From the NCBI GenBank assembly GCA_017469945.1, contig JAFUFI010000011.1, positions 1 through 62,491 on the forward strand: a DNA stretch of 62,491 bases, in the 5' to 3' direction. The notes below the pieces were generated by a model that saw nothing but the letters and a program-made list of their open reading frames with translations, did no database searches and had not been told where the DNA came from. Positions 1-62,491 of the stretch are shown one piece after another; within the stretch, counting starts at the first letter, position 1; each line of letters starts with the position of its first letter. The stretch is from Lachnospiraceae bacterium (GTDB lineage Bacteria > Bacillota > Clostridia > Lachnospirales > Lachnospiraceae). The position numbers and the translations under genes are program-made.

Positions 1-28
1 ACCCCCAACCCCGTCCCCCTGTGTCATT
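1..28. repeat. Partial copy of a hairpin repeat
   Basis: These 28 bases are identical to 59386-59413, the right arm of a 77-bp perfect hairpin at the other end of the window. The element is cut by the window edge, so its left arm is not visible. It begins a few bases beyond the stop codon of the esterase gene, as the other copy lies directly after the aldo-keto reductase stop. It is probably a member of a dispersed REP-like hairpin family; that is inference from two copies. Confidence 0.8.
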
Positions 29-33
29 TTGGG

Positions 34-1746
34 TCAGCTTATGAGCGTGCCCTGGCGGGAGCCGATTGCAACAGCGCCGTCGTCTTTACTTGTTCTAAAG
101 GGCGCAAGCGGTATGCCGTTTGCTCCGAAAACGCGCACTCTTCCGAAGTTTTTCCAAAAGTATCTTGCGTATTTGGGCCCCGGAACTTTATCGGAAGATA
201 TTCGAAGGACCGCGCTTCCTCCCTTTAATTCATCTTCGGTCGGAGCAGAAAAACCGTAAACATCTGTCTCCTCCGGTTCTTTTGAAGCTATTGAAGAAGA
301 TTTAATATACTGAGCCTTGGCGGGGTAATATACACCGTCCTCTCCTGCAATCTCAAACCCCGAGTCCTCGGGAAGATAATCCCCGAAATAAACATCTTCA
401 AGAAATCCGTCATCACCGTCGATTACAAGTCCCGACTGACAGCACGCAATCTCCGCATAAACCGAATCACCTTCCGCGTAAGAAGACTCAAGTCTCGGTC
501 CGCAGGCTTCCCATTCCCCGTATACTCCGTAGTATCGATAAAGCGCCTGAAAGGCAAGCCTGTACCCAACGGTTTCTTTATTCAATGGATGAATATTGTG
601 GAATTCACCGCTCTCTAAGGAAACTGCAAGACCGTAATTTTTGTTTTCAAAGCAGATATCACTCTGAGCCTCTCTGATAAAAGGCCAGTTTTTGTCATCT
701 TCCTCACCCTCATTCAAAAATCTTGGAAGCTGTACAATATAAAAAGGCAAGCTCTCATTTTCAAATTCCTTGCTCCACTCCTCCGTCAAAGATTTAAGAA
801 GCCTTTTGTATGTATAGGGTCTGTTGTCGTCTTCCTCCCCCTGATACCATAAAACTCCGCAGATTCCGTAAGGCGCAATTCTTTTAAGCATACTCTCATA
901 CAGTCCCGCAGGTCTGGTCCAATTTCTAGGGCCCATAGGACCGGGATAACGGTTTTCTCCGAAAAGCCTTATAGCCTCATCCCAGGTAGGATTCGGATTT
1001 GTGGCATAATAATTTCCCACGTTTTTATCAAACTCTACCTGATAGGTTTCATATTCGGAAAGCTCCCTTAAATAATCATCCAGTCTTTGTCCTTTAGTCT
1101 TTTCATCATAATCCAGAGCGTAAACGCTTGTCTCGGGATATTCCAAAAGCTTTTCGCGGCTCATCCAACATGAAGCGCTTGTTCCGCCCCAGTTACAGCC
1201 GATTATACCGATCATAACATTCTCATCTTCCCCGTTTATTTCCTCACTTATCGCCTTTGCAAAATAGTAACCTACAGCAGACCAGCAGCCGGTCTTTCCG
1301 GGCTCGCACTTTTCCCAGGCAGTTTTACTTTCAGCTTCAAACAATTCTTCCCCGACATATGAAACCTTAGGAGTATAGTAAAACCTTATATAAGGATCAT
1401 CGCTCTCTGTAACCTCCTTACTGCCGTCCTTAGAGTTTTGCAGTTCAAACTCCATATTTGACTGGCCTCCGGCTAAATATACATCACCGAAATAGATATC
1501 TTTCAAAAAGAATTCTTCAAGATCCGTCCACACCTTTATTTCAAATGGTCCCCCCGCAGGAGAAGGTCCGATTTCAAATTCAAATCTGTTATCTAAAGAG
1601 TTACAATCAAGTTTACATAATTCAGTGCCTTCAGCATTGGTCAAACTTATGTAAACCGTTTTGCGATCCGTCTCTCCCCAGATTTTTATCTTTCTATCCC
1701 TTTGCAGTACCGCTCCATCCTTAAAAATCGCTGCTAATCTTAACAT
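34..1746 (-). CDS. Sialate O-acetylesterase-like (SGNH/SASA) esterase
   Basis: A 570-residue protein of the sialate 9-O-acetylesterase (SASA) type. The catalytic-serine block GGQSNMEFEL lies near residue 95, and a late block HNIHPLNKETVGYRLA supplies the likely catalytic histidine. The N- and C-terminal thirds look like the beta-rich domains usual in this family. I start at the ATG ending at 1746 because GGGAG sits seven bases before it; an ATG seven codons further upstream has no good ribosome binding site. No signal peptide is visible, so it should act in the cytosol. In a pectin-using genome it could remove acetyl groups from imported oligosaccharides rather than from sialic acid. The exact substrate is unknown. 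Confidence 0.85.
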   Translation of the reverse strand: MLRLAAIFKDGAVLQRDRKIKIWGETDRKTVYISLTNAEGTELCKLDCNSLDNRFEFEIGPSPAGGPFEIKVWTDLEEFFLKDIYFGDVYLAGGQSNMEFELQNSKDGSKEVTESDDPYIRFYYTPKVSYVGEELFEAESKTAWEKCEPGKTGCWSAVGYYFAKAISEEINGEDENVMIGIIGCNWGGTSASCWMSREKLLEYPETSVYALDYDEKTKGQRLDDYLRELSEYETYQVEFDKNVGNYYATNPNPTWDEAIRLFGENRYPGPMGPRNWTRPAGLYESMLKRIAPYGICGVLWYQGEEDDNRPYTYKRLLKSLTEEWSKEFENESLPFYIVQLPRFLNEGEEDDKNWPFIREAQSDICFENKNYGLAVSLESGEFHNIHPLNKETVGYRLAFQALYRYYGVYGEWEACGPRLESSYAEGDSVYAEIACCQSGLVIDGDDGFLEDVYFGDYLPEDSGFEIAGEDGVYYPAKAQYIKSSSIASKEPEETDVYGFSAPTEDELKGGSAVLRISSDKVPGPKYARYFWKNFGRVRVFGANGIPLAPFRTSKDDGAVAIGSRQGTLIS

Positions 1747-1810
1747 GTTCCATCTCCCTATATACATTTTCTATTTTCACCAAAATGCCATACTCTTCTC
1801 TTTTCTGTGG

Positions 1811-1816
1811 TATAAT
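1811..1816 (+). promoter_or_regulatory. Extended -10 promoter element for the DUF2971 gene
   Basis: A perfect TATAAT preceded by TGG (TGn extension). The -35 region 17 bases upstream is poor, as is common for extended -10 promoters. It lies about 30 bases before the start codon at 1847, which has GGAGG before it. Confidence 0.6.
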
Positions 1817-1846
1817 ACCTAGCGTAGACAGATTGGAGGAAAATTA

Positions 1847-2677
1847 ATGTTATTATACCATTATACCGACTTTAACGCATTAAACGGAATAGTCGGAAAT
1901 GCCGAGCTTAGACTGAACAATATCCTTAATATGAACGATACCGCGGAGATGCGCCTTTTTGTCAATGCTTTAAGGGATAATGTTCTCGTCGATCTAAAGA
2001 GCGCCGGTCTTGATAGAAATTTTACTCTCGCCAAGGAATTTTTCAAGAAAGAATTTGCTGAAGAATTTCACTATTCCGCTTACGCGGCATGTTTCTCGGA
2101 ATATCGCGATGACGCGGCTCAGTGGGAAAGATATGCCAAAGGCGGTCAGGGCGTTTGTATCGTTTTTCATAAAAACATTTTAGAACAGATTGTAGAGGAT
2201 GCAGGTAGTGTTTCCCTTAAAAAGGTTTATTACCGCGATACCGTAGAGGGCCACGAGCTTATAGGAAAGCTGACTGAAGCAATGAGCGACCTTAAAGCTT
2301 TTGAAGCGCCGCAGGATAAGCTTCACAAACTGATGCAGGACGCATGGATATCTTCCGCCGCCTTTAAGCATCCTTCCTTTACTTCCGAGAATGAGGTGAG
2401 ACTTATCTATACCCCCTTCAGCGCAGAGGAAGCCGCCGTTAAGCCCAAATATCATATAGCCTGGGACCGTATTAAGAAATACTACCCCCTCGATCTTACA
2501 GAGCTTTGCGGAAGATTCGGAATACACCTTGTTGATCTTGTGGACGAGATCATCATCGGTCCCGCTTCCCCTCAGTCCCTGCCTATTTTGCAGGATTATC
2601 TTATAGACAGCGGATTAAAGAGCCTCGCAGCAAGAGTTAGTCTTTCAAACTGCCCTCTTAGAAAGCCCACAACCTAA
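1847..2677 (+). CDS. DUF2971 family protein
   Basis: A 276-residue protein that fits the DUF2971 family. The signs are the opening LYHYTDFNALNGI, the block LNMNDTAEM and the central AAQWERYAKGGQGVCIVF. Function in the family is not established; members are common in accessory parts of genomes and some are suspected defence or stress proteins, but nothing here shows that. The start is fixed by GGAGG eight bases upstream and by an extended -10 promoter. It is a single-gene unit between a divergent esterase gene and a terminator at 2709. It has no signal peptide or membrane segment, so it is probably cytosolic. Confidence 0.8.
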   Translation: MLLYHYTDFNALNGIVGNAELRLNNILNMNDTAEMRLFVNALRDNVLVDLKSAGLDRNFTLAKEFFKKEFAEEFHYSAYAACFSEYRDDAAQWERYAKGGQGVCIVFHKNILEQIVEDAGSVSLKKVYYRDTVEGHELIGKLTEAMSDLKAFEAPQDKLHKLMQDAWISSAAFKHPSFTSENEVRLIYTPFSAEEAAVKPKYHIAWDRIKKYYPLDLTELCGRFGIHLVDLVDEIIIGPASPQSLPILQDYLIDSGLKSLAARVSLSNCPLRKPTT

Positions 2678-2708
2678 AAAATATAATAAATTCAACAGAT
2701 AAAGCCAA

Positions 2709-2735
2709 AGCCCCCTGCTCCTAAAAGCAGAGGGC
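2709..2735 (+). terminator. Hairpin terminator after DUF2971 gene
   Basis: An 11-bp stem (AGCCCCCTGCT paired with AGCAGAGGGCT, one mismatch) with a short loop, 30 bases after the stop codon. The tail ATTATTGT is only moderately T-rich. Confidence 0.6.
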
Positions 2736-2772
2736 TATTATTGTACCTATAAGCAAATATTTCAATATAGAG

Positions 2773-2805
2773 AAAAAAGAGACCAACCATTAGGTCAGTC
2801 TCTTT
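2773..2805 (-). terminator. Intrinsic terminator of the OB-fold lipoprotein gene
   Basis: On the minus strand a 13-bp stem beginning AAAGAGAC with loop TAAT is followed directly by a run of T. It lies 50 bases past the stop codon at 2856 and gives a clean end to that transcript. Confidence 0.8.
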
Positions 2806-2855
2806 CGTACGTCCTGATCAGTTTAAAGCACTAACCTGCTTACACCAACTTTATA

Positions 2856-3713
2856 TTACTCAACGGTAACAGAAGTGATGTGGGGGTTAGCACCTTCGTA
2901 CCAGTAAAGGAATCCTTCGCAATCGATAACATCGCCGGCTTTAAGAGCTTCTACAGCTGCATATACGTCGGTGGTGTTGTCGCAAAGATAAGACTCTACA
3001 GTAAAGGTATAAACGTTTCCGTCAGCATCCTGTACATCGAAGTAAAGGTCGCTGTTCTCATCGTGGCTTCCGGAATTGTCATACTTGTAATCAACAGCGT
3101 TTCCGCTCTCTCTTGCAACTACGGTAAGTCCCTTGAAAGCTACCTTCTGGTTCTGATAATCAACAAGATCCTCTGAAGCAAGCTTGTCTGTAAGATCTAC
3201 AGCTTCAGCTACGAAAGTATCGCCGTCCTCAACGAACTCGAATGAAGAATCGGTAATCTCAACTTCGCCTGACCACTCAGACTTGAAACCGGTAACCTTA
3301 ATCTTGGTTCCCTCGGTAAGCTTTGCAGCATCTTCTTCAGAGCAAGGAAGCTCATAAAGGAAATAAGCACCGTCAGCATCCTGAGTGTAAACGGTAACTT
3401 TGCCGTCCCACCATGACTGATGAGCCTGTACATAGGTAACAACGGTAACTTCGGTGTCAAGATCAGCTGCTGCATAATCAGCATAGCTCATAACGCCCTC
3501 GAGATCAGCTGAAGCTTCCTCAGCTACCTCCTCAACGTTCTCAGCTGCCTCTTCGGTAACTTCTTCAGCTGCTGCTTCAACAGCTTCGGTAGCAGCTTCT
3601 TCTACTGCTGCGGTCTCTTCTGCAGCGGTATCTGCAGCGTCTTTAGCGCCACATGCAGCAAGGCTTAATGCCATTGCGCTTGCAAGTAATACACTTACAA
3701 TCTTCTTTTTCAT
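2856..3713 (-). CDS. Lipoprotein with acidic linker and two OB-fold-like repeats
   Basis: A 285-residue secreted lipoprotein. The signal peptide MKKKIVSVLLASAMALSLAAC ends in a lipobox with Cys21. A low-complexity Ala/Glu stretch of about 50 residues follows and probably spans the cell wall. Two beta-rich segments then follow (near residues 90-165 and 180-285), each of the style V-KVTGF... and IDCEGFLYWY, suggesting tandem OB-fold-like domains. I start at the ATG ending at 3713, with GGAG nearby; the longer reading frame adds 14 residues without signal-peptide character. It is a single-gene unit with its own promoter and terminator. Function unknown; ligand binding at the cell surface is a guess. 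Confidence 0.75.
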   Translation of the reverse strand: MKKKIVSVLLASAMALSLAACGAKDAADTAAEETAAVEEAATEAVEAAAEEVTEEAAENVEEVAEEASADLEGVMSYADYAAADLDTEVTVVTYVQAHQSWWDGKVTVYTQDADGAYFLYELPCSEEDAAKLTEGTKIKVTGFKSEWSGEVEITDSSFEFVEDGDTFVAEAVDLTDKLASEDLVDYQNQKVAFKGLTVVARESGNAVDYKYDNSGSHDENSDLYFDVQDADGNVYTFTVESYLCDNTTDVYAAVEALKAGDVIDCEGFLYWYEGANPHITSVTVE

Positions 3714-3806
3714 AATGTTTCTCCTCTCTTGAAACCGCCTAAGGACGGTGTTCAAAACGGCTTACGCCATAAGGACAAAATTTCCTGTCCTTTAGCTTAG
3801 ATTATA
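3714..3806 (-). promoter_or_regulatory. Promoter and structured leader of the lipoprotein gene
   Basis: A minus-strand TATAAT is at 3801-3806. The roughly 85-base leader can form three consecutive hairpins: AAGGACA with TGTCCTT, GGC with GCC closed by GTAA, and ACCG-T-CC with GGCGGT. The GAGAGGAG ribosome binding site follows. I do not recognise a known riboswitch class in it. Confidence 0.4.
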
Positions 3807-3826
3807 CAAAATAAAGCCCAAAACAA

Positions 3827-3860
3827 AAATAGCCACAATACCTAAATATTGTGACTATTT
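3827..3860 (-). terminator. Terminator of the EAL/ABC-transporter operon
   Basis: A 14-bp stem with one mismatch (AAATAGTCACAATA on the minus strand) is followed on that strand by TTTTTGTTTT. It lies 46 bases after the stop of the EAL gene. The plus-strand side is also T-rich, so it may work both ways. Confidence 0.7.
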
Positions 3861-3905
3861 CGCTCTTTTTTTGTTATTTTTAATTCAAAACATACGTAAA
3901 AATGC

Positions 3906-6050
3906 TTATTTTTCTAATTTCAGCTCGCCGTAATCAACATAATGCTCATAGGGATAGCCGTTTACAAGGAACTTGTTCTTGCCGTGTTTTATGATCATAT
4001 TCTCCGGCAGACAGTTCGTATCTTTCTGGCAGGCCGTCATAAGGTCAATTGCCGTATCGGAGTCTGCGATATATATCTTTGTGTTCGTACTCATACCGCC
4101 GTAGGCAAGAGCATGGGATCCGCTTCCGTTTACGCGAAGCGTAGCCCTCTGCTGGTTATAATCCGTTCCGCCCCGCACTGATCCGATAGCGGTAATATAA
4201 TCTCCTCGAATTTCGTAATAAACGCTGGCATCGGAGAAAACCGCAGTCGCCATCTTTCCTTCTACGGAACCTGTGCCGGCTACTTCCGTGCCCTCGGCCT
4301 TGCAGGTTACCGAAGCATTATGTACTTCAATCTTGCAGTCACCTTTTATGGATCCGACTCCGACGCCCTTAGTGACAGCTACATTAACCTCTACTTCGCA
4401 CTCCTCTATATAGACGTTTTGCTTTTCATAGAAGTTTCCGATTCCAACGCCGTATCCGCAATTTACGACAATATTAAATTTACCTTTATGTATCTCGATA
4501 TCTCCGCCGTTACCCGAACCGATGGCTACTCCGGAATTGCCCTTGACGTCAACATCCACTATACCATCCTGGTTAAAGATAATGGTTCCGTGGCCGGCCT
4601 CAAGATTGTTTCCGATACCGTAACAGCTCTGACCGTCGGGTGTGATCCGTAAGTTTCCGGCGCCTTCGATTATCAGCTTGGAGCTTTCGGGAACAAGGAT
4701 TCCGCCCTTATCAAGCCTGTTATCTCCGATAAGTACAAGCCTTAGGTCACAGTTTTCGCCTATCTCGATGCAGGCCTTTCCCTGAGCGCAGGTCAGGTAT
4801 GCATTATCAAGGGTAAGCCTTCCCTTATAATTGTCGCAGATTTCGATATGCGCCTTGCTGATAAGCCCCTGAACTCCGGAAACCGTAACATCCTTAACTT
4901 CTCTTTCGTCTTTTCCGAGAAGTATGCAGCTGTAATTGGACTTTTTAATAGAGTTTAAGTTAACTCTTCCCGTATCGTCAGCTATATAAACCGGCTGTTT
5001 CTTTCCGGCTTTATACTCGTCTCTGTACCGCAGAATCTCTCTCTTTATATCATTTTCGATATCGCCGATGATCTCTGCGCCGGGCTTAGCCGTGTAATAT
5101 CCCTGAATAAGGTCAACGCCCAGCCTTACGACCATACGAAGCTCTCGCCAGGTTTCAACGCCCTCAGCCAGAGAAATGATATTATTATCCTCGCAGAATT
5201 CGATAATCTCTTTGACAAATCTTTGTTTCTTGGGATTCTTGTCAAGATCGGTAAGAAGAGAACGATCGATCTTGACGTATGCAGGCATATACTGCAAAAG
5301 ATTTATAACATTCGAATAGCCGGTTCCGTAATCATCAAGAGCAAGACCGATTCCGAGGAGTTCATATCTTCTCTTTATCGCTCTTAATGTAGCTTCGTCG
5401 GCCTCCGTCTGTTCTGTGATCTCAACAACAACATTTGAAGCATGGTCAATGAGAACGGATTCAATATCAACATAATCATCCGGCATGAGCTTTGCGCCGG
5501 GAATACTGTTGATAAATATGAATCTGTCGCCGATCAGGCTTTTATTCTCATCAATAAGCTTTCCGATGTTTATAAAAGTAGCGCGCTCAACATCTCCGAG
5601 TCTGCCGAGAAGCTCGCTGTATTTTAAAATAGTTACAGGATTTATCTTATCGGCATATTTTGTCGGACGCATCAGCGCTTCAAAAGCAAATATCTGTCCG
5701 TTTGCGGCACTTACGATTGGCTGGAAACAGTAGGTAAGCAGATTGTTATCAAGAATCTCAATAACCTCCCTCATCTCCTCTTTTTCCTCAGCCGAAAGAG
5801 CGTCAATGACTTGCTGTCTGATCTCTGAGGGTGTACCGGGATCCGCAAATGCCCCCGCAAACATAAATGCGTTGGCCTCATAAGTGCTGATAGCCCTTAA
5901 AGCATCTTCGGAATTGATTCCCTCAACAAGAGGCATTATCCTTGCCTCGTAGCCTGACTTCTCGATCGTCTGTCTGAGTTCATTAAGCAGTCCCTCATCC
6001 TCATCCGAGATAGTCTTGTCCGTAAAAAACGCAAATACTTTTTTTGCCAT
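3906..6050 (-). CDS. EAL c-di-GMP phosphodiesterase fused to a beta-helix-like domain
   Basis: About 714 residues, last gene of a six-gene operon. Residues 1-95 form a small N-terminal domain I do not recognise. Residues 100-335 are an EAL domain with all the metal and catalytic residues I looked for: E-A-L near 126, Asn 183, Glu 212, Asp-Asp 241-242 in LALDDYGTGYSN, Lys 262, Glu 298 in LAEGVET, Gln 318. It should therefore hydrolyse c-di-GMP. Residues 370-716 are repetitive and glycine-rich, with recurring GIGN, AIGSGNGG, GVGIGN, GVGVGS and AIGSVRGG turns every 20-30 residues, like a parallel beta-helix. That kind of repeat is usually extracellular, yet no signal peptide or membrane segment is present. 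Start: ATG at 6050, with a TTG two codons upstream as an alternative. Confidence 0.85.
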   Translation of the reverse strand: MAKKVFAFFTDKTISDEDEGLLNELRQTIEKSGYEARIMPLVEGINSEDALRAISTYEANAFMFAGAFADPGTPSEIRQQVIDALSAEEKEEMREVIEILDNNLLTYCFQPIVSAANGQIFAFEALMRPTKYADKINPVTILKYSELLGRLGDVERATFINIGKLIDENKSLIGDRFIFINSIPGAKLMPDDYVDIESVLIDHASNVVVEITEQTEADEATLRAIKRRYELLGIGLALDDYGTGYSNVINLLQYMPAYVKIDRSLLTDLDKNPKKQRFVKEIIEFCEDNNIISLAEGVETWRELRMVVRLGVDLIQGYYTAKPGAEIIGDIENDIKREILRYRDEYKAGKKQPVYIADDTGRVNLNSIKKSNYSCILLGKDEREVKDVTVSGVQGLISKAHIEICDNYKGRLTLDNAYLTCAQGKACIEIGENCDLRLVLIGDNRLDKGGILVPESSKLIIEGAGNLRITPDGQSCYGIGNNLEAGHGTIIFNQDGIVDVDVKGNSGVAIGSGNGGDIEIHKGKFNIVVNCGYGVGIGNFYEKQNVYIEECEVEVNVAVTKGVGVGSIKGDCKIEVHNASVTCKAEGTEVAGTGSVEGKMATAVFSDASVYYEIRGDYITAIGSVRGGTDYNQQRATLRVNGSGSHALAYGGMSTNTKIYIADSDTAIDLMTACQKDTNCLPENMIIKHGKNKFLVNGYPYEHYVDYGELKLEK

Positions 6051-6076
6051 ACCCAAAGCCCCGTAATAACTGATGA

Positions 6077-7690
6077 TCAGTTATCTCTTTTCCCCTTTAT
6101 TTTCATATAACAAAAATACAATATTATTAAAACCCAGACAGATATAAGGGTTATAATAAGCGCTTTTGCACCTAACGGAAGCGGACCAAGATCCGGCTTT
6201 TCTCCTTCTTGTGCATTTAAAGAAGCCCCAAGCTGATCGAGTCTGTACAAGGAATTTATATCATCGTACAGCTTAGCAAAATACTCATCATCCACAGTCT
6301 GGTTTCTGCGCATGGATTTTGTGGTATTCTCGATCATCTGTCCGGCAGCGTCTCTGACAGATGCAGATCCGTTAAATACCGGTGTTATGAATGTATTGTC
6401 GATATTATCAAGAAGCATCTTGGTCGCTTCTATCTTTATTTTGTAGTATGTCGTGTTGTCCTCTCCGCCCCTTTTAAGGTAATCCTTGTAGGTATCACTT
6501 TCCTGCGCTTTTTGCGTAACGGGTACATACCCTTCTGTCTCGGCGTAAGGAATCTGCACCTCATTGGTCAAAAGGTACTGGGTAAAGAGCCAGGAAGCAA
6601 GAACCTCCTGAGGATCAGCCTTGTTAAACACACAAATGCTGGGTCCCTGAGATATCATCTGCGGATTATTAACATCCACCTGCGGTATCTCTTTTACAAT
6701 AACATCTATCCCACCTATTATATCATCCGAACATATATCCGACAATGGCGCATCAGGTCCCATCCATGTAGAACCTGCGGTAGAGTCAATGGCAAAGATA
6801 CACTGTCCCGCATTTAAAAAGTTCGCCGGATAAGATGAAATCTTAAAAGTGGAAAAGCTTCTTGTACCCGCATGAACAGCGATTTCCTGAAGGATTTTCT
6901 TTGTATCGTCATTGAACAAAAGGACCTCACCATTATCCGTTGTATAATCAAATCCGCTCTGTTTAAGGATCTGGATCATCATATTGTCCGTGGACTTATA
7001 GATAAAAGGTATCAATACATTTTGACCGTTTATGGCAAAGTTTCCATCCTTATCTTTTTTCATAGCGGCCTCGGATACTTCCCAGATAAAGTCCCATGTA
7101 ACGGTGTCAGGGATATTAAACCCAAGCTTTTCAACGTATGTTTTGTTCATATACAAAGCTTCGGTAGATCTCATATAAGGAAGGGCGTAAAGCTTATCTC
7201 CTATATAACACTCCGTCAAATACTTCGGTACTATCTCCGTCTTTGTCGGAGCATCGAAAGCAACATCGCTTCCGCCCAGACCGTACTTAGGATCCGAAAT
7301 AAGATCATCAAGGCAAAGTACCTGATTGTTTCCCGTAAGATATGTGGCTATATGATCCGGATATGTGATGCAGACATTGGGCGTTGTATTGGTAGCGATA
7401 TTTGTTATAACGTCGTTATAGATCTTTCCGTAATCCGTATAAAACCTTAAGTTAATACTGACATTGGGATAAATCTTTTCAAAATCCTCTACCGCCTGCT
7501 CGTAAATGGTGGTCTGCGCCTTGTTTGTATCGTTTTTGGCCCAAAAAGTAATCTCTATATCTTTAGAAGTATCAAAGGATTCCGGCATCTGAAAGCTCTT
7601 TTTTTCTCCGGAAGCGTGACATCCCGATAAAGAGACCGCGGCAGATAAAATAAGGGCAAACAAAGGTAAAAATCTAAAAATCTTTCTCAT
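6077..7690 (-). CDS. Sugar ABC transporter substrate-binding lipoprotein with C-terminal membrane anchor
   Basis: A 537-residue family-1 extracellular solute-binding protein. The signal peptide ends in the lipobox LSGC, giving a lipid-anchored N-terminus. The body has the usual binding-protein features, such as DIEITFWAKNDTNKAQ and YALPYMRSTEALYMNKTYVEKLG. The end is unusual: a 22-residue hydrophobic segment (ALIITLISVWVLIILYFCYM) followed by the basic tail KIKGKRDN, typical of a membrane anchor. The protein would thus be held at both ends. Its ATG overlaps the stop of the upstream permease gene by four bases, so the two are translationally coupled. Substrate unknown; an oligosaccharide is likely from the family. 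Confidence 0.88.
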   Translation of the reverse strand: MRKIFRFLPLFALILSAAVSLSGCHASGEKKSFQMPESFDTSKDIEITFWAKNDTNKAQTTIYEQAVEDFEKIYPNVSINLRFYTDYGKIYNDVITNIATNTTPNVCITYPDHIATYLTGNNQVLCLDDLISDPKYGLGGSDVAFDAPTKTEIVPKYLTECYIGDKLYALPYMRSTEALYMNKTYVEKLGFNIPDTVTWDFIWEVSEAAMKKDKDGNFAINGQNVLIPFIYKSTDNMMIQILKQSGFDYTTDNGEVLLFNDDTKKILQEIAVHAGTRSFSTFKISSYPANFLNAGQCIFAIDSTAGSTWMGPDAPLSDICSDDIIGGIDVIVKEIPQVDVNNPQMISQGPSICVFNKADPQEVLASWLFTQYLLTNEVQIPYAETEGYVPVTQKAQESDTYKDYLKRGGEDNTTYYKIKIEATKMLLDNIDNTFITPVFNGSASVRDAAGQMIENTTKSMRRNQTVDDEYFAKLYDDINSLYRLDQLGASLNAQEGEKPDLGPLPLGAKALIITLISVWVLIILYFCYMKIKGKRDN

Positions 7691-8562
7691 CCCTTTGTAC
7701 CTCCTCTGGATACTCCCGTCATAACAGTTTTTCTGAAAACAAGGAAAAGTACAATAAGCGGCAGCGAGATTGCAACAACCGCAGCCATCATAGCAGGGAT
7801 ATTGTCTCGTCCGAAGCCGTTCTCTCTGATCTCCTGGATTCCGTTGGATACAAGGAAATAATTGGCATCATCGGTAATAAGTCTCGGCCAGACGTATGAG
7901 TTCCAGCACTCAATAACCTTCAAAATGACAATGGTTACTATAGTCGGTCTTGCGATAGGGATCATAACCTTAAAAAGATACTTAAGGTCACTTGTTCCGT
8001 CAACCTTGGCGGCATAGTAGAGATTATCCGGTACCGCCTCAAAATTCTCCTTTAAGAGATAAATATAAAAAACAGAAGCCACGGAGGGAAGTATCAGTCC
8101 GGGAAAGCTGTTTCTCAGATCAAGATTTGTTATGGTAACAAAGTTTGTGATGATAACGAGTTCATTGGGAATCATCATAAGTGCAAGGAAAAGTACAAAG
8201 ACAATATTCTTTCCCTTAAAGGAAAGCCTTGCGAATGCGTAGGCGGAAAACACGGTAACGATGAGCATAATAAGAGTCGTAACGATCGTAAAGACCGCCG
8301 TATTAAGAAGATATTTGCCCAGAGAAACCGTGGTAAACGCATCTATATAGTTTTGGAATGTAGGATTTGTCGCATAGAATTTAGGGATTGCCTCCGCATT
8401 GTAAGAGCTGTAGCTCTTAACAGAGGTAAGTACCATCCAATAAAAAGGGAAAAGTACTATAACGCCCCATAAAGACAGCAAAAAATATGTAACAGTCTTG
8501 CCAAGTATATCTTTAACCTTAGCCTGCTTTTCAATTTCTTCGTATTCGTGACCGGTATTCAT
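7687..8562 (-). CDS. Sugar ABC transporter permease (MalG/UgpE type)
   Basis: A 291-residue inner-membrane permease with about six hydrophobic segments. The EAA-type cytoplasmic loop AAKVDGTSDLKYLFKVMIPIA near residue 195 is where the ATPase docks. An N-terminal cytoplasmic tail of about 25 residues precedes TM1 (VTYFLLSLWGVIVLFPFYW). It pairs with the permease encoded 16 bases upstream, and its stop overlaps the start of the binding-protein gene. It belongs to the CUT1 group that imports oligosaccharides. Confidence 0.93.
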   Translation of the reverse strand: MNTGHEYEEIEKQAKVKDILGKTVTYFLLSLWGVIVLFPFYWMVLTSVKSYSSYNAEAIPKFYATNPTFQNYIDAFTTVSLGKYLLNTAVFTIVTTLIMLIVTVFSAYAFARLSFKGKNIVFVLFLALMMIPNELVIITNFVTITNLDLRNSFPGLILPSVASVFYIYLLKENFEAVPDNLYYAAKVDGTSDLKYLFKVMIPIARPTIVTIVILKVIECWNSYVWPRLITDDANYFLVSNGIQEIRENGFGRDNIPAMMAAVVAISLPLIVLFLVFRKTVMTGVSRGGTKG

Positions 8563-8578
8563 TCGGGTAGTTCCTTTT

Positions 8579-9475
8579 TCAGCGCTTACTCTTGTTTCTC
8601 ACAAGAAGATTGATCACAGTAATGGTAAGTACTATGGAGAAAAGTATTATCGCAGCCGCAGATGCGTAAGAAGGGTATCCGCCGCTGTCTCCGTAAAGCA
8701 TATCGTACACATATCCCACGATCGTATTCATCTCGGCAACGTTCAAATTGGTTCCAAAGAGGGCAACCGCGTCCGAGTAGGCTTTAAACGCTCCGATGAA
8801 GCCTGTGATAACAAGGTAAAAGATCATCGGCGAGATCATAGGAAGTGTGATCCTGAAAAATATTCTTGTATTGGAAGTTCCGTCAACTCTTGCCGCGCTG
8901 TAATAAATAGGGTTTACACTTGCAAGAGAGCTTGTAAGCACAAGTACTTTAAAAGGCATAACGATCCAGATCGTATAGATACAAAGAACCATCATCTTTG
9001 CCCAGTACGGTCCCTCGATAAAATCAACACTCTTTCCGCCGAATGCGGTTATGAGCAGATTTATCATACCGTCAGTATAGGCGGTCTTTTTAAAAAGGAT
9101 CATAAATACAAGACCCACTGCCAAAGTATTTGTTACATAGGGCAGAAAATACACGGTCTGAAAAAGTTCCTTGAGCTTTGTTATCTTGTTAAGTCCAAGG
9201 GAAATAAGAAGCGAAAGAACGGTGGATACGGGTACCGTTATCGCAACCAAAATAAGTGTATTCTTAAGAGCCTGCAAAAAGTAAGGATCGTGAAGCACAT
9301 AAGAATAATTGTACAATCCCGTTCCGAAAGAAGTCTGGGATGCGGAATTATAGCCTTCCTCAAAGGAGTAGATAAATACATCGATAAGAGGATATACCAT
9401 AAATACTCCGAGAAACAAAACTGCCGGGAGCAGATACAGCCAGGCTTTTAAATTGCTTTTAAACGTAGATTCCAT
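8579..9475 (-). CDS. Sugar ABC transporter permease (MalF/UgpA type)
   Basis: A 298-residue permease with six likely membrane segments and the docking loop AARVDGTSNTRIFFRITLPMI near residue 205. I start at the ATG ending at 9475 (MESTFKSNLKAW), which lies 13 bases after the stop of the ATPase gene; a longer frame would overlap that gene and add a poorly conserved-looking stretch. No strong ribosome binding site precedes the ATG, so translation may depend on coupling. It forms a heterodimer with the next permease in the operon, judged from family knowledge. Confidence 0.9.
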   Translation of the reverse strand: MESTFKSNLKAWLYLLPAVLFLGVFMVYPLIDVFIYSFEEGYNSASQTSFGTGLYNYSYVLHDPYFLQALKNTLILVAITVPVSTVLSLLISLGLNKITKLKELFQTVYFLPYVTNTLAVGLVFMILFKKTAYTDGMINLLITAFGGKSVDFIEGPYWAKMMVLCIYTIWIVMPFKVLVLTSSLASVNPIYYSAARVDGTSNTRIFFRITLPMISPMIFYLVITGFIGAFKAYSDAVALFGTNLNVAEMNTIVGYVYDMLYGDSGGYPSYASAAAIILFSIVLTITVINLLVRNKSKR

Positions 9476-9488
9476 AATGACACCAAAA

Positions 9489-10580
9489 CTATTTAAGTCT
9501 CTTCTCAGTAGTTTTATCAAAAATAAATACCTTTTTGGGATTCAGATTAAATCTGACTTTAGAAAGACCCGTATCAAGACTAATGTCCGAGCTTATGATT
9601 GCTCTGATATCTGCATTAAGGCTCTTTGTATGATGAGCTATAACGCTTACGTCCCTGCCCATAACCTCGATTCTTTCAAGGTCTAAAGATAAAACTCCGT
9701 CACTTTCAGCTTTAAATCCTTCGGGGCGAACCGTTACGTATACATCACCGTCGGTTAATCCTTCCGCTGATAAAACATCTTCCTCTCCGATATAGACTCT
9801 TCCATTTTTAACCCTGCCCTCAAAGACATTGATGGGCGGAGTTCCGAGGAATTTGGCAACGAAAAGATTTTCGGGACTGTCATATACTTCCTGCGGCGCG
9901 CCGATCTGGTTTACGACTCCGTCCTTCATAACGACGATAAGGTCACAGATGCTCATGGCCTCTTCCTGGTCGTGGGTAACGAAAATTGTTGTAATACCTG
10001 TTTCTTTTTGGATCCTTCTTATCTCTTCTCTTGTCTGGAGCCTTAATCTTGCATCAAGATTTGATAAAGGCTCATCAAGCAAAAGGACCTTAGGCATCTT
10101 TACAAGAGCTCTTGCGATGGCAACTCTTTGCTGCTGACCGCCGGAAAGCTCGGAGGGCTTTCTTTGCATAAGGCCATCTATCTGAACCAGTTTTGCCACG
10201 TTCAGAGCCGCGGTCTCCATCTGCTGTTTTGACATCTTTGCATCGCCCTTAAGATTCTGCAAAGGGAATAATATATTTTGTCTTACGGTAAGGTGCGGAT
10301 ATAATGCATAGTTCTGAAAAACAAGTCCGATCCCTCTGTTTTCCGGAGGAAGCTTTGTAACATCATCCTCGCCAAAAAATATCTGTCCGCTTGTAGGTTT
10401 TTCAAGTCCGCTTATAAGGTTAAGCGTTGTACTCTTTCCGCATCCGGAAGGACCGAGCAGTCCGATAAGCTTTCCGTCGGGAATTGTGAAATCAAAATCA
10501 TTAACGGCAATAACATCTTCCGGGTGTTTTTTGTCCCTGGAAGGAAATCTTTTGGTAAGATTTTTCAGAACGACTTTCAT
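9489..10580 (-). CDS. Sugar ABC transporter ATP-binding protein (UgpC/MsmK type)
   Basis: A 363-residue ATPase. Walker A GPSGCGKST is near residue 43, the Q-loop region VFQNYALYPHLTVRQN near 88, the signature LSGGQQQRVAIARAL near 143, Walker B VLLLDEP near 165, and the switch histidine in VTHDQEEAM. A TOBE-type regulatory domain occupies the C-terminal third (INVFEGRVKNGRVYIGEE and later). It is unusual for CUT1 operons in Firmicutes to carry their own ATPase, since many share one multitask MsmX-like subunit. Here it lies between the cNMP-like gene and the two permeases, so it is probably dedicated, or it may serve other importers in the cell such as the one at 37-40.7 kb. Confidence 0.95.
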   Translation of the reverse strand: MKVVLKNLTKRFPSRDKKHPEDVIAVNDFDFTIPDGKLIGLLGPSGCGKSTTLNLISGLEKPTSGQIFFGEDDVTKLPPENRGIGLVFQNYALYPHLTVRQNILFPLQNLKGDAKMSKQQMETAALNVAKLVQIDGLMQRKPSELSGGQQQRVAIARALVKMPKVLLLDEPLSNLDARLRLQTREEIRRIQKETGITTIFVTHDQEEAMSICDLIVVMKDGVVNQIGAPQEVYDSPENLFVAKFLGTPPINVFEGRVKNGRVYIGEEDVLSAEGLTDGDVYVTVRPEGFKAESDGVLSLDLERIEVMGRDVSVIAHHTKSLNADIRAIISSDISLDTGLSKVRFNLNPKKVFIFDKTTEKRLK

Positions 10581-10602
10581 TTAGGTAACTCCTGTAAAGT
10601 AT

Positions 10603-12846
10603 TTATGCCTTGAGATAATCCATCTCCATGTTAAGTTCCATCGGAACGCTGCTTCCGGTGTTCTTAACCTTTTGAATAAGAACTTCCATACGATGGATTT
10701 TCTGTGCCTGCTTTCTGTCGTAATATTCCAAAACCTCTTTGAAAGTAGGATTTGCCGAAAGCGCAGCCCTGGTTTTTGCAGGGAAAGGACAGTATTTCGA
10801 GAGGATTCCTCTGGAAACTTTATTGAGTCTGGGCGATCCTTCACTCTCGTAGGCAACCCAGATCATATAATCCATAACAAACATCTCTTTATAGCTGTTT
10901 TTAGCTCTTTGAAGCGACAGCTTAACTCTCTCTTTCGCCTCAGCGGAGAGCTCATGATTCTTGCGGTAGAACTGCGCATAATCAAAGAATTCGCTGGTAA
11001 GGGAAGGATCCGAAACATCGTTCCACCTAGCGCCCTGAACCCTCTTGCACATCTCCCATCTGTAATCTCCGCACATATGTAAAACCTGGGCTTTCATATC
11101 CTCCAAGTCAAACACGGGAAGAAGGAACCTGGCATGAGTATTTCTCACGCGTCCCTGAATCTCCTGCCACATCTGACCTCTCGTTCCGACATTGGGAAGA
11201 AGGATTATATCCGGCAAAACTTCGGTTCCTATATACTCTCCTTTGATTCCTATAGCCTCGTTGGAATACAGATTGTCCCTGTAGAAGAGCTGGAAATCAA
11301 TGGATCTGATGTTTTCAATAACAGCCGTAGCAAGTCCTGATGTAACAAGGTTATCGGAAAGCTTTCTCACAACATTCACACTGTTAAACACAGGACAGAA
11401 TATCGTTATAAGTCCGAAGGTAACTTTGTTCGCGGACATAAACATATTCTTAAGCTCGTACTTAACCATAGCCACACGGTCATTCATAAGCTTTTTTTCT
11501 TCTTCGGCCGTAATCTGGTTTTTAACCTTACGCTCGTGTACGTAGGCTTCATAATCCACATCGAACTCGTTTTTGCTGGGGAGCCTTTCTCCGGAGTAAA
11601 TAGCCTCAAGCCACTCAAAGAAATTAAACACTCCCTTTGAAGGATCGGTATACCCGCTTCCCGCCTTTTCGTAAAGATACATAAGGTCACTCTTTGTACA
11701 GAGCTCTTCGTCCATATATCCGAATTCAAGGAACATTCTGACGGGCTTGGGGGGAACCTTAAATCCTGTCAAAACCTTTAAAGCAACCGCTTCATAAATC
11801 TTGTAGAAGTAGTTTGAAATATCAAGTCTTATATGTCTTGCGGCATCATCCTGGCTTCTAGGATCCGAGAGATTTCTGTAGGAAATGATAAGTGATTTAA
11901 AGTCGTTATGAGTCTTTTCATCAACTTCCGCGTAATCGAGAATCTTGTCAACGGAATCTTCAAGCTCTGCAAATATAGCAGCCTCATCTTCGCTGTTGTC
12001 TGCCTTAAGCTTTGTGCGCTCAACCTTCATATCAAAAGCTGAAGTACGCTCAAAGTATCTGTTGGGATTGATATAATTCTTCTTGTTAAGGAACTCTTCC
12101 AAAGAGCGGATCTTTGAAAGAATACTGTCTGATACAGAAGCAAAGGCGGTATTTAAGAAGCTTCCCGTAAGGATACCGTAAAGGTCGCTTGACTCGTCCT
12201 CTAAGAGAAGCTGGCCGATTTCCGAAAGATAAATAAATACCTTTTTGGCGCCTAAGGTTATACCTCTTGCATCCCTTGCCATCTTTTGAATAAAGATATC
12301 AAGAAACTCCGGCGAAACTTTTCTTCCGTCGGAAATAAGATTCGAAAGCTCGGTATAATATCCGCTTAAACTGTCGCTTACTCCGGAGTCGTCAATAAAT
12401 CTGCCCTTTCTTTCAAGCTCTGAAAAAGGAGCGGGCGCAGTTCCCACCTTGGCGCAAAGATCGGTATAAAACTTATATGTATCCTCAGCGAGTGAATATA
12501 GTTCATCCGTATCTTCTCTGACAAGCATATACTGAGAAACACACTCAAGTATCTGCCTGATTGAGCTTCTGTAAAGATATGCAGAGAAATCATTCTTTTT
12601 CTCAAGCATTGAATATAAACTTTCGGCGGGTATGGGAATCAAAGTAGTATCCGTAACAGCCATATAGTTTAAAAAATGAGCATAAAAGCCCACTTCAAGC
12701 GCTCCGATCACATCTCCCTTTGAAAGAGAGATCCTGATGCCCGGAGCCTGAGCTGAAACGGTACCTTCTGAAATAAGATAAAGCTCATCGTTGTTGGATG
12801 CCGAGCCGGCAATGATATCGTTTTGCAAGACATTTTTAGAAGCCAT
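10603..12846 (-). CDS. Cyclic-nucleotide-binding-like protein with large uncharacterised domain
   Basis: A 747-residue cytosolic protein and first gene of the transporter operon. Residues 1-125 resemble a cNMP-binding (Crp-like) beta-barrel: ELYLISEGTVSAQAPGIRISLSKGDVIGALEV followed by LIPIPAESLYSML and a helix. The remaining 600 residues are mostly helical and I recognise no family. A segment at 500-610 (LITIFCPVFNSVNVVRKLSDNLVTSG, DIILLPNVGTRGQMWQEIQG) looks alpha/beta. No DNA-binding, GGDEF or kinase motif is evident. Linkage to a sugar importer and a c-di-GMP phosphodiesterase suggests a signalling or scaffold role, which is inference. Ribosome binding site AAAGGA precedes the ATG. Confidence 0.65.
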   Translation of the reverse strand: MASKNVLQNDIIAGSASNNDELYLISEGTVSAQAPGIRISLSKGDVIGALEVGFYAHFLNYMAVTDTTLIPIPAESLYSMLEKKNDFSAYLYRSSIRQILECVSQYMLVREDTDELYSLAEDTYKFYTDLCAKVGTAPAPFSELERKGRFIDDSGVSDSLSGYYTELSNLISDGRKVSPEFLDIFIQKMARDARGITLGAKKVFIYLSEIGQLLLEDESSDLYGILTGSFLNTAFASVSDSILSKIRSLEEFLNKKNYINPNRYFERTSAFDMKVERTKLKADNSEDEAAIFAELEDSVDKILDYAEVDEKTHNDFKSLIISYRNLSDPRSQDDAARHIRLDISNYFYKIYEAVALKVLTGFKVPPKPVRMFLEFGYMDEELCTKSDLMYLYEKAGSGYTDPSKGVFNFFEWLEAIYSGERLPSKNEFDVDYEAYVHERKVKNQITAEEEKKLMNDRVAMVKYELKNMFMSANKVTFGLITIFCPVFNSVNVVRKLSDNLVTSGLATAVIENIRSIDFQLFYRDNLYSNEAIGIKGEYIGTEVLPDIILLPNVGTRGQMWQEIQGRVRNTHARFLLPVFDLEDMKAQVLHMCGDYRWEMCKRVQGARWNDVSDPSLTSEFFDYAQFYRKNHELSAEAKERVKLSLQRAKNSYKEMFVMDYMIWVAYESEGSPRLNKVSRGILSKYCPFPAKTRAALSANPTFKEVLEYYDRKQAQKIHRMEVLIQKVKNTGSSVPMELNMEMDYLKA

Positions 12847-12922
12847 AATCCATTCCTTTTAAGCGAATAGGTAAACCTTTGAACGTTTCGGGAAAGTGAT
12901 TTAACACCCTCATATATTCAAA

Positions 12923-12951
12923 AAGCCCAAGTGTCTTAAACACTTGGGCTT
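12923..12951 (-). terminator. Terminator of the uxaB-uxaA-uxaC-kdgK operon
   Basis: A perfect 12-bp stem (core AGCCCAAGTGT with ACACTTGGGCT, loop CTTAA) followed on the minus strand by TTTT. It separates kdgK from the transporter operon downstream, so the two operons are transcribed separately. Confidence 0.85.
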
Positions 12952-12997
12952 ATGACTATTTTATAATACTACTAAATAAATAAAATATCAAACGTAA

Positions 12998-14095
12998 TTA
13001 TCTCTGTACGCGAGCACCTGCGCCACCCATAAGAGCTTCAACTTCTTTCTTGGAAGCCATGGTAGTATCACCGGGTGTTGTCATAGCAAGAGCACCGTGT
13101 GCAGCACCGTATTCAACGGCAAGCTTTGCATCACCTGTTGTCATAAGACCGTAAACAAGTCCTGAAGCGAATGAATCTCCTCCGCCAACACGGTCCATGA
13201 TCTCAAGTCCGTCATACTGCTTAGCCTTGTAGATCTCTCCGTCTGCCCAGCAGATAGCGCTCCAGTCGTTAACGGTAGCGGTCTTAACCTGACGAAGGGT
13301 GGTAGCTACAGCCTTAAAGTTAGGATAGGTCTTTGCAGCTTCGTTGATCATCTTCTTGTATCCGTCAAGGTTAAGAGTCTTAAGATTTGCGTCGTTTCCT
13401 TCGATCTCAAATCCGAGGCATGCGGTGAAGTCTTCCTCGTTTCCGATCATAACGTCAACGTACTTGGCGATCTCTTTGTTAACTTCCTGAGCCTTAGCCT
13501 GTCCGCCGATAGCACTCCACATTGAAGGACGATAGTTAAGATCGTAAGAAACTACGGTTCCGTACTTCTTAGCGGTCTTGATGGCAGCAAGTACGGTCTC
13601 GCAAGACTGCTCTGAAAGAGCCGCATAGATTCCGCCGGTGTGAAGCCATCTGACGCCGAGCTCACCAAAGATATGATCGAAATCAAAATCAGCGGGAGTA
13701 GCCTTTGAAATAGCGGTGTTTGCTCTGTCTGAACATCCAACGGCGCCTCTGATACCGAATCCGCGCTCTGTAAAGTTAAGACCGTTTCTGCAAACGCGTC
13801 CGATTCCGTCGGTAGGCATCCACTTGATAAGAGAAGTATCAACACCGCCCTGAAGGATGAAATCCTCCATAAGCTTACCGATCTCGTTATCGGCAAAAGC
13901 TGTGATGACACCGGTCTTTAAACCGAAGCATCTGCGGAGTCCTCTTACTACATTATACTCTCCGCCGCCTTCCCATGCTCTGAAAGAGCGGGCTGTACGA
14001 ATTCTTCCCTCGCCGGGATCGAGTCTGAGCATTACTTCACCGAGAGATACGGCGTCATACATGCATTCATTTGCGGGTCTTAAATTTAAATCCAT
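12998..14095 (-). CDS. 2-keto-3-deoxygluconate kinase (PfkB family)
   Basis: A 365-residue PfkB-family sugar kinase. The N-terminal substrate-binding segment SLGEVMLRLDPGEGRIRTA and EGGGEYNVVRGLRR matches KDG kinases, and the C-terminal signature DRVGGGDSFASGLVYG carries the catalytic Asp. It would phosphorylate KDG to KDPG in the cytosol, the step shared by the galacturonate and unsaturated-uronate routes, ahead of the aldolase at 43.3 kb. It is the last gene after uxaB, uxaA and uxaC, with AGGAG before its start. Other PfkB sugars are possible from sequence alone, but the context makes KDG by far the best choice. Confidence 0.88.
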   Translation of the reverse strand: MDLNLRPANECMYDAVSLGEVMLRLDPGEGRIRTARSFRAWEGGGEYNVVRGLRRCFGLKTGVITAFADNEIGKLMEDFILQGGVDTSLIKWMPTDGIGRVCRNGLNFTERGFGIRGAVGCSDRANTAISKATPADFDFDHIFGELGVRWLHTGGIYAALSEQSCETVLAAIKTAKKYGTVVSYDLNYRPSMWSAIGGQAKAQEVNKEIAKYVDVMIGNEEDFTACLGFEIEGNDANLKTLNLDGYKKMINEAAKTYPNFKAVATTLRQVKTATVNDWSAICWADGEIYKAKQYDGLEIMDRVGGGDSFASGLVYGLMTTGDAKLAVEYGAAHGALAMTTPGDTTMASKKEVEALMGGAGARVQR

Positions 14096-14137
14096 TTTGT
14101 TTCTCCTTTAATAAAATTCAGATATATATAATCAGAT

Positions 14138-15556
14138 TTATCTTGTCTTAAGCATATCAAACTTAAAGTATCTTACAGCGTTGTTAAATGATATGTTCTT
14201 AACGATTTCTCCAAGGATGTCGTAATCCTCGGGGAACTCTCCGTTGTCAACCCAGTTACCTAAAAGGTTGCAGAGGATACGTCTGAAGTATTCATGACGT
14301 GTGTATGAAAGGAAGCTTCTTGAATCGGTAAGCATTCCCACAAATCCGGAAAGATTTCCGAGGTTTGCAAGGGAAGTCATCTGATCTTGCATACCTACTT
14401 TATGGTCATTGAACCACCATGCACTTCCCTGCTGAATCTTGGCAACAGCGTCGGAATTCTGGAAGCATCCGAGGATGGTTCCGATGGCCTGGTTGTCGTT
14501 AGGATTAAGGCTGTAAAGGATTGTTCTGGGAAGAGAATCCTTTTCGATAAGATTGTTTAAAAAGTCAGCGGTCTGAGCTGAAGGAGCATAGTTATTGATG
14601 CAATCATATCCGGTATCGGGACCGAGCTTTGCATACATAACCTTATTGTTGTCTCTCTTACATCCATAGTGAAGCTGCATAACCCATCCGCGCTTTGTAT
14701 ACTCGCCTGCAACAAAAGTCATAAATGCGGTCTTAAACTTCATCTCTTCGCTTCTGGAAACAGGATCCTTGACAAGGGCTTTTCTAAAGATTGCCTCAAG
14801 CTCGTCATCGGAAGCGCTCTCAAACATAACATACTCAAGAGCATGGTCGGAAACGTTGCATCCGTTCTCCGCAAAGAAATCCATTCTCTTAACAAGGGCT
14901 TCCTTTAAGTCCGCAAAAGAACGAATTGTTACACCGCTTACTTCAGATAGCTTTTTGATATATTCAGCATAATCAGGCTTTTCAAGGTTCATCGCCTTGT
15001 CGGGTCTCCATGCGGGAAGAACAGTTACATCAAAGCTCTTGTCTTCCTTGATTACGCGGTGCCACTCAAGGCTGTCAACAGGATCGTCAGTTGTGCAGAT
15101 AAGTTCAACGCCTGACTGTTTGATGATGTTTCTGACCGACATTGAAGGCTCGGCAAGCTTTTTGTTGCAAAGCTCCCAAACTTCCTCAGCAGTCTTTGAA
15201 GAAAGAGCGCCGTGATATCCAAAATATCTCTGAAGCTCAAGATGTGACCAATGATAAAGAGGATTACCGATAGCCTTTCCGAGGCACTCAGCCCACTTTA
15301 AGAATTTCTCCTTGTCGGAAGCTTCTCCGGTAATATAATACTCGTCTACACCGCAGGATCTCATAAAGCGCCACTTGTAGTGATCGCCTCCGAGCCAAAC
15401 CTGAGTAATATTCTCAAACTGTCTGTCCTGGGCAATCTCCTGTGGATTGATATGGCAGTGGTAGTCGAGAACGGGCATTTTTTCTGCATAATCATGAAAA
15501 AGCTTTTTAGCTACATCTGTCTGAAGCAGAAAATCTTCATCCATAAATGCCTTCAT
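14138..15556 (-). CDS. Glucuronate/galacturonate isomerase
   Basis: A 472-residue uronate isomerase (UxaC family, about 470 residues). The metal-binding motif LDYHCHINP is near residue 38, followed by the family block FENITQVWLGGDHYKWRFMR. It converts D-galacturonate to D-tagaturonate in the cytosol. I start at the ATG ending at 15556 because GGAG lies eight bases upstream; another ATG two codons earlier sits too close to that site. The gene lies between uxaA and kdgK in one operon. Confidence 0.95.
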   Translation of the reverse strand: MKAFMDEDFLLQTDVAKKLFHDYAEKMPVLDYHCHINPQEIAQDRQFENITQVWLGGDHYKWRFMRSCGVDEYYITGEASDKEKFLKWAECLGKAIGNPLYHWSHLELQRYFGYHGALSSKTAEEVWELCNKKLAEPSMSVRNIIKQSGVELICTTDDPVDSLEWHRVIKEDKSFDVTVLPAWRPDKAMNLEKPDYAEYIKKLSEVSGVTIRSFADLKEALVKRMDFFAENGCNVSDHALEYVMFESASDDELEAIFRKALVKDPVSRSEEMKFKTAFMTFVAGEYTKRGWVMQLHYGCKRDNNKVMYAKLGPDTGYDCINNYAPSAQTADFLNNLIEKDSLPRTILYSLNPNDNQAIGTILGCFQNSDAVAKIQQGSAWWFNDHKVGMQDQMTSLANLGNLSGFVGMLTDSRSFLSYTRHEYFRRILCNLLGNWVDNGEFPEDYDILGEIVKNISFNNAVRYFKFDMLKTR

Positions 15557-15608
15557 TTTCATTTCTCCTCTCTTATTTAACACTATATAGGCTTTTAGCC
15601 TTTAACGC

Positions 15609-17099
15609 TTAAAGCGTAACTCCCTTTTTAAAGATCGCCATGTCATGGAAACCGGCTTTTTCGGAAGCGACCTTTTCTCCGGATGCGACTTTGATAACAA
15701 AATCAAAGAAACGTTTTGAAGTCTCATCCATATCCTCATCCTCCACAAGTACTCCTGCGTTAAAGTCGATCCAATTGCTCTTTTTAGAAGCGAGGCGTGA
15801 GTTTGTGGAGATTTTCATAGTAGGTACGGGGCAGGCAAAAGGCGTACCGCGACCTGTGGTAAACAAAACAATATGCGCTCCGCTGGCAGCAAGGGCCGTA
15901 GCCGCGACAAGATCGTTGCCGGGAGCGGAAAGAAGGTTAAGTCCCGGAGTACTTACCTGCTCGCTGTACTTAAGAACTCCCTTTACAGGGCTGCTTCCCG
16001 ACTTTTGGGTGCATCCCAAGGACTTATCCTCAAGGGTAGAAATACCACCCTTTTTATTACCCGGTGAAGGGTTCTCGTAAATTGTCTGGTTATTGTCTTT
16101 AAAGTACTGTTTAAAGTCGTTGATAAGGCTGACCGTCTTATCAAAAAGCTCTCTGTTTTCACAGCGGTTCATAAGGATCGTTTCGGCTCCGAACATCTCG
16201 GGAACCTCTGTAAGGATCGTCGTGCCGCCCATAGAAGTAAGCATATCGGAGAACTTTCCTACAAGGGGATTTGCAGTAATTCCGGAGAATCCATCGCTTC
16301 CTCCACACTTCATTCCGATTATCAGCTTAGAAGCTGGGATCGGTTCTCTTGAAAAGCCCGATGCATACTCAATAAGCTCCCTGACAAGCTCTGCAGCATC
16401 TTCCATCTCATCATCGGATTCCTGACAGACAAGGAACTTTACTCTGTCTTTATTGTAATCCCCGATATAGGATTTCAGTACATCGATATTACTGTTTTCA
16501 CATCCTAGCCCAAGGACAAGTACGCCGCCTGCGTTGGGATGGTTTATAAGATCGGCAAGGATCTCTCTGGTATTTTCCTGATCGTCGCCCATCTGAGAGC
16601 ATCCGTAAGGATGAGGGAAAGCGATGACTTCCTCAACTCTCGATCTGATAATATCGCTCATACCGGCAAGCTCGGCATTTGCCTTGTTTGCAATTGCCGT
16701 AGCGATATTGTTTACACATCCGACGGTAGGTATGATCCAGATTTCGTTTCTTACGGCTACCTTTCCGTCGGGCCTTTTGTATCCCATAAAGGTAACTTCC
16801 GTAGATCTCTTTACAGGAACGCTAACAGGCTCGTAGGTATAATCAAGAATCTCGCCGAGAGCCGTTCCAAGATTGTGGGTGTGGATCCACTCTCCGGCCT
16901 TAATATCCTCTTTTGCGTTTCCGATCCTGTAGCCGTACTTGATAACAGGCTCTCCTTTTTTTATATCCTTAAGAGCCATTTTATGTCCGGCAGGGATCTC
17001 GCTTACAGCGCTTACCCCCTCTAAAGTCATACCGGTGGTAATATCGCTCAAAGCTACAACAACATTATCATTTTCATTAATTTTTATGTATGTTTTCAT
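15609..17099 (-). CDS. Altronate dehydratase
   Basis: A 496-residue full-length altronate dehydratase of the UxaA type. An N-terminal SAF-like domain (residues 1-90) is followed by the main domain, with conserved stretches NEIWIIPTVGCVNN, FPHPYGCSQMGDD, LGLGCENSN, GMKCGGSDGFSG and GRGTPFACPVPTMKIS. The conserved cysteines in these blocks are likely iron ligands. It converts D-altronate to KDG. The gene lies 33 bases after uxaB and before uxaC, with GAGGAAG before its start. No truncation or missing motif is evident. Confidence 0.95.
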   Translation of the reverse strand: MKTYIKINENDNVVVALSDITTGMTLEGVSAVSEIPAGHKMALKDIKKGEPVIKYGYRIGNAKEDIKAGEWIHTHNLGTALGEILDYTYEPVSVPVKRSTEVTFMGYKRPDGKVAVRNEIWIIPTVGCVNNIATAIANKANAELAGMSDIIRSRVEEVIAFPHPYGCSQMGDDQENTREILADLINHPNAGGVLVLGLGCENSNIDVLKSYIGDYNKDRVKFLVCQESDDEMEDAAELVRELIEYASGFSREPIPASKLIIGMKCGGSDGFSGITANPLVGKFSDMLTSMGGTTILTEVPEMFGAETILMNRCENRELFDKTVSLINDFKQYFKDNNQTIYENPSPGNKKGGISTLEDKSLGCTQKSGSSPVKGVLKYSEQVSTPGLNLLSAPGNDLVAATALAASGAHIVLFTTGRGTPFACPVPTMKISTNSRLASKKSNWIDFNAGVLVEDEDMDETSKRFFDFVIKVASGEKVASEKAGFHDMAIFKKGVTL

Positions 17100-17132
17100 T
17101 TATCTTCCTCAAAAAAGGATAATCAGTTTGAC

Positions 17133-18596
17133 TTATGCAAAAAACTTTTCCATAGTCTTTCTCATTCCGATCTCGCGGATTGAGGTTATGTATTCGCAGA
17201 TGCAATCCGTAAGTCCGTCGATCTTTGAAAGATCCTGTCCCCAGAAATCTTCGTTTGAAAGGACAGCCTTGGTAAATTCAAGAGGTTCCTTTGAGCTGTT
17301 TGCAGCAAAGAATTCAAGTACCGACATATCGTCAAGTATCTGGTACTCTTCCTCTCCTCTGTGTCCGATAAGGGCCTTGTCTCTGATCTCGCTTCCGGTA
17401 TAGAAAGCCATAAGAGCGGCAACAGAGAAAGTAAGGTGCGAAGGAAGCTTTCCTTCGTTCTTAACATAGTCAAGGAAGCTGGGCATACATCTCGCGCGCC
17501 ACTTTGAAACGGAGTTAAGGGCGATAGAAAGATGTGCATGCTTAACGTAAGGATTGTTGAATCTAGCAAGTACCGCATCCGCAAACTCAAGAAGGTCAGC
17601 CTTAGGAAGGGTAAGTGTAGGAATAACCTCGTCAAACAAAGTTCCCTTTATAAACTTAAGGATAAGCTCGTCGTTCATAGACTGGAGCACGATATCATTT
17701 CCGCAAAGATATGATGCAAGTACGAAGGATGTATGCGCTCCGTTGAGGATACGAACCTTTCTCTGTTTATAAGGATGATGGTCAGGTGTATAGATAACGG
17801 GAAGTCCCGCTGCGGGAAGAGGAAGCTCGTCGGAAAGATCCTTGGGGCTTTCGATAACCCAGAGGGCAAAAGGCTCGCCCGTTACGATAAGCTCATCCTT
17901 GTATCCGAATTCCTTGCAAAGTTCATCCGCTTCGTCTCTGGGATATCCGGTAACAATACGGTCAACAAGCGTTGAAGTAAAGATGCAAGCTTCATTAAGC
18001 CAATCTACGAATTCTTTTTCAAGCTTCCAGTTTTCTGCCTGCTTTAAAACGCACTCTTTTAAGTGGAGGCCATTGTCATCTATAAGCTCAACGGGGAGCA
18101 TAATAAGTCCCTTTGATCTGTCGCCGTTAAAGTGCTTATATCTTTCATATAAGAACTTTGCAAGCTTTCCGGGATAGCTCTTGGGGGGATTTAAAGAAAT
18201 AGAATCGGTCTCGTCATAAACGATACCTGCTTCTGTAGTATTCGAAACAATAAATCTTAAAGTATCAAGCTTCGCATACTCCGCATACTTTTCATACTCG
18301 GTGTAAGCATCTACCGCATCAGCCACGCTTGTGACAATACGATTGATCTTTTTGGGCTCTCCGTCAACACGGCCTCTTAACTGAACAGTGTACTGGCACT
18401 CCTGGTTGTGGAATCTGTCGAGATTGCCGAATTCGATAGGCTTAACGATAACAATGTCTCCGTCAAACTTGCCCTGTTCATTGGCAATATCGATCATATA
18501 ATCCACAAAAGCACGAAGGAAATTTCCTTCTCCGAACTGAAGGACCTTAACAGGTCTTTCCTTTTTGCCGGTCATCTTCCTAGAAATAATATCCAT
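17133..18596 (-). CDS. Tagaturonate reductase
   Basis: A 487-residue NAD-dependent reductase of the mannitol dehydrogenase/UxaB family. The nucleotide-binding start VKVLQFGEGNFLRAFVDYMID is at residues 17-37. The catalytic region contains RKVRILNGAHTSFVLASYL, with the family's conserved Lys and Asn. It reduces tagaturonate to altronate. It is the first gene of the operon, and its upstream region carries the palindrome at 18643, pointing to control by the divergently encoded LacI protein. AAAAGGGG precedes the ATG by about nine bases. Confidence 0.95.
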   Translation of the reverse strand: MDIISRKMTGKKERPVKVLQFGEGNFLRAFVDYMIDIANEQGKFDGDIVIVKPIEFGNLDRFHNQECQYTVQLRGRVDGEPKKINRIVTSVADAVDAYTEYEKYAEYAKLDTLRFIVSNTTEAGIVYDETDSISLNPPKSYPGKLAKFLYERYKHFNGDRSKGLIMLPVELIDDNGLHLKECVLKQAENWKLEKEFVDWLNEACIFTSTLVDRIVTGYPRDEADELCKEFGYKDELIVTGEPFALWVIESPKDLSDELPLPAAGLPVIYTPDHHPYKQRKVRILNGAHTSFVLASYLCGNDIVLQSMNDELILKFIKGTLFDEVIPTLTLPKADLLEFADAVLARFNNPYVKHAHLSIALNSVSKWRARCMPSFLDYVKNEGKLPSHLTFSVAALMAFYTGSEIRDKALIGHRGEEEYQILDDMSVLEFFAANSSKEPLEFTKAVLSNEDFWGQDLSKIDGLTDCICEYITSIREIGMRKTMEKFFA

Positions 18597-18642
18597 TTGA
18601 TACCCCTTTTCAATGTAAAAAATACTGTTGGCTTACATTCTA

Positions 18643-18656
18643 TGTAAGCGTTTACA
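18643..18656. promoter_or_regulatory. LacI-type operator upstream of uxaB
   Basis: Palindrome TGTAAGCGTTTACA, 46 bases before the uxaB start codon. A second inverted pair, TTACAT-TCT-ATGTAA, overlaps its left side. The central CG also satisfies the CcpA cre consensus, so catabolite control cannot be excluded. Confidence 0.7.
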
Positions 18657-18796
18657 TTTACAATTTTACACCATTTTGAAATTTAGTCAATGATGTATTT
18701 CAATCTTGTTATTTATTTCAAAAACGGAAGAGCTTTTTTGTTTATATTCTACAATGAAATAAAGACTATTTCTATACTAAAAAGCTTATAATCTCG

Positions 18797-18825
18797 TTGA
18801 AAATATATACAAATGATTGTATAAT
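18797..18825 (+). promoter_or_regulatory. Sigma-A promoter of the lacI gene
   Basis: TTGAAA at 18797-18802 and TATAAT at 18820-18825 are separated by 17 bases. The operator at 18836 lies just downstream of the -10, over the expected transcription start. Confidence 0.8.
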
Positions 18826-18835
18826 GTAAAAGAAA

Positions 18836-18849
18836 TGTAAGTATTTACA
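18836..18849. promoter_or_regulatory. LacI-type operator over the lacI transcription start
   Basis: Palindrome TGTAAGTATTTACA, ten bases after the -10 hexamer of lacI. It shares the TGTAA...TTACA arms with sites upstream of uxaB, the CE12 operon and kduI. Its position implies autorepression. Confidence 0.7.
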
Positions 18850-18876
18850 TTTTTATTTTCTGTCCGGAGGTCCGAC

Positions 18877-19893
18877 ATGTCACTGACTATTTACGATATT
18901 TCTGAAAAAGCGGGAGTTTCTATCGCTACCGTTTCAAGAGTTTTAAACGGGAGTTCAAAGGTTAAAGAATCCACAAGACAAAAGATCTTGGATATCATTG
19001 ACGAATACGGATACACTCCAAACTCTTCCGCACGTGCCATGGGACTTAAATCAATGCAGACGATCGGTATTCTTTGTGCCGACTCCTCAGATATTTTCCT
19101 CGCCAAAGCGGTTTACTATCTTGAGCAAAACCTGCAGTCCGCCGGATACGAATCTCTTCTTTGCTGTACCGGTTACAACCTTGACGCAAAGAAAAACTAC
19201 GTAAACCTCATCCTTTCCAAAAAAGTTGACGGGCTTATACTTGTAGGATCCAATTTCATCGGTGAGGTTGAAACCGAAAACCAATATATTATCGAAAGTT
19301 CTTCAAAAGTGCCCGTTATGATACTTAACGCTTCATATCACCACGATAATGTTTACAGTATCCTTTGCGATGATATGAACTCTATGTACCGCGCCGCTAC
19401 CGAGATGTACGAATCCGGGATCCATGATATCCTGTATCTTTACAATTCCCTCTCCTACAGCGGACGGAAAAAATTAGACGGTTTCCGTATGGCTATGCAA
19501 AGCCAGAAAGAGCCCGGATACGAGGATCTTATTTGCCGTGTACCCGAAGATATTTCAAGCCTTGAAAACGTTGCGGATTTTATATCAGATTTTGCGAAGG
19601 CGGGACATACCTTCCACGGTGTGATCGCTGCGGATGACGAGCTTGGAATTGCGGCTGTTAAATATGCCCAAAAGCACAGCCTCTCCGTACCGGAAAACCT
19701 TTCCATCATCGGCTACAACAACTCTATTCTTACCGATTGCTGTACCCCCGAGCTTACATCGATCGACAACCAGTTAGAGATTCAGACAAGATGCCTCGTA
19801 AAGACTCTAATCGGCGTCTTAAACGGACAGGAAATGCCCCAAAAGACCGTCTTCTCAGGTACTATGGTAAAGAGAAAGACTACGAATTTCTAA
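18877..19893 (+). CDS. LacI family transcriptional regulator of uronate use
   Basis: A 338-residue LacI/GalR repressor. The N-terminal HTH is TIYDISEKAGVSIATVSRVLNGSSKVKESTRQ (split over residues 3-34), followed by the hinge and a periplasmic-binding-like effector domain from about residue 60. It is divergent from the uxaB operon, and palindromes of LacI-operator type lie in the shared 280-base region. It probably controls uronate and pectin genes in this window, including distant operons with matching palindromes. The effector could be tagaturonate, KDG or a related intermediate; the sequence does not tell. GGAGG is well placed before the start. Confidence 0.9.
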   Translation: MSLTIYDISEKAGVSIATVSRVLNGSSKVKESTRQKILDIIDEYGYTPNSSARAMGLKSMQTIGILCADSSDIFLAKAVYYLEQNLQSAGYESLLCCTGYNLDAKKNYVNLILSKKVDGLILVGSNFIGEVETENQYIIESSSKVPVMILNASYHHDNVYSILCDDMNSMYRAATEMYESGIHDILYLYNSLSYSGRKKLDGFRMAMQSQKEPGYEDLICRVPEDISSLENVADFISDFAKAGHTFHGVIAADDELGIAAVKYAQKHSLSVPENLSIIGYNNSILTDCCTPELTSIDNQLEIQTRCLVKTLIGVLNGQEMPQKTVFSGTMVKRKTTNF

Positions 19894-19934
19894 CAGTTTG
19901 AATTACTAAGATTATACCCTTCAGCAGTTCCCAA

Positions 19935-19976
19935 AATAGGAAAAGGCGGCAGGTTAACCTGTCGCCTTTTCCTATT
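19935..19976 (+). terminator. Bidirectional terminator between lacI and hsp20
   Basis: A very strong stem (AATAGGAAAAGGCG paired with CGCCTTTTCCTATT, closed by the self-complementary CAGGTTAACCTG) is followed by ATTTTTT on the plus strand. The convergent hsp20 transcript can use it too, since TATTTT follows on the minus strand. Confidence 0.85.
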
Positions 19977-20020
19977 ATTTTTTATTGTTTAGAGACATTT
20001 AAAGACCCAAAGCCCGGTGA

Positions 20021-20479
20021 TCAACCTTCGATCATTATGCACTTCTTCTGAGGAATAGCATTAGCATCTTTCTTGGGAATATTCAGCTTAAGAACACCGT
20101 TTTCAAATTTAGCCTTAATATCCTCTTCCGTAAGAAGGTCGCCCACATAAAAGCTACGCTGCATAGCGCCGGAGTAACGCTCCTGTCTTATTACTTTTCC
20201 CTTCTTATCCTTTTCATCTTTGTCAAGGCCTTTGGCAGCGGATACAGTAAGATAACCATTGTCAAGCGAAAGACCGATCTCATCTTTCTTAAATCCGGGG
20301 AGATCTATATCCACCTCATATTCACCTTCTTTTTCATGGACATCGGTCTTCATTACATGGGCTGCATGCTTACCGTAGAGCTTCTTGTCCACGTCTTCGA
20401 ATTCTCTTCCGAAGGTCGGGAAATCGAAACTCATAAGATCATCAAACAAACTATCGTTAAATAAACTTGGATACAACAT
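20021..20479 (-). CDS. Hsp20/alpha-crystallin small heat-shock protein
   Basis: A 152-residue small heat-shock chaperone. The alpha-crystallin domain covers about residues 42-140, including VDIDLPGFKKDEIGLSLDNGYLTVSA and the C-terminal signature FENGVLKLNIPKK. The variable N-terminal part (LFNDSLFDDLMSFDFPTF) is typical, and the tail carries an A-I-P motif in place of the classic I-x-I. It holds unfolding proteins in the cytosol. Its promoter is overlapped by a CIRCE-like element, so HrcA control is likely. AAAGGAGGA precedes the start. Confidence 0.95.
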   Translation of the reverse strand: MLYPSLFNDSLFDDLMSFDFPTFGREFEDVDKKLYGKHAAHVMKTDVHEKEGEYEVDIDLPGFKKDEIGLSLDNGYLTVSAAKGLDKDEKDKKGKVIRQERYSGAMQRSFYVGDLLTEEDIKAKFENGVLKLNIPKKDANAIPQKKCIMIEG

Positions 20480-20606
20480 AGGTCATTCCTCCTTTCGCTC
20501 TGCAATCTGCAGGCGCTTAAATATATTGTTTCCAAGCAAGGGATCGGATAAAGCTTTAAGTCTTTCTTTATCTTAAAACTTATCTCCTTTCCTTTGTTCT
20601 ACTTGT

Positions 20607-20635
20607 GTTATAACACTCATTATTAGCGCTGTCAA
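20607..20635 (-). promoter_or_regulatory. Sigma-A promoter of hsp20
   Basis: On the minus strand TTGACA (20630-20635) and TATAAC (20607-20612) are separated by 17 bases. The -35 overlaps the CIRCE-like element. Confidence 0.8.
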
Positions 20636-20649
20636 GAGGTGAGTGCTAA
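20623..20649. promoter_or_regulatory. CIRCE-like HrcA operator
   Basis: TTAGCGCTG, nine bases, then GAGTGCTAA. The right arm is a perfect CIRCE half-site and the left arm differs at two positions from TTAGCACTC. The spacer is exactly the nine bases of the consensus. Confidence 0.8.
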
Positions 20650-20726
20650 TTAATTTCTAAACTTTTTATAAACTCCTGTAAATCCCGAATTTCCGGTGTT
20701 TTAACTGCAAAGCTAAGCATACAATG

Positions 20727-22856
20727 TCACTTGTATAGCTTGTTTTTGATTTCTTCTATAAGACTGTCGTATTCATGGCAGTCGAATTCCTTACACCTTT
20801 TCTCCAAAAGCTCCAGTTTACTTTTGGCATTGTCGTAATAGGGATTGTCACCTTCCGCATCTATCGGGATAAGCTCTACTGATTCTCTCGTCATACTTGC
20901 AAGGAGGTCCGTAAGCTGGCCGGTAATATCTTCGTCAGTGTCCATTCCGATTGAAAGTATCTGGGGAACAAAGCCGAGGGTTGCGGCAGTGTACGCTCCT
21001 CCCCTGAATCTTCCGGTATTTGCTTTATTAATAAGTCTTGAATTAATCTTATTTGTTAGATAAACGATGACAAGGTCTCTGTCCGGATCGATTATCGCTA
21101 TTGTCCCAGTCCAGCCCTGATGGCCGAAGGTATTGTTTCCGGATTGTGTTCCGAAGAATCCTACTCTTTGGAACTCTCCCTCTCTCCACCATCCAAGCCC
21201 CCATGCAGCACCGTCTTCGGAGTTTGGAGATGTGAAAAGATCGATGCAGGCTCTTGAATAGAATCTGTTATTCCCATAACCACCGGTTAGCATAGTGCTA
21301 AACAATTTCGCAAGATCGCTTGCATTTGAAAAGAGTCCCGCGTGTCCGGACACTCCTCCCATGCTGTAAAAAGCCTTTTCGTCATGCACCTGTCCCTGTA
21401 AGGTTTCGGTACGTACACCCGGGAAATAAATCTGTCCATCCCTTGTATTTCCGCTAAGCTCGGTAGCGGCGCAGTCCGAAGCTTTAAATCCGTTTTCGAG
21501 GGGATTGTATGTAATATTTGTAAGCTGCATGGGCTCCCAAAAATTCTCTTTTAAATATGTATTAAGATCCTGCCCCGAAACCTTTTCTACTAAGAATCCG
21601 AGAAGCATATAGTCCACATCGGAATATAAGGTTTTCGTACCGGGCTCATACATAAGAGGAGTCTTGCAGATAGAATTATAGGTTTCCGCTTTGGTCTTTT
21701 CACCATCCCCGCATCCGGAATAAAGAAGGTTTGCCCCTTCGTAGGAATAGGCATTGGCTCCGATATCCACGCTTGCGTTAAAGTACTTGGGGTCTGCAGG
21801 AAATCCCGCTCTGTGGCAAAGCACATCCTTTATGGTCAGATTCGCTTTCCATTTAAGCTGATCCTCATCGGAAACGGCATCATATCCCTTATATCTAAAG
21901 TTTATGACCATTTCATAAAACTCAGGTCCCAAATGGTCCGATATCTTATCATCAACCCTTATAGTGCCATCGGTTACCATCTTCTGAATTGCGAGGTTTA
22001 CTCCCGCCATCTTTGTTACAGATGCAAGATCGTAGAGTGTGTTATTATCCACAGGCTCTTTATCAGAGAGCAGCTCGCCGTCGGGGGAGTAGGTATTTTT
22101 ATACCCCCAGGCGTTTTGATAAACAAGCTTACCCTGTCTTATAACCGCAAGCTGAGAGCTGGTAAACCCGTGCGCTACATCGGACTCGATAATATCAGAT
22201 ATCAAAGATAAGGCTTCCTCGTTTATCCCTACCTCCGAAGGCGTACCTTCCAAAACTTCAGGGTATGGAACAATGACTCTGACCTTTGTTTCCCCGTCAA
22301 AGGGAGTAACATTCGAAACCTGAAGAGTATTTCTTCCGTTTAAGGCAACCTCCGAAAAATCCACTTCATACGAACTTCCCCCCAAAACATTTGAAACATC
22401 AACCTTTTTTGAGTTAATATAAAAGTCAAAGCTCTCTACTCCTTCATCAGGTAAAAGATACATCTTTCCCTGTCCGCTGTAAAAGTCAAAGCTCATCATA
22501 TCATTTAAAGCAAGTGTATCATCAGCGAATCCCCTCCACTCCGGAAAAGAAAAATCCGCCTGAAATGTTCCCTCGGGAACATCTGCTTTAGATACATATA
22601 CGCTTTTTTCTTTAGATATTTCCTCCGCATCCGCGATGCTTTCATCAGTAACGGATTCCGGTGCGCCCTCCTCCAAAGTATTTCCCACCTTCTCTTCGTT
22701 AGGATCTTCGGCCAATGTTTGATCTTCCGCGCTTTCATCGATCATAGATAAAATATTGGACACTTCTTTATCGCCGGCGGCTCCGCCTGCGCATCCGCCT
22801 AAGATCACGGCTCCCGATAAGAGTAGACTAATTAATACCTTTGAACAGTTTCTCAT
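20727..22856 (-). CDS. Beta-lactamase-fold serine hydrolase lipoprotein, peptidoglycan-recycling partner
   Basis: A 709-residue lipoprotein. The lipobox is LGGC (Cys22), then an acidic linker to about residue 90 and a beta-sandwich-like domain to about 200. A class C beta-lactamase/transpeptidase-type domain follows with the SxxK motif in LASVTKMAG (Ser279, Lys282), the block LYSDVDYMLLG and the late motif FGHQGWTGT. Its start overlaps the stop of the NamZ-like gene by four bases. In Bacillus subtilis a beta-lactamase-fold protein lies next to namZ in the muropeptide recycling cluster, which suggests a role on cell-wall fragments outside the membrane. Whether it is an amidase, esterase or peptidase is not shown. 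Confidence 0.82.
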   Translation of the reverse strand: MRNCSKVLISLLLSGAVILGGCAGGAAGDKEVSNILSMIDESAEDQTLAEDPNEEKVGNTLEEGAPESVTDESIADAEEISKEKSVYVSKADVPEGTFQADFSFPEWRGFADDTLALNDMMSFDFYSGQGKMYLLPDEGVESFDFYINSKKVDVSNVLGGSSYEVDFSEVALNGRNTLQVSNVTPFDGETKVRVIVPYPEVLEGTPSEVGINEEALSLISDIIESDVAHGFTSSQLAVIRQGKLVYQNAWGYKNTYSPDGELLSDKEPVDNNTLYDLASVTKMAGVNLAIQKMVTDGTIRVDDKISDHLGPEFYEMVINFRYKGYDAVSDEDQLKWKANLTIKDVLCHRAGFPADPKYFNASVDIGANAYSYEGANLLYSGCGDGEKTKAETYNSICKTPLMYEPGTKTLYSDVDYMLLGFLVEKVSGQDLNTYLKENFWEPMQLTNITYNPLENGFKASDCAATELSGNTRDGQIYFPGVRTETLQGQVHDEKAFYSMGGVSGHAGLFSNASDLAKLFSTMLTGGYGNNRFYSRACIDLFTSPNSEDGAAWGLGWWREGEFQRVGFFGTQSGNNTFGHQGWTGTIAIIDPDRDLVIVYLTNKINSRLINKANTGRFRGGAYTAATLGFVPQILSIGMDTDEDITGQLTDLLASMTRESVELIPIDAEGDNPYYDNAKSKLELLEKRCKEFDCHEYDSLIEEIKNKLYK

Positions 22857-24337
22857 TGATCTATATCCTCATATAACAAATACAAAGCTCTCTTTTCTTT
22901 AAAAGTCTTAATATCTTCCGCCCAGGACTCTTTAATCGTATCCGCGTCCTGCCCGGCTTCAATCATCCCTCTTACGCTGTCCGTTCCCATAAGCAGGTCA
23001 ATCCAATAATGTCCTCCCGAATCCTGCTTTCCAAAGAAATAATCAGCCTTATTTAGCTCTTTATAGTGCTCATAAGCATCGATTACATATTCAAGATTTA
23101 TGCCATCTTCCCGGATCTTTTCAAGACCTGTCGTCCGTAAATCCCTGCCGTAACAGGTCAGGTTACTGTACTGCGGATTTTTCGCTCCCTCCATGCTTAT
23201 TGGCGTAAAACTAAAGTCGTAGCAGCCTGCGGCTTCAAACTCCGGACATCCGTATATTTCAAAGGGCGAATCGGTTCCCCTTCCGACCGAGATAACCGTG
23301 TTTTCAAAATAGCAGGTTGAGGCGTATAAATATATAGCCCTCATACTCTTAAGATTAGGAGAGGGATTAACCGAAACTTTCGTAAAATCTTTATGGGAAT
23401 AATTCTCGCAGGGAATAACCGTAAGACTGCATTTCGCGCCATCTGATAACCAGCCCTCCCCAACGATCATCCGAGCAAGTTCCCCTAAAGTAAGTCCATG
23501 TACAACAGGTATGGGCAGTGCTCCTACTCCGGATTTAAAACCTTCCTTTAAGATCGGCCCGTCTACATAAAAGCCATTGGGATTAGGTCTGTCCAGGATC
23601 AAAACTTCCTTATCATATTTTGCACAGGCATCCATCAGCTTATACATCGTAATATAGTAGGTGTAGTACCTAAGTCCGACATCCTGAATGTCTACTATTA
23701 AAGTATCAAACAAGGCCATTTTATCATCAGTCAGAGCATTCCCCGCCCCGCCATATAAAGAGACAATGGTTACTCCTGTCTTTTCGTCGTATCCGTCCTT
23801 TACGCTTTCTCCCGCATCAGCAGTTCCGCGAAAGCCATGCTCCGGACTAAATATAAGACTGACGTCTGTATTATTCTCAATAAGGAAATCAACTATATGC
23901 TTTCCGTTTTGAAGATCATCCCCCACAATTCCGGTCCCGTTTGAAAAGACCGCAACCCTCTTGCCTTCAAGCAAAGGAAGATACATATCGGATCTCTCAT
24001 CTCCAAGGACAATATCAAGAGCATATCCTTCGCTGTTGGTCGGGTAGCGTTTTTCTGTTATTTCCTCAGGCTGATCTATTTCTTCGGTAGAAGATTCTGT
24101 CAAATCTTCCCCTGCCTTAATTTCATCTCCAAGATCTATATCGGTCTCTTTATTATCTGCTTCCTGTAAATTATATCCTGTTTCTTCACCGGGTAAAGAC
24201 TCTTCTTCATTTATCTCCACGTTAAATAGCGGCTCTGCAGGTTGCGCCTTAGCGCAGCCCGAAAGAACCGATAACCCGGCTGTCAAAAGACAGCTTAAAA
24301 GTATTCTTTTTAAAGAGATTGAATTGTTTTTAAACAT
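22853..24337 (-). CDS. NamZ-like exo-beta-N-acetylmuramidase (DUF1343)
   Basis: A 494-residue lipoprotein with lipobox LSGC (Cys28) and an acidic linker to about residue 100. The DUF1343 domain then shows blocks diagnostic of the NamZ family: VAVFSNGTGIV, FSPEHGFRGTADAGE, LIVDIQDVGLRYYTYY, LDRPNPNG and the late SVGRGTDSPFEIYG. The characterised member removes terminal MurNAc from peptidoglycan fragments. Translational coupling to the downstream serine hydrolase suggests a two-protein muropeptide-processing unit at the cell surface. No NagZ-type glucosaminidase or MurNAc uptake gene is present in the window. Confidence 0.88.
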   Translation of the reverse strand: MFKNNSISLKRILLSCLLTAGLSVLSGCAKAQPAEPLFNVEINEEESLPGEETGYNLQEADNKETDIDLGDEIKAGEDLTESSTEEIDQPEEITEKRYPTNSEGYALDIVLGDERSDMYLPLLEGKRVAVFSNGTGIVGDDLQNGKHIVDFLIENNTDVSLIFSPEHGFRGTADAGESVKDGYDEKTGVTIVSLYGGAGNALTDDKMALFDTLIVDIQDVGLRYYTYYITMYKLMDACAKYDKEVLILDRPNPNGFYVDGPILKEGFKSGVGALPIPVVHGLTLGELARMIVGEGWLSDGAKCSLTVIPCENYSHKDFTKVSVNPSPNLKSMRAIYLYASTCYFENTVISVGRGTDSPFEIYGCPEFEAAGCYDFSFTPISMEGAKNPQYSNLTCYGRDLRTTGLEKIREDGINLEYVIDAYEHYKELNKADYFFGKQDSGGHYWIDLLMGTDSVRGMIEAGQDADTIKESWAEDIKTFKEKRALYLLYEDIDQ

Positions 24338-24345
24338 TTTTCAGA

Positions 24346-24738
24346 TTAAAAAGTGATCGTTTCGGGAGCGCCTGTGAACGAGCTGAAGGTAGCGGTAGCT
24401 GACTTAAAATAGAAAACTTCGGTATTGTCATCATCAGCAGAATACATACCCTGAAGCGAAGGATATGCTTCAAGCATAGAAACCTTGGCTTCGCGTCTGT
24501 CATCGCTTACAAGCTCTCCGGCTACTCTAAGCCATACGCCATCCTTAAAGGCACAGATTTCAACCTTAGGGTTTGCGTGAATCTGCTTTGATACATCTTT
24601 TTTCTTTCCGGTCTGAATATATAATTTTCCTTCAAAAATATGAGCTGTACCGAAGGGTCTGACTCTGGGCTGGTCTCCGTCTACGGTAGCAAGATAATAC
24701 GTTCCGGCTTCTTTTAAAAACTTTACAACTCTATCCAT
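24346..24738 (-). CDS. Pyridoxamine 5'-phosphate oxidase-like flavoprotein
   Basis: A 130-residue split-barrel protein of the PNPOx-like family. The signs are YYLATVDGDQPRVRPFG, then YIQTGKKKDVSKQIHANPKVEICAF and WLRVAGELV. Members bind FMN or F420 and reduce small substrates; this short form is not a true PdxH. The gene has AAGGAGG before its ATG, and its stop is eight bases before the NamZ-like gene, so the three genes are probably one operon. There is no obvious link to cell-wall recycling. Confidence 0.85.
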   Translation of the reverse strand: MDRVVKFLKEAGTYYLATVDGDQPRVRPFGTAHIFEGKLYIQTGKKKDVSKQIHANPKVEICAFKDGVWLRVAGELVSDDRREAKVSMLEAYPSLQGMYSADDDNTEVFYFKSATATFSSFTGAPETITF

Positions 24739-24833
24739 TTTAATACCTCCTTGGATGAATCAAAAATACTATTTGTTTTTGATTATATCATTTTTATCCC
24801 TTTCTATGATATTATATTTTGGATATTATATTT

Positions 24834-24863
24834 TTGCTATAAGTCTGTTAATGATTATAGCAA
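24834..24863. promoter_or_regulatory. Inverted repeat upstream of the pectinesterase gene
   Basis: TTGCTATA, 14 bases, TATAGCAA: two perfect 8-bp arms about 35 bases before the CE8 start. It could be an operator or a weak leader hairpin. It differs from the TGTAA palindromes, so another regulator may act here. Confidence 0.35.
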
Positions 24864-24897
24864 TAAATGATTTATTTCTAAATATAGGGAGATTTTA

Positions 24898-25827
24898 ATG
24901 ATCGAATTTATTGTTGACAAAAATGTATCGGTAAACGATACCACTTTTAATTCTTTAACAGATGCAATAAACGCGCTTCCGGAAAAGTATGAAAGTGCTA
25001 AGATTTACATTTCGCCGGGATCTTACTATGAAAAGATAGAACTGCGAAAAGGAAATCTTACCATCGAAGGCCTCGGAAATGCGCCCTCCGATACGGTAAT
25101 GTACTACGACGACTTTGCAAGAAAGGATATGCCTGACGGAAGCAAATATGGAACCTTCCGCTCCTATTCCTTTTTTATTGATGCAAATAACGTAACCCTT
25201 AAAAACCTTACTATTTCAAACACATCAGGTCCTGAAAACGAGGCCTGGCAGGCTATCGCACTCTACGCCGACGGCGATAATCTTTTGTTCGAGAACATTC
25301 GTCTTTTGGGCCATCAGGATACTCTGTTTACCGGACCTCTTCCGCCAAAGGAAGTCCAGCCCGGCGGCTTTATCGGCCCCAAGCAGTTTGACCCAAGAAT
25401 AAACGGAACCCAGTATTATAAAAACTGCTATATCTGCGGAAACGTGGATTTTATATTTGGAAGCGCTACGGCTTATTTTGATTACTGCGAGATTGAATCT
25501 ATTCCGAGAAGCGGTGCGGATAAAGATGTACAGGGATATGTTACAGCCGCATCAACCCCCGAAGGACAGGCAGAAGGCTATACCTTTAGAAAATGCAGAT
25601 TCGTATCCGATAACTGTCCCGAGCTTTCTGTTTATCTCGGACGTCCCTGGAGGGAATACGCCAAGGCGATCTTTATAGATTGCGAGATCGGAAATCATAT
25701 AAAAAGTGAGGGCTTCCACGACTGGAATAAGCCTCTGGCCCATGAAACCTCGTATTACGCCGTAAGAGCCTGCTACAGAACCGATGGTTCTTTCTATATA
25801 CCTACTGCAGACTTTGTTAAAGAATAA
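24898..25827 (+). CDS. Intracellular pectin methylesterase (CE8)
   Basis: A 309-residue carbohydrate esterase family 8 enzyme with a right-handed beta-helix. The hallmarks are LLGHQDTLF with the acid/base Asp141, GNVDFIFG with the nucleophile Asp184, and YLGRPWR with Arg249 and Trp251. It removes methyl groups from galacturonate residues. It begins directly with the catalytic domain and has no signal peptide, so it should act on imported oligogalacturonides, unlike most secreted pectinesterases. AGGGAG lies before the ATG. It is a single-gene unit convergent with the GH28/GH105 operon. Confidence 0.93.
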   Translation: MIEFIVDKNVSVNDTTFNSLTDAINALPEKYESAKIYISPGSYYEKIELRKGNLTIEGLGNAPSDTVMYYDDFARKDMPDGSKYGTFRSYSFFIDANNVTLKNLTISNTSGPENEAWQAIALYADGDNLLFENIRLLGHQDTLFTGPLPPKEVQPGGFIGPKQFDPRINGTQYYKNCYICGNVDFIFGSATAYFDYCEIESIPRSGADKDVQGYVTAASTPEGQAEGYTFRKCRFVSDNCPELSVYLGRPWREYAKAIFIDCEIGNHIKSEGFHDWNKPLAHETSYYAVRACYRTDGSFYIPTADFVKE

Positions 25828-25845
25828 TACACATATTTCAGGTAC

Positions 25846-25875
25846 AAAATGCCGTCACAAAAGTGGCGGCATTTT
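25846..25875. terminator. Bidirectional terminator between CE8 and the GH28/GH105 operon
   Basis: A 13-bp stem (AAAATGCCGTCAC with GTGGCGGCATTTT, one wobble) and an AAAA loop. Both sides end in TTTT from the stem itself. It sits between two convergent transcripts. Confidence 0.7.
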
Positions 25876-25879
25876 CAGA

Positions 25880-26725
25880 CTAGTCCAAAACAATATCATC
25901 ATATATCCGTTGGATATATTCTCTCGCCCATACAGCGTTCTCCGGAACAGTGTTCTCCAGCGTAGCGTGCATAAATGGCTTCTTTTTCTTTACAAATCGG
26001 AGGATATTTTCATAATCCATTTCACCCGTACCGCAGGCGACGGATTTAAGCCCTGTATCACTGACTACAAAATCTTTAAGATGAAGCATAGCGATATCAT
26101 CTCCCAAAAGATCGATCGCTTCGGCAAAAATCTCCTCACGGTTTTCGTAGTTACAGGTATCCAAGAGATTTACGGGATCGAATATGATCTGAAGATTGGG
26201 AGATCCGATCTCGTCAAGTACTCTTCTTGCTCTCTTGGGATTACAAACTATATGCTTGTAAACGGGTTCGATTGCGAAGATCACTCCGAAATCCTCGGCA
26301 CATTTAACAACGGGCTTAACTCTCTCGATAAAGATCTTAAGAGCTTCTTCAGAATGGTTGCGCTCCTCGAATTTATACTCTTCATTTACAGCTCCTGTCT
26401 CGGTTCCTACTACTCCGGCTCCGAGGAGGGAAGCAAACCTTATATTTGAAAAATACCTCGCATAGGTCTTTTTCATTGTCTCCTCATTAGGATTTGTAAG
26501 ATTAAGATAGCATCCCAAAACCGCAATATCCTGATCGTACTTTGCAAAAAGTTTTCTAAGATGCATGGCAAGTCCGGGAGTAAGGGCTGCATTGTCCGTG
26601 GGAAACTCGCTTATAACCTTCGAAAGGGCGAGGTGTCCGCATTTAAATCCCTGCTCCCTTGCTATCTCCAGCCTTTCCTCTAAAGGGGCTTTTTTTATAT
26701 CATGTAATCTGATTCCAAGCTGCAT
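25880..26725 (-). CDS. Sugar phosphate isomerase/epimerase-like TIM barrel protein
   Basis: A 281-residue protein of the xylose isomerase-like TIM barrel (AP endonuclease family 2) group. Likely metal ligands lie in FAIEPVYKHIV (Glu), IIFDPVNLLD (Asp), MLHLKDF (His) and the late MHATLENTV (Glu). It is the last gene of the CE12-MATE-GH28-GH105 operon, just four bases after the GH105 stop. It may epimerise or isomerise a sugar released from pectin or rhamnogalacturonan, but the substrate cannot be read from sequence. No signal peptide. Confidence 0.82.
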   Translation of the reverse strand: MQLGIRLHDIKKAPLEERLEIAREQGFKCGHLALSKVISEFPTDNAALTPGLAMHLRKLFAKYDQDIAVLGCYLNLTNPNEETMKKTYARYFSNIRFASLLGAGVVGTETGAVNEEYKFEERNHSEEALKIFIERVKPVVKCAEDFGVIFAIEPVYKHIVCNPKRARRVLDEIGSPNLQIIFDPVNLLDTCNYENREEIFAEAIDLLGDDIAMLHLKDFVVSDTGLKSVACGTGEMDYENILRFVKKKKPFMHATLENTVPENAVWAREYIQRIYDDIVLD

Positions 26726-26728
26726 TTT

Positions 26729-27859
26729 TTATCCTCTGATTCTGCGAATTTCGGTATATGCCAAAAGATAGGGTCCAACGCCTTTGGCATCATCCTTAAC
26801 AACAGGCTCCGACATATAATAGTCATAGGTTCCGGGGCGTCTTGAATCCCCGCCGAGGCCGGCAACAAGACAGATGCCGTCCATATGAAGCTCTCCGTTT
26901 TCGTCGACATTAAGCTTTTCTTTAGTTACGCCGTCAAAAGCCTTCTCTCCGTACTTTCTGTATTCTTCCGGAAGTACCCCCAGCCTTACGCCTTTTAGGA
27001 TCGCGTATGCCATAATAGACGAACCGCTGGTCTCGAGATAGTTTTTGTCCATTCCGCCGAAGTTTACAACCTGATACCACATTCCGGATTTCTCATCCTG
27101 ATAGCGGATCATAGCTTCCACAAGCTCGCAAAGTGCCTTTTTAAGGAAATCGCGAACTTCGCTTTCGTTCTCATCGGCCTTATCATATGTATCGAGCAGG
27201 GCCATAGAATACCAGCCGATCGCTCTTAGCCAGACATTTTGCGAAAGTCCCGTCACCTTGTCACACCAGAACACTTCTCTTGATTCATCGTAGGCATGGT
27301 AATAGAGACCGTTTAAGGGATTACGCATTATGCGATAAACATTTTTAAACTGATTCAAGATATCGCTGTAATGTTCCTTATTTCCGTATCTCGAATCATA
27401 CTCCATATAAAAAGGCTGTCCCATATAAAGGCCGTCAAGCCAAACCTGATTGGGATAGATCTTTTTATGCCAGAAGTTTCCTTCCTTTGTACGGGGCATC
27501 TTTTCTATCTGGGAGTAAATAAGGTCTATCGCCTTGCGATATTTTTCTTTTCCCGTGATATCGTAGAGTTCAAATAAAGTCTTACCCGCATTTACATTGT
27601 CGATATTCAGGTCCTCAACATTGTATCCTGCAATGATCCCGTCCTTGCCTACCTTTGCATCCACAAAGCCATCGGCGAAATCAAGATACTTTTTATCTCC
27701 GGTAATGGAGTACATCTCCAGAATTGCCTTGATCATACATCCGTCGATGTAATTCCATTTAGCCTTTTTACCCTTACGGATATTCTCGATATTCCACATA
27801 GGGAAATCGGGAGTGCTCTTATCCATAAGCATCTGAATATATTTTTCTATTTTGTCCAT
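26729..27859 (-). CDS. Unsaturated rhamnogalacturonyl/galacturonyl hydrolase (GH105)
   Basis: A 376-residue glycoside hydrolase family 105 enzyme with an alpha/alpha barrel. The catalytic Asp lies in VWLDGLYMGQPF (Asp142), and Asp88 in IDNVNAGK matches the second key acid known from YteR. It removes the 4,5-unsaturated uronic acid from the non-reducing end of lyase products, feeding KduI and KduD. I start at the ATG ending at 27859, which has GGGAG five bases upstream; four more codons are possible. No signal peptide. It lies between GH28 and the TIM barrel gene in one operon. Confidence 0.92.
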   Translation of the reverse strand: MDKIEKYIQMLMDKSTPDFPMWNIENIRKGKKAKWNYIDGCMIKAILEMYSITGDKKYLDFADGFVDAKVGKDGIIAGYNVEDLNIDNVNAGKTLFELYDITGKEKYRKAIDLIYSQIEKMPRTKEGNFWHKKIYPNQVWLDGLYMGQPFYMEYDSRYGNKEHYSDILNQFKNVYRIMRNPLNGLYYHAYDESREVFWCDKVTGLSQNVWLRAIGWYSMALLDTYDKADENESEVRDFLKKALCELVEAMIRYQDEKSGMWYQVVNFGGMDKNYLETSGSSIMAYAILKGVRLGVLPEEYRKYGEKAFDGVTKEKLNVDENGELHMDGICLVAGLGGDSRRPGTYDYYMSEPVVKDDAKGVGPYLLAYTEIRRIRG

Positions 27860-27893
27860 ACTATCTCCCAAAGCTGCAAGTTCCCTTTTTGTC

Positions 27894-29840
27894 TCAGCCT
27901 TTATTCAGTTCATCAACACATTCGGTAACAACGGCTTCTCCCACATTACCGGTAATATTTACATGGTCCAAAGTAACTCTTTTAACGTTTCTTATAAAGA
28001 TTCCCCGAAGCGAGCATTTTTCAACGCCGTTTGACATAGCCGGCACATCGCATTTGGGATTCTCCGCATAAGAAACATCAATATGCCGCATGATAAGCTC
28101 CTCGATCTTTGCCTCGGGAAGACCCTCAATATACGCCGCAGCAACATGGCAGTTTACAGCATCTATATCTTCAAACTCAAGACGTCTTATAAGAGGCGTT
28201 CTGTCGTCTGCGGGATAGAATTCTCTACTTTGAACATAATCGGTCTTTCCGTCGGGATCGCAAAAGTAAAAGCTGTTTACTACAAACGGAGTCATTACAT
28301 GATCCATTTTGATATTTCTAAAGATAATCCTGTCAAGGACGGCATCTCGTCCTCTTCCGCGCCTTGTCTTAATTCTGAGGCCTCTGTCTGTATTTACAAA
28401 ATCACAATCCTCAACAGTAAGGTTCTTAACTCCGCCGGCCATCTCGGAACCGATGGTTACCGCACCATGACCGTTTTGCATAAGGCAGTTATGAACCCTG
28501 ATGCCCTCTGAAGGCTTCTTGAATTTCTTGCCCATATAAATCTTGCCGGCTTTAATAGCGATACAGTCATCTCCAAGTGAGAACTCTACACCTGCAATTT
28601 CGATATTCCTGCAGCTTTCGGGGTCAAGTCCGTCGGTATTGGGCGAGTTAAAAGGATTGTTTACCTTTATATTGTAAAAGCCGAGATCCTCGCTAAAGAA
28701 AGGATGTATTGTCCAGGAAGGGGAATTCTTTAAAGTAACCCCCTGTAAATAAACCTTTTTTGAATCCTTTATAAAAAACAGCCTTGGACGATAAGCCATG
28801 TTCATAACCTTTGGTTCATGCCACCAGTTATCAAAATCTGCTCCTCCGTCTATTACGCCTTCTCCGTAAATACTTACGTTTTTAACGCCTATTCCGCAAA
28901 TAATCGAAGAAAACATAGGTAAAGGATTTCCTTCCCATGTTCCGAGGTTGTACTCGCTGCTTCCGTCTTGAGAAGGTAAAACTCCGGGGAATATACCATG
29001 TCCCGCTCTCTCGGGGATTGCCTTTAAAACAGCACCCTTTTGAAGTTCGATATTAACTCCGCTTTTAAGGAAAAGTCCGATGATCCGGTACGCGCCGGCA
29101 GGAACTACAACTCTTCCGCCATCGGGGCAGGCATATATCGCGCTCTGGATTGGGTGGGTATCGTCGCTGATTCCGTCACCTACTGCGCCAAAATCCGTTA
29201 CAAGTAAAGAATAACTCTCCTCGGCGGTCCTAAATTTTAATCGTCCCGTTGCTGATCCATCCGCTTTAATAACCGTGATCTCGTACTCTCTTCCGGGTAA
29301 AAGATTAAAGAAGCTCTTTATGACGGTATCTTCGCCCTTAACCTCTTTACCGTTTAAATATACAAGGTATTCTCCCTCTGTTTTGTACTTTCCGCATCCG
29401 CAAAGCTCTATAGTCGCGCTCCTTGAAGATACATACAAAAGCTTAAGAGCCATCTCTTTCGCTGTGTCGGGGACCAGAACGCTGCCAAATACTTCCTCGG
29501 TAAACCATTCCCTTAAAAGGAAATGCTTTTTTTCTCCGAATGCAATAAGATCCTCCCATCCCGCAGACAAAAGATAATCGCTGTACTCATTGCTCTTTGA
29601 AAGCTCATAAATCGACTTTAAAACTGATGTATATCTGTCAGCAAGCTTTCTGTAGAGCTCATATATCTGAAAGTCCATATTTTCAAGGACTTTTCCGAGG
29701 ACTTCTGCGTACATGATCTTTTCGTTTATCCCGTCGGGGCAATCGTAAGCAAGAAGGGTATCCGTAATATCGATGTACTTATCCTTTTTGTTATTAAGTT
29801 TTTGCTCCTCCATAAGCGAAGGACATTCTTTGATATTCAT
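27894..29840 (-). CDS. Intracellular exo-polygalacturonase (GH28) with N-terminal extension
   Basis: A 648-residue glycoside hydrolase family 28 enzyme. The catalytic beta-helix covers residues 213-640 with all four signatures: NTD 401-403, DD 424-425, GHG 457-459, RIK 489-491. A fibronectin III-like domain precedes it at 130-205, as in exo-acting bacterial enzymes. Residues 1-125 are an extra, mostly helical segment that I do not recognise. No signal peptide is present, so it should trim oligogalacturonides in the cytosol to galacturonate. It lies 11 bases after the MATE gene and upstream of GH105. Confidence 0.92.
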   Translation of the reverse strand: MNIKECPSLMEEQKLNNKKDKYIDITDTLLAYDCPDGINEKIMYAEVLGKVLENMDFQIYELYRKLADRYTSVLKSIYELSKSNEYSDYLLSAGWEDLIAFGEKKHFLLREWFTEEVFGSVLVPDTAKEMALKLLYVSSRSATIELCGCGKYKTEGEYLVYLNGKEVKGEDTVIKSFFNLLPGREYEITVIKADGSATGRLKFRTAEESYSLLVTDFGAVGDGISDDTHPIQSAIYACPDGGRVVVPAGAYRIIGLFLKSGVNIELQKGAVLKAIPERAGHGIFPGVLPSQDGSSEYNLGTWEGNPLPMFSSIICGIGVKNVSIYGEGVIDGGADFDNWWHEPKVMNMAYRPRLFFIKDSKKVYLQGVTLKNSPSWTIHPFFSEDLGFYNIKVNNPFNSPNTDGLDPESCRNIEIAGVEFSLGDDCIAIKAGKIYMGKKFKKPSEGIRVHNCLMQNGHGAVTIGSEMAGGVKNLTVEDCDFVNTDRGLRIKTRRGRGRDAVLDRIIFRNIKMDHVMTPFVVNSFYFCDPDGKTDYVQSREFYPADDRTPLIRRLEFEDIDAVNCHVAAAYIEGLPEAKIEELIMRHIDVSYAENPKCDVPAMSNGVEKCSLRGIFIRNVKRVTLDHVNITGNVGEAVVTECVDELNKG

Positions 29841-29851
29841 AAATTATTCCT

Positions 29852-31216
29852 TTACTTAACGCTTCGCTTCCATTTTTTCCAGACTCCGCTTATATAGAGT
29901 ATGAAAAGAATGGCTGCGGCAATTCCGTTACTTACAACAACAGCGTACCAGATGCTTCTGACTCCCATATTAAGAACAAGCTGGCAAAAATACAGCGTAC
30001 CGAATCTAAATATCCAGAGTCTTGAAATATCAACAGCCATAGGTACCGTGGTCTTACCCATACCTTTAAAGAATCCGTTTATGGTGTCATGTACTCCGTT
30101 TGTAAAACACCAAAAGGCCATTACGCTTAAAAAATCGGCGGCCATAGAGATTACTTCAGGATCGTCTGAAAAGATCTTTACGATGGACTCGGATATAAAA
30201 GGTCTTGAAAGGATCAATCCTCCGACAAAGAGGAAACCGACTATCATAAAGCAGGAAAACCTCACAGCCTTTTGAGCTCTCGGCATTTGATTTGCCCCGT
30301 AGTTTTGACCTACGACGATGGCAATAGCTGAACCTATACCTGTTGAGGGTAATGATATGATCCCATTAACCTTGTTACCGATTCCGTAGGCAGCCATAGC
30401 ATTTTTACCGTAGGCAAAAACGCTCTTAGAAAGGATCAAAAATCCAAGCTGCTGTACACTGCCGCCGATGGCGCTGGGAATACCGACTTTAACTATCTGC
30501 TTCAGCTTTTCCTTCTCAAATCTTAACTTACGAAGGTTTAAATATACAACGTGCTTCCTGTTATGCAGGATTACAAAAGCTATAACAGCAGGTACCGCTT
30601 TCGCCGCTACCGTAGCAAGAGCCGCTCCGGCTGCGCCGAAGTTATAATGCACCATAAGAAGAGGGTCTGCCACAAGATTGATGCAAATACCTAAAAGATT
30701 AAGTAGCATCGGTGTAAGGGTATCACCTTCCGCATGGTGAATTGAAGTATACATATTAACGGTATACAAAAAAGGCATATCCAGCATTACCAGCTGTAAA
30801 TATATCTTTGCATATCTGTAAAGATCCTGGGACGGGTCTGCCCCCAGCCATTTAACGATCAGTGGCGCGCCGGCCGAACAAAGCGCCATAAAGACTACCG
30901 AAAAGATAAGAGCGCAGGCAAATATCTGATTTGCCATTTTCCCCGCATCTTCGTCCTTTTTTGCTCCAAGATACTGAGAGATCAGTACCGATCCCGCAAC
31001 CGTAATTCCCGAGCCTAAATTAATAATCAGATTCTGCATCGGGGTAACAAGGTTGATGGCGGCAAGCTGGTCGGTTCCGAGCTTTCCCAGCCAGTATGTA
31101 TCTGTAAGATTATACATCGTCTGCAAAAATGAATTGATGATAACCGGAACAGACAATACCAAAAGTGTTTTTATTAAATTTCCGCTTAAAATATCCTCAC
31201 GGCTTACTTTCTTCAC
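29852..31216 (-). CDS. MATE family transporter
   Basis: A 454-residue membrane protein with about twelve hydrophobic segments. Typical MATE stretches are ILSGNLIKTLLVLSVPVIINSF, the block TDTYWLGKLGTDQLAAINLVTP and IAIVVGQNYGANQMPRA. MATE proteins usually export drugs or metabolites using sodium or proton gradients. Here the gene is inside a pectin operon: its start follows directly on the CE12 stop, and GH28 begins 11 bases after its own stop. It may therefore handle a product of pectin breakdown, but that is only inference from context. Confidence 0.9.
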   Translation of the reverse strand: MKKVSREDILSGNLIKTLLVLSVPVIINSFLQTMYNLTDTYWLGKLGTDQLAAINLVTPMQNLIINLGSGITVAGSVLISQYLGAKKDEDAGKMANQIFACALIFSVVFMALCSAGAPLIVKWLGADPSQDLYRYAKIYLQLVMLDMPFLYTVNMYTSIHHAEGDTLTPMLLNLLGICINLVADPLLMVHYNFGAAGAALATVAAKAVPAVIAFVILHNRKHVVYLNLRKLRFEKEKLKQIVKVGIPSAIGGSVQQLGFLILSKSVFAYGKNAMAAYGIGNKVNGIISLPSTGIGSAIAIVVGQNYGANQMPRAQKAVRFSCFMIVGFLFVGGLILSRPFISESIVKIFSDDPEVISMAADFLSVMAFWCFTNGVHDTINGFFKGMGKTTVPMAVDISRLWIFRFGTLYFCQLVLNMGVRSIWYAVVVSNGIAAAILFILYISGVWKKWKRSVK

Positions 31217-31939
31217 TTAGCTGTCCTTCTTTTCGCTTAAAACTTCATCAATAGACTTAAAATCAAGGAGCAGATCTGCATATATCCCGCCAAGACTCTT
31301 TAAGCCCTCTGCTATTACAGCGCAGTACTGCACAGCACCGTGATAAGAAAGATGTGTGTGGTCGTCCATACCATCAGGAAACTTGGGATAGATTCCCGCA
31401 GGAACAACTACATGAAGCATCTCGGCCTTCTTCGGTCCAAGTTCATTTAAGATCTCGCGGCTTCTTGTATAAAGGTCTATACAGGGAACACCACATTTTT
31501 CTGCTACCTGCTTCATGGCCTTAACGTATTCGCCGTGCATACCCTCTCCAAGTTTTCCGTTTTCTTCAAAACATCTTCTCTCTATGGGTGTGATCAAAAC
31601 AGGATTAGCTTTCTTTTCTCTTGCTACAGCTATATATTTTTCGAGATTATCACTGTAGGTTCCGAAAGGAGTTGTATATCTTAAGGGATCTTCTTTCTTT
31701 TCGTCGTTATGTCCAAACTGAATAAATAAAAAGTCGCCCTCAGAAATCTCAGTCCTTATATCTTCAAGTCTTCCTTCATCAATAAAGCTTTTGGTGGAGC
31801 GTCCGTTAACGGCATGATTTCTAACTTTCACATCCGGCTTAAGAAACAGATGAAGCACCTGTCCCATACCTGTCTGCGGATATGTAAGAATAGAGTTGTA
31901 CTGAACAGTAGAGTCAGCAGCCCAATAAATTGATTTCAT
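31217..31939 (-). CDS. Rhamnogalacturonan acetylesterase (CE12)
   Basis: A 240-residue SGNH hydrolase of the rhamnogalacturonan acetylesterase family. The catalytic Ser10 is in AADSTVQ, the oxyanion Gly45 in NHAVNGRST, Asn78 in QFGHND, and the Asp193/His196 pair in MDDHTHLSYHG. It removes acetyl groups from rhamnogalacturonan or homogalacturonan oligomers. No signal peptide, so it is cytosolic like its neighbours. It is the first gene of the CE12-MATE-GH28-GH105-TIM barrel operon, and the palindrome at 31968 lies 29 bases before its start. Confidence 0.92.
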   Translation of the reverse strand: MKSIYWAADSTVQYNSILTYPQTGMGQVLHLFLKPDVKVRNHAVNGRSTKSFIDEGRLEDIRTEISEGDFLFIQFGHNDEKKEDPLRYTTPFGTYSDNLEKYIAVAREKKANPVLITPIERRCFEENGKLGEGMHGEYVKAMKQVAEKCGVPCIDLYTRSREILNELGPKKAEMLHVVVPAGIYPKFPDGMDDHTHLSYHGAVQYCAVIAEGLKSLGGIYADLLLDFKSIDEVLSEKKDS

Positions 31940-31967
31940 AATTTCTTCCTTCTTCCTGTATCTAAAA

Positions 31968-31981
31968 TGTAAACGGTTACA
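31968..31981. promoter_or_regulatory. LacI-type operator upstream of the CE12-GH28-GH105 operon
   Basis: Palindrome TGTAAACGGTTACA in the region between CE12 and the divergent serine hydrolase gene. It shares both arms with the sites at 18643, 18836 and 46599. It may serve both divergent transcripts. Confidence 0.7.
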
Positions 31982-32122
31982 TTTCTTTTACATCTTACCA
32001 TACTTCCCTTTTAAATGCTATAACAAGGGCGTTTTTAATTATAAATATAATGTAAAATATTAAAGCATTTTTTCGGTAAATTTGTTATCATAAAATAGAA
32101 TAATGCGAAAGGATTAAGCCCT

Positions 32123-33688
32123 ATGACGATAAAAAGCGCATCCCCCGAAAAAGCGGGAATAAAAAGTCAAAATATCCTTGATTTTCACACTAAGATAAAG
32201 AAAAAGAAGCTCTCCCTTCACAGCGCTGTCCTTTATAAGGACGGATCTATATTAAGCGAAGTTTATTATGCTCCCTTTAAGGCTGAAGATAACCACAGAA
32301 TGTTTTCCATAGCAAAATCCGCAGTTGCCATCGCAGTCGGGCTTATGGAAGGCGAGGGACTGATCAGTATTAGCGATCCTATTATCAAATACTTTCCCGA
32401 AAAAAGGCCCGTTCATCCGTATATAGAGCAGATGACCATCAGAGATATGCTGATGATGCGTACCTGTCATGCACAGACTACCTACGATAAATTTGACCTA
32501 CGTTCCGACTGGGTAGATTCCTTTTTTACCAAGACTCCGACCCACAAACCGGGCAGCGTATTTCACTACGATACAAGCGCCCCCTTTGTTCTCTCCGCCC
32601 TTTGCGAGCATCTTACGGGTAAAAAGACCTGGGACTATGTCAGGGATTCTTTGAAAGGTTTAAACATTTCAAAAAATTCTCATTTTATAAGCGGAGGAAT
32701 GGGCGTCAGCCACGGAGGAAGCGGCCTTGTATCCACAACTCTCGACATCTTAAAGCTTGGCATTTTCTTTTTAAACGAAGGAAATATAGACGGAAAGCAG
32801 ATCATAAGCAAAGACTATATGCGCAGAGCAGTATCCGATCTTACTCCCAACTGCGTAGCCTCCCCCCTTCCTTCGGAAAGCTGCGGTTACGGCTATTACG
32901 TCTGGCGAACAGAAAAAAACGGATATGTTCTTTACGGTATGGGTGGGCAGCTTGTAATTGTCTGCCCCGAGGAAAAAATGATCCTTGTAACAACAGCTGA
33001 TACGCAAGGATACAGCGGCGGAAACCAGATAATCTACGATGCGTTTTACGAATGCATCCTTGATCCATACCGCCAAAGCCTTAAGGATACGGCAGTATCT
33101 AAAAATACAAATACCCAAAATAACTTAAATGAGCAGAGCTCAGAGAAAGCGGCTATGGCTCTTCGCGAATTTGAGAAAAAAGCCCGGCTTTCATCTCTAT
33201 CCGAAGAAATACCGGGATGCATTTTACCCGGCTCTTCAGAGTTCGAAAGCTTTATACGTAAGTATGACCGAGCTTCATATTCCTTTTATCCGGCAGAAGC
33301 AGATTCAAAGGATAAAGACATCGCAACCTGCAAAAGTTCCATAAACACCAAGGCCACTCTTTCGCGCCTTTATCTTTCTCTTGATGAGAGCAAAGGAGCG
33401 AAGCTAACCTTTGTATACGCAGACAGTTCCGAGTACGATCTACCCTTTGGTTATTCCAAAAATATAGAGGGTTCTCTTCCGCTGTATGGAAACCGCACAT
33501 TTACAAGCGCGGCACTCATAGCAAAAGATACCCTCTATATAAGAGCAAGAGTCTGTGATGAAATCCTCGGAAGCATCCATATGGAGCTGTACTTCGAAGA
33601 TGATTCATTAACTCTTTATATGAAAAAGATCGAGGAAACTTCCTTTAAGGAATTTAACGCACACCTCACCGGAAATCGCCTGCCTTAA
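32123..33688 (+). CDS. Cytosolic beta-lactamase-fold serine hydrolase
   Basis: A 521-residue protein with a class C beta-lactamase-type domain (residues 1-330). The SxxK motif is in MFSIAKSAVAIAVG, followed by the family blocks YFPEKRPVHPYIEQMTIRDMLMM and GLVSTTLDILKLGIFF. A C-terminal domain of about 170 residues is beta-rich and unassigned. It has no signal peptide, unlike penicillin-binding proteins, so a role as an esterase on imported pectin fragments is plausible; that is inference from its place opposite the CE12 operon and the shared operator. AAAGGA precedes the ATG. Confidence 0.82.
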   Translation: MTIKSASPEKAGIKSQNILDFHTKIKKKKLSLHSAVLYKDGSILSEVYYAPFKAEDNHRMFSIAKSAVAIAVGLMEGEGLISISDPIIKYFPEKRPVHPYIEQMTIRDMLMMRTCHAQTTYDKFDLRSDWVDSFFTKTPTHKPGSVFHYDTSAPFVLSALCEHLTGKKTWDYVRDSLKGLNISKNSHFISGGMGVSHGGSGLVSTTLDILKLGIFFLNEGNIDGKQIISKDYMRRAVSDLTPNCVASPLPSESCGYGYYVWRTEKNGYVLYGMGGQLVIVCPEEKMILVTTADTQGYSGGNQIIYDAFYECILDPYRQSLKDTAVSKNTNTQNNLNEQSSEKAAMALREFEKKARLSSLSEEIPGCILPGSSEFESFIRKYDRASYSFYPAEADSKDKDIATCKSSINTKATLSRLYLSLDESKGAKLTFVYADSSEYDLPFGYSKNIEGSLPLYGNRTFTSAALIAKDTLYIRARVCDEILGSIHMELYFEDDSLTLYMKKIEETSFKEFNAHLTGNRLP

Positions 33689-33708
33689 GGCCTTATTACT
33701 TCACTACA

Positions 33709-35484
33709 CTAGACGCAGTCAAAACCTGCGACTTCTTCTTTAAGCATTCCGGCAACCTTCATATTTTCATCAACGCTTTCGTTGATCTCTGACATGTGGC
33801 TGCTTATATCCGAGGTATAATCAGCCGCATTATCTATTCCGAGAGAGCTTTCTGATACAGCGGTGAATACCGCAGCCGCAGCTTCATTTATCTCATTAGC
33901 AGCCTTTGAAAGCTCTGATGTAGCTTCCTGAAGTCCGCTCATCATCTCCTTCATCCAAATAGCATCCTCGTTATAAGTTACGCCATTATCAACCATATCC
34001 TTGTATGCATTAAGAACATCTTCATTGACGAATGAAAGCATATTTCCCGCATTTACGGAAAGGTCTTCAACCGATTTGGTAACGGCGTCAGAAATATCCT
34101 GAATTCCTCCGGCGGTCTCTTTGGATTTGTCTGCAAGCTGTCTGATCTCTTCGGCAACTACCGCAAATCCTCTTCCGTACTCTCCGGCTCTTGCAGCTTC
34201 GATCGAGGCATTGAGGGCAAGGAGGTTTGTCTGGTTTGCTATAGTAAGAATATCCTGAGTAAGCTCATTGATCCTTGATACCTGCTTACTCTGTCCGATA
34301 GCATTTTCAAGCTTTTCCGAGAAATCAGAAACTGCGCTTTTAGCTGCGTTGCTGCTCTCAACGGCCTTGATCTTCATTCCGTCGGCACGCTTACTGATTC
34401 CGTCAGAGTATCCGAGGCCCTCACCGGTCTTATCACCGATGGCATTAATCTGCAGGGCGATCTGTGAAAGGCTGTCCTTGATCCTCTCAACAGCGTCCTT
34501 TGCGGAAGACATACTTGCTGAAAGTTCTTCCATTGTAGCGGAGGTATCGGCAATCTTATCACCGGTGTTTCTAACTCCGCCTTCAACTACCTCAGCGGCA
34601 TCCTGAATCTTAACTGCCGAATTCTTGATCTTGGTAATAAGGTCATTTAAAACGTCAATAAAAGAGTTGAAGCCGTTAACCATCTCTCCGATTTCATCAA
34701 TGCGGCTGTAAGATACTTTCTCGGAAAGATCCGCCTTACCGCTCTTTATCCTGTCTACAATAATTCGCAGCTGCTTAGATACGCGGTTCATAGGGATTGC
34801 AATCCTGAATACCGCAAAAAGAATACCCAGCGCTCCGGCAATAAGAGTGATAAGTACAAGTACAGTAGCATTGTTTCTTGCGGTTACAGATAACTTGTTT
34901 GCCTGTTCAATAGAAGAATTAAGTTCTTCCTCGCATCTGCCCGAAAGCTCAGCTAAACTTCCTTCCATAGCCTCAATATTGTACTTGATAGTATTAAGCT
35001 GTCTGTTCTTTACGATTGATACTGCAGTAGAATCGTTAACCGCTCCCTGCTTATCCGTAAGAGCCATAATCGCATCAAATGCGTTATAAACAACCTCAAG
35101 GTTTTCATTTAAAGAGGCTACTTCCTCTTCCCATCCAAGGCTCTGCATCTGAGAAAGGCTGTCTGCAATTGATGCCTTTGCTTTGTCCATGCCCTCTTTT
35201 GCAATAGCCATATTATCAGCGGTTATTCCTTCGGTTGTGTATGCGTAGAAATCCTTCTGAACTTCCTGAATGGACTTCTCAGTCTCCTTAATAAGGGTCA
35301 GATTCTTTACCGACTGTCCCGTAACCTTCTCAAGGTTTCCGGCAAGTCTTGTAATAGATGCAATATTACCGATGTTTGAAACTGTTGCCACAGCAACCAA
35401 AACAAAGAGTAATATTATGAGTAAAACAGCAATCGAACTTTTTTTCTTTGAATTTTTTCCGGATTTGTTTTTTGTCCCTGTCAT
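33709..35484 (-). CDS. Membrane-bound methyl-accepting chemotaxis protein
   Basis: A 591-residue chemoreceptor. TM1 ([19 protein letters not shown]) is near residues 17-36, then a helical extracellular sensor domain of about 170 residues like a four-helix bundle, TM2 ([19 protein letters not shown]), a HAMP domain to about 275, and a long cytoplasmic signalling domain. The signalling tip is intact: [19 protein letters not shown], then [16 protein letters not shown]. It would control CheA in response to an outside ligand. The gene lies 14 bases after the DUF624 gene, next to the sugar transporter, so a pectin-derived sugar is a reasonable ligand guess. Confidence 0.93.
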
Positions 35485-35498
35485 ATATTTGTGCCCTC

Positions 35499-36212
35499 CT
35501 AAATGCCGTCAAAATCTGTGCTTTTGTCTGTATTTGTTTCAGCTTCGGTTAATCCATCGCTGCCATCTTTTTCTATGGCGTCACGCTGCTTTTTCTCAAA
35601 AGTCTCAAAGGTTTTTCTGTAAAGAAATACACTTATGTAGGCCGGAAGCGATATTCCAAACACACCGTTCATCAAAATAAAGTTCGGAATATACATAGCT
35701 GCGATCCAAGGAGCAACATAAAGCGCGATTATAAGTATAGTCTTGGGGAAAGCGTAAAATGCCATAGCGTAGGCATTTTTAATCGCAAGCCGCGTGGTTG
35801 TTTCATACCTCGCAAGTACGGGAAATATGTAAACAAGCCCGAAAATGTAAATGACGGCAAATGCGATAATAAGCCACTTAAATGCCGCAGGGAAGGATAC
35901 GCCCTCCGAAAAAATATAAAGATCTATTCCCAGGAAAGCTCCCACCGCAAACATAATTATCCATGTCAATGTGGATGTTTTGAAATTTGAGGCAAAGTCC
36001 TTGAAGTAGTCTTTAATAACATATCCATCTTCATTCTTGCTCATACGGTATAGCTGATGGTTCATAGCTGTAAAAGCAGCCCCCGCCGTCACAACCGGAA
36101 TCGATATAACAATTGTAATAATATTAAGCAGCACCAGATTTATAACAAGCTCCATAGCTCGCATAAAAGGTCCGTCGACAGATAAGAATCCGCCACCATC
36201 TTCACGACTCAT
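35499..36212 (-). CDS. DUF624 (YesL family) membrane protein
   Basis: A 237-residue membrane protein with about five hydrophobic segments. The start [27 protein letters not shown] and [11 protein letters not shown] match the DUF624/YesL family. In Bacillus subtilis yesL opens the rhamnogalacturonan cluster, and family members are often next to LplA/B/C-type importers, as here. Its role is unknown. It is followed after 14 bases by the chemoreceptor gene, with which it forms an operon. The C-terminal 35 residues are charged and probably cytosolic. Confidence 0.85.
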
Positions 36213-36237
36213 GCTACAATCTTTTCCTTTCTTGTGG

Positions 36238-36243
36238 TATGAT
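36238..36243 (+). promoter_or_regulatory. Extended -10 promoter of the 207-residue protein gene
   Basis: TATGAT preceded by TGG, 33 bases before the start codon. The arrangement resembles the extended -10 at 1811. Confidence 0.5.
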
Positions 36244-36275
36244 ATAAAAACAAGTAAACAAAACGAGGTATTAAT

Positions 36276-36899
36276 ATGACTAACCCCTTTAAAAGACCAT
36301 TTTCACCTACTGTGAAACTAATCTTCTTTTCAGTACTTTTAGGTCTGTCTCTTATTGCTTACGTAATAGTAAACAACAAGATTGAAAACGGTAAGATGGC
36401 CGAGCCTGTCTCTGAGTTTGTCGATCTTAGCTGTTGCGACCTTACGGAACTTGAAGGCGATAAAATCTCCCTAACGGTACCCGGCGAATATGCCGCAAAC
36501 GCAACCGAAGAAAGTCTTGCTAAGACAGCTTCCGACCTCGGTTACGAATCCATTACATTAAACGATAACGGATCCGTTACGTATGTGATGACAAAAGACC
36601 AGCACAGAGAAATGCTCGATAATCTGAAATCAGGCATTAACCAAACCTTCGATAAGATGATCGGTTCTGCCGATTACAACAAAATAACATCAATCGAAGC
36701 AAATGATGATTTTACTTACATAAAAGTAAATTTAAGCTCAAAAAATGCGGATTATAAGAATTCAATGTCTATGATTCAGTTTAAGACATATTTCCTTCTT
36801 TATAATGCATTTAACGGGACTCCGGACGCAAAGCTTACCGTTGAATACTTCAACAAAGACGGAGAACTCGTACTGAAAATGGGATCTGACGATCTCTAA
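36276..36899 (+). CDS. Single-pass membrane protein of unknown function
   Basis: A 207-residue protein I do not recognise. Residues 13-33 (VKLIFFSVLLGLSLIAYVIV) form one membrane segment after a short basic N-terminus, so residues 35-207 should lie outside the membrane. That part is soluble, mixed alpha/beta, with the duplicated-looking phrases ISLTVPGEYAANATEESLAKTASDLG and ITLNDNGSVTYVMTKDQHREMLDNL. The gene is divergent from DUF624, has GAGG before the ATG and an extended -10 promoter, and ends at a hairpin shared with the ABC operon. It might be a lipid-free extracellular binding or stress protein; nothing in the sequence decides this. Confidence 0.7.
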   Translation: MTNPFKRPFSPTVKLIFFSVLLGLSLIAYVIVNNKIENGKMAEPVSEFVDLSCCDLTELEGDKISLTVPGEYAANATEESLAKTASDLGYESITLNDNGSVTYVMTKDQHREMLDNLKSGINQTFDKMIGSADYNKITSIEANDDFTYIKVNLSSKNADYKNSMSMIQFKTYFLLYNAFNGTPDAKLTVEYFNKDGELVLKMGSDDL

Positions 36900-36941
36900 G
36901 CATTTATTCTTTCAAATGATTTCTTCAAAAAAATATCTTCT

Positions 36942-36978
36942 AAAAAAACCCGGTTCGCAATTACAGTGAACCGGGTTT
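36942..36978 (-). terminator. Terminator of the LplB/LplC permease operon
   Basis: A perfect 11-bp stem (AAACCCGGTTC with GAACCGGGTTT) followed on the minus strand by seven T. It lies 33 bases after the permease stop. It can also end the convergent plus-strand gene. Confidence 0.85.
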
Positions 36979-37010
36979 AACTTTGTCAAATCAATTTCTA
37001 AAGTACCTGA

Positions 37011-37877
37011 TTATTCCTTAACAGCTCCGATATTAACACCCTTAACAAAATACTTCTGTAAGAAAGGATAAAGAAGCATAAAAGGAAGGATGGCCGCTAT
37101 AATTCCCGCATTAAACAGAGTCGTTTGCGAGACATTATATTGCGTAACCGGAGTATCTCCGTCCATGATCATTGTTCGTAGCTTATACTGGAAGTTTACG
37201 TTCTCAGATTTATTGATGTAAATCTGTACTGTTGAATAGTCATTCCAGATACTAACCGCAAACATAAGGCCGATTGAAGCAAGAGCAGCCTTTGAAAGAG
37301 GAAGAACTATACGGAAGAAAATACCCATCGGTGAGCATCCGTCAATTCTCGCCGCCTCGTAAAGTGAAGCGGGAACTCCTTCGAAGAAGTTTCTCATAAG
37401 TACAAGGTTATAAACATTGATACCGTGTTTAACAACCAGGATCCACCATGTACCTACAAGACCAAGCTGCTTCATAACAAGGTACTCGGGAATCATACCA
37501 CCGGAGAAGATCATAGTAAAAAGGAGGTAGTATGCAAAAACATTTCTTCCGGGCATATCAAACTGAATAAGGACATATCCGCCTAAAGTGGATAAGAGCA
37601 GTCCGAAGAAAGTTCCGAGTATTGTAGTTATAAGCGATATAAAGAAAGGTCTTATAAGTCTTGATGTCTTGATAATCGTCAGATAGCCTTCCAGTGTAGG
37701 ATCGTGGGGCCATAATCTGAACTGGTAAACTCCGTATCTGTTTAAGGAGTCGACAAGTACCTTCCACATAGGGATGATGATCATAAGTCCGATGATAACA
37801 AAAATAATATAGTTGATAACATCAAACGCGCGAACCTTTTTCTTTTTAGGGGGCGCTACGATTTTTTCTTTAGCCAT
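37011..37877 (-). CDS. Sugar ABC transporter permease (LplC/YesQ type)
   Basis: A 288-residue permease with six likely membrane segments and the docking loop EAARIDGCSPMGIFFRIVLPLSK near residue 190. The N-terminal basic tail (PPKKKKVRAFDV) and the ending LPFMLLYPFLQKYFVKGVNIGAVKE are characteristic of the LplC/YtcP group, which imports oligogalacturonides or rhamnogalacturonan fragments in bacilli. It follows the LplB-type gene by 17 bases, with GGAGGAG before its start. No ATPase gene accompanies the pair, so it probably uses a shared ATPase such as the one at 9489-10580. Confidence 0.93.
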   Translation of the reverse strand: MAKEKIVAPPKKKKVRAFDVINYIIFVIIGLMIIIPMWKVLVDSLNRYGVYQFRLWPHDPTLEGYLTIIKTSRLIRPFFISLITTILGTFFGLLLSTLGGYVLIQFDMPGRNVFAYYLLFTMIFSGGMIPEYLVMKQLGLVGTWWILVVKHGINVYNLVLMRNFFEGVPASLYEAARIDGCSPMGIFFRIVLPLSKAALASIGLMFAVSIWNDYSTVQIYINKSENVNFQYKLRTMIMDGDTPVTQYNVSQTTLFNAGIIAAILPFMLLYPFLQKYFVKGVNIGAVKE

Positions 37878-37894
37878 TTCAATCTCCTCCCTTC

Positions 37895-38875
37895 CTAAAT
37901 AATTCCACGTCCGCGGGTCTTCTTACTTGCCCAGTTACATACAAGAACAAGTACGCATCCCACCAGTGACTTAAACAATCCGACTGCAGTAGAGAAACCG
38001 TAATCGGGGTTCATGGTAGCGAAGGTCTGACGATAGATGTAAGTAGAGATAACATCGGATACGTCATATACGGCAGTATTGTAAAGAACGAATACTGACT
38101 CGAAAAGGTTCATAACCTTAGCAAGGTTAAGGATAAGAACCGTTATAATCGTATTTGCAAGAGCAGGCACTGTAACGTACCAGATCTTCTGTCCTCTGGA
38201 AGCTCCGTCAATATCGGCAGCTTCGTAGAGCTCAGGATTAATACCGGAAAGCGTAGCCAGGAAGATGATTGTTCCCCAACCTGTTTCCTTCCAGATATTG
38301 ATCAGATAATATATAGGTTTCCACCAAACACTTGACGCAAGGAAGTAAACATACTCTCCGTGTTTAAGTACACCCGTTGACTGCAGGATTCCGTTAACGA
38401 GTCCTGTGCTTGAAGGTGATAAGAACAGTGAAAAGATGGAAGCTACAACTGCCCATGACATAAAGTGAGGCAGGTAAATAACAGTCTGCAAGGCTTTCTT
38501 TGCGTGTATGTTCTGCATCTCGTTAAGGAAGATTGAAACTATAACGGATGCAAATGTTGTAATAAGCAGCTTAACAACACTCAGCTCAATTGTATTTTTG
38601 AAAGCTGTCCAGAAAGCAGGCGCCTTAATAGGATTAAGGAACATAGTCTGGAAGTGCTGTAAACCGACCCATGTCATAGCACCTCTGCCGGAAGCTTTAT
38701 ATTCAAAGAACGAAAAGCGAATTCCCAGCATAGGCCAGTAATACATAATAAGAACAAATGCGAATACAGGCAAGAACATAAAGTAGAATCCTCTGTTCTG
38801 CCAAATTCTCAGGGACAACGGCTTTTGTCTGACGGGGTCCCCGGTGGATGTAAAGCGAATCTCTTTTTTGCTCAT
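37895..38875 (-). CDS. Sugar ABC transporter permease (LplB/YteP type)
   Basis: A 326-residue permease with six likely membrane segments. The start FYFMFLPVFAFVLIMYYWPMLGIRFSF (from about residue 28) and the docking loop EAADIDGASRGQKIWYVTVPALANT are typical of the LplB/YteP family. I start at the ATG ending at 38875, since AAAGGA lies nine bases upstream; an ATG three codons earlier abuts the ribosome binding site. It pairs with the LplC-type permease downstream and takes sugar from the lipoprotein encoded upstream. Confidence 0.92.
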   Translation of the reverse strand: MSKKEIRFTSTGDPVRQKPLSLRIWQNRGFYFMFLPVFAFVLIMYYWPMLGIRFSFFEYKASGRGAMTWVGLQHFQTMFLNPIKAPAFWTAFKNTIELSVVKLLITTFASVIVSIFLNEMQNIHAKKALQTVIYLPHFMSWAVVASIFSLFLSPSSTGLVNGILQSTGVLKHGEYVYFLASSVWWKPIYYLINIWKETGWGTIIFLATLSGINPELYEAADIDGASRGQKIWYVTVPALANTIITVLILNLAKVMNLFESVFVLYNTAVYDVSDVISTYIYRQTFATMNPDYGFSTAVGLFKSLVGCVLVLVCNWASKKTRGRGII

Positions 38876-38940
38876 ACCATCCATTCCTTTCTCATAATCT
38901 TGACTATATTGATTAACAGGTAAAATGAAAGAAACTTTAG

Positions 38941-38974
38941 AAAAAAGCGCCCTGCCGAAAGATCCCGACAGGGC
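38941..38974 (-). terminator. Intra-operon terminator between binding protein and permeases
   Basis: On the minus strand an 11-bp stem starting GCCCTGTCG (with wobble pairs) is followed after two bases by six T. It lies between the binding-protein gene and its permeases. Partial read-through would give more binding protein than permease. Confidence 0.75.
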
Positions 38975-39032
38975 AGCTTCTTTTAATCATTTTACACTAT
39001 TTTAAGGTTCTATAGCAACCTTTTTGTTTAAA

Positions 39033-40700
39033 TTACTGTGCGTTGAGCTCAGCAAGAGCCTGATCGATGATAGCGCCTACAGCTGTCTTGTATCCTTCCA
39101 TAGCTGCATCTACGTCGCCGTTCTGAGTAACTACAGAAGCGATAACTGCATTCTTAGCGTCAGCGATATCTGCTGCATAGTCGGTAAGGGTCTGGCAAGA
39201 TGCACCTGCGGGAGCATCTACACAGTTAGCGGTGAAGAACTTGTTACCCTGAGTAGCAAGGTCGGTTCCCTTAGCTGCTGCTGCGGGAGTATCATCGTTA
39301 AGATGTGCTACTACAAGAGCGGGATCGATAAGGTTCTTCTTCCAGAGAGAGTTAGGATCGTTGGGAGCCTGCTTAAGGTGGAACTCACCTTCAGCGTAAG
39401 AGTAAGCCTTCTCCTTGTCGGTTCCTGCGTTAAGTACGAACTCTTCTGCCTTTGTTGACCAGTGAACATCCTCAGCACCATAGGTCCAAAGAGTCTGAAC
39501 TGTACCACCGTCAAGCATGGTCTCGATGAATGCCTTGAAGATTGCGTTCTCACGAGCGTCGTTTCCGTCACCGTCATCAAGAATTACCCATACAGGAGCT
39601 TCTCTGTTGAGGTATCCGCCCCAAGTATCTACGGTCTCCTTGATAGGAGCGAGCATAACAAGGTCAGTATCAACTTCGTTCTTGATAAGGTTGTCGGTAA
39701 GAGTCTGATACCAGGTACCTGCCCAGTAAGTAAATGCTCCTGATGAACCGGTCTGGTCATTGGAGAAGAACTTCTCACGAGCGATCTTGGTAGAAGCGGT
39801 AAGAGTCTCGGGATCGATGAGCTTCTTGTTATATGCATCCTGCATTCTAAGAAGAGCATCCTTCATTTCCTGAGTCTGGAATCCGTCGTACCAAACACCG
39901 TTCTCATCCTGAAGGATTGCAGGATAAGCGCCCTGATAGAACTCTGACATGTAGTTGATGTAAGGAGCTTCGTCCATCTTACCGAAGCCTGCAGCGATAA
40001 CACCATAGGTATCACCGTCTACACCGTTGCCATCGGGATCGCCGGTAGCAAATGCGGTAAGAAGATTGATGTAATCATCATAGGTCTTAATAGTTGAAAG
40101 ATCGATGCCTACTGCATCAGCCCAAGACTGCTTTACATAGGTAACGCATCCGTTTCCGTAGTAAGGAGCGAATCCGTAAAGAGCTCCGTCAGCGGTCTTC
40201 ATGTTCTGGTTGATGAGGGGCATATCCATACGGCTCTGGAACTCTGCGTTCTCATAAGCGTCAGCCATGTTCCAAAGAAGTCCGGTTGTCTGATACTGCT
40301 TATACATATCAGCGCTCATGATCATAACGTCGGGAAGATCTCCGCCTAAAAGGATACGTCCTACAGCATCCTTGTATCCTGAGTGATCCTGCTGATCGAT
40401 AACGAGGTCAACAGCATATCCCATCTTCTCGGATACTGCCTTCTCCCACTGCTCTTCGAATGCATCCTGACGGTTGTCTTCGTTAGCAGTAAGAGTTCCG
40501 TCAACTACCATTCTGAGAGTTGAAAGCTGATAAGCTTCTTCCTCCTCGGCAGCAGCGGTGTTATCTGTAGTGTTGGTGGTTTCTGTAGTGCTTGTACCGT
40601 TATCGGTAGCTGCACCGTTGTCAGTTGTAGTATTTGCGCAGGCAGCGAGGCTGAGAGCCATAGCTGATGCAAGAACAACTGAAAGTACTTTCTTTTTCAT
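39033..40700 (-). CDS. Sugar ABC transporter substrate-binding lipoprotein (LplA type)
   Basis: A 555-residue lipoprotein. The signal peptide MKKKVLSVVLASAMALSLAAC ends in a lipobox and is nearly the same as that of the lipoprotein at 2856. A Thr/Asn/Glu-rich linker follows, then a large family-1 binding domain with TLRMVVDGTLTANEDNRQDAFEEQ (split over residues 53-76), LLGGDLPDVMIMSADMYKQY and YYGNGCVTYVKQSWADAVGI. It supplies the LplB/LplC permeases encoded downstream. In a pectin locus the likely ligand is an oligogalacturonide. AGGAGG is well placed; a cre box and promoter lie upstream. Confidence 0.93.
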   Translation of the reverse strand: MKKKVLSVVLASAMALSLAACANTTTDNGAATDNGTSTTETTNTTDNTAAAEEEEAYQLSTLRMVVDGTLTANEDNRQDAFEEQWEKAVSEKMGYAVDLVIDQQDHSGYKDAVGRILLGGDLPDVMIMSADMYKQYQTTGLLWNMADAYENAEFQSRMDMPLINQNMKTADGALYGFAPYYGNGCVTYVKQSWADAVGIDLSTIKTYDDYINLLTAFATGDPDGNGVDGDTYGVIAAGFGKMDEAPYINYMSEFYQGAYPAILQDENGVWYDGFQTQEMKDALLRMQDAYNKKLIDPETLTASTKIAREKFFSNDQTGSSGAFTYWAGTWYQTLTDNLIKNEVDTDLVMLAPIKETVDTWGGYLNREAPVWVILDDGDGNDARENAIFKAFIETMLDGGTVQTLWTYGAEDVHWSTKAEEFVLNAGTDKEKAYSYAEGEFHLKQAPNDPNSLWKKNLIDPALVVAHLNDDTPAAAAKGTDLATQGNKFFTANCVDAPAGASCQTLTDYAADIADAKNAVIASVVTQNGDVDAAMEGYKTAVGAIIDQALAELNAQ

Positions 40701-40728
40701 ACAATAATTCCTCCTTGTAAGTTGGCAA

Positions 40729-40742
40729 TGTAACCGCTTTCA
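40729..40742. promoter_or_regulatory. CcpA-type cre box upstream of the LplA-type gene
   Basis: On the minus strand TGAAAGCGGTTACA, a full match to the catabolite-responsive element consensus. It begins about 13 bases downstream of the -10 hexamer, so bound CcpA would block the polymerase. Confidence 0.65.
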
Positions 40743-40754
40743 CATTGCATTTTC

Positions 40755-40783
40755 ATACTAACAAAATTTGTCTGTTTTGTAAA
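40755..40783 (-). promoter_or_regulatory. Promoter of the LplA/B/C transporter operon
   Basis: Minus-strand TTTACA (40778-40783) and TAGTAT (40755-40760) with a 17-base spacer and a TG extension before the -10. Confidence 0.6.
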
Positions 40784-40975
40784 TATCTATTGTGAACATT
40801 TCCTATTTTTGTGTCTATTTTATATCTTTTTCATGTACTTTTTGTATATTATGACTAATGGATTTTTCTATTTTGTAAGTGTTTTCATTGAATTGTTTAC
40901 ACAATAGAAACATATTTGACATTTGCCTTTATTCCGCTAAAGCGTTATCATAGATAAAAGGCGTAACAATAATGA

Positions 40976-40990
40976 TGTAAGCATTTTACA
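40976..40990. promoter_or_regulatory. Loose TGTAA/TTACA palindrome
   Basis: TGTAAGCATTTTACA has the arms of the LacI-type operators in this window but a five-base centre instead of four. It lies 50 bases before the plus-strand gene at 41041. It may be a weaker site or a chance match. Confidence 0.35.
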
Positions 40991-41040
40991 TTTATTTTTC
41001 TAATTGTTTATAAAATAAGAATAATTTAATAGGTAAAAAT

Positions 41041-41778
41041 ATGAGAATCGAACTTGAAACCGAACAGAAAAATGATGACAACTACCTCTCTCCCGCCACC
41101 GTTTTGACCGAGGAAGGTGAAAGGGTTATAAACCCTACAAAAGGTATGACTCCGAAGCAGAAGCTTTCATACTTCGCAACTTACTATCTGCCAAAAATCG
41201 CCTTCGGACTTGTTATGGCAGCTATAGCCTTCGGCTTTGCGGCACTTACGATTTTCAAACATGAACCCGAAGTAAACATCATATTTGTCAATCATCATAT
41301 GACCGACACTTCTCTTGTTGCTGAAACCTTATATCCTTATCTGGAAGAAATTGGGATAAAAAAGCAAAGCAGGGAAATCAACATAAACGCCGCCTGCAAT
41401 ATAAACCTTACCGACTTCGGAACCTACGAATCTAAAAATACATTCGACGCCTTGATTGCTTCAAGGGATTATTCTCTTTTATTCATCGATGAGGAGAACT
41501 TTAAACTTTGCGCGGATGCCACTTACTTCAGATACCTTAATGAATTTCTTACGGATGACGCAATCTCCTCCTACGGAGAAGAAAACATTCTGACCGGGTA
41601 TGATGATCTTACAGGCGAAAGATATGTCTGCGGCCTTAAACTAAACCGTGAAAACTGTCCCTGGCTTAAAGAGACTAATTATGAAACTGTTTGCGTAGGA
41701 ATACTGTTCAGTGACGTTGAAAATGACAAAATAAAACCGCTTCTGCAGTATATCCTAAACTACAGAAGCGGCGAGTAA
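41041..41778 (+). CDS. Single-pass membrane protein of unknown function
   Basis: A 245-residue protein with one membrane segment (FGLVMAAIAFGFAALTIF, about residues 56-73). A juxtamembrane stretch TPKQKLSYFATYYLPKIA precedes it, like a widespread uncharacterised Firmicutes membrane family. The N-terminal 50 residues would be cytosolic and residues 75-245 outside. No catalytic motif is evident. AGG lies seven bases before the ATG. Its last codons contain the arms of a minus-strand terminator for the convergent chemoreceptor gene. Placement beside the LplA-type operon is the only hint to its role. Confidence 0.7.
   Translation: MRIELETEQKNDDNYLSPATVLTEEGERVINPTKGMTPKQKLSYFATYYLPKIAFGLVMAAIAFGFAALTIFKHEPEVNIIFVNHHMTDTSLVAETLYPYLEEIGIKKQSREININAACNINLTDFGTYESKNTFDALIASRDYSLLFIDEENFKLCADATYFRYLNEFLTDDAISSYGEENILTGYDDLTGERYVCGLKLNRENCPWLKETNYETVCVGILFSDVENDKIKPLLQYILNYRSGE
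41733..41771 (-). terminator. Terminator of the CZB chemoreceptor gene, inside the convergent gene
   Basis: A perfect 9-bp stem (CCGCTTCTG with CAGAAGCGG) followed on the minus strand by TTTTATTTT. It lies within the last 15 codons of the 41041 gene, 43 bases beyond the chemoreceptor stop. Confidence 0.65.
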
Positions 41779-41813
41779 ATCCGCTCAGCCGGTCAAAGCC
41801 CGCTTTTGCTTCT

Positions 41814-43217
41814 TTATACTTTTCTAGTTGTGTCGGTTACTTCTTTGTAGCCGGCACTTTTTGCTGTCTGTTTTAAGCTTTCCAAAGCCGCAAAGAGTTC
41901 CTCATATGTCTTGTAGATTTTTTCAAAATGCTCTATTGCAAGATTTCTGTTACCCTCAGCGGAAGCATTAAAACAGTTAACGGCGTGCCTGTGAAGCTCC
42001 TCATGAAGCGAATGTGCTTTTTTAAATGCTGCGCTTTCAACGATTGCCTTATCCGTCTGAGCCGCAAACCATTTTCCAAGCTTACATCCTTTGGGATTAT
42101 TTACCTGCTCGATCTTAAGGTGCTCGTATCCGATAAGATTGTTATACTGGCGCCAGGTAAAAATCAGGTGGTCAACTTCAAATACCGTGATCCAGTCAAG
42201 ATATGAAAGATCGGATTTGCTTCTGGCCATATCACTTCTAACGGTATCAACATTTCTTGATATCTTATAGAGATGCTCTCCAGTCTTAAAACATTCGTCA
42301 TTAAGCTCTTCAAATCCTCCGGCAACGGTATTTCCCAGGGCGATAAACTCTTCGGTAAGTGCGGACTGAGTATTTATCTCGTCAAATATCTTTTCTATAC
42401 TTTCATCCATATCCGCAACATAATCTCCCATCTTTTCAAGGCCGCGTACAGATGATGTAACCATCTCGTTGCTGCTGTTGAGTCTTGCGGTTGTTTCATG
42501 AATATACTGTGCAAGGTCTTCGATATTCTTCAAAAGCTCATCCACATATTTAACAACCGAGTCCGCACAGGCGGTGGTACTCTTTGAAAGCTCACCGACC
42601 TGATCCGCTACGATAGCAAAGCCTCTTCCGGCCTCCCCTGCTCTTGCCGCCTCAATTGAAGCGTTAAGTGCAAGAAGTGAGGATCTGCCCGAAAGTCCCT
42701 TGATCTGGTCTATTATCTTTGTGATATTCTCCGCATCCTCTTTGAATTCAAGGATGCGCTCGTTTACATTTTCAACTTCTTTAACCGATTCTGTGATAGC
42801 ATCGGTACTCTGTCTCATTTCCTCGGAACTGTCTTTAACGTTTTTAAGTACATCCCTTGAATGGTTCTGTATTTCCTGTGCCGCGTACTGGACATTGGTT
42901 ATTGATTTTCCGAGTTCATTTCCTGATTCATGTATGGAACCGACTATTTCCGCCTGTTCATTAACCTTTTCCATCATGTTTTTAACAACGGATGAATCGC
43001 CGATCTTTGTCATAGCCTCGTTCATCCGCATAACAAAAACGTTATTGGATTTTTTAATCCCTACGATCATGGAATTAATACGGTCTGCGAGGGACTTGTC
43101 TACAAAATCATCCTCTTTCGCAAAAGAATAATCTCCTCCCGCAATGCTCTCCATATATCCGATAAGCTTTTCCTTATCGGACTCATACCCCTTTAATACT
43201 GCCTTTTTTGAAACCAT
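41814..43217 (-). CDS. Soluble chemoreceptor with CZB zinc-binding domain
   Basis: A 467-residue cytosolic chemoreceptor without membrane segments. Residues 60-320 form the coiled-coil signalling domain with the tip [19 protein letters not shown] followed by [13 protein letters not shown]. Residues 335-460 match a chemoreceptor zinc-binding (CZB) domain: His350, Cys378 in GCKLGKWF, and His405/His409 in HEELH supply a 3His/1Cys site. CZB receptors sense zinc, oxidants or hypochlorite inside the cell. The nearest ribosome binding site, GAGAGG, is about 15 bases from the ATG, longer than usual. It is a single-gene unit. Confidence 0.9.
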
Positions 43218-43289
43218 AAAAACTAAATAATTCCTCTCGATATAGTGTAATATTTTTAAGTACGATAAGAGTTTTTATACCCCTTAAAA

Positions 43290-43327
43290 TACAAAAATCA
43301 GGAAACACAAAAATGTGTTCCCTGATT
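43290..43327 (-). terminator. Terminator of the kduI-kduD-rpiB-like-eda operon
   Basis: A 14-bp stem with one mismatch (AATCAGGGAACACA on the minus strand) followed by TTTTTGTATTTT. It lies ten bases after the aldolase stop. Confidence 0.8.
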
Positions 43328-43336
43328 GCTATAGTT

Positions 43337-43975
43337 TTATCCGCGAACTTCTTTAACGATGTTTGCAGCCTCTCTTGTAAGCTCCTCGATCTTTGCAAAG
43401 TCGCCGGCCTTTATAAGGTCTCCCTTTACCATCCAGCTTCCGCCGCAGCAAAGGATTCTGTCGTAAGCGAGATAATCGCGTACATTGTTTGCGTTGATAC
43501 CGCCTGTAGGCATAAACTTAAGTCCGGTGTAAGGCGCAGCAACAGCCTTGATATACGAAAGTCCACCGTTGTTCTCAGCAGGGAAGAACTTAACAACATC
43601 AAGTCCAAAACTCATAGCCTGCTCCATCTCGGAAGGAGTAGCTGTTCCGGGTGCAACGGGATATCCCTTCTTGATGCAGTGCTCAACAACCTTGGGATTG
43701 AGTCCGGGAGATACGATAAACTTAGCTCCCGCAGCTACTGCTCTGTCAGCCTGCTCGGGAGTAAGAACTGTTCCTGCGCCCACAAGCATCTCGGGGAAAT
43801 TCTCGCTGATAATCTTAATTGACTCCTCAGCGGCTTCGGTTCTGAAAGTAACCTCAGCGCAGGGAAGTCCACCCTTTATAAGGGCCTCTGCAAGAGGCTT
43901 TGCGTCCTTTGCGTCATTGATGACTACAACGGGCACAATACCGATTTTCTGTAAATCTTCAAGTACTTTATTCAT
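43337..43975 (-). CDS. KDPG/KHG aldolase
   Basis: A 212-residue class I aldolase. The Schiff-base lysine lies in GLDVVKFFPAE (about residue 131), with the catalytic Glu in CAEVTFRTEAA and the phosphate-binding loop MPTGGINANN. It cleaves 2-keto-3-deoxy-6-phosphogluconate to pyruvate and glyceraldehyde 3-phosphate, the final step for all uronate routes here. It is the last gene of the kdu operon, with AGGAG before the start and a strong terminator after the stop. Confidence 0.95.
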   Translation of the reverse strand: MNKVLEDLQKIGIVPVVVINDAKDAKPLAEALIKGGLPCAEVTFRTEAAEESIKIISENFPEMLVGAGTVLTPEQADRAVAAGAKFIVSPGLNPKVVEHCIKKGYPVAPGTATPSEMEQAMSFGLDVVKFFPAENNGGLSYIKAVAAPYTGLKFMPTGGINANNVRDYLAYDRILCCGGSWMVKGDLIKAGDFAKIEELTREAANIVKEVRG

Positions 43976-44050
43976 GGTAATTCTCCTTATTTTTTAACTT
44001 ACAGCCGGGCGCCTAAACTGATTTCCACTCAAAGCTTTAAGTTAATATGA

Positions 44051-44689
44051 TCAGTTAAGTATTTCTTTCACCTTGGCGGCGATAGCCTCATCCTTGCAAT
44101 TTGCAAAGAAGTATTTCTTTACTCCTTCGCCGGATAAAGCTCCCTTAACAAGCTCTCTGTCAAGCTTATCAAGTATTATCAGAATATCAGTATGAGTTAT
44201 TTCTTTTACAGAGTCAAGAATCTTTTTATTTCTCTGCTCCGGAACAACTCTCTCCGGGGGATATCCTCCTCCACCGGGCGCGCAAAAGAGCTTTTCAAAG
44301 ATATATTCAAGCTTAAGCTCGCCGCCCCATCCGAAATTCTCCGCAAAAGGAATTGCAACGCAGTTTCCGTCGTTTACCTGAGAAAAAAGATAAGCGTCAA
44401 GGGGAGACTGGATATGTCCGCAAAGTACCTTGGGGAAGGAGTTGCAGGCAAGCATCGCGCCCTCTCCGGTTCCGCATCCGGTTACTACAAAATCAGCAGC
44501 CCCGGAGTTTAAAAGTACAGCGGCAAGGATTCCGTTTTGAACGTAAGTTAAGCTGTTTTGATCTTCGGCTCCGTACATTCCGTAGTTGAATACTTCATGT
44601 CCGAGGGGTGAAACTGCTTTCTTTAAAGCCGAAAAGATAAGTTCGTTTTTAGCCGCCTGGCTGTTCTCATTTATAAGTGCTATTTTCAT
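44051..44689 (-). CDS. RpiB/LacA-B family isomerase, possible uronate isomerase
   Basis: A 212-residue protein of the RpiB/LacA/LacB isomerase family. The signs are MKIALINENSQAAKNELI, GTGEGAMLACNSFP and a C-terminal extension of about 60 residues beyond the usual 150. In streptococci an RpiB-family enzyme (DhuI) isomerises the unsaturated uronate derivative, the same step as KduI. Since this gene lies between kduD and eda, downstream of kduI, it could be a second such isomerase or act on a related sugar. It has no signal peptide. Which reaction it performs is inference. Confidence 0.8.
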   Translation of the reverse strand: MKIALINENSQAAKNELIFSALKKAVSPLGHEVFNYGMYGAEDQNSLTYVQNGILAAVLLNSGAADFVVTGCGTGEGAMLACNSFPKVLCGHIQSPLDAYLFSQVNDGNCVAIPFAENFGWGGELKLEYIFEKLFCAPGGGGYPPERVVPEQRNKKILDSVKEITHTDILIILDKLDRELVKGALSGEGVKKYFFANCKDEAIAAKVKEILN

Positions 44690-44734
44690 ATTAAACCTCT
44701 TATCAATGAATCAAACATATATCCAAAGGTTAGA

Positions 44735-45601
44735 TCAGTCTTTAACCTTGATATCGCCTTCAACTTCAACCTCATCCTTGAACTTTGACTCATCAAGGTT
44801 TGAAGGATCCTGTCCGATGTACGCTGAGATACCGCCGTCGATGTAAACAACCTGTCCGTTGATGAAATCGGAAGCAGGTGAAGCAAGGAATACCGCAAGG
44901 CCCATAAGATCCTCGGTATGTCCCCAGCGCTGTGCGGGTGTCTTTGACCTGATGAAACGGTCGAAGGGATGCATTGATCCGTCGGGCTGTTTCTCACGAA
45001 GAGGTGCGGTCTGAGGAGTAGCGATGTATCCGGGTCCGATGGCATTACACTGGATTCCGTACTGACCGTACTCTGAGCAGATATTTCTTGTAAGCATCTT
45101 GAGTCCGCCCTTTGCTGCTGCGTATGCGGATACGGTCTCGCGTCCGAACTCACTCATCATAGAGCAAGCGTTGATGATCTTTCCGCTTCCCTGCTCCATC
45201 ATATGAGGAAGAACAGCCTTTGCGCAGATGAAAGGACCGGTAAGGTCGATATCGATTACCATATTCCAATCCTTAAGGCTCATCTCGTGCATAGGGATTC
45301 TCTTGATGATACCTGCATTATTTACGAGAATATCGATAGGTCCGACATTCTTCTCTACTTCTTTTACAAAATTCTCAACCTGATCTTCCTTGGTTACGTC
45401 ACAGATCATACCGAAAGCGTCGATTCCCGCTTTCTTGTACTCTTCCATACCACGCTTAAAGTTCTCTTCGTTGATATCGTTGAAAACGATCTTGGCTCCG
45501 GCCTCGGCGTATGCCTTTGCGTATGCCATACCAAGTCCGTAGGATGCGCCTGTGATCCAGGCAACCTTACCGTCAAGTCTGAATTTTTCCATTACTCCCA
45601 T
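44735..45601 (-). CDS. 2-keto-3-deoxygluconate oxidoreductase (SDR)
   Basis: A 288-residue short-chain dehydrogenase. The cofactor motif is TGASYGLG (about residues 17-24), the structural NNAG is near 93, and the catalytic Ser and Tyr-x-x-x-Lys are in CSMMSEFGRETVSAYAAAK. The family and the operon position after kduI make it KduD, which reduces 2,5-diketo-3-deoxygluconate to KDG. The C-terminus carries an extra charged tail of about 25 residues. GGAGG is eight bases before the ATG. Confidence 0.93.
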   Translation of the reverse strand: MGVMEKFRLDGKVAWITGASYGLGMAYAKAYAEAGAKIVFNDINEENFKRGMEEYKKAGIDAFGMICDVTKEDQVENFVKEVEKNVGPIDILVNNAGIIKRIPMHEMSLKDWNMVIDIDLTGPFICAKAVLPHMMEQGSGKIINACSMMSEFGRETVSAYAAAKGGLKMLTRNICSEYGQYGIQCNAIGPGYIATPQTAPLREKQPDGSMHPFDRFIRSKTPAQRWGHTEDLMGLAVFLASPASDFINGQVVYIDGGISAYIGQDPSNLDESKFKDEVEVEGDIKVKD

Positions 45602-45655
45602 TTCTTTTTCCTCCTAGATTGTCGGGATTAACCCTTGGTTAATTTTTTCGTTTAT

Positions 45656-46519
45656 TTATCTGATGTCCTGATTTCTGACATTGTCCATATCATCGAAGTC
45701 CTGGTTTTCTCCAACCATTCCCCAGATGAAAGTGTAGTTTGAAGATCCGCATCCGCAATGGATTGACCAACTGGGTGAGATGACAGCCTCTTCGTTGTGC
45801 ATAACGATATGTCTTGTCTCCTGAGGCTCGCCCATATAGTGCATAACGAATCCATTCTCAGGAACCTCAAAGTACATATAGACTTCCATACGACGGTCAT
45901 GTGTATGACAGGGCATTGAATTCCAAACGCTTCCGGGCTCAAGGTGAGTCATACCCATTTCAAGCTGACAGCTTTCAACCTGTCCGGGAAGAATGTACTT
46001 GCAGATAATGCGATGGTTGGCTTCTTCCATACTTCCAAGCTCTTTTTTGTTCTCATCCTTAACGATAACAACGCCCTCTTCGGGAGTTCCGTTAGGCTTA
46101 ATAAGAACAGTGGGGTAAGTTTTATGCGCGGGCGCGCTGTTTAAATAAAACTTGGCAGGATTTGAAGCATCGTCGCTTTCAAAAGAAATATCGCGGCTTC
46201 CCATACCGATATACATTCCCTCTCTGTGGGACACGTTTATGGTCTTTTCGTCTATTGTAATCTTGCCGTTACCACCGATATTGATAACGCCGAGCTCTCT
46301 TCTTTGTAAGAAGTATTCGGCCCTGAGTTCATCTCCCGCTGTAAGAACAAGCTTTTCGCCTGTAGGGGTAGCGGATCCGAAGATTATACGGTCGATATGG
46401 CTGTAAACAAGATAAATCTCACCGGGTCTGAATACTTTCTGAACAAGGAATTCATCTCTGAGCCTTTTGGTATCGTAGTATTTGACATCCCTGGGAGATG
46501 CGGCTGTTCTAAGTTCCAT
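45656..46519 (-). CDS. 5-keto-4-deoxyuronate isomerase
   Basis: A 287-residue cupin-fold zinc isomerase. The metal-binding block MPCHTHDRRMEVYMYFE gives two His and one Glu, with the fourth ligand in the later SWSIHCGCG. The start MELRTAASPRDVKYYDTKRL is fixed by AGGAGG eight bases upstream; a longer frame adds nine residues without support. It converts the unsaturated uronate product from GH105 into 2,5-diketo-3-deoxygluconate. First gene of the kduI-kduD-rpiB-like-eda operon. Confidence 0.95.
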   Translation of the reverse strand: MELRTAASPRDVKYYDTKRLRDEFLVQKVFRPGEIYLVYSHIDRIIFGSATPTGEKLVLTAGDELRAEYFLQRRELGVINIGGNGKITIDEKTINVSHREGMYIGMGSRDISFESDDASNPAKFYLNSAPAHKTYPTVLIKPNGTPEEGVVIVKDENKKELGSMEEANHRIICKYILPGQVESCQLEMGMTHLEPGSVWNSMPCHTHDRRMEVYMYFEVPENGFVMHYMGEPQETRHIVMHNEEAVISPSWSIHCGCGSSNYTFIWGMVGENQDFDDMDNVRNQDIR

Positions 46520-46532
46520 AGTATATCCTCCT

Positions 46533-46574
46533 AAAAAAACATACAAGAAGCTAAAATAGTAGCCTCTTGTATGT
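46533..46574 (-). terminator. Intrinsic-terminator-like hairpin in the kduI leader
   Basis: On the minus strand a 15-bp stem starting ACATACAAGAGG with one wobble and a five-base loop is followed by a run of T, just before the AGGAGG of kduI. The predicted kduI transcript starts within the base of the left arm and would keep at least ten pairs. It may end trpD transcripts, attenuate kduI, or both. Confidence 0.65.
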
Positions 46575-46575
46575 T

Positions 46576-46604
46576 ATCTTATCAAATGCTATATAAAATG
46601 TAAA
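46576..46604 (-). promoter_or_regulatory. Promoter of the kduI operon
   Basis: Minus-strand TTTACA (46599-46604) and TAAGAT (46576-46581) with a 17-base spacer. The -35 overlaps the operator at 46599. Confidence 0.65.
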
Positions 46605-46612
46605 CCCTTACA
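46599..46612. promoter_or_regulatory. LacI-type operator upstream of kduI
   Basis: Palindrome TGTAAACCCTTACA over the -35 of the kduI promoter. It has the same arms as the other LacI-type sites but a CC centre, which does not fit the CcpA consensus. Confidence 0.7.
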
Positions 46613-46663
46613 TTTTTGAAATAATCACAAAATTATTGCCTTTTCTTTAGCAGAATTTCCCTC

Positions 46664-47689
46664 TTACTCAGGTCTGTTACTGACCTCGATAATCTTTTCA
46701 AGGGTTTCGGTAGCTTTTCCGGAATCGATAAGCTTAGCGGCAAGCTTAACGCCCTCCTCGAAGCTCTCCGCCTTTCCTCCTATATAGAGGGAAGCTCCTG
46801 CATTCATAAGTACCGCGCTTCTCTTGGGGCCTTTTTCTTTTCCGGCAAGAATATCTCTTGTGATCTTTGCGTTTTCCTCAGGGGTTCCACCCTTAAGATC
46901 GTCTTTTGTGCATCTCTCAAATCCGAAATCCTCAGGCTTAATGACAGTGGTTCTGTACCAGCCATCTCTTATCTCGCAAACGGTTGTGGCCGAGCTCATA
47001 GAGATCTCATCAAGCTTATCCTGTCCGTATACGACCATTCCTCTTTCAACGCCGAGAGAAACAAGAACTCTCGCAAGAGGCTCAACAAGGTACTCGTCGT
47101 ATACGCCAAGGAGCTGGCGCTTAGGTGAGCCGGGGTTTGTAAGGGGTCCGAGAATATTGAAAACGGTTCTAAAGCCAAGTTCTTTTCTGATCGCTCCTAC
47201 ATATTTCATAGAAGTATGATACTTTTGAGCAAAGAAGAAACACATTCCTGCCTCTTTTAAAAGCTCGATACATCTTTCGGGGCTCTGCTGGATATTAACT
47301 CCAAGAGCTTCAAGACAGTCCGCCGTACCGCACTTTGAAGAAGCGGCGCGATTTCCGTGCTTTGCAACCTTCATTCCGCCCGCAGCGGCTACGATAGCCG
47401 AAGTGGTGGAAATATTGAAGCTGTGCGCATTGTCTCCTCCGGTACCTACGATTTCGAAGATATCCATTCCGGTATCAACCTTTGTGGCATGATCTCTCAT
47501 AGCTGCCGCGCAGCCTGCGATCTCGTCTGTGGTCTCCGCTCTTGCGGACTTGGTTGAAAGCGCTGCAAGGAATGCTGCGTTTTGAGTGGGAGTAGTCTCT
47601 CCGCTCATAATCTCGTTCATTACCGAGTACGCTTCATCGTAAGTAAGATCCTCCTTATTTACGATCTTTACAATAGCCTCTTTGATCAT
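46664..47689 (-). CDS. Anthranilate phosphoribosyltransferase
   Basis: A 341-residue TrpD with the full set of family motifs: [17 protein letters not shown] near residue 80, [21 protein letters not shown] near 109, and LGPLTNP near 178. It transfers phosphoribosyl to anthranilate in tryptophan synthesis. No other trp gene is in the window. It lies 44 bases after the histidine phosphatase gene on the same strand and may be cotranscribed with it. The only terminator-like hairpin after it lies in the kduI leader. Confidence 0.95.
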
Positions 47690-47733
47690 TAAAGTAATCC
47701 TCCGTTCGTTTTATATATATCAGGCATATTATT

Positions 47734-48429
47734 TTATTTGTTATCTACGGTCTGCTGAAGCTTAAGGCCGTCGGATAATCCGATTATATGCGCCGCATCA
47801 TTAAAAAGCTCCAGCCTCGGTCTTACATATGCGCCCTTATTTACAGGCAGTTCAATGATTATCACAGAGGTATAATCGTAAGGAAAAACGCTGGCATAGT
47901 AAGGCAAAGGAAGAGACAAAATATGGCTCATAGCGCAGGCTCCGCTTCCCCCGTGGCTGAAGATCGCAATATTTTTAGCTTCATCCGTATCGCAGTAAAA
48001 TCTTCTTCCGTCATGTTTATAACCTTTGGATAAAAGGAATTCATCTATCTTTCCGGTTATCTTATCATAAAACTCCATGCAGTAGTTCTTTTCAAAGAAG
48101 GGATGCTTTTTCCAGTCGGATGTATAATAGTCAAAATTTTCGTCTGTAGTCAGCATATCTCCGAGGGTCCAGATATGTCCCTCCTCGGGGATTCCCTCCC
48201 CGCCCCACCAGATTTCATACATATAATCAAGAACAGTAACATCTTTTTTCAAAAGCTTTGCAGTCTCTTCAGCGGTTTGACGGGCTCTGCCCATCGGTGA
48301 TGAATATATCTCGTCGATATTTTCTCTAAGTAGTCTTTTAGCGCAGTTTTTTGCCTGCAACAGCCCTGTCTCGGTAAGACAGTCCTTTTCATAATTTGGC
48401 TCTCCGTGCCTTACAAAAAGTAATCTCAT
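47734..48429 (-). CDS. Histidine phosphatase superfamily protein
   Basis: A 231-residue protein of the phosphoglycerate mutase-like histidine phosphatase group. The catalytic motif LFVRHGEPNYE is at residues 4-14, followed by TETGLLQAKNCAKRL and YSSPMGRARQTAEET, with a later His in IFSHGGSGACAM. It is a cytosolic phosphatase of unknown substrate. It starts ten bases after the stop of the MocR-type regulator, so the genes are probably one transcript with trpD. Confidence 0.88.
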   Translation of the reverse strand: MRLLFVRHGEPNYEKDCLTETGLLQAKNCAKRLLRENIDEIYSSPMGRARQTAEETAKLLKKDVTVLDYMYEIWWGGEGIPEEGHIWTLGDMLTTDENFDYYTSDWKKHPFFEKNYCMEFYDKITGKIDEFLLSKGYKHDGRRFYCDTDEAKNIAIFSHGGSGACAMSHILSLPLPYYASVFPYDYTSVIIIELPVNKGAYVRPRLELFNDAAHIIGLSDGLKLQQTVDNK

Positions 48430-48439
48430 AAATCTCTCC

Positions 48440-49537
48440 TCACAAGTTTTTGCGTCTGTTCCTTCTGACGCGATTTATATGTCTTTCAAAATCTCCGCTT
48501 TTTATAAGCTCTGCAAGTACATACTGATCGAAAATAGGTACTGTGCAAGAATAAAATCCAAGCTTTTCGTCAAATAATTTTAACATACCCGGTGGCAAAA
48601 CCATATATCCGATACGCATAGAAGGTGCAATCGTCCGGGAAAAAGTATTAAGATAGATCACCCTTGATTCCTTATCCATAGAGTAAAGCGGATCCTCCGC
48701 CTTTCTTGAAACCGTAAGTTCGGAATCGTAATTATCTTCTATTAAGATGGCATCATTTTCCCTCGCCCATTTTAAGTATTCTCTCTTTTTGGAAATATCC
48801 GCCGTAGCTCCGCTCGGGTATGAATTAAAGGGAGTAACATGCAAAATCTTTGCTTTTGTCTTTAAAAGGGCACCCGAATCTATTCCCCCCAGTGTCATCT
48901 TAAGAAAATCGCATTTTGCCCCCATGGAATTGTACACTTCAAAAATCCTGCTGTACGAGGGACTCTCAAGACCGTAGACAACGTCGTTTCCAAACATCTG
49001 AACGATAAGTCCGTATAAATATTCCGCTCCCGATCCTACGATCACCTGCTCAGGTCTTATATGTAAATGTCTGCTTCTTGCAAGATATCGGCAGATTTCC
49101 TCTCGTAGCTCAGGGCAGCCCTGATTGGGCGATTTAACAAGAAGCTTCTCACCGTAATCAAGGATCACCTTTCTCATCGTCTTTGCAAGAACGGAGAAAG
49201 GAAAGTCTCCGACCCTCAAGTGGATATCGGACTTTTGGGACCCGGTATAATCAAAATCAAACTCCTCTTTATCTCCGCCCCCGGATACACTGTCCTCATC
49301 TTTGTACGTAACAAAGACTCCGCTTCTTTGACGGCTCTCGGCATACCCTTCTTCATTTAACAATGTAAGCGCATGCTCAACCGTGATCACACTTACGCCG
49401 GTCTCTTCGGCGATAATACGCTTTGAAGGCAATTTGTCTCCATAATGATAAATACCTTCAGATATGTCCCTTACGAGCTGTCTGTAGAGCTGTATGTAAG
49501 CCGGTTCACTGTTTTTGTTTGAAATGGAATAATTCAT
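48440..49537 (-). CDS. MocR/PdxR-like GntR regulator lacking the PLP lysine and C-terminal end
   Basis: A 365-residue regulator. The winged-helix HTH is at residues 12-76 (AYIQLYRQLVRDISEGIYHYG, SVITVEHALTLL). The aminotransferase-like domain follows from about 95. Asp268 and Tyr270 in EDNYDSEL, which hold PLP in relatives such as GabR, are present, but the lysine that binds PLP is Arg301 (NTFSRTIAP, codon CGG). The protein also ends about 80 residues short of the usual MocR length, at ERHINRVRRNRRKNL. It could be a degenerate regulator or one that senses differently. Divergent from the ECF transporter gene. Confidence 0.85.
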   Translation of the reverse strand: MNYSISNKNSEPAYIQLYRQLVRDISEGIYHYGDKLPSKRIIAEETGVSVITVEHALTLLNEEGYAESRQRSGVFVTYKDEDSVSGGGDKEEFDFDYTGSQKSDIHLRVGDFPFSVLAKTMRKVILDYGEKLLVKSPNQGCPELREEICRYLARSRHLHIRPEQVIVGSGAEYLYGLIVQMFGNDVVYGLESPSYSRIFEVYNSMGAKCDFLKMTLGGIDSGALLKTKAKILHVTPFNSYPSGATADISKKREYLKWARENDAILIEDNYDSELTVSRKAEDPLYSMDKESRVIYLNTFSRTIAPSMRIGYMVLPPGMLKLFDEKLGFYSCTVPIFDQYVLAELIKSGDFERHINRVRRNRRKNL

Positions 49538-49538
49538 C

Positions 49539-49587
49539 TGGTCATATATTTCTTTCTGATTTTGGTTATTTTTATATGGTCAGATAT
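49539..49587. promoter_or_regulatory. Direct repeats between mocR and the ECF gene
   Basis: TGGTCATATAT at 49539 and TGGTCAGATATAT at 49577, 38 bases apart, with a degenerate TTGGTTAT between them. MocR-type regulators often bind such direct repeats, so these may be its operator. Confidence 0.4.
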
Positions 49588-49630
49588 ATATTAATCTTTT
49601 TTACATCAAAAGTAAAGGAAGTACAAAAAC

Positions 49631-50164
49631 ATGAAGCAAAACCACATAACACCCCTCAACATCACAATGACTGCTTTGTTTATGGCCTTGACCATAGCTT
49701 TCGCCTCGTTCGGTATACCCGTCCCCGGCGGACACCTTTATCTTTGTGATGTTCCTATCTGTCTCGCAGCGATCCTTTTGGGACCCTTCGAGGCTTTCAT
49801 AGTCGGAGGCATAGGCTCCTTTTTGGGAGACCTTATCTTCTATCCCCTTCCGATGTTCGTATCCCTTGTAACCCACGGACTTCAGGCGGTAGTCATCTCC
49901 CTGATCTCACATTACACCTTAAAGAAGCATCCAAAGATTGCTTCCGGCATCGGTGTAACCGTCGGTGCTATCATTATGGTAGTTGGATATACCTTAGGAA
50001 AGACTTTCGTCTACAGTACCTTCGAGACAGCCATCCTGAAGCTCCCTTACGAGATCGCACAGGGTGCCATCGGAGCGATTGTCGGCATGGTTCTTTGCTG
50101 GCCTCTCCAGATAAGAAGACTCTTCTTAAAGTACTACGATATCGGAACTAAAAAAACTGCATAA
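49631..50164 (+). CDS. ECF transporter S component, probably vitamin uptake
   Basis: A 177-residue membrane protein with about five or six hydrophobic segments. The start ITMTALFMALTIAFASFGIPVPGGHLYLCDVPICLAAILLG (split over residues 11-51) is typical of ECF-type substrate-capture subunits. It would partner with shared EcfA/EcfT proteins encoded elsewhere. The divergent MocR/PdxR-like gene makes vitamin B6 a reasonable substrate guess, as PdxR-type regulators sense PLP; this is inference. AAAGGAAG precedes the ATG. Confidence 0.88.
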   Translation: MKQNHITPLNITMTALFMALTIAFASFGIPVPGGHLYLCDVPICLAAILLGPFEAFIVGGIGSFLGDLIFYPLPMFVSLVTHGLQAVVISLISHYTLKKHPKIASGIGVTVGAIIMVVGYTLGKTFVYSTFETAILKLPYEIAQGAIGAIVGMVLCWPLQIRRLFLKYYDIGTKKTA

Positions 50165-50174
50165 AACCATACCC

Positions 50175-50203
50175 GGGCAGGCATTATAAGTGTCTGCCCC
50201 GTT
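50175..50203 (+). terminator. Terminator of the ECF gene
   Basis: A 10-bp stem with wobble pairs (core GGGCAG with CTGCCC) followed by GTTATTTATTT. It lies ten bases after the stop and may also serve the convergent AlkD-like gene. Confidence 0.65.
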
Positions 50204-50205
50204 AT

Positions 50206-50964
50206 TTATTTCAGGCTTCTTAAATACGCTTTATGTTCATCCGAAACCCTAAAGCTCTCAAGAGCCTTTTGTATTGACTTTCGCCTTGTCCATTCATCTA
50301 GCGGCGTAATATCGCCTTTATAATCTTTTTCCATGTATTTGATCACATCGTCATACTGCTTCGCAAGAGCCGTCGCAAAGTACCAGGCCACCATCATCCT
50401 GTGGTAATAATCGTCCGAAGCTTCAGACGGAATGTCGATCCCGCCCTTTATATTTCCGGAGGAGTTGCGTTTTACGGCCTCCGCAGCCTTGAAGCTTATA
50501 TACTCGGGAAAAGACTTGTCAAAATGCTCATCAAGAAATTCATTCATATACATTCTGATTCCAAAGCGGGCCGTGTAGACATGCTGCGAAGAAACCCAGT
50601 CTTCCAGATAAGGGATAAGTTTTGCGTGATACTTTTTAAAAGCCTTCGGGCTTGACTGATCCGATACCGGCCAGCAGTCCACGTAAGGAAGAAACTGCTC
50701 TGTTCTTTTAATACACTCGTCAAAATCCTTTATAAGCCCTATAACAAAAAAATGTACCAGGTTTTCCTCATACCATTTATGGGGAAGGCTGTCCAAAAAC
50801 TCCTCGTACTCTCCGCTTTTAAAAATCTCTTTGGCAATCTCTCTCATCGCCGGAGTACGGACTCCGATGATCGTATCAGAGGAAATATTCGGCACAAGCT
50901 TAGCCTGAAACTCTTTATAATCCTTATCAGATACAGCTTTTAACTTTTCATAAATCGTCTTCAT
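50206..50964 (-). CDS. AlkD-like DNA alkylation repair protein
   Basis: A 252-residue all-helical protein of the DNA alkylation repair (HEAT-like) family. The signs are GVRTPAMREIAKEIFK near residue 34, HKWYEENLVHFFVIGLI and the later DCWPVSDQSSPKAF, then DDYYHRMMVAWYFATAL. Family members excise alkylated bases without flipping them out. It is a single-gene unit, convergent with the ECF gene and divergent from GH43. No signal peptide. Confidence 0.88.
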   Translation of the reverse strand: MKTIYEKLKAVSDKDYKEFQAKLVPNISSDTIIGVRTPAMREIAKEIFKSGEYEEFLDSLPHKWYEENLVHFFVIGLIKDFDECIKRTEQFLPYVDCWPVSDQSSPKAFKKYHAKLIPYLEDWVSSQHVYTARFGIRMYMNEFLDEHFDKSFPEYISFKAAEAVKRNSSGNIKGGIDIPSEASDDYYHRMMVAWYFATALAKQYDDVIKYMEKDYKGDITPLDEWTRRKSIQKALESFRVSDEHKAYLRSLK

Positions 50965-51050
50965 CCTTACCTCCTGTTCTTAAAGCATATGTCAAAATAA
51001 TTTTATCGCATTAACTCCCTAAAGCAATATTATACTTCACATCCTCCGTA

Positions 51051-51091
51051 TTGCATACAAAAATAATATATATTAGAATGAAAATGTTTCA
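51051..51091 (+). promoter_or_regulatory. Promoter and palindrome upstream of GH43
   Basis: TTGCAT at 51051-51056 and TAGAAT at 51074-51079 with a 17-base spacer. The palindrome TGAAA-ATG-TTTCA at 51079-51091 overlaps the expected start of transcription and could be an operator for another LacI-type protein. Confidence 0.5.
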
Positions 51092-51134
51092 AAAAAACAC
51101 TAAAAAATCTTGGAAACGCAAAGGAAAAAAACTA

Positions 51135-52568
51135 ATGAAAGAATTTATCAAGGGAGCCAATCCCTACATGCCTCTCTGGGAGCATGTTCCCGACGGAGAG
51201 CCCAGAGTTTTCGAACATAACGGAGAAAAAAGAGTATACGTATTCGGATCCCATGACATCGAAAGAGACAAGTACTGCGGAAGAAACTACGTAGCATGGT
51301 CCGCCCCTGTTGACGATATGACAAACTGGACCTGCCACGGCGTCTGCTACGAGACACATTACGACAGCATACTCTACGCTCCCGATGTTGTAAAAAAGGG
51401 CGATACCTACTATATGTATGCCGCCGAAAGATGCGGTAGCCTTATAGTTGTCGCTTCGTCAAAGGATCCCTGGGGACCTTATGAAAATCCTGTTGAAACA
51501 AAGCTTGGATTCGATCCCGGAGTCTTGGTAGACGATGACGGCAAGGTTTATGCCTTTTGGGGCGGTTGCGCTGCTCCCTGCTATATTGCGGAGCTTGAAG
51601 ACGATATGGCTACCATAAAAGAGGAAACCCTTGTTTCAAATCCTATGGGACACTCTAACTGCCCCTGGGACCCTAAGGACGACGGACACATTGACCTTAT
51701 AGATGCTTTCTTCGAGGCTTCCAGCCCCAGAAAAGTCCTTGGCAAATATGTATATATCTACTCTGCAAGATACGAAAAGCCCATCCCCGAGCTCGGTATT
51801 TTCGAGGACTGCAACGGCTTCCTTTCCTACAAGTTCAGTGACTCTCCCTTCGGCCCTTACAGAGACGGAGGAAATATAAGTTTTAACGGTGGTGAGATCT
51901 TAAGAGATTCAGAGGGTGTCGGAACCATGACTTACCGCTGGGGCAACAACCACGGATCGATCATGGAAGTAAACGGCAAGTGGTACGTTTTCTACCACAG
52001 ACACACAGGTACCACAGAGTACAGCCGCCAGGCGATGCTAGATCCTGTTGACGTAGCTCTCGGAACCGACGGCAGACTCTTTATCGGAGACATTAAATTC
52101 CTAGCCGGTGAGCCCGTTAGCGCAAAGCCCGTTGAAATGACCTCTCAGGGCGCACATATAAACGGTCTTGACGCTTATAAATGGATATCCGCCGGTTATG
52201 CCTGCCATATCTACGGAAGTAAAAAGAAAGCCAACATTCGCCCCGTTTACGATGAGCGGGACGATATCTCCGCTCCCATCGACCTTATTACAGACGGAAC
52301 TACAGTCGGCTTCAGATATCTTCAGTTCGGAAACAACGCTCCTAAGAGCGTAACCCTTCTTTTGGACGAAGCAAAGAAATTAAAGATCAATCTTCGCATT
52401 GATTCCTACAGAGGAAGGATTGTTTCTACGCTTACTTTTGACGGAAGCAGCAAGGAAGCATGCGCCTTCTTAAATACCGGCATTGTCGGAAAGCATGCGA
52501 TATACTTTGAGTTTGAATCTGAAGATAAAGATGGAGTCTACTCCTTCGACCGCTTTACCTTCGACTAA
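51135..52568 (+). CDS. Glycoside hydrolase family 43 enzyme
   Basis: A 477-residue enzyme. The five-bladed propeller of GH43 covers about residues 1-300: GEPRVFEHNGEKRVYVFGSHD, LYAPDVVKKGDTYYMYAAE (catalytic-site Asp), IDAFFEASSPRKV (likely acid Glu) and GNNHGSIMEVNGKWYVFYHRH. A C-terminal beta-sandwich like a CBM6 follows. I start at MKEFIKGANPYMP, as the promoter at 51051-51079 excludes the longer frame. Substrates in this family are arabinose- or xylose-bearing side chains. No signal peptide, so it acts in the cytosol. Its end overlaps the convergent EAL gene by 14 bases. Confidence 0.88.
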   Translation: MKEFIKGANPYMPLWEHVPDGEPRVFEHNGEKRVYVFGSHDIERDKYCGRNYVAWSAPVDDMTNWTCHGVCYETHYDSILYAPDVVKKGDTYYMYAAERCGSLIVVASSKDPWGPYENPVETKLGFDPGVLVDDDGKVYAFWGGCAAPCYIAELEDDMATIKEETLVSNPMGHSNCPWDPKDDGHIDLIDAFFEASSPRKVLGKYVYIYSARYEKPIPELGIFEDCNGFLSYKFSDSPFGPYRDGGNISFNGGEILRDSEGVGTMTYRWGNNHGSIMEVNGKWYVFYHRHTGTTEYSRQAMLDPVDVALGTDGRLFIGDIKFLAGEPVSAKPVEMTSQGAHINGLDAYKWISAGYACHIYGSKKKANIRPVYDERDDISAPIDLITDGTTVGFRYLQFGNNAPKSVTLLLDEAKKLKINLRIDSYRGRIVSTLTFDGSSKEACAFLNTGIVGKHAIYFEFESEDKDGVYSFDRFTFD

Positions 52569-54444
52569 GCATTTCAAAGAATTCTGATGAAGGGATGGGT
52601 TTTGAGTATTTAAAGCCCTGAAAATAATCACAGCCCATTTCCTTCATCTCATCTTCCATCTTGGAATTTTCTATACCCTCTGCAGTTATTCCAAAGCCCA
52701 TGCTCTTAAAAGTACTGATCATATTGGGAAGTATTGCGTCAGGTTCCTTGTCATATCCCCAAACAAGACTCTTATCCAGCTTGATATTGATAAACGGAAT
52801 CGTCTTTAACCTTGAAAGGTTCGAATACCCTGTTCCGTAATCGTCAAGCACAAACTTGAACCCCTTTTCTCCCATCCCCTGAATCTGATTGTTCATAAAC
52901 ATTTCGTCCACTACAGATTCCTCCGTTATCTCTAAGTGGATCAGTTCGGGATCAACCCGGTATTTTCTTGCAATAGAAGCGTATCTGTCCGCAAGATCTG
53001 TTCTGACAAACTGTACGGGCGAAAGGTTTACATTTATCCAATCAAGATACAGATTTTCAGCTTTAAGATATCGCATAAAGGAGCAAGTTTTCTCGAAAAT
53101 CTGCTCGCCCATCTCGTTTATTCGTCCGCTGCTTTCAGCAAGAGGGATAAACATCCCCGGCGGGATAATATTTCCGTCAAAATCCTTAATACGCGCAAGA
53201 GACTCAGCACCGACTATTGTTCCGCGTCTGTTAACCAATGGTTGTATATATAATTCAACCGTATTGTTATCGATTGCGCTCTCTAAATACCTTCTGATCT
53301 GGGTATCTGTCTTATTCTTTTGAACATCCTCCTTGGATATATAGAAAACTTCTCCGCCTTCGCTGTTTCCGGCTTTTTCCATTACTCTTGAAAATGCGCC
53401 AAGGATCTCGTCGACAGAATACTCTGTTCCCTTAAGTTCCATCGTCGCAAATCCTGCCGTCAGATAAAGCTCAGCCTCATCAGACTTCCATACCTGACTA
53501 AAACGTCTTGATATAGTCCTGCACGCGTACTCTACATCCGTTTTAGAATCCACAAAAACTACAAATCTGCCCTTTCTGTTGTAAAAAATCTTATCCTTGT
53601 GAAAAAGCTGATTTAAATATTTACCGATCATATTTAAACCTGCATCCGTCTGTCCTGCCCCATATATTTCACGTATAACCTGGTATCTGTGTACAACGAT
53701 ACCTATCACCTTATAATCCATTTTTCCGGTATTCTCTTCAATATATTCTCTTAAAGCTATGGAATTAAAAACGGTACTTCGAAGTTCGAGAAAATACTCC
53801 GGGTTCTCAAAAGCAAGATAAACAATGATGATATCGATAAGGACAAAGGTATCCATCAAAAGCGTTGTCGGAAAAGCGATTCTGACAATAAGGGATATGA
53901 TCAGTATATTGTTATACATAACCATTGTATAAAATTCCCGTTTTGGAATTGCTCTTCTGAAACGGCAGATTATAAAAAGAGAAGTAAGAGCGTAAGAAAA
54001 GCCCACAACGTAGATATACGGATAAAGAATACCGGGATGATATCCAAGATCGTCAACATAGAAAATGAGCCTTAAAAAAGGCGATACAAGAGAAAAAATA
54101 ATTCCGAGATAAAAAGGCGTGCTGAGAATATATTTCATGTAGGTCTTCAAAACAATGGAAGCCCTTGTAACTGATAGCGAGAAGCAAAACATTACAAAGG
54201 ACCATGTAAAAAAGCCGATAAAATAGAACATGTTGAGATTAACAACAATCCACTTTGGCACACTCTGATAATTGTTGTCCGCCGCAGACGCCGCGATATC
54301 GAAGATTATAACCAATGTCTCGATAGCTATCATCTGAAGAAAAAGGAGATTCTTCTTAAGGGGAAGCCTGGGCCTTGAGAAGTAAAAAACAAGTAATATA
54401 AGAATTACAAGCAGGGTCGGAATTTCGAAACTATAGCTCCACAT
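52555..54444 (-). CDS. Membrane GGDEF/EAL c-di-GMP phosphodiesterase
   Basis: A 629-residue protein. The N-terminal 215 residues contain about seven membrane segments and look like a 7TM sensor. A degenerate GGDEF domain follows (about 235-375), with NRKGRFVVFV in place of the active site, so no cyclase activity is expected. The EAL domain (about 385-625) has ESL in GAESLARIKD, Asn in WINVNLSP, Glu in EITEES, LDDYGTGYSN, Lys in NIKLDKSL, Glu in ITAEGIEN and Gln in YFQGFKYSKP, so it is probably active. It lies 25 bases after the pyrophosphatase gene. Confidence 0.93.
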   Translation of the reverse strand: MWSYSFEIPTLLVILILLVFYFSRPRLPLKKNLLFLQMIAIETLVIIFDIAASAADNNYQSVPKWIVVNLNMFYFIGFFTWSFVMFCFSLSVTRASIVLKTYMKYILSTPFYLGIIFSLVSPFLRLIFYVDDLGYHPGILYPYIYVVGFSYALTSLFIICRFRRAIPKREFYTMVMYNNILIISLIVRIAFPTTLLMDTFVLIDIIIVYLAFENPEYFLELRSTVFNSIALREYIEENTGKMDYKVIGIVVHRYQVIREIYGAGQTDAGLNMIGKYLNQLFHKDKIFYNRKGRFVVFVDSKTDVEYACRTISRRFSQVWKSDEAELYLTAGFATMELKGTEYSVDEILGAFSRVMEKAGNSEGGEVFYISKEDVQKNKTDTQIRRYLESAIDNNTVELYIQPLVNRRGTIVGAESLARIKDFDGNIIPPGMFIPLAESSGRINEMGEQIFEKTCSFMRYLKAENLYLDWINVNLSPVQFVRTDLADRYASIARKYRVDPELIHLEITEESVVDEMFMNNQIQGMGEKGFKFVLDDYGTGYSNLSRLKTIPFINIKLDKSLVWGYDKEPDAILPNMISTFKSMGFGITAEGIENSKMEDEMKEMGCDYFQGFKYSKPIPSSEFFEMLSRR

Positions 54445-54469
54445 AAGTGCCTCCGTTTTAGCGATGTGA

Positions 54470-56125
54470 CTAAGCGTGAATTGTTTCCACCAGGTTCAAC
54501 AAAAACTGTTTCTTTCTCGATACTACTCCCGAAAGTCTTACTACTCCCTCTTTTGCGTCTTTTCCGAAAGCTCTCTTTAAGGTAGTAAGAGCCTTTTCTC
54601 CGGAATATATGATGTCCGAAGACCTTTCCGTGATATTTGTCAGCATAAGGAAAAGCATATCCAGCTTATCTTTTTCTCTTGTAGAGTCAAGCTCCGGCGA
54701 TACTTTTTCGCGGATTATATCCAGCTCATCATCGCTCATAGAGTTAACCTGTCCGATGCCGATGGTCTGGCCGTCTACGGTAAAGATTTTGTAATCAAGA
54801 TGTATTATTTCTTCTGCTGACTTTTCATCAAGCATCGCGCCGGCTCTGAACATCTCTCGTCCGTAGCTTTCGTAATCTATACCGACTATCTTTGAAAGAA
54901 TCTGAGCCGCCTCTTTATCGATTTCTGTACAGGTAGGTGACCTTAGGATCAGCGTATCCGATAAAATAGCCGAAAGCATAAGACCCGCTGTCGTCTTATC
55001 TATCTCCACTCCGTTTTCTTTGTACATCAGATATATGATCGTACAAGTTGATCCCAGGGGCTGATTTCGGAAAAATATAGGTCCGGAGCTTTCAATAGAT
55101 CCTAACCTATGGTGATCGATTATCTCGACTATCTCCGCCTCTTCGAGACCCTTTACCGCCTGGCTCTTTTCGTTGTGGTCAACGAGGATAAGCTGTTTTT
55201 TCGAAGCTCCCAAAAGGTTTCTGTGGCTGACCATACCGATATAACGGTTAAATCTGTCAAGGACGGGGAAATACTTGTATCTGACAGAGGCCATCGCTTC
55301 CCTTACATCATCAAGAAAATCATCAAGCTTAAATGACATCGGAACTTCCGAGTTCATAACATGTCCGACGGGTATGCTCTGCGTAATAAGATTCGCCGCG
55401 ATAAAAAGCTCGTAAGGAGTTGTAATAAGCTGAATCTCCCTCTCTTTTATCTTTTCGAGCAGGTCACTATTTTTGGTAACCGACGGTTCATGCGCATTAC
55501 AGATTATAATACTGATATTTCTGCCGGAAAGGACTTCTTCCGTAAGGTCCTCTTCGCCGGAAAAAATGATCACATCTCCCTCGTTTATATCTCCCGAAGG
55601 CTCTATCTTAACCTTTCCGCCGGATATCTTTTTATCCGCCTCTCCGACTACAAGCTTTCCGTCAAGGGCCGAAGCTATACTTCCGACGCAGGCTCCCGAT
55701 TTCGATAAAAACTCAGGGTCACGTACTTGCATATAGGTCTCGACGATATCGCTCATCGTGATCGTGCCGACGACCTTTTCATCCTCGGTAACGCAAAGAG
55801 TCGTTACGTTGGAATCGTACATCCTGGTTCCCGCTTCTTTAATAGGATCCGAGGGATTTGCCGAATCAACAAGTCTTATATCGATGTCTCTCAGCCTTGC
55901 TCTGACGTCTGCGATATACGGAGGTTCATCCACATCAAAATACGAAAGGACAAACTGAGTCTCCTCGTTTAATCTGCCCGCCCTGCAGGCTATATAGTTG
56001 TCCCCATATATCTTGTTTTTAAGGTTGGCATACGCTATCGCGGCACAAATCGAATCCGTATCGGGATTTTTGTGTCCGCAAATATAAACAGGACGCTGCC
56101 TTACTCTGATTTCGGAATCGCTCAT
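54470..56125 (-). CDS. Manganese-dependent family II pyrophosphatase with CBS and DRTGG domains
   Basis: A 551-residue DHH-superfamily phosphatase. The motif GHKNPDTDSI is at residues 17-26, DHH in VEIIDHHRLG near 340, and the C-terminal substrate loop SRKKQ near the end. Between them lies a regulatory insert with two CBS repeats and a DRTGG domain (about 70-310). In characterised CBS-pyrophosphatases AMP inhibits and diadenosine polyphosphates activate. It hydrolyses pyrophosphate in the cytosol. It lies between the small membrane protein gene and the EAL gene in an operon. Confidence 0.94.
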   Translation of the reverse strand: MSDSEIRVRQRPVYICGHKNPDTDSICAAIAYANLKNKIYGDNYIACRAGRLNEETQFVLSYFDVDEPPYIADVRARLRDIDIRLVDSANPSDPIKEAGTRMYDSNVTTLCVTEDEKVVGTITMSDIVETYMQVRDPEFLSKSGACVGSIASALDGKLVVGEADKKISGGKVKIEPSGDINEGDVIIFSGEEDLTEEVLSGRNISIIICNAHEPSVTKNSDLLEKIKEREIQLITTPYELFIAANLITQSIPVGHVMNSEVPMSFKLDDFLDDVREAMASVRYKYFPVLDRFNRYIGMVSHRNLLGASKKQLILVDHNEKSQAVKGLEEAEIVEIIDHHRLGSIESSGPIFFRNQPLGSTCTIIYLMYKENGVEIDKTTAGLMLSAILSDTLILRSPTCTEIDKEAAQILSKIVGIDYESYGREMFRAGAMLDEKSAEEIIHLDYKIFTVDGQTIGIGQVNSMSDDELDIIREKVSPELDSTREKDKLDMLFLMLTNITERSSDIIYSGEKALTTLKRAFGKDAKEGVVRLSGVVSRKKQFLLNLVETIHA

Positions 56126-56181
56126 TTTTTTACCCCGGGGTAAACCCTCTTTTTTACCGGAACATATCTTTTTGACTGCGT

Positions 56182-56490
56182 TTACAGCCAGAACTTTTTC
56201 TTAAGCTTAGCGGTATGAATATGAAGCAGCGCGGCAATTACCAAAGAAACAACCGCTATTAATAATCCTTTATAAAGAACCGGCCTTAGAAGCGGCGAAT
56301 ACTCCTCGGGGAGGTGTATTCCTATACTGTATAAGTGGAAAGAATAGTAGATCCAGTAAGCCGTAGCTCCAAAGGCGACCACCCAGAGAACAATGCGTAT
56401 AACAAAAAAGATCTTTATAATCTTTTTAGCCTGCTCTTTTTCAGGGTTTATATCAGTTTCATTTTCTTTTTTGATTTCAGTGCTGTCCAT
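56182..56490 (-). CDS. Small two-pass membrane protein
   Basis: A 102-residue protein I do not recognise. A charged, acidic N-terminus of about 22 residues is followed by two hydrophobic segments (FFVIRIVLWVVAFGATAYWI and LLIAVVSLVIAALLHI) and a basic tail ending KLKKKFWL. AGAGG lies four bases before the ATG. It is 56 bases upstream of the pyrophosphatase gene on the same strand and is probably cotranscribed with it. Function unknown. Confidence 0.65.
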   Translation of the reverse strand: MDSTEIKKENETDINPEKEQAKKIIKIFFVIRIVLWVVAFGATAYWIYYSFHLYSIGIHLPEEYSPLLRPVLYKGLLIAVVSLVIAALLHIHTAKLKKKFWL

Positions 56491-56705
56491 ATGACCTCTT
56501 GATGTTTTGAACTTTTTATATTCATCCCTTTAACGGGGGTAGAATACAAGGTTATTTTACCATAGTTTACGTTTTTTTTCATTGATTTTGGGATTAATTA
56601 TAAATAGAGAATAAACTTTTCCTAAAGACTTTTGAGATTTGTGGTTTTTTATTTTGACAAGTGATAGAATCCCTTCGAAGAAAGCTTTTAAAAACAGGTG
56701 GAAAT

Positions 56706-57374
56706 ATGAAAAAATATGTATCTTTGCTCTTAAAAATCGTTACTATCGTTTCAGCCTTTTACGGAACCTATCTCTCGATCCTCGGAAGCAGCGGCTTTAT
56801 GTCCAATTGGAACGCGCTTCTCTTTTTTACGATCCAGTCCAATCTCTGGATAGCGGGATGGTTTATCTACGAAGGTATCATCGGTTTTAAAAAGAAAAAA
56901 TACGACTCAAGAGTTGTGAACATCTTGAAGCTGATGTTTACGGTTGCAATCTCCCTTACGGGATTTGTATTCGTATTTATACTGGCTCCCACGCTTCCAA
57001 ATCCTTACAAGCTGAACAACGTTTTAACCCACGTTGTGGTTCCGCTTCTTGCGATCGTCGATCTATTTATAAACTCGGACAAGATGCAGCTTCGCAAAAC
57101 AGACTTTATCTATTGCGTCATCCCTCCGATCTATTATGTAATATTCGCAGGTATCAGATATATTAACCATTGGCATTTTGTCGGCGAGCTTAATTACCCT
57201 TACTTTTTCTTAAACTGGGGCTCTCCCGCAGGCGCTGTGGGCTTTACCAAGGAATCTCCCTGGATGGGACCTGTTTGGTGGATAATCCTCCTTGCGGCAT
57301 TTATCGTACTGGTAGGATTTATCTACACATTGCTTGTTAAGCTCTTTTCAAAGATCGGAAAAAAGAAGGGCTAA
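56706..57374 (+). CDS. Pr6Pr family membrane protein
   Basis: A 222-residue integral membrane protein with about six segments. The phrases FFTIQSNLWIAGWFIYEG, VLTHVVVPLLAIVD and FIYCVIPPIYYVIFAGIRYI match the Pr6Pr family, whose function is unknown. I start at MKKYVSLLLK, ending its start codon at 56708, because AGGTGG lies just upstream; a longer frame adds 15 residues that do not look like protein. It is a single-gene unit, with no clear promoter motif that I can support. Confidence 0.85.
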   Translation: MKKYVSLLLKIVTIVSAFYGTYLSILGSSGFMSNWNALLFFTIQSNLWIAGWFIYEGIIGFKKKKYDSRVVNILKLMFTVAISLTGFVFVFILAPTLPNPYKLNNVLTHVVVPLLAIVDLFINSDKMQLRKTDFIYCVIPPIYYVIFAGIRYINHWHFVGELNYPYFFLNWGSPAGAVGFTKESPWMGPVWWIILLAAFIVLVGFIYTLLVKLFSKIGKKKG

Positions 57375-57395
57375 ATCTTAGATTACCTTCAAGCC

Positions 57396-57851
57396 CTAAC
57401 TAAAGCGAAGATTATCATCAAGTACGGAGATCTTGCTTGCAAAAAAAGAGAATTCTCCGCTGTCCAAGAGGTTTCCGTTGTCATCGGTTACTCTTATATC
57501 GAAAACAAGGATATGCTTTCCGGTCTTTAGCTTAAGACATTCGCAGTATATGTACTCTGTATTTACTGCGGGAAGCAGGAAGTTCAGATTTGCGGATACT
57601 GTGGTAACATAGTATCCGTTCATACTTCCCGTAGCTCCCGCCATTGCATCTACAAAGGACAAAAGCGCGCCGCCGTGGATGCTTCCGTAAGTATTTTGCA
57701 GTCTGTCCTCAAACTTTATCCGTGCCTTACTGTAAGTAGGGCTGAGCTCCAAAATCTCAAAGCCGATGAACTTATTGTATTCATTGGCATAAAGCTCTTT
57801 TATCATCTTTTCCCTTATTGCATTTTCCTTTTCACTGTTCGCTTTACGCAT
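57396..57851 (-). CDS. PaaI-type hotdog thioesterase
   Basis: A 151-residue hotdog-fold acyl-CoA thioesterase. The family motif GSIHGGALLSFVDAMAGATG is near residue 57, with the usual His-Gly-Gly turn and the catalytic Asp at the start of the long helix. It would cleave acyl-CoA or aryl-CoA in the cytosol; the substrate is unknown. It lies six bases after the 61-residue protein gene, so the two are one operon. Confidence 0.9.
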   Translation of the reverse strand: MRKANSEKENAIREKMIKELYANEYNKFIGFEILELSPTYSKARIKFEDRLQNTYGSIHGGALLSFVDAMAGATGSMNGYYVTTVSANLNFLLPAVNTEYIYCECLKLKTGKHILVFDIRVTDDNGNLLDSGEFSFFASKISVLDDNLRFS

Positions 57852-57857
57852 ATCATC

Positions 57858-58043
57858 TCACCTCTCGCCGTGTCTTTCTCCCCAGACACCGGGATTCCAG
57901 GAATCTTTCTTACCGTAGTAATGGCTCTCGCTAACCTCTCCGCTTTCTTTTTTGTCGGAAAAAGAAACTCCGAGGCGGCTGATCCCATCCTCCATCTTAC
58001 CGTCTATCATTTTCACAAGTTCGTCGATTTCTTTGCTGTCCAT
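57858..58043 (-). CDS. Small conserved-looking protein, 61 residues
   Basis: A short, charged protein starting MDSKEIDELVKMIDGKMEDG and ending in NPGVWGERHGER. It has a helical N-terminal half and a Gly/Trp-rich tail. I do not recognise a family. AGGA lies eight bases before the ATG, and the stop is six bases from the thioesterase start, which supports it as a real gene. Role unknown; it may be a small binding partner. Confidence 0.55.
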   Translation of the reverse strand: MDSKEIDELVKMIDGKMEDGISRLGVSFSDKKESGEVSESHYYGKKDSWNPGVWGERHGER

Positions 58044-58111
58044 AGTTTTTGTCCTATCCTCCGTATTATATGATACATCAGCTGAGGAAAAATGAGAATC
58101 AGCTTTTAAAT

Positions 58112-58140
58112 AAATCGTGATATAAGTGTAATATCGCGGT
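58112..58140. other. Hairpin between the divergent small gene and aldo-keto reductase
   Basis: A stem of about 12 pairs (AAATCGTGATAT with ATATCGCGGTTT, two wobbles) and loop AAGTGTA, followed by TTATTTTTG on the plus strand. There is no plus-strand gene just before it, so it may be an operator or part of the reductase leader. Confidence 0.3.
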
Positions 58141-58211
58141 TTATTTTTGTAGAAATGATTATCTTTTCTATGCTACTTTAAATCTATAAGTACGCGAAAG
58201 GAGAAAAACCT

Positions 58212-59336
58212 ATGCAAAAGAAACTTGGCTTTGGAACAATGCGTCTGCCCTTGCTTAATCCCGATGACGCCGCAAGTATAGATATCGAGCAGTTTAAAAA
58301 GATGGTTGATGTTTTCCTTGATAAAGGATTTACCTACTTTGATACCGCCTACCCCTACCATCAGGAAAAGTCAGAAGACGCGGTTTGGCGCGCTCTCGTT
58401 TCAAGATATCCGAGAAAGCGATTTATCCTTGCCGACAAGATGCCCATCCTTCGCGTTACTGCCCCCGGAGATTACCGGGTATTTTTTGAGGAGCAGCTAA
58501 GGCGCTGCGGAGTAGATTATTTTGATTATTATCTTCTCCACAATTTAGGACGCGACCGCTATATCAATACTCAAAAATTTGGCGGCTTTGAATTTATTTC
58601 AAAAATGAAGGAAAAGGGATATGTCAAAAATATCGGTTTTTCTTTTCATGACGATGCCGAGACTCTTGACCGGATCCTGACGGACCACCCGGAGGTTGAT
58701 TTTGTGCAGCTTCAGATAAATTACCTCGATTGGGACGGAGCTGTGGCACAGTCCGGAAAATGCTATAACGTCGCTACAAAACACGGAAAAGAAATTATGG
58801 TCATGGAGCCTGTTAAGGGCGGAACCTTGGCGAATCTTCCCGCTCCGGCAAAGGCTGTATTTGACGGCTACTACGCTAAAAAGAGATTAAAATCGCCCTC
58901 TCCCGCTTCCCTTGCTATAAGATATGCCGCCTCTTTAAGTAACGTAAAACACGTTTTGAGCGGTATGAGTAACTTGGATCAGCTCCTTGACAACACATCC
59001 TATATGACGGATTTTGTTCCTCTTGATGATGGCGAGAAAAGGCTTGTCGAAGATATAACATCGGAATTAAAAAGATCAATAAAAGTACCCTGTACGGGTT
59101 GCAGATACTGCCTTGAAGAATGCCCTATAAGCGTCAATATCCCCGATTATTTCGGGCTTTTAAACTTACACGCCGTTACCGGAAACAAGACAGGTATGTA
59201 CTACCAGCGCTTTAAAATGAACCACGCTACGGCTTCTGAGTGCCTTAAATGCGGAAAATGCGAGCGAATCTGCCCTCAGCATATCGCTATAAGAGAATAC
59301 CTCGAGGAGTTCGCCGCTTTGTACGAAACTGACTAA
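58212..59336 (+). CDS. Aldo/keto reductase with C-terminal ferredoxin domain
   Basis: A 374-residue oxidoreductase. Residues 1-265 are the aldo/keto reductase barrel, with FDTAYPYHQEKSED (Asp, Tyr of the active site), the Lys in LADKMPI and YYLLHNLG (His). Residues 285-345 hold two [4Fe-4S] motifs, CTGCRYCLEECPISVN and CLKCGKCERICPQHIA. Such fused proteins are common in anaerobes and probably pass electrons from ferredoxin. The substrate is unknown. AAAGGAG precedes the start. A hairpin repeat begins directly after the stop codon. Confidence 0.93.
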   Translation: MQKKLGFGTMRLPLLNPDDAASIDIEQFKKMVDVFLDKGFTYFDTAYPYHQEKSEDAVWRALVSRYPRKRFILADKMPILRVTAPGDYRVFFEEQLRRCGVDYFDYYLLHNLGRDRYINTQKFGGFEFISKMKEKGYVKNIGFSFHDDAETLDRILTDHPEVDFVQLQINYLDWDGAVAQSGKCYNVATKHGKEIMVMEPVKGGTLANLPAPAKAVFDGYYAKKRLKSPSPASLAIRYAASLSNVKHVLSGMSNLDQLLDNTSYMTDFVPLDDGEKRLVEDITSELKRSIKVPCTGCRYCLEECPISVNIPDYFGLLNLHAVTGNKTGMYYQRFKMNHATASECLKCGKCERICPQHIAIREYLEEFAALYETD

Positions 59337-59413
59337 AATGACACAGGGGGACGGGGTTGGGGGTTCATTTTCTTATCAAAAATGAACCCCCAACCCCGTC
59401 CCCCTGTGTCATT
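59337..59413. repeat. Perfect long hairpin repeat (REP-like)
   Basis: Two perfect 35-bp arms (59337-59371 and 59379-59413) beginning AATGACACAGGGGGACGGGG with a seven-base loop CTTATCA. Its right arm reappears at window position 1. This looks like a dispersed palindromic element of the kind mobilised by REP-associated Y1 transposases; no transposase is in the window. Confidence 0.85.
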
Positions 59414-59420
59414 ACATCAA

Positions 59421-59465
59421 ACAAAAACGGGGGCCGTCGCACTAATTGATTAGTGCGACGACCCC
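59421..59465 (-). terminator. Terminator of the phase-variable lipoprotein operon
   Basis: A 16-bp stem with one mismatch (core GTCGCACTAA with TTAGTGCGAC) and loop TCAA on the minus strand, followed by GTTTTTGTTT. It lies about 90 bases after the lipoprotein stop. Confidence 0.8.
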
Positions 59466-59557
59466 TCTCAACTTAAAAGCAGACTTTAAAAAAAAGTCAA
59501 ATCACCGTTCACTGGCGCTGTAAAACCATAAACCCTTGTTATGAGAAATCCTAATAT

Positions 59558-60952
59558 CTATAAAATCATTCTCCAATCATCTAGTTCACTAGGTACTCCT
59601 TTACTATCATGAGTAGGAGTATATCCAAAATCTAAGTAACGTCGTCCTCCATAATAATTTGGTACATCTGGTCCACCAACATAAATGTGAAAACTCATTT
59701 CGTCCATAAGCATGCTCTGTCGTTGTCCTTGCACTTTTATGTCAATGGCGCTAAGGCGTATATAAACATCCGAACCAATGGGATTTCCTTCCGAATCACG
59801 TTGACCCATAAATACCGAATCCTTATATAAAAGGGTATTCACATGTAACTTTTCTTCATCATTTGCCCCTATATACAAAATGGGATTACGTAGAGTATCA
59901 TAAGTAGCACCAAAGCCTTTACCAACCGGTACCGGTATATCACTTAATTCTATTGATGGTCCTGAAGATCTGGCATTCCATCCATTGACCGCATTTCCCC
60001 CAAAAGTAAAACCACCATCTTCACTTGAAAAAATACACTCAAACCCAAGTATGACATTATCGTCATAACCCCATGCATCATAATTACCATTCCAACTATC
60101 TGTTACAGTGTAATCAATACCGTTCATCAATTCTTCCAGTTTCTTTTCCGGCATAAAGCAACTGTATTTCAATGTAACCATTGCGGTCGCAGGTCCATCA
60201 AATGCTCTTTGTGCAACTAAGTTTCCAAAAAACATATGCAGGGAAGCACTCTGCGGAATCCGACCTGTTTCGTCCCAAGAATCAACATGAATAGCTCCCG
60301 AAGATTTGGTTCCATCTCGAAAATAATCCGTTGTTCTGGGCGAATCATTCTCTTCGACAATTTCCTCAAGAAATTTAAAATATGGATTATCTGACCACGG
60401 CTTTGCATTTTCAAGGAGTAGATAGCCAGCTTCCGGTCCATCTGCTATATATACTGTAACCGTGCTTCCCGCTTTTATTTCGATGACTTTTTTTTCAGGC
60501 CAAATTTTTGATTTTGTTTTCACCGTTTTTGTAATAACAGAATAATCCAAATCCTCACCAAAGTGACCATCCCAGTATTTCTGTCTTAAAGCAATGCGAC
60601 TCCCTCTTTTATCAGTATATTCCAGCGAGCATATTTCGCCCATGGCGTACCCATTTGTTTTCCTATACTCTTTGGTAAAAGTCAGCTCAGGATACTCGGA
60701 ATTCATTTTCTCAATCCATTTATCAATTGGGTATTCATCCGGACGATACTCACCATATTGAGGACAATCCCGATCCATCTCGCTAGTATCCCAAAGATTA
60801 TACCCTTTCGGTAACCACTCATATATTGTCGGTTCGCTGTATGAACTGCCAACCACAAATTTTATAGTTTTTCCACCACAACCGCCAAGACAAATAATGG
60901 AAAACATTGATATCAACGATGTAACAATAAATTTCTTAAAAACGCCCTTCAT
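59558..60952 (-). CDS. Lipoprotein of unknown function
   Basis: A 464-residue secreted lipoprotein. The signal peptide ends in the lipobox LGGC (Cys25, SMFSIICLGGCGGK). The body is aromatic-rich, with no family I recognise; it contains FGGNAVNGWNARSSGPSIELSD and a glycine/tyrosine-rich end (YVGGPDVPNYYGGRRYLDFGY). It uses more A/T-rich codons than the block to the left, which fits recent transfer. It is second in a two-gene operon whose promoter has a G tract between -35 and -10, so surface expression may be phase-variable. AAGGA lies upstream of the ATG. Confidence 0.8.
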   Translation of the reverse strand: MKGVFKKFIVTSLISMFSIICLGGCGGKTIKFVVGSSYSEPTIYEWLPKGYNLWDTSEMDRDCPQYGEYRPDEYPIDKWIEKMNSEYPELTFTKEYRKTNGYAMGEICSLEYTDKRGSRIALRQKYWDGHFGEDLDYSVITKTVKTKSKIWPEKKVIEIKAGSTVTVYIADGPEAGYLLLENAKPWSDNPYFKFLEEIVEENDSPRTTDYFRDGTKSSGAIHVDSWDETGRIPQSASLHMFFGNLVAQRAFDGPATAMVTLKYSCFMPEKKLEELMNGIDYTVTDSWNGNYDAWGYDDNVILGFECIFSSEDGGFTFGGNAVNGWNARSSGPSIELSDIPVPVGKGFGATYDTLRNPILYIGANDEEKLHVNTLLYKDSVFMGQRDSEGNPIGSDVYIRLSAIDIKVQGQRQSMLMDEMSFHIYVGGPDVPNYYGGRRYLDFGYTPTHDSKGVPSELDDWRMIL

Positions 60953-61004
60953 ACCCGCTTACCTTATTCCTTTCATTCTTACCTACGTATCACAAATAGC
61001 ATTT

Positions 61005-61244
61005 TTAGTCTTTTTCATCTACCAATTCTGCAATTTTTTCTATGCCTGTAAAGAGTTTTCCTAATTCATCTCTTTTCATATATACACGATAACGTTCTCT
61101 ATCACTAAGTTCAAATGAAGTCTTGTCCGAAAAAACTTCTTTTATCAAAGATACATATCGATCTTCATTCGGAAAATCCACAAACGAATTGTAATTCTTC
61201 TCGATTGTCACTTTTGCACCTTTGTAATTAATATAATTTGTCAT
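61005..61244 (-). CDS. Small protein of unknown function, first gene of the phase-variable operon
   Basis: A 79-residue charged cytosolic protein (MTNYINYKGAKVTIEKNYNS... ending IEKIAELVDEKD) with a beta-hairpin-like start and a helical end. I do not recognise it. GGGAG lies nine bases before the ATG. It is 52 bases upstream of the lipoprotein gene and shares its promoter. It could be an immunity or partner protein of the lipoprotein, but this is only a guess from context. Confidence 0.6.
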   Translation of the reverse strand: MTNYINYKGAKVTIEKNYNSFVDFPNEDRYVSLIKEVFSDKTSFELSDRERYRVYMKRDELGKLFTGIEKIAELVDEKD

Positions 61245-61311
61245 ACGCTTCTTCTCCCTTAATAGTTTTGTTTAACAGTGAATCATAACTTTAATACCTA
61301 TTGTGCAACAA

Positions 61312-61339
61312 ATTATACCCCCCCCCCGCGAATTGTCAA
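61312..61339 (-). promoter_or_regulatory. Candidate phase-variable promoter with G10 spacer tract
   Basis: On the minus strand a perfect TTGACA (61334-61339) and a perfect TATAAT (61312-61317) are separated by 16 bases, ten of which are an unbroken G run (61318-61327) touching the -10. Changes in tract length would move the spacer to or from the optimal 17. The promoter points at the 79-residue gene and the lipoprotein gene. Confidence 0.75.
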
Positions 61340-61450
61340 TCAATTGTTCATGTTTAGTGATTTCCAGATGCATTTCAGATTAAAAACACAGGAGACTCTT
61401 CTTTTGTAATACTTTCCATCCTATTCTTAATGACAACATCAGCCATAAAC

Positions 61451-61495
61451 AACTTGTTTGTCCAAGTTGAACAAACAAGTTTTATTTGCTATAAT
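61451..61495 (+). promoter_or_regulatory. Promoter with overlapping inverted-repeat operator of the HTH-DUF3990 gene
   Basis: TTGAAC (61467-61472) and TATAAT (61490-61495) are 17 bases apart. A perfect 11-bp inverted repeat, AACTTGTTTGT (61451-61461) and ACAAACAAGTT (61471-61481), with a nine-base spacer overlaps the -35. It is a likely autoregulatory operator. Confidence 0.75.
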
Positions 61496-61517
61496 ATTTC
61501 TGAAGGAGTGCACAAAT

Positions 61518-62366
61518 ATGCTTAAAGTAGACCTTGATTATAGAATTAAAGATGACATTGAATTAATCCTTGAATCCGAGAGAATTAATAATAAAGAATT
61601 ATCAGAGAGGAGTAAAATCTCAAGAACCACTCTGGATGAAATAATAAAGAAGGGTAAAACAACATTATCTGTTTACGAAAAGTTTTACAGCTACATTTTC
61701 GAAAACAAATACAGAATTAATTCAGTTAAAGAAGAAATATTAAAAGAAAAATATAAGACGATTTTGTTTCACGGCTCTAAATATGGATTATCGGAAATAA
61801 ATACTGACGGATCCAGAGATAATTGTGATTTTGGCAAGGGCTTTTACCTTGGCGAGACTTACGAGAATGCACTTGCTTTTGTATGTGAAACCGATCGTTC
61901 ATCAGTTTACGCATTTAAGTATTCTCTATCCGGTCTAAAAGTAAAACAGTTCGATTGCTCCATGGAATGGATGTTGGCTATATGCCACTACCGCGGTACT
62001 CTCGGAGAATACAGTAAAACTCCCAAGGTAAAAAAGATTATTTCTGATATCGAAAAGTCAGATGTAATTATTGCGCCTATCGCCGATAATAAAATGTTTT
62101 ACATTATGGCTCAGTTCACTGAAGGTGAGATTAACGCCGATGTTGCTCTTCACTCGCTGTCCGCATCCAGGTTGGGCATGCAATACATCTTTAAGACAGA
62201 CAAAGCTTTAAAAAAACTGGTCCCAATAGAAAAGTATTACTTATGCACCAAGGAACGGGAAGAGTGTACAAGGAAGTTAAATGAACGCAGCTACGAAATA
62301 GACACTAAATTAAAGCTTGCAAAGAGAGAATTCAAGTCCGGTCTTTATATAGAGACTAACTATTAA
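61518..62366 (+). CDS. HTH-DUF3990 protein
   Basis: A 282-residue protein. Residues 12-50 look like an Xre-type helix-turn-helix (NNKELSERSKISRTTLDEIIKK). From about residue 75 the protein matches DUF3990: ILFHGSKYGLSEINTDGSRDN, then CDFGKGFYLGETYENALAFV. As far as I know DUF3990 belongs to the ADP-ribosyltransferase-like clan, so it may modify a target with ADP-ribose; the sequence alone does not prove activity. I start at the ATG ending at 61520, with GAAGGAG eight to nine bases upstream; the promoter at 61467-61495 excludes the longer frame. A perfect inverted repeat at its promoter suggests self-control. AT-rich codon use suggests recent arrival. Confidence 0.8.
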   Translation: MLKVDLDYRIKDDIELILESERINNKELSERSKISRTTLDEIIKKGKTTLSVYEKFYSYIFENKYRINSVKEEILKEKYKTILFHGSKYGLSEINTDGSRDNCDFGKGFYLGETYENALAFVCETDRSSVYAFKYSLSGLKVKQFDCSMEWMLAICHYRGTLGEYSKTPKVKKIISDIEKSDVIIAPIADNKMFYIMAQFTEGEINADVALHSLSASRLGMQYIFKTDKALKKLVPIEKYYLCTKEREECTRKLNERSYEIDTKLKLAKREFKSGLYIETNY

Positions 62367-62405
62367 AAGTCAATAGAAAAACAGCGATTTTTGAATAAAA
62401 CATAA

Positions 62406-62491
62406 TGAGATGTTTTAGATAGCCTGGAGGCAGGCTTAAGCCTCAATCAGTACCTTGAAAAATGCATGACAAACAGAGCATCTGAACAGGT
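62406..62491 (+). pseudogene. Possible remnant of a HicB-like antitoxin gene
   Basis: From about 62412 one frame reads DVLDSLEAGLSLNQYLEKCM up to the window edge, which resembles the C-terminal helix-rich end of HicB-type antitoxins (LEAG-SLNQY). A stop codon lies just upstream and no start codon or ribosome binding site is visible, so this looks like a decayed fragment. The window ends before the gene end can be judged. Confidence 0.3.

Follow-up and report, generated by a model that had tools for sequence, protein, structure and literature searches.

Poly-G promoter spacers upstream of genes for predicted exported proteins in Lachnospiraceae: a dispersed set of candidate slippage switches

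The locus

The window, meaning the whole stretch of 62,491 nucleotides analysed here, is one contig (C34) of a Lachnospiraceae assembly that totals 2.62 Mb over 37 contigs and is 94% complete. Its minus strand carries a predicted operon of two ORFs, of 79 and 464 residues, the second a predicted lipoprotein judging from its signal peptide and lipobox (Table 1); both ORFs match what a first-pass annotation of this DNA had described. Neither protein has a Pfam or NCBIfam match. The 79-residue protein has two relatives besides itself, at 53-54% identity. Searches with the 464-residue protein returned itself alone both among 97 genomes (its own included) and among 5.8 billion proteins, and no relative in genome_contigs, so the promoter comparisons below include no orthologue of the C34 promoter itself. 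A fold predicted for this protein without an alignment had a mean pLDDT of 33 and was unusable.

Upstream of the operon, direct reading of the sequence confirmed the earlier description of the promoter: on the minus strand (61339-61312, TTGACA-ATTCGC-G10-TATAAT) 16 bases separate -35 and -10 hexamers that are both perfect, and ten consecutive G touch the -10. The promoter thus has a homopolymer within its -35/-10 spacer, as porA-type promoters do. With 12/12 hexamer matches it ranks top of the 18 promoter-like sites found in a scan of 59300-62491, where no other site reaches 12/12; shuffles of this region gave a mean of 10.3 promoter-like sites versus the real 18. The tract is the single G run of at least 9 in the window, and dinucleotide-preserving shuffles of the window produced a mean of 0.13 G9 matches (largest 2). 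An intragenic frameshift tract was considered and dropped: the run lies outside any frame, with 73 bases between it and the ATG at 61244. An invertible promoter was dropped as well, there being no inverted repeats on both sides; the one repeat in 61240-61530 (at 61444-61488) is single-sided.

That repeat, 22 nt long and imperfect, lies beside the neighbouring gene on the plus strand (61518-62366), which is divergent from the operon, has an HTH-like start and carries a DUF3990 domain (E 3.3e-33). It overlaps the -35 of the divergent gene's own promoter-like site (61467-61495) and is perhaps an operator through which that gene controls itself; as the start of the gene, the ATG at 61518 seems preferable to the TTG at 61458. 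Just past the other end of the operon, the GACGGGGTTGGGGGTTCATTTT arms at 59350-59400 form a near-perfect palindrome. Similar sequence surrounds G7 runs on two other contigs of the same genome (C11 and C31), so that the palindrome is apparently part of a dispersed repeat.

Table 1. Features of the C34 promoter and operon, and the other tract promoters of the same assembly
Feature	Position	Strand	Basis
-35 hexamer, TTGACA	61334..61339	-	sequence, promoter scan
Spacer part, ATTCGC	61333-61328	-	sequence
G10 tract, proposed slippage site, flush against the -10	61318..61327	-	sequence
-10 hexamer, TATAAT	61312..61317	-	sequence, promoter scan
RBS-like AAGGGAG, upstream of the ATG at 61244	61254..61260	-	sequence
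79-residue ORF, first in the predicted operon	61005..61244	-	sequence
464-residue ORF, predicted lipoprotein (signal peptide, lipobox LGGC)	59558..60952	-	sequence
Terminator-like hairpin (16 pairs, T-rich tail), 3' of the lipoprotein ORF	59430..59465	-	sequence
C3 tract promoter; downstream, an ORF with a signal peptide that runs off the contig end			
C18 tract promoter; downstream, a 163-residue ORF, a lipoprotein of 298 residues and the beginning of another lipoprotein			
C19 tract promoter; downstream, a 585-residue lipoprotein with DUF6273			
C33 tract promoter; downstream, a 326-residue lipoprotein			

Five tract promoters in one assembly

The assembly as a whole holds five G runs of at least 9, and all five lie flush against a -10 of the form TANAAT (TATAAT, TAGAAT or TAAAAT) with a -35 of TTGACA or TTGACT upstream, at spacers of 15, 19, 19, 19 and 16. 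Runs of at least 8 G are at promoters in 5 of 8 cases, and the tract-promoter arrangement is absent from all 11 runs of 7-8 G. Each of the five tract promoters has downstream of it at least one gene whose product is predicted to be secreted or a lipoprotein, on the basis of signal peptides and lipoboxes read by eye. Two of the promoter regions, on C18 and C33, match at 96% across some 120 bases and both have G9; the C33 promoter is also 88% alike to a relative in another genome (G006), again with G9 in both. The other three lie in differing surroundings.

For four of the five (C3, C18, C33 and C34) the distance to a contig end is 1.0-1.8 kb, suggesting that the DNA beside them is repeated or variable. 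Behind the fifth, the gene that follows the C19 lipoprotein (L267:920-2740, minus strand) encodes a sigma-70-type N-terminal part fused to DUF6273, a domain that it has in common with the lipoprotein preceding it.

Occurrence in other genomes

The arrangement was counted in larger samples with the reversed pattern as control. Of 397 Lachnospiraceae genomes, 47 contained a pattern of TTGA, 10-17 bases, G6 and TANAAT, at 69 places altogether (control 4); in one other genus of the family (that of G128) 22 of 60 genomes contained it, at 39 places (control 2). A draw from the phylum (398 genomes, 393 of them outside the family) gave 34 places besides the assembly's own five, about twice its control of 15. 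Restricting the matches to those with at least G8 and TTGAC retained 50 of the 69 family places versus 3 of the 34 phylum places. The shorter pattern G8-TANNNT gave 56 places versus 18 for the reversed pattern across 97 genomes and 24 versus 2 within the 59 family genomes among them. Those 59 genomes contain 189 runs of at least 8 G, so most of these runs lie elsewhere. A scan of named genomes (TTGACA, 6-11 bases, G8, TATAAT) yielded at least 120 loci; among the matches listed, about 67 of 120 titles named Clostridia or Bacilli, and other titles named Spirochaetia, Saccharibacteria, Streptobacillus, Streptococcus and Helicobacter. The viral contigs searched gave one match.

Tract promoters are thus a class common in Lachnospiraceae, with five in this assembly. 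The first-pass annotation had remarked that few such promoters have been described in gut Clostridia. This fits the open-licence papers searched: judged by title and abstract opening, none of those listed dealt with promoters of this kind, or a set of them, in Lachnospiraceae. As regards genomes, the arrangement itself is common. Among the collected loci, three from one genome (G279; L279, L280 and L281) have an identical promoter string with an interrupted G run (GAGGGGGGG), and two of them are at contig ends; they probably belong to a mobile or repeated element.

Products of the downstream genes

The collected material comprised 201 tract promoters (at least 5/6 matches per hexamer and at least G6) from 306 loci. 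By a simple, rough export rule, which seems to err in some individual cases (L094 is one), the first ORF was export-like behind 126 of 177 tract promoters versus 5 of 45 ordinary promoters at the same loci (p 1e-13), the ORF rule having left out 24 of the 201 tract promoters and 21 ordinary ones. Stricter tracts gave export-like first ORFs in 50 of 82 cases versus 0 of 8 for ordinary promoters at the family loci (4 and 6 dropped), and in 83 of 112 versus 5 of 38 at the named-genome loci (17 and 17 dropped). In the C34 operon and in C18 the exported protein is encoded by a later ORF than the first and is therefore left uncounted.

Tract and spacer lengths

Homologous promoters differ in tract length in several instances, with lengths taken from assemblies, where homopolymers can be miscounted. 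L319 (G882) has G10 and L329 (G897) has G9 behind 75 identical upstream bases, their -10 hexamers differing too; L165 has G8 and L175 has G9, with flanks 92% alike. A single contig of a rabbit Bacilli MAG (L153, L228) bears three homologous promoters with G10, G9 and G8, the rest of the spacer being constant at 10 bases: read from the sequence, these form a natural length series. For close pairs, in which both flanks were at least 100 nt and 80% alike, the tract differed in 4 of 10 and was equal in 6, the rest of the spacer differed in 0 of 10, and flank indels amounted to 0.06 per 9 nt; the four differing pairs represent three independent homologous groups. With flanks of 50 nt the tract differed in 4 of 12 pairs versus 0.11 indels per 9 nt, with flanks of 30 nt in 4 of 16 versus 0.17, and in an earlier, hand-listed set in 7 of 15 versus 0.24. 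The excess of tract-length differences over flank indels is therefore clear only in close pairs and shrinks as the flanks are loosened.

Spacer lengths set these promoters apart from ordinary ones. Ordinary TTGACA-TATAAT promoters of the same genome have a spacer of 17 in 16 of 24 cases (the reversed pattern gave 3 matches, so a few of the 24 are chance matches). For 90 tract promoters with at least G8 and TTGAC, from loci outside the named-genome scan, spacers were 14 (3 promoters), 15 (2), 16 (10), 17 (10), 18 (15), 19 (40), 20 (9) and 21 (1); this distribution was not imposed by the collecting patterns, which admitted any spacer between 14 and 21. The difference at 17 (10 of 90 versus 16 of 24) has p 1.3e-7, a value that is too small because homologous promoters were counted separately. 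Within the collected loci, the corresponding figures are 16 of 35 for ordinary and 10 of 137 for tract promoters. The bias away from 17 raises a question with two candidate answers: most of these promoters, at the tract length assembled, may be weak or off, or the optimal spacing may be a different one when the spacer contains poly-G.

A candidate slippage switch and its alternatives

The reading favoured here, and one that we consider quite probable, is that the C34 G10 promoter is a slippage switch of the porA type, belonging to a dispersed set that serves exported proteins. The slippage mechanism itself is already known; at this locus we infer it from porA and tp0126. Replication slippage would add G to the tract or remove it, thereby changing the 16-base spacer, and depending on the new spacing the genes for the 79-residue protein and the predicted lipoprotein would be transcribed more or less strongly. 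By analogy with the same two promoters, strength would depend on tract length, and cells within a population would differ. If 17 is best here too, G11 should be high, G10 (as assembled) intermediate and G9 low, and across the five promoters of the assembly loss of G would favour the three with spacers of 19 and gain of G the other two. Three observations strengthen the first-pass suggestion that this lipoprotein operon may have a phase-variable promoter: the long G runs of the assembly, all five of them, hold the same promoter position with genes for predicted exported proteins downstream, the arrangement recurs in the family far above its control, and tract lengths differ among homologous promoters elsewhere. 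Counting against it, the related C18, C33 and G006 promoters all have G9, tracts are equal in 6 of the 10 close pairs, only 4 of 30 other members of the genus have G8-TANNNT, and the genome has MutS, which would restrain slippage. Loss of mismatch repair as the driver of slippage was dropped, MutS being present.

The tract might instead be a fixed structural part of the promoter, with polymerase or a regulator needing the shape of poly-G, an optimum near 18-19 and a length that seldom changes. Such a promoter would suit the predominance of 19 over 17 (40 and only 10 of the 90 spacers) and the equal tracts in 6 of the 10 close homologous pairs, but it fits poorly with spacers that range from 14 to 21, run lengths that span 6 to 13 among the tract promoters, and three homologous groups in which the tract alone differs. 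We know of no role in shape that requires ten identical bases, and regard this explanation as unlikely.

Less probable again is that a regulator or other control acts at the promoter, the tract merely tuning it, so that slippage alone would have little effect. Precedent comes from Treponema pallidum, where tprL tract length showed no clear in vivo correlation with expression, and where poly-G length and a CRP homologue have a joint effect on other tpr promoters (PMC7864442). At C34, however, both hexamers are perfect, so no activator seems needed, and within 61240-61530 no inverted repeat of at least 10 nt flanks or overlaps the promoter, the sole one being that at 61444-61488. Least credible of all is an artefact, whether through faulty assembly or because a single repeat that happens to include a G-run promoter is present in several copies: the likeness of the C18 and C33 regions and the nearness of four of the five tracts to contig ends speak for it, but the three promoters other than those of C18 and C33 lie in different surroundings, many genomes carry the arrangement, and the reversed-pattern control is near zero in the family.

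A wider form of the slippage-switch reading is put forward tentatively, with rather more reserve than confidence. Many Lachnospiraceae and uncultured gut Bacilli may possess a dispersed poly-G set by which exported proteins are switched singly, the promoters resting off the 17-base optimum (most commonly at 19) with their genes mostly off, and rare cells turning on when a tract becomes one or two G longer or shorter. Because offsets in a single genome can be opposite, some genes would require a gain and others a loss. A slippage-based set for exported proteins, the arrangement being present in about 1 in 8 of the 397 family genomes sampled, would amount to an overlooked source of cell-to-cell surface diversity.

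Relation to known systems

Promoter switching in gut Firmicutes is known mainly from DNA inversion; Bifidobacterium breve, a gut commensal with slipping G tracts, belongs to a different phylum. In gut bacteria and in Clostridioides difficile, invertible promoters switch expression by site-specific inversion (PMC11868660); they share promoter-level switching in gut bacteria with the system proposed here, whereas the C34 promoter has no inverted repeats flanking it within 61240-61530. In the gut commensal B. breve UCC2003, G-tract slippage affects surface pili (PMC9187656). The tracts studied there lie inside reading frames, and further G tracts within promoter spacers are no more than mentioned in the same paper.

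Two pathogens come closer in promoter architecture. The porA promoter of Neisseria meningitidis has poly-G between -35 and -10, as C34 does, and tracts of 11G, 10G and 9G give graded amounts of the surface protein (PMC3639595). There, a single gene of a Gram-negative pathogen is concerned and variation has been demonstrated; here, there are five such candidate promoters in one Lachnospiraceae assembly. In T. pallidum, a spacer of 17 is reported as best for tp0126, together with tprL tracts that vary in vivo, and tracts of at most 8 that permit transcription of tprE, G and J (PMC7864442). The likeness extends to number, poly-G being found in or near the promoters of several surface-protein genes per genome (PMC7864442); T. 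pallidum is a spirochaete, whereas the promoters described here occur in a Gram-positive lineage and have lipoproteins and secreted proteins as their predicted products.
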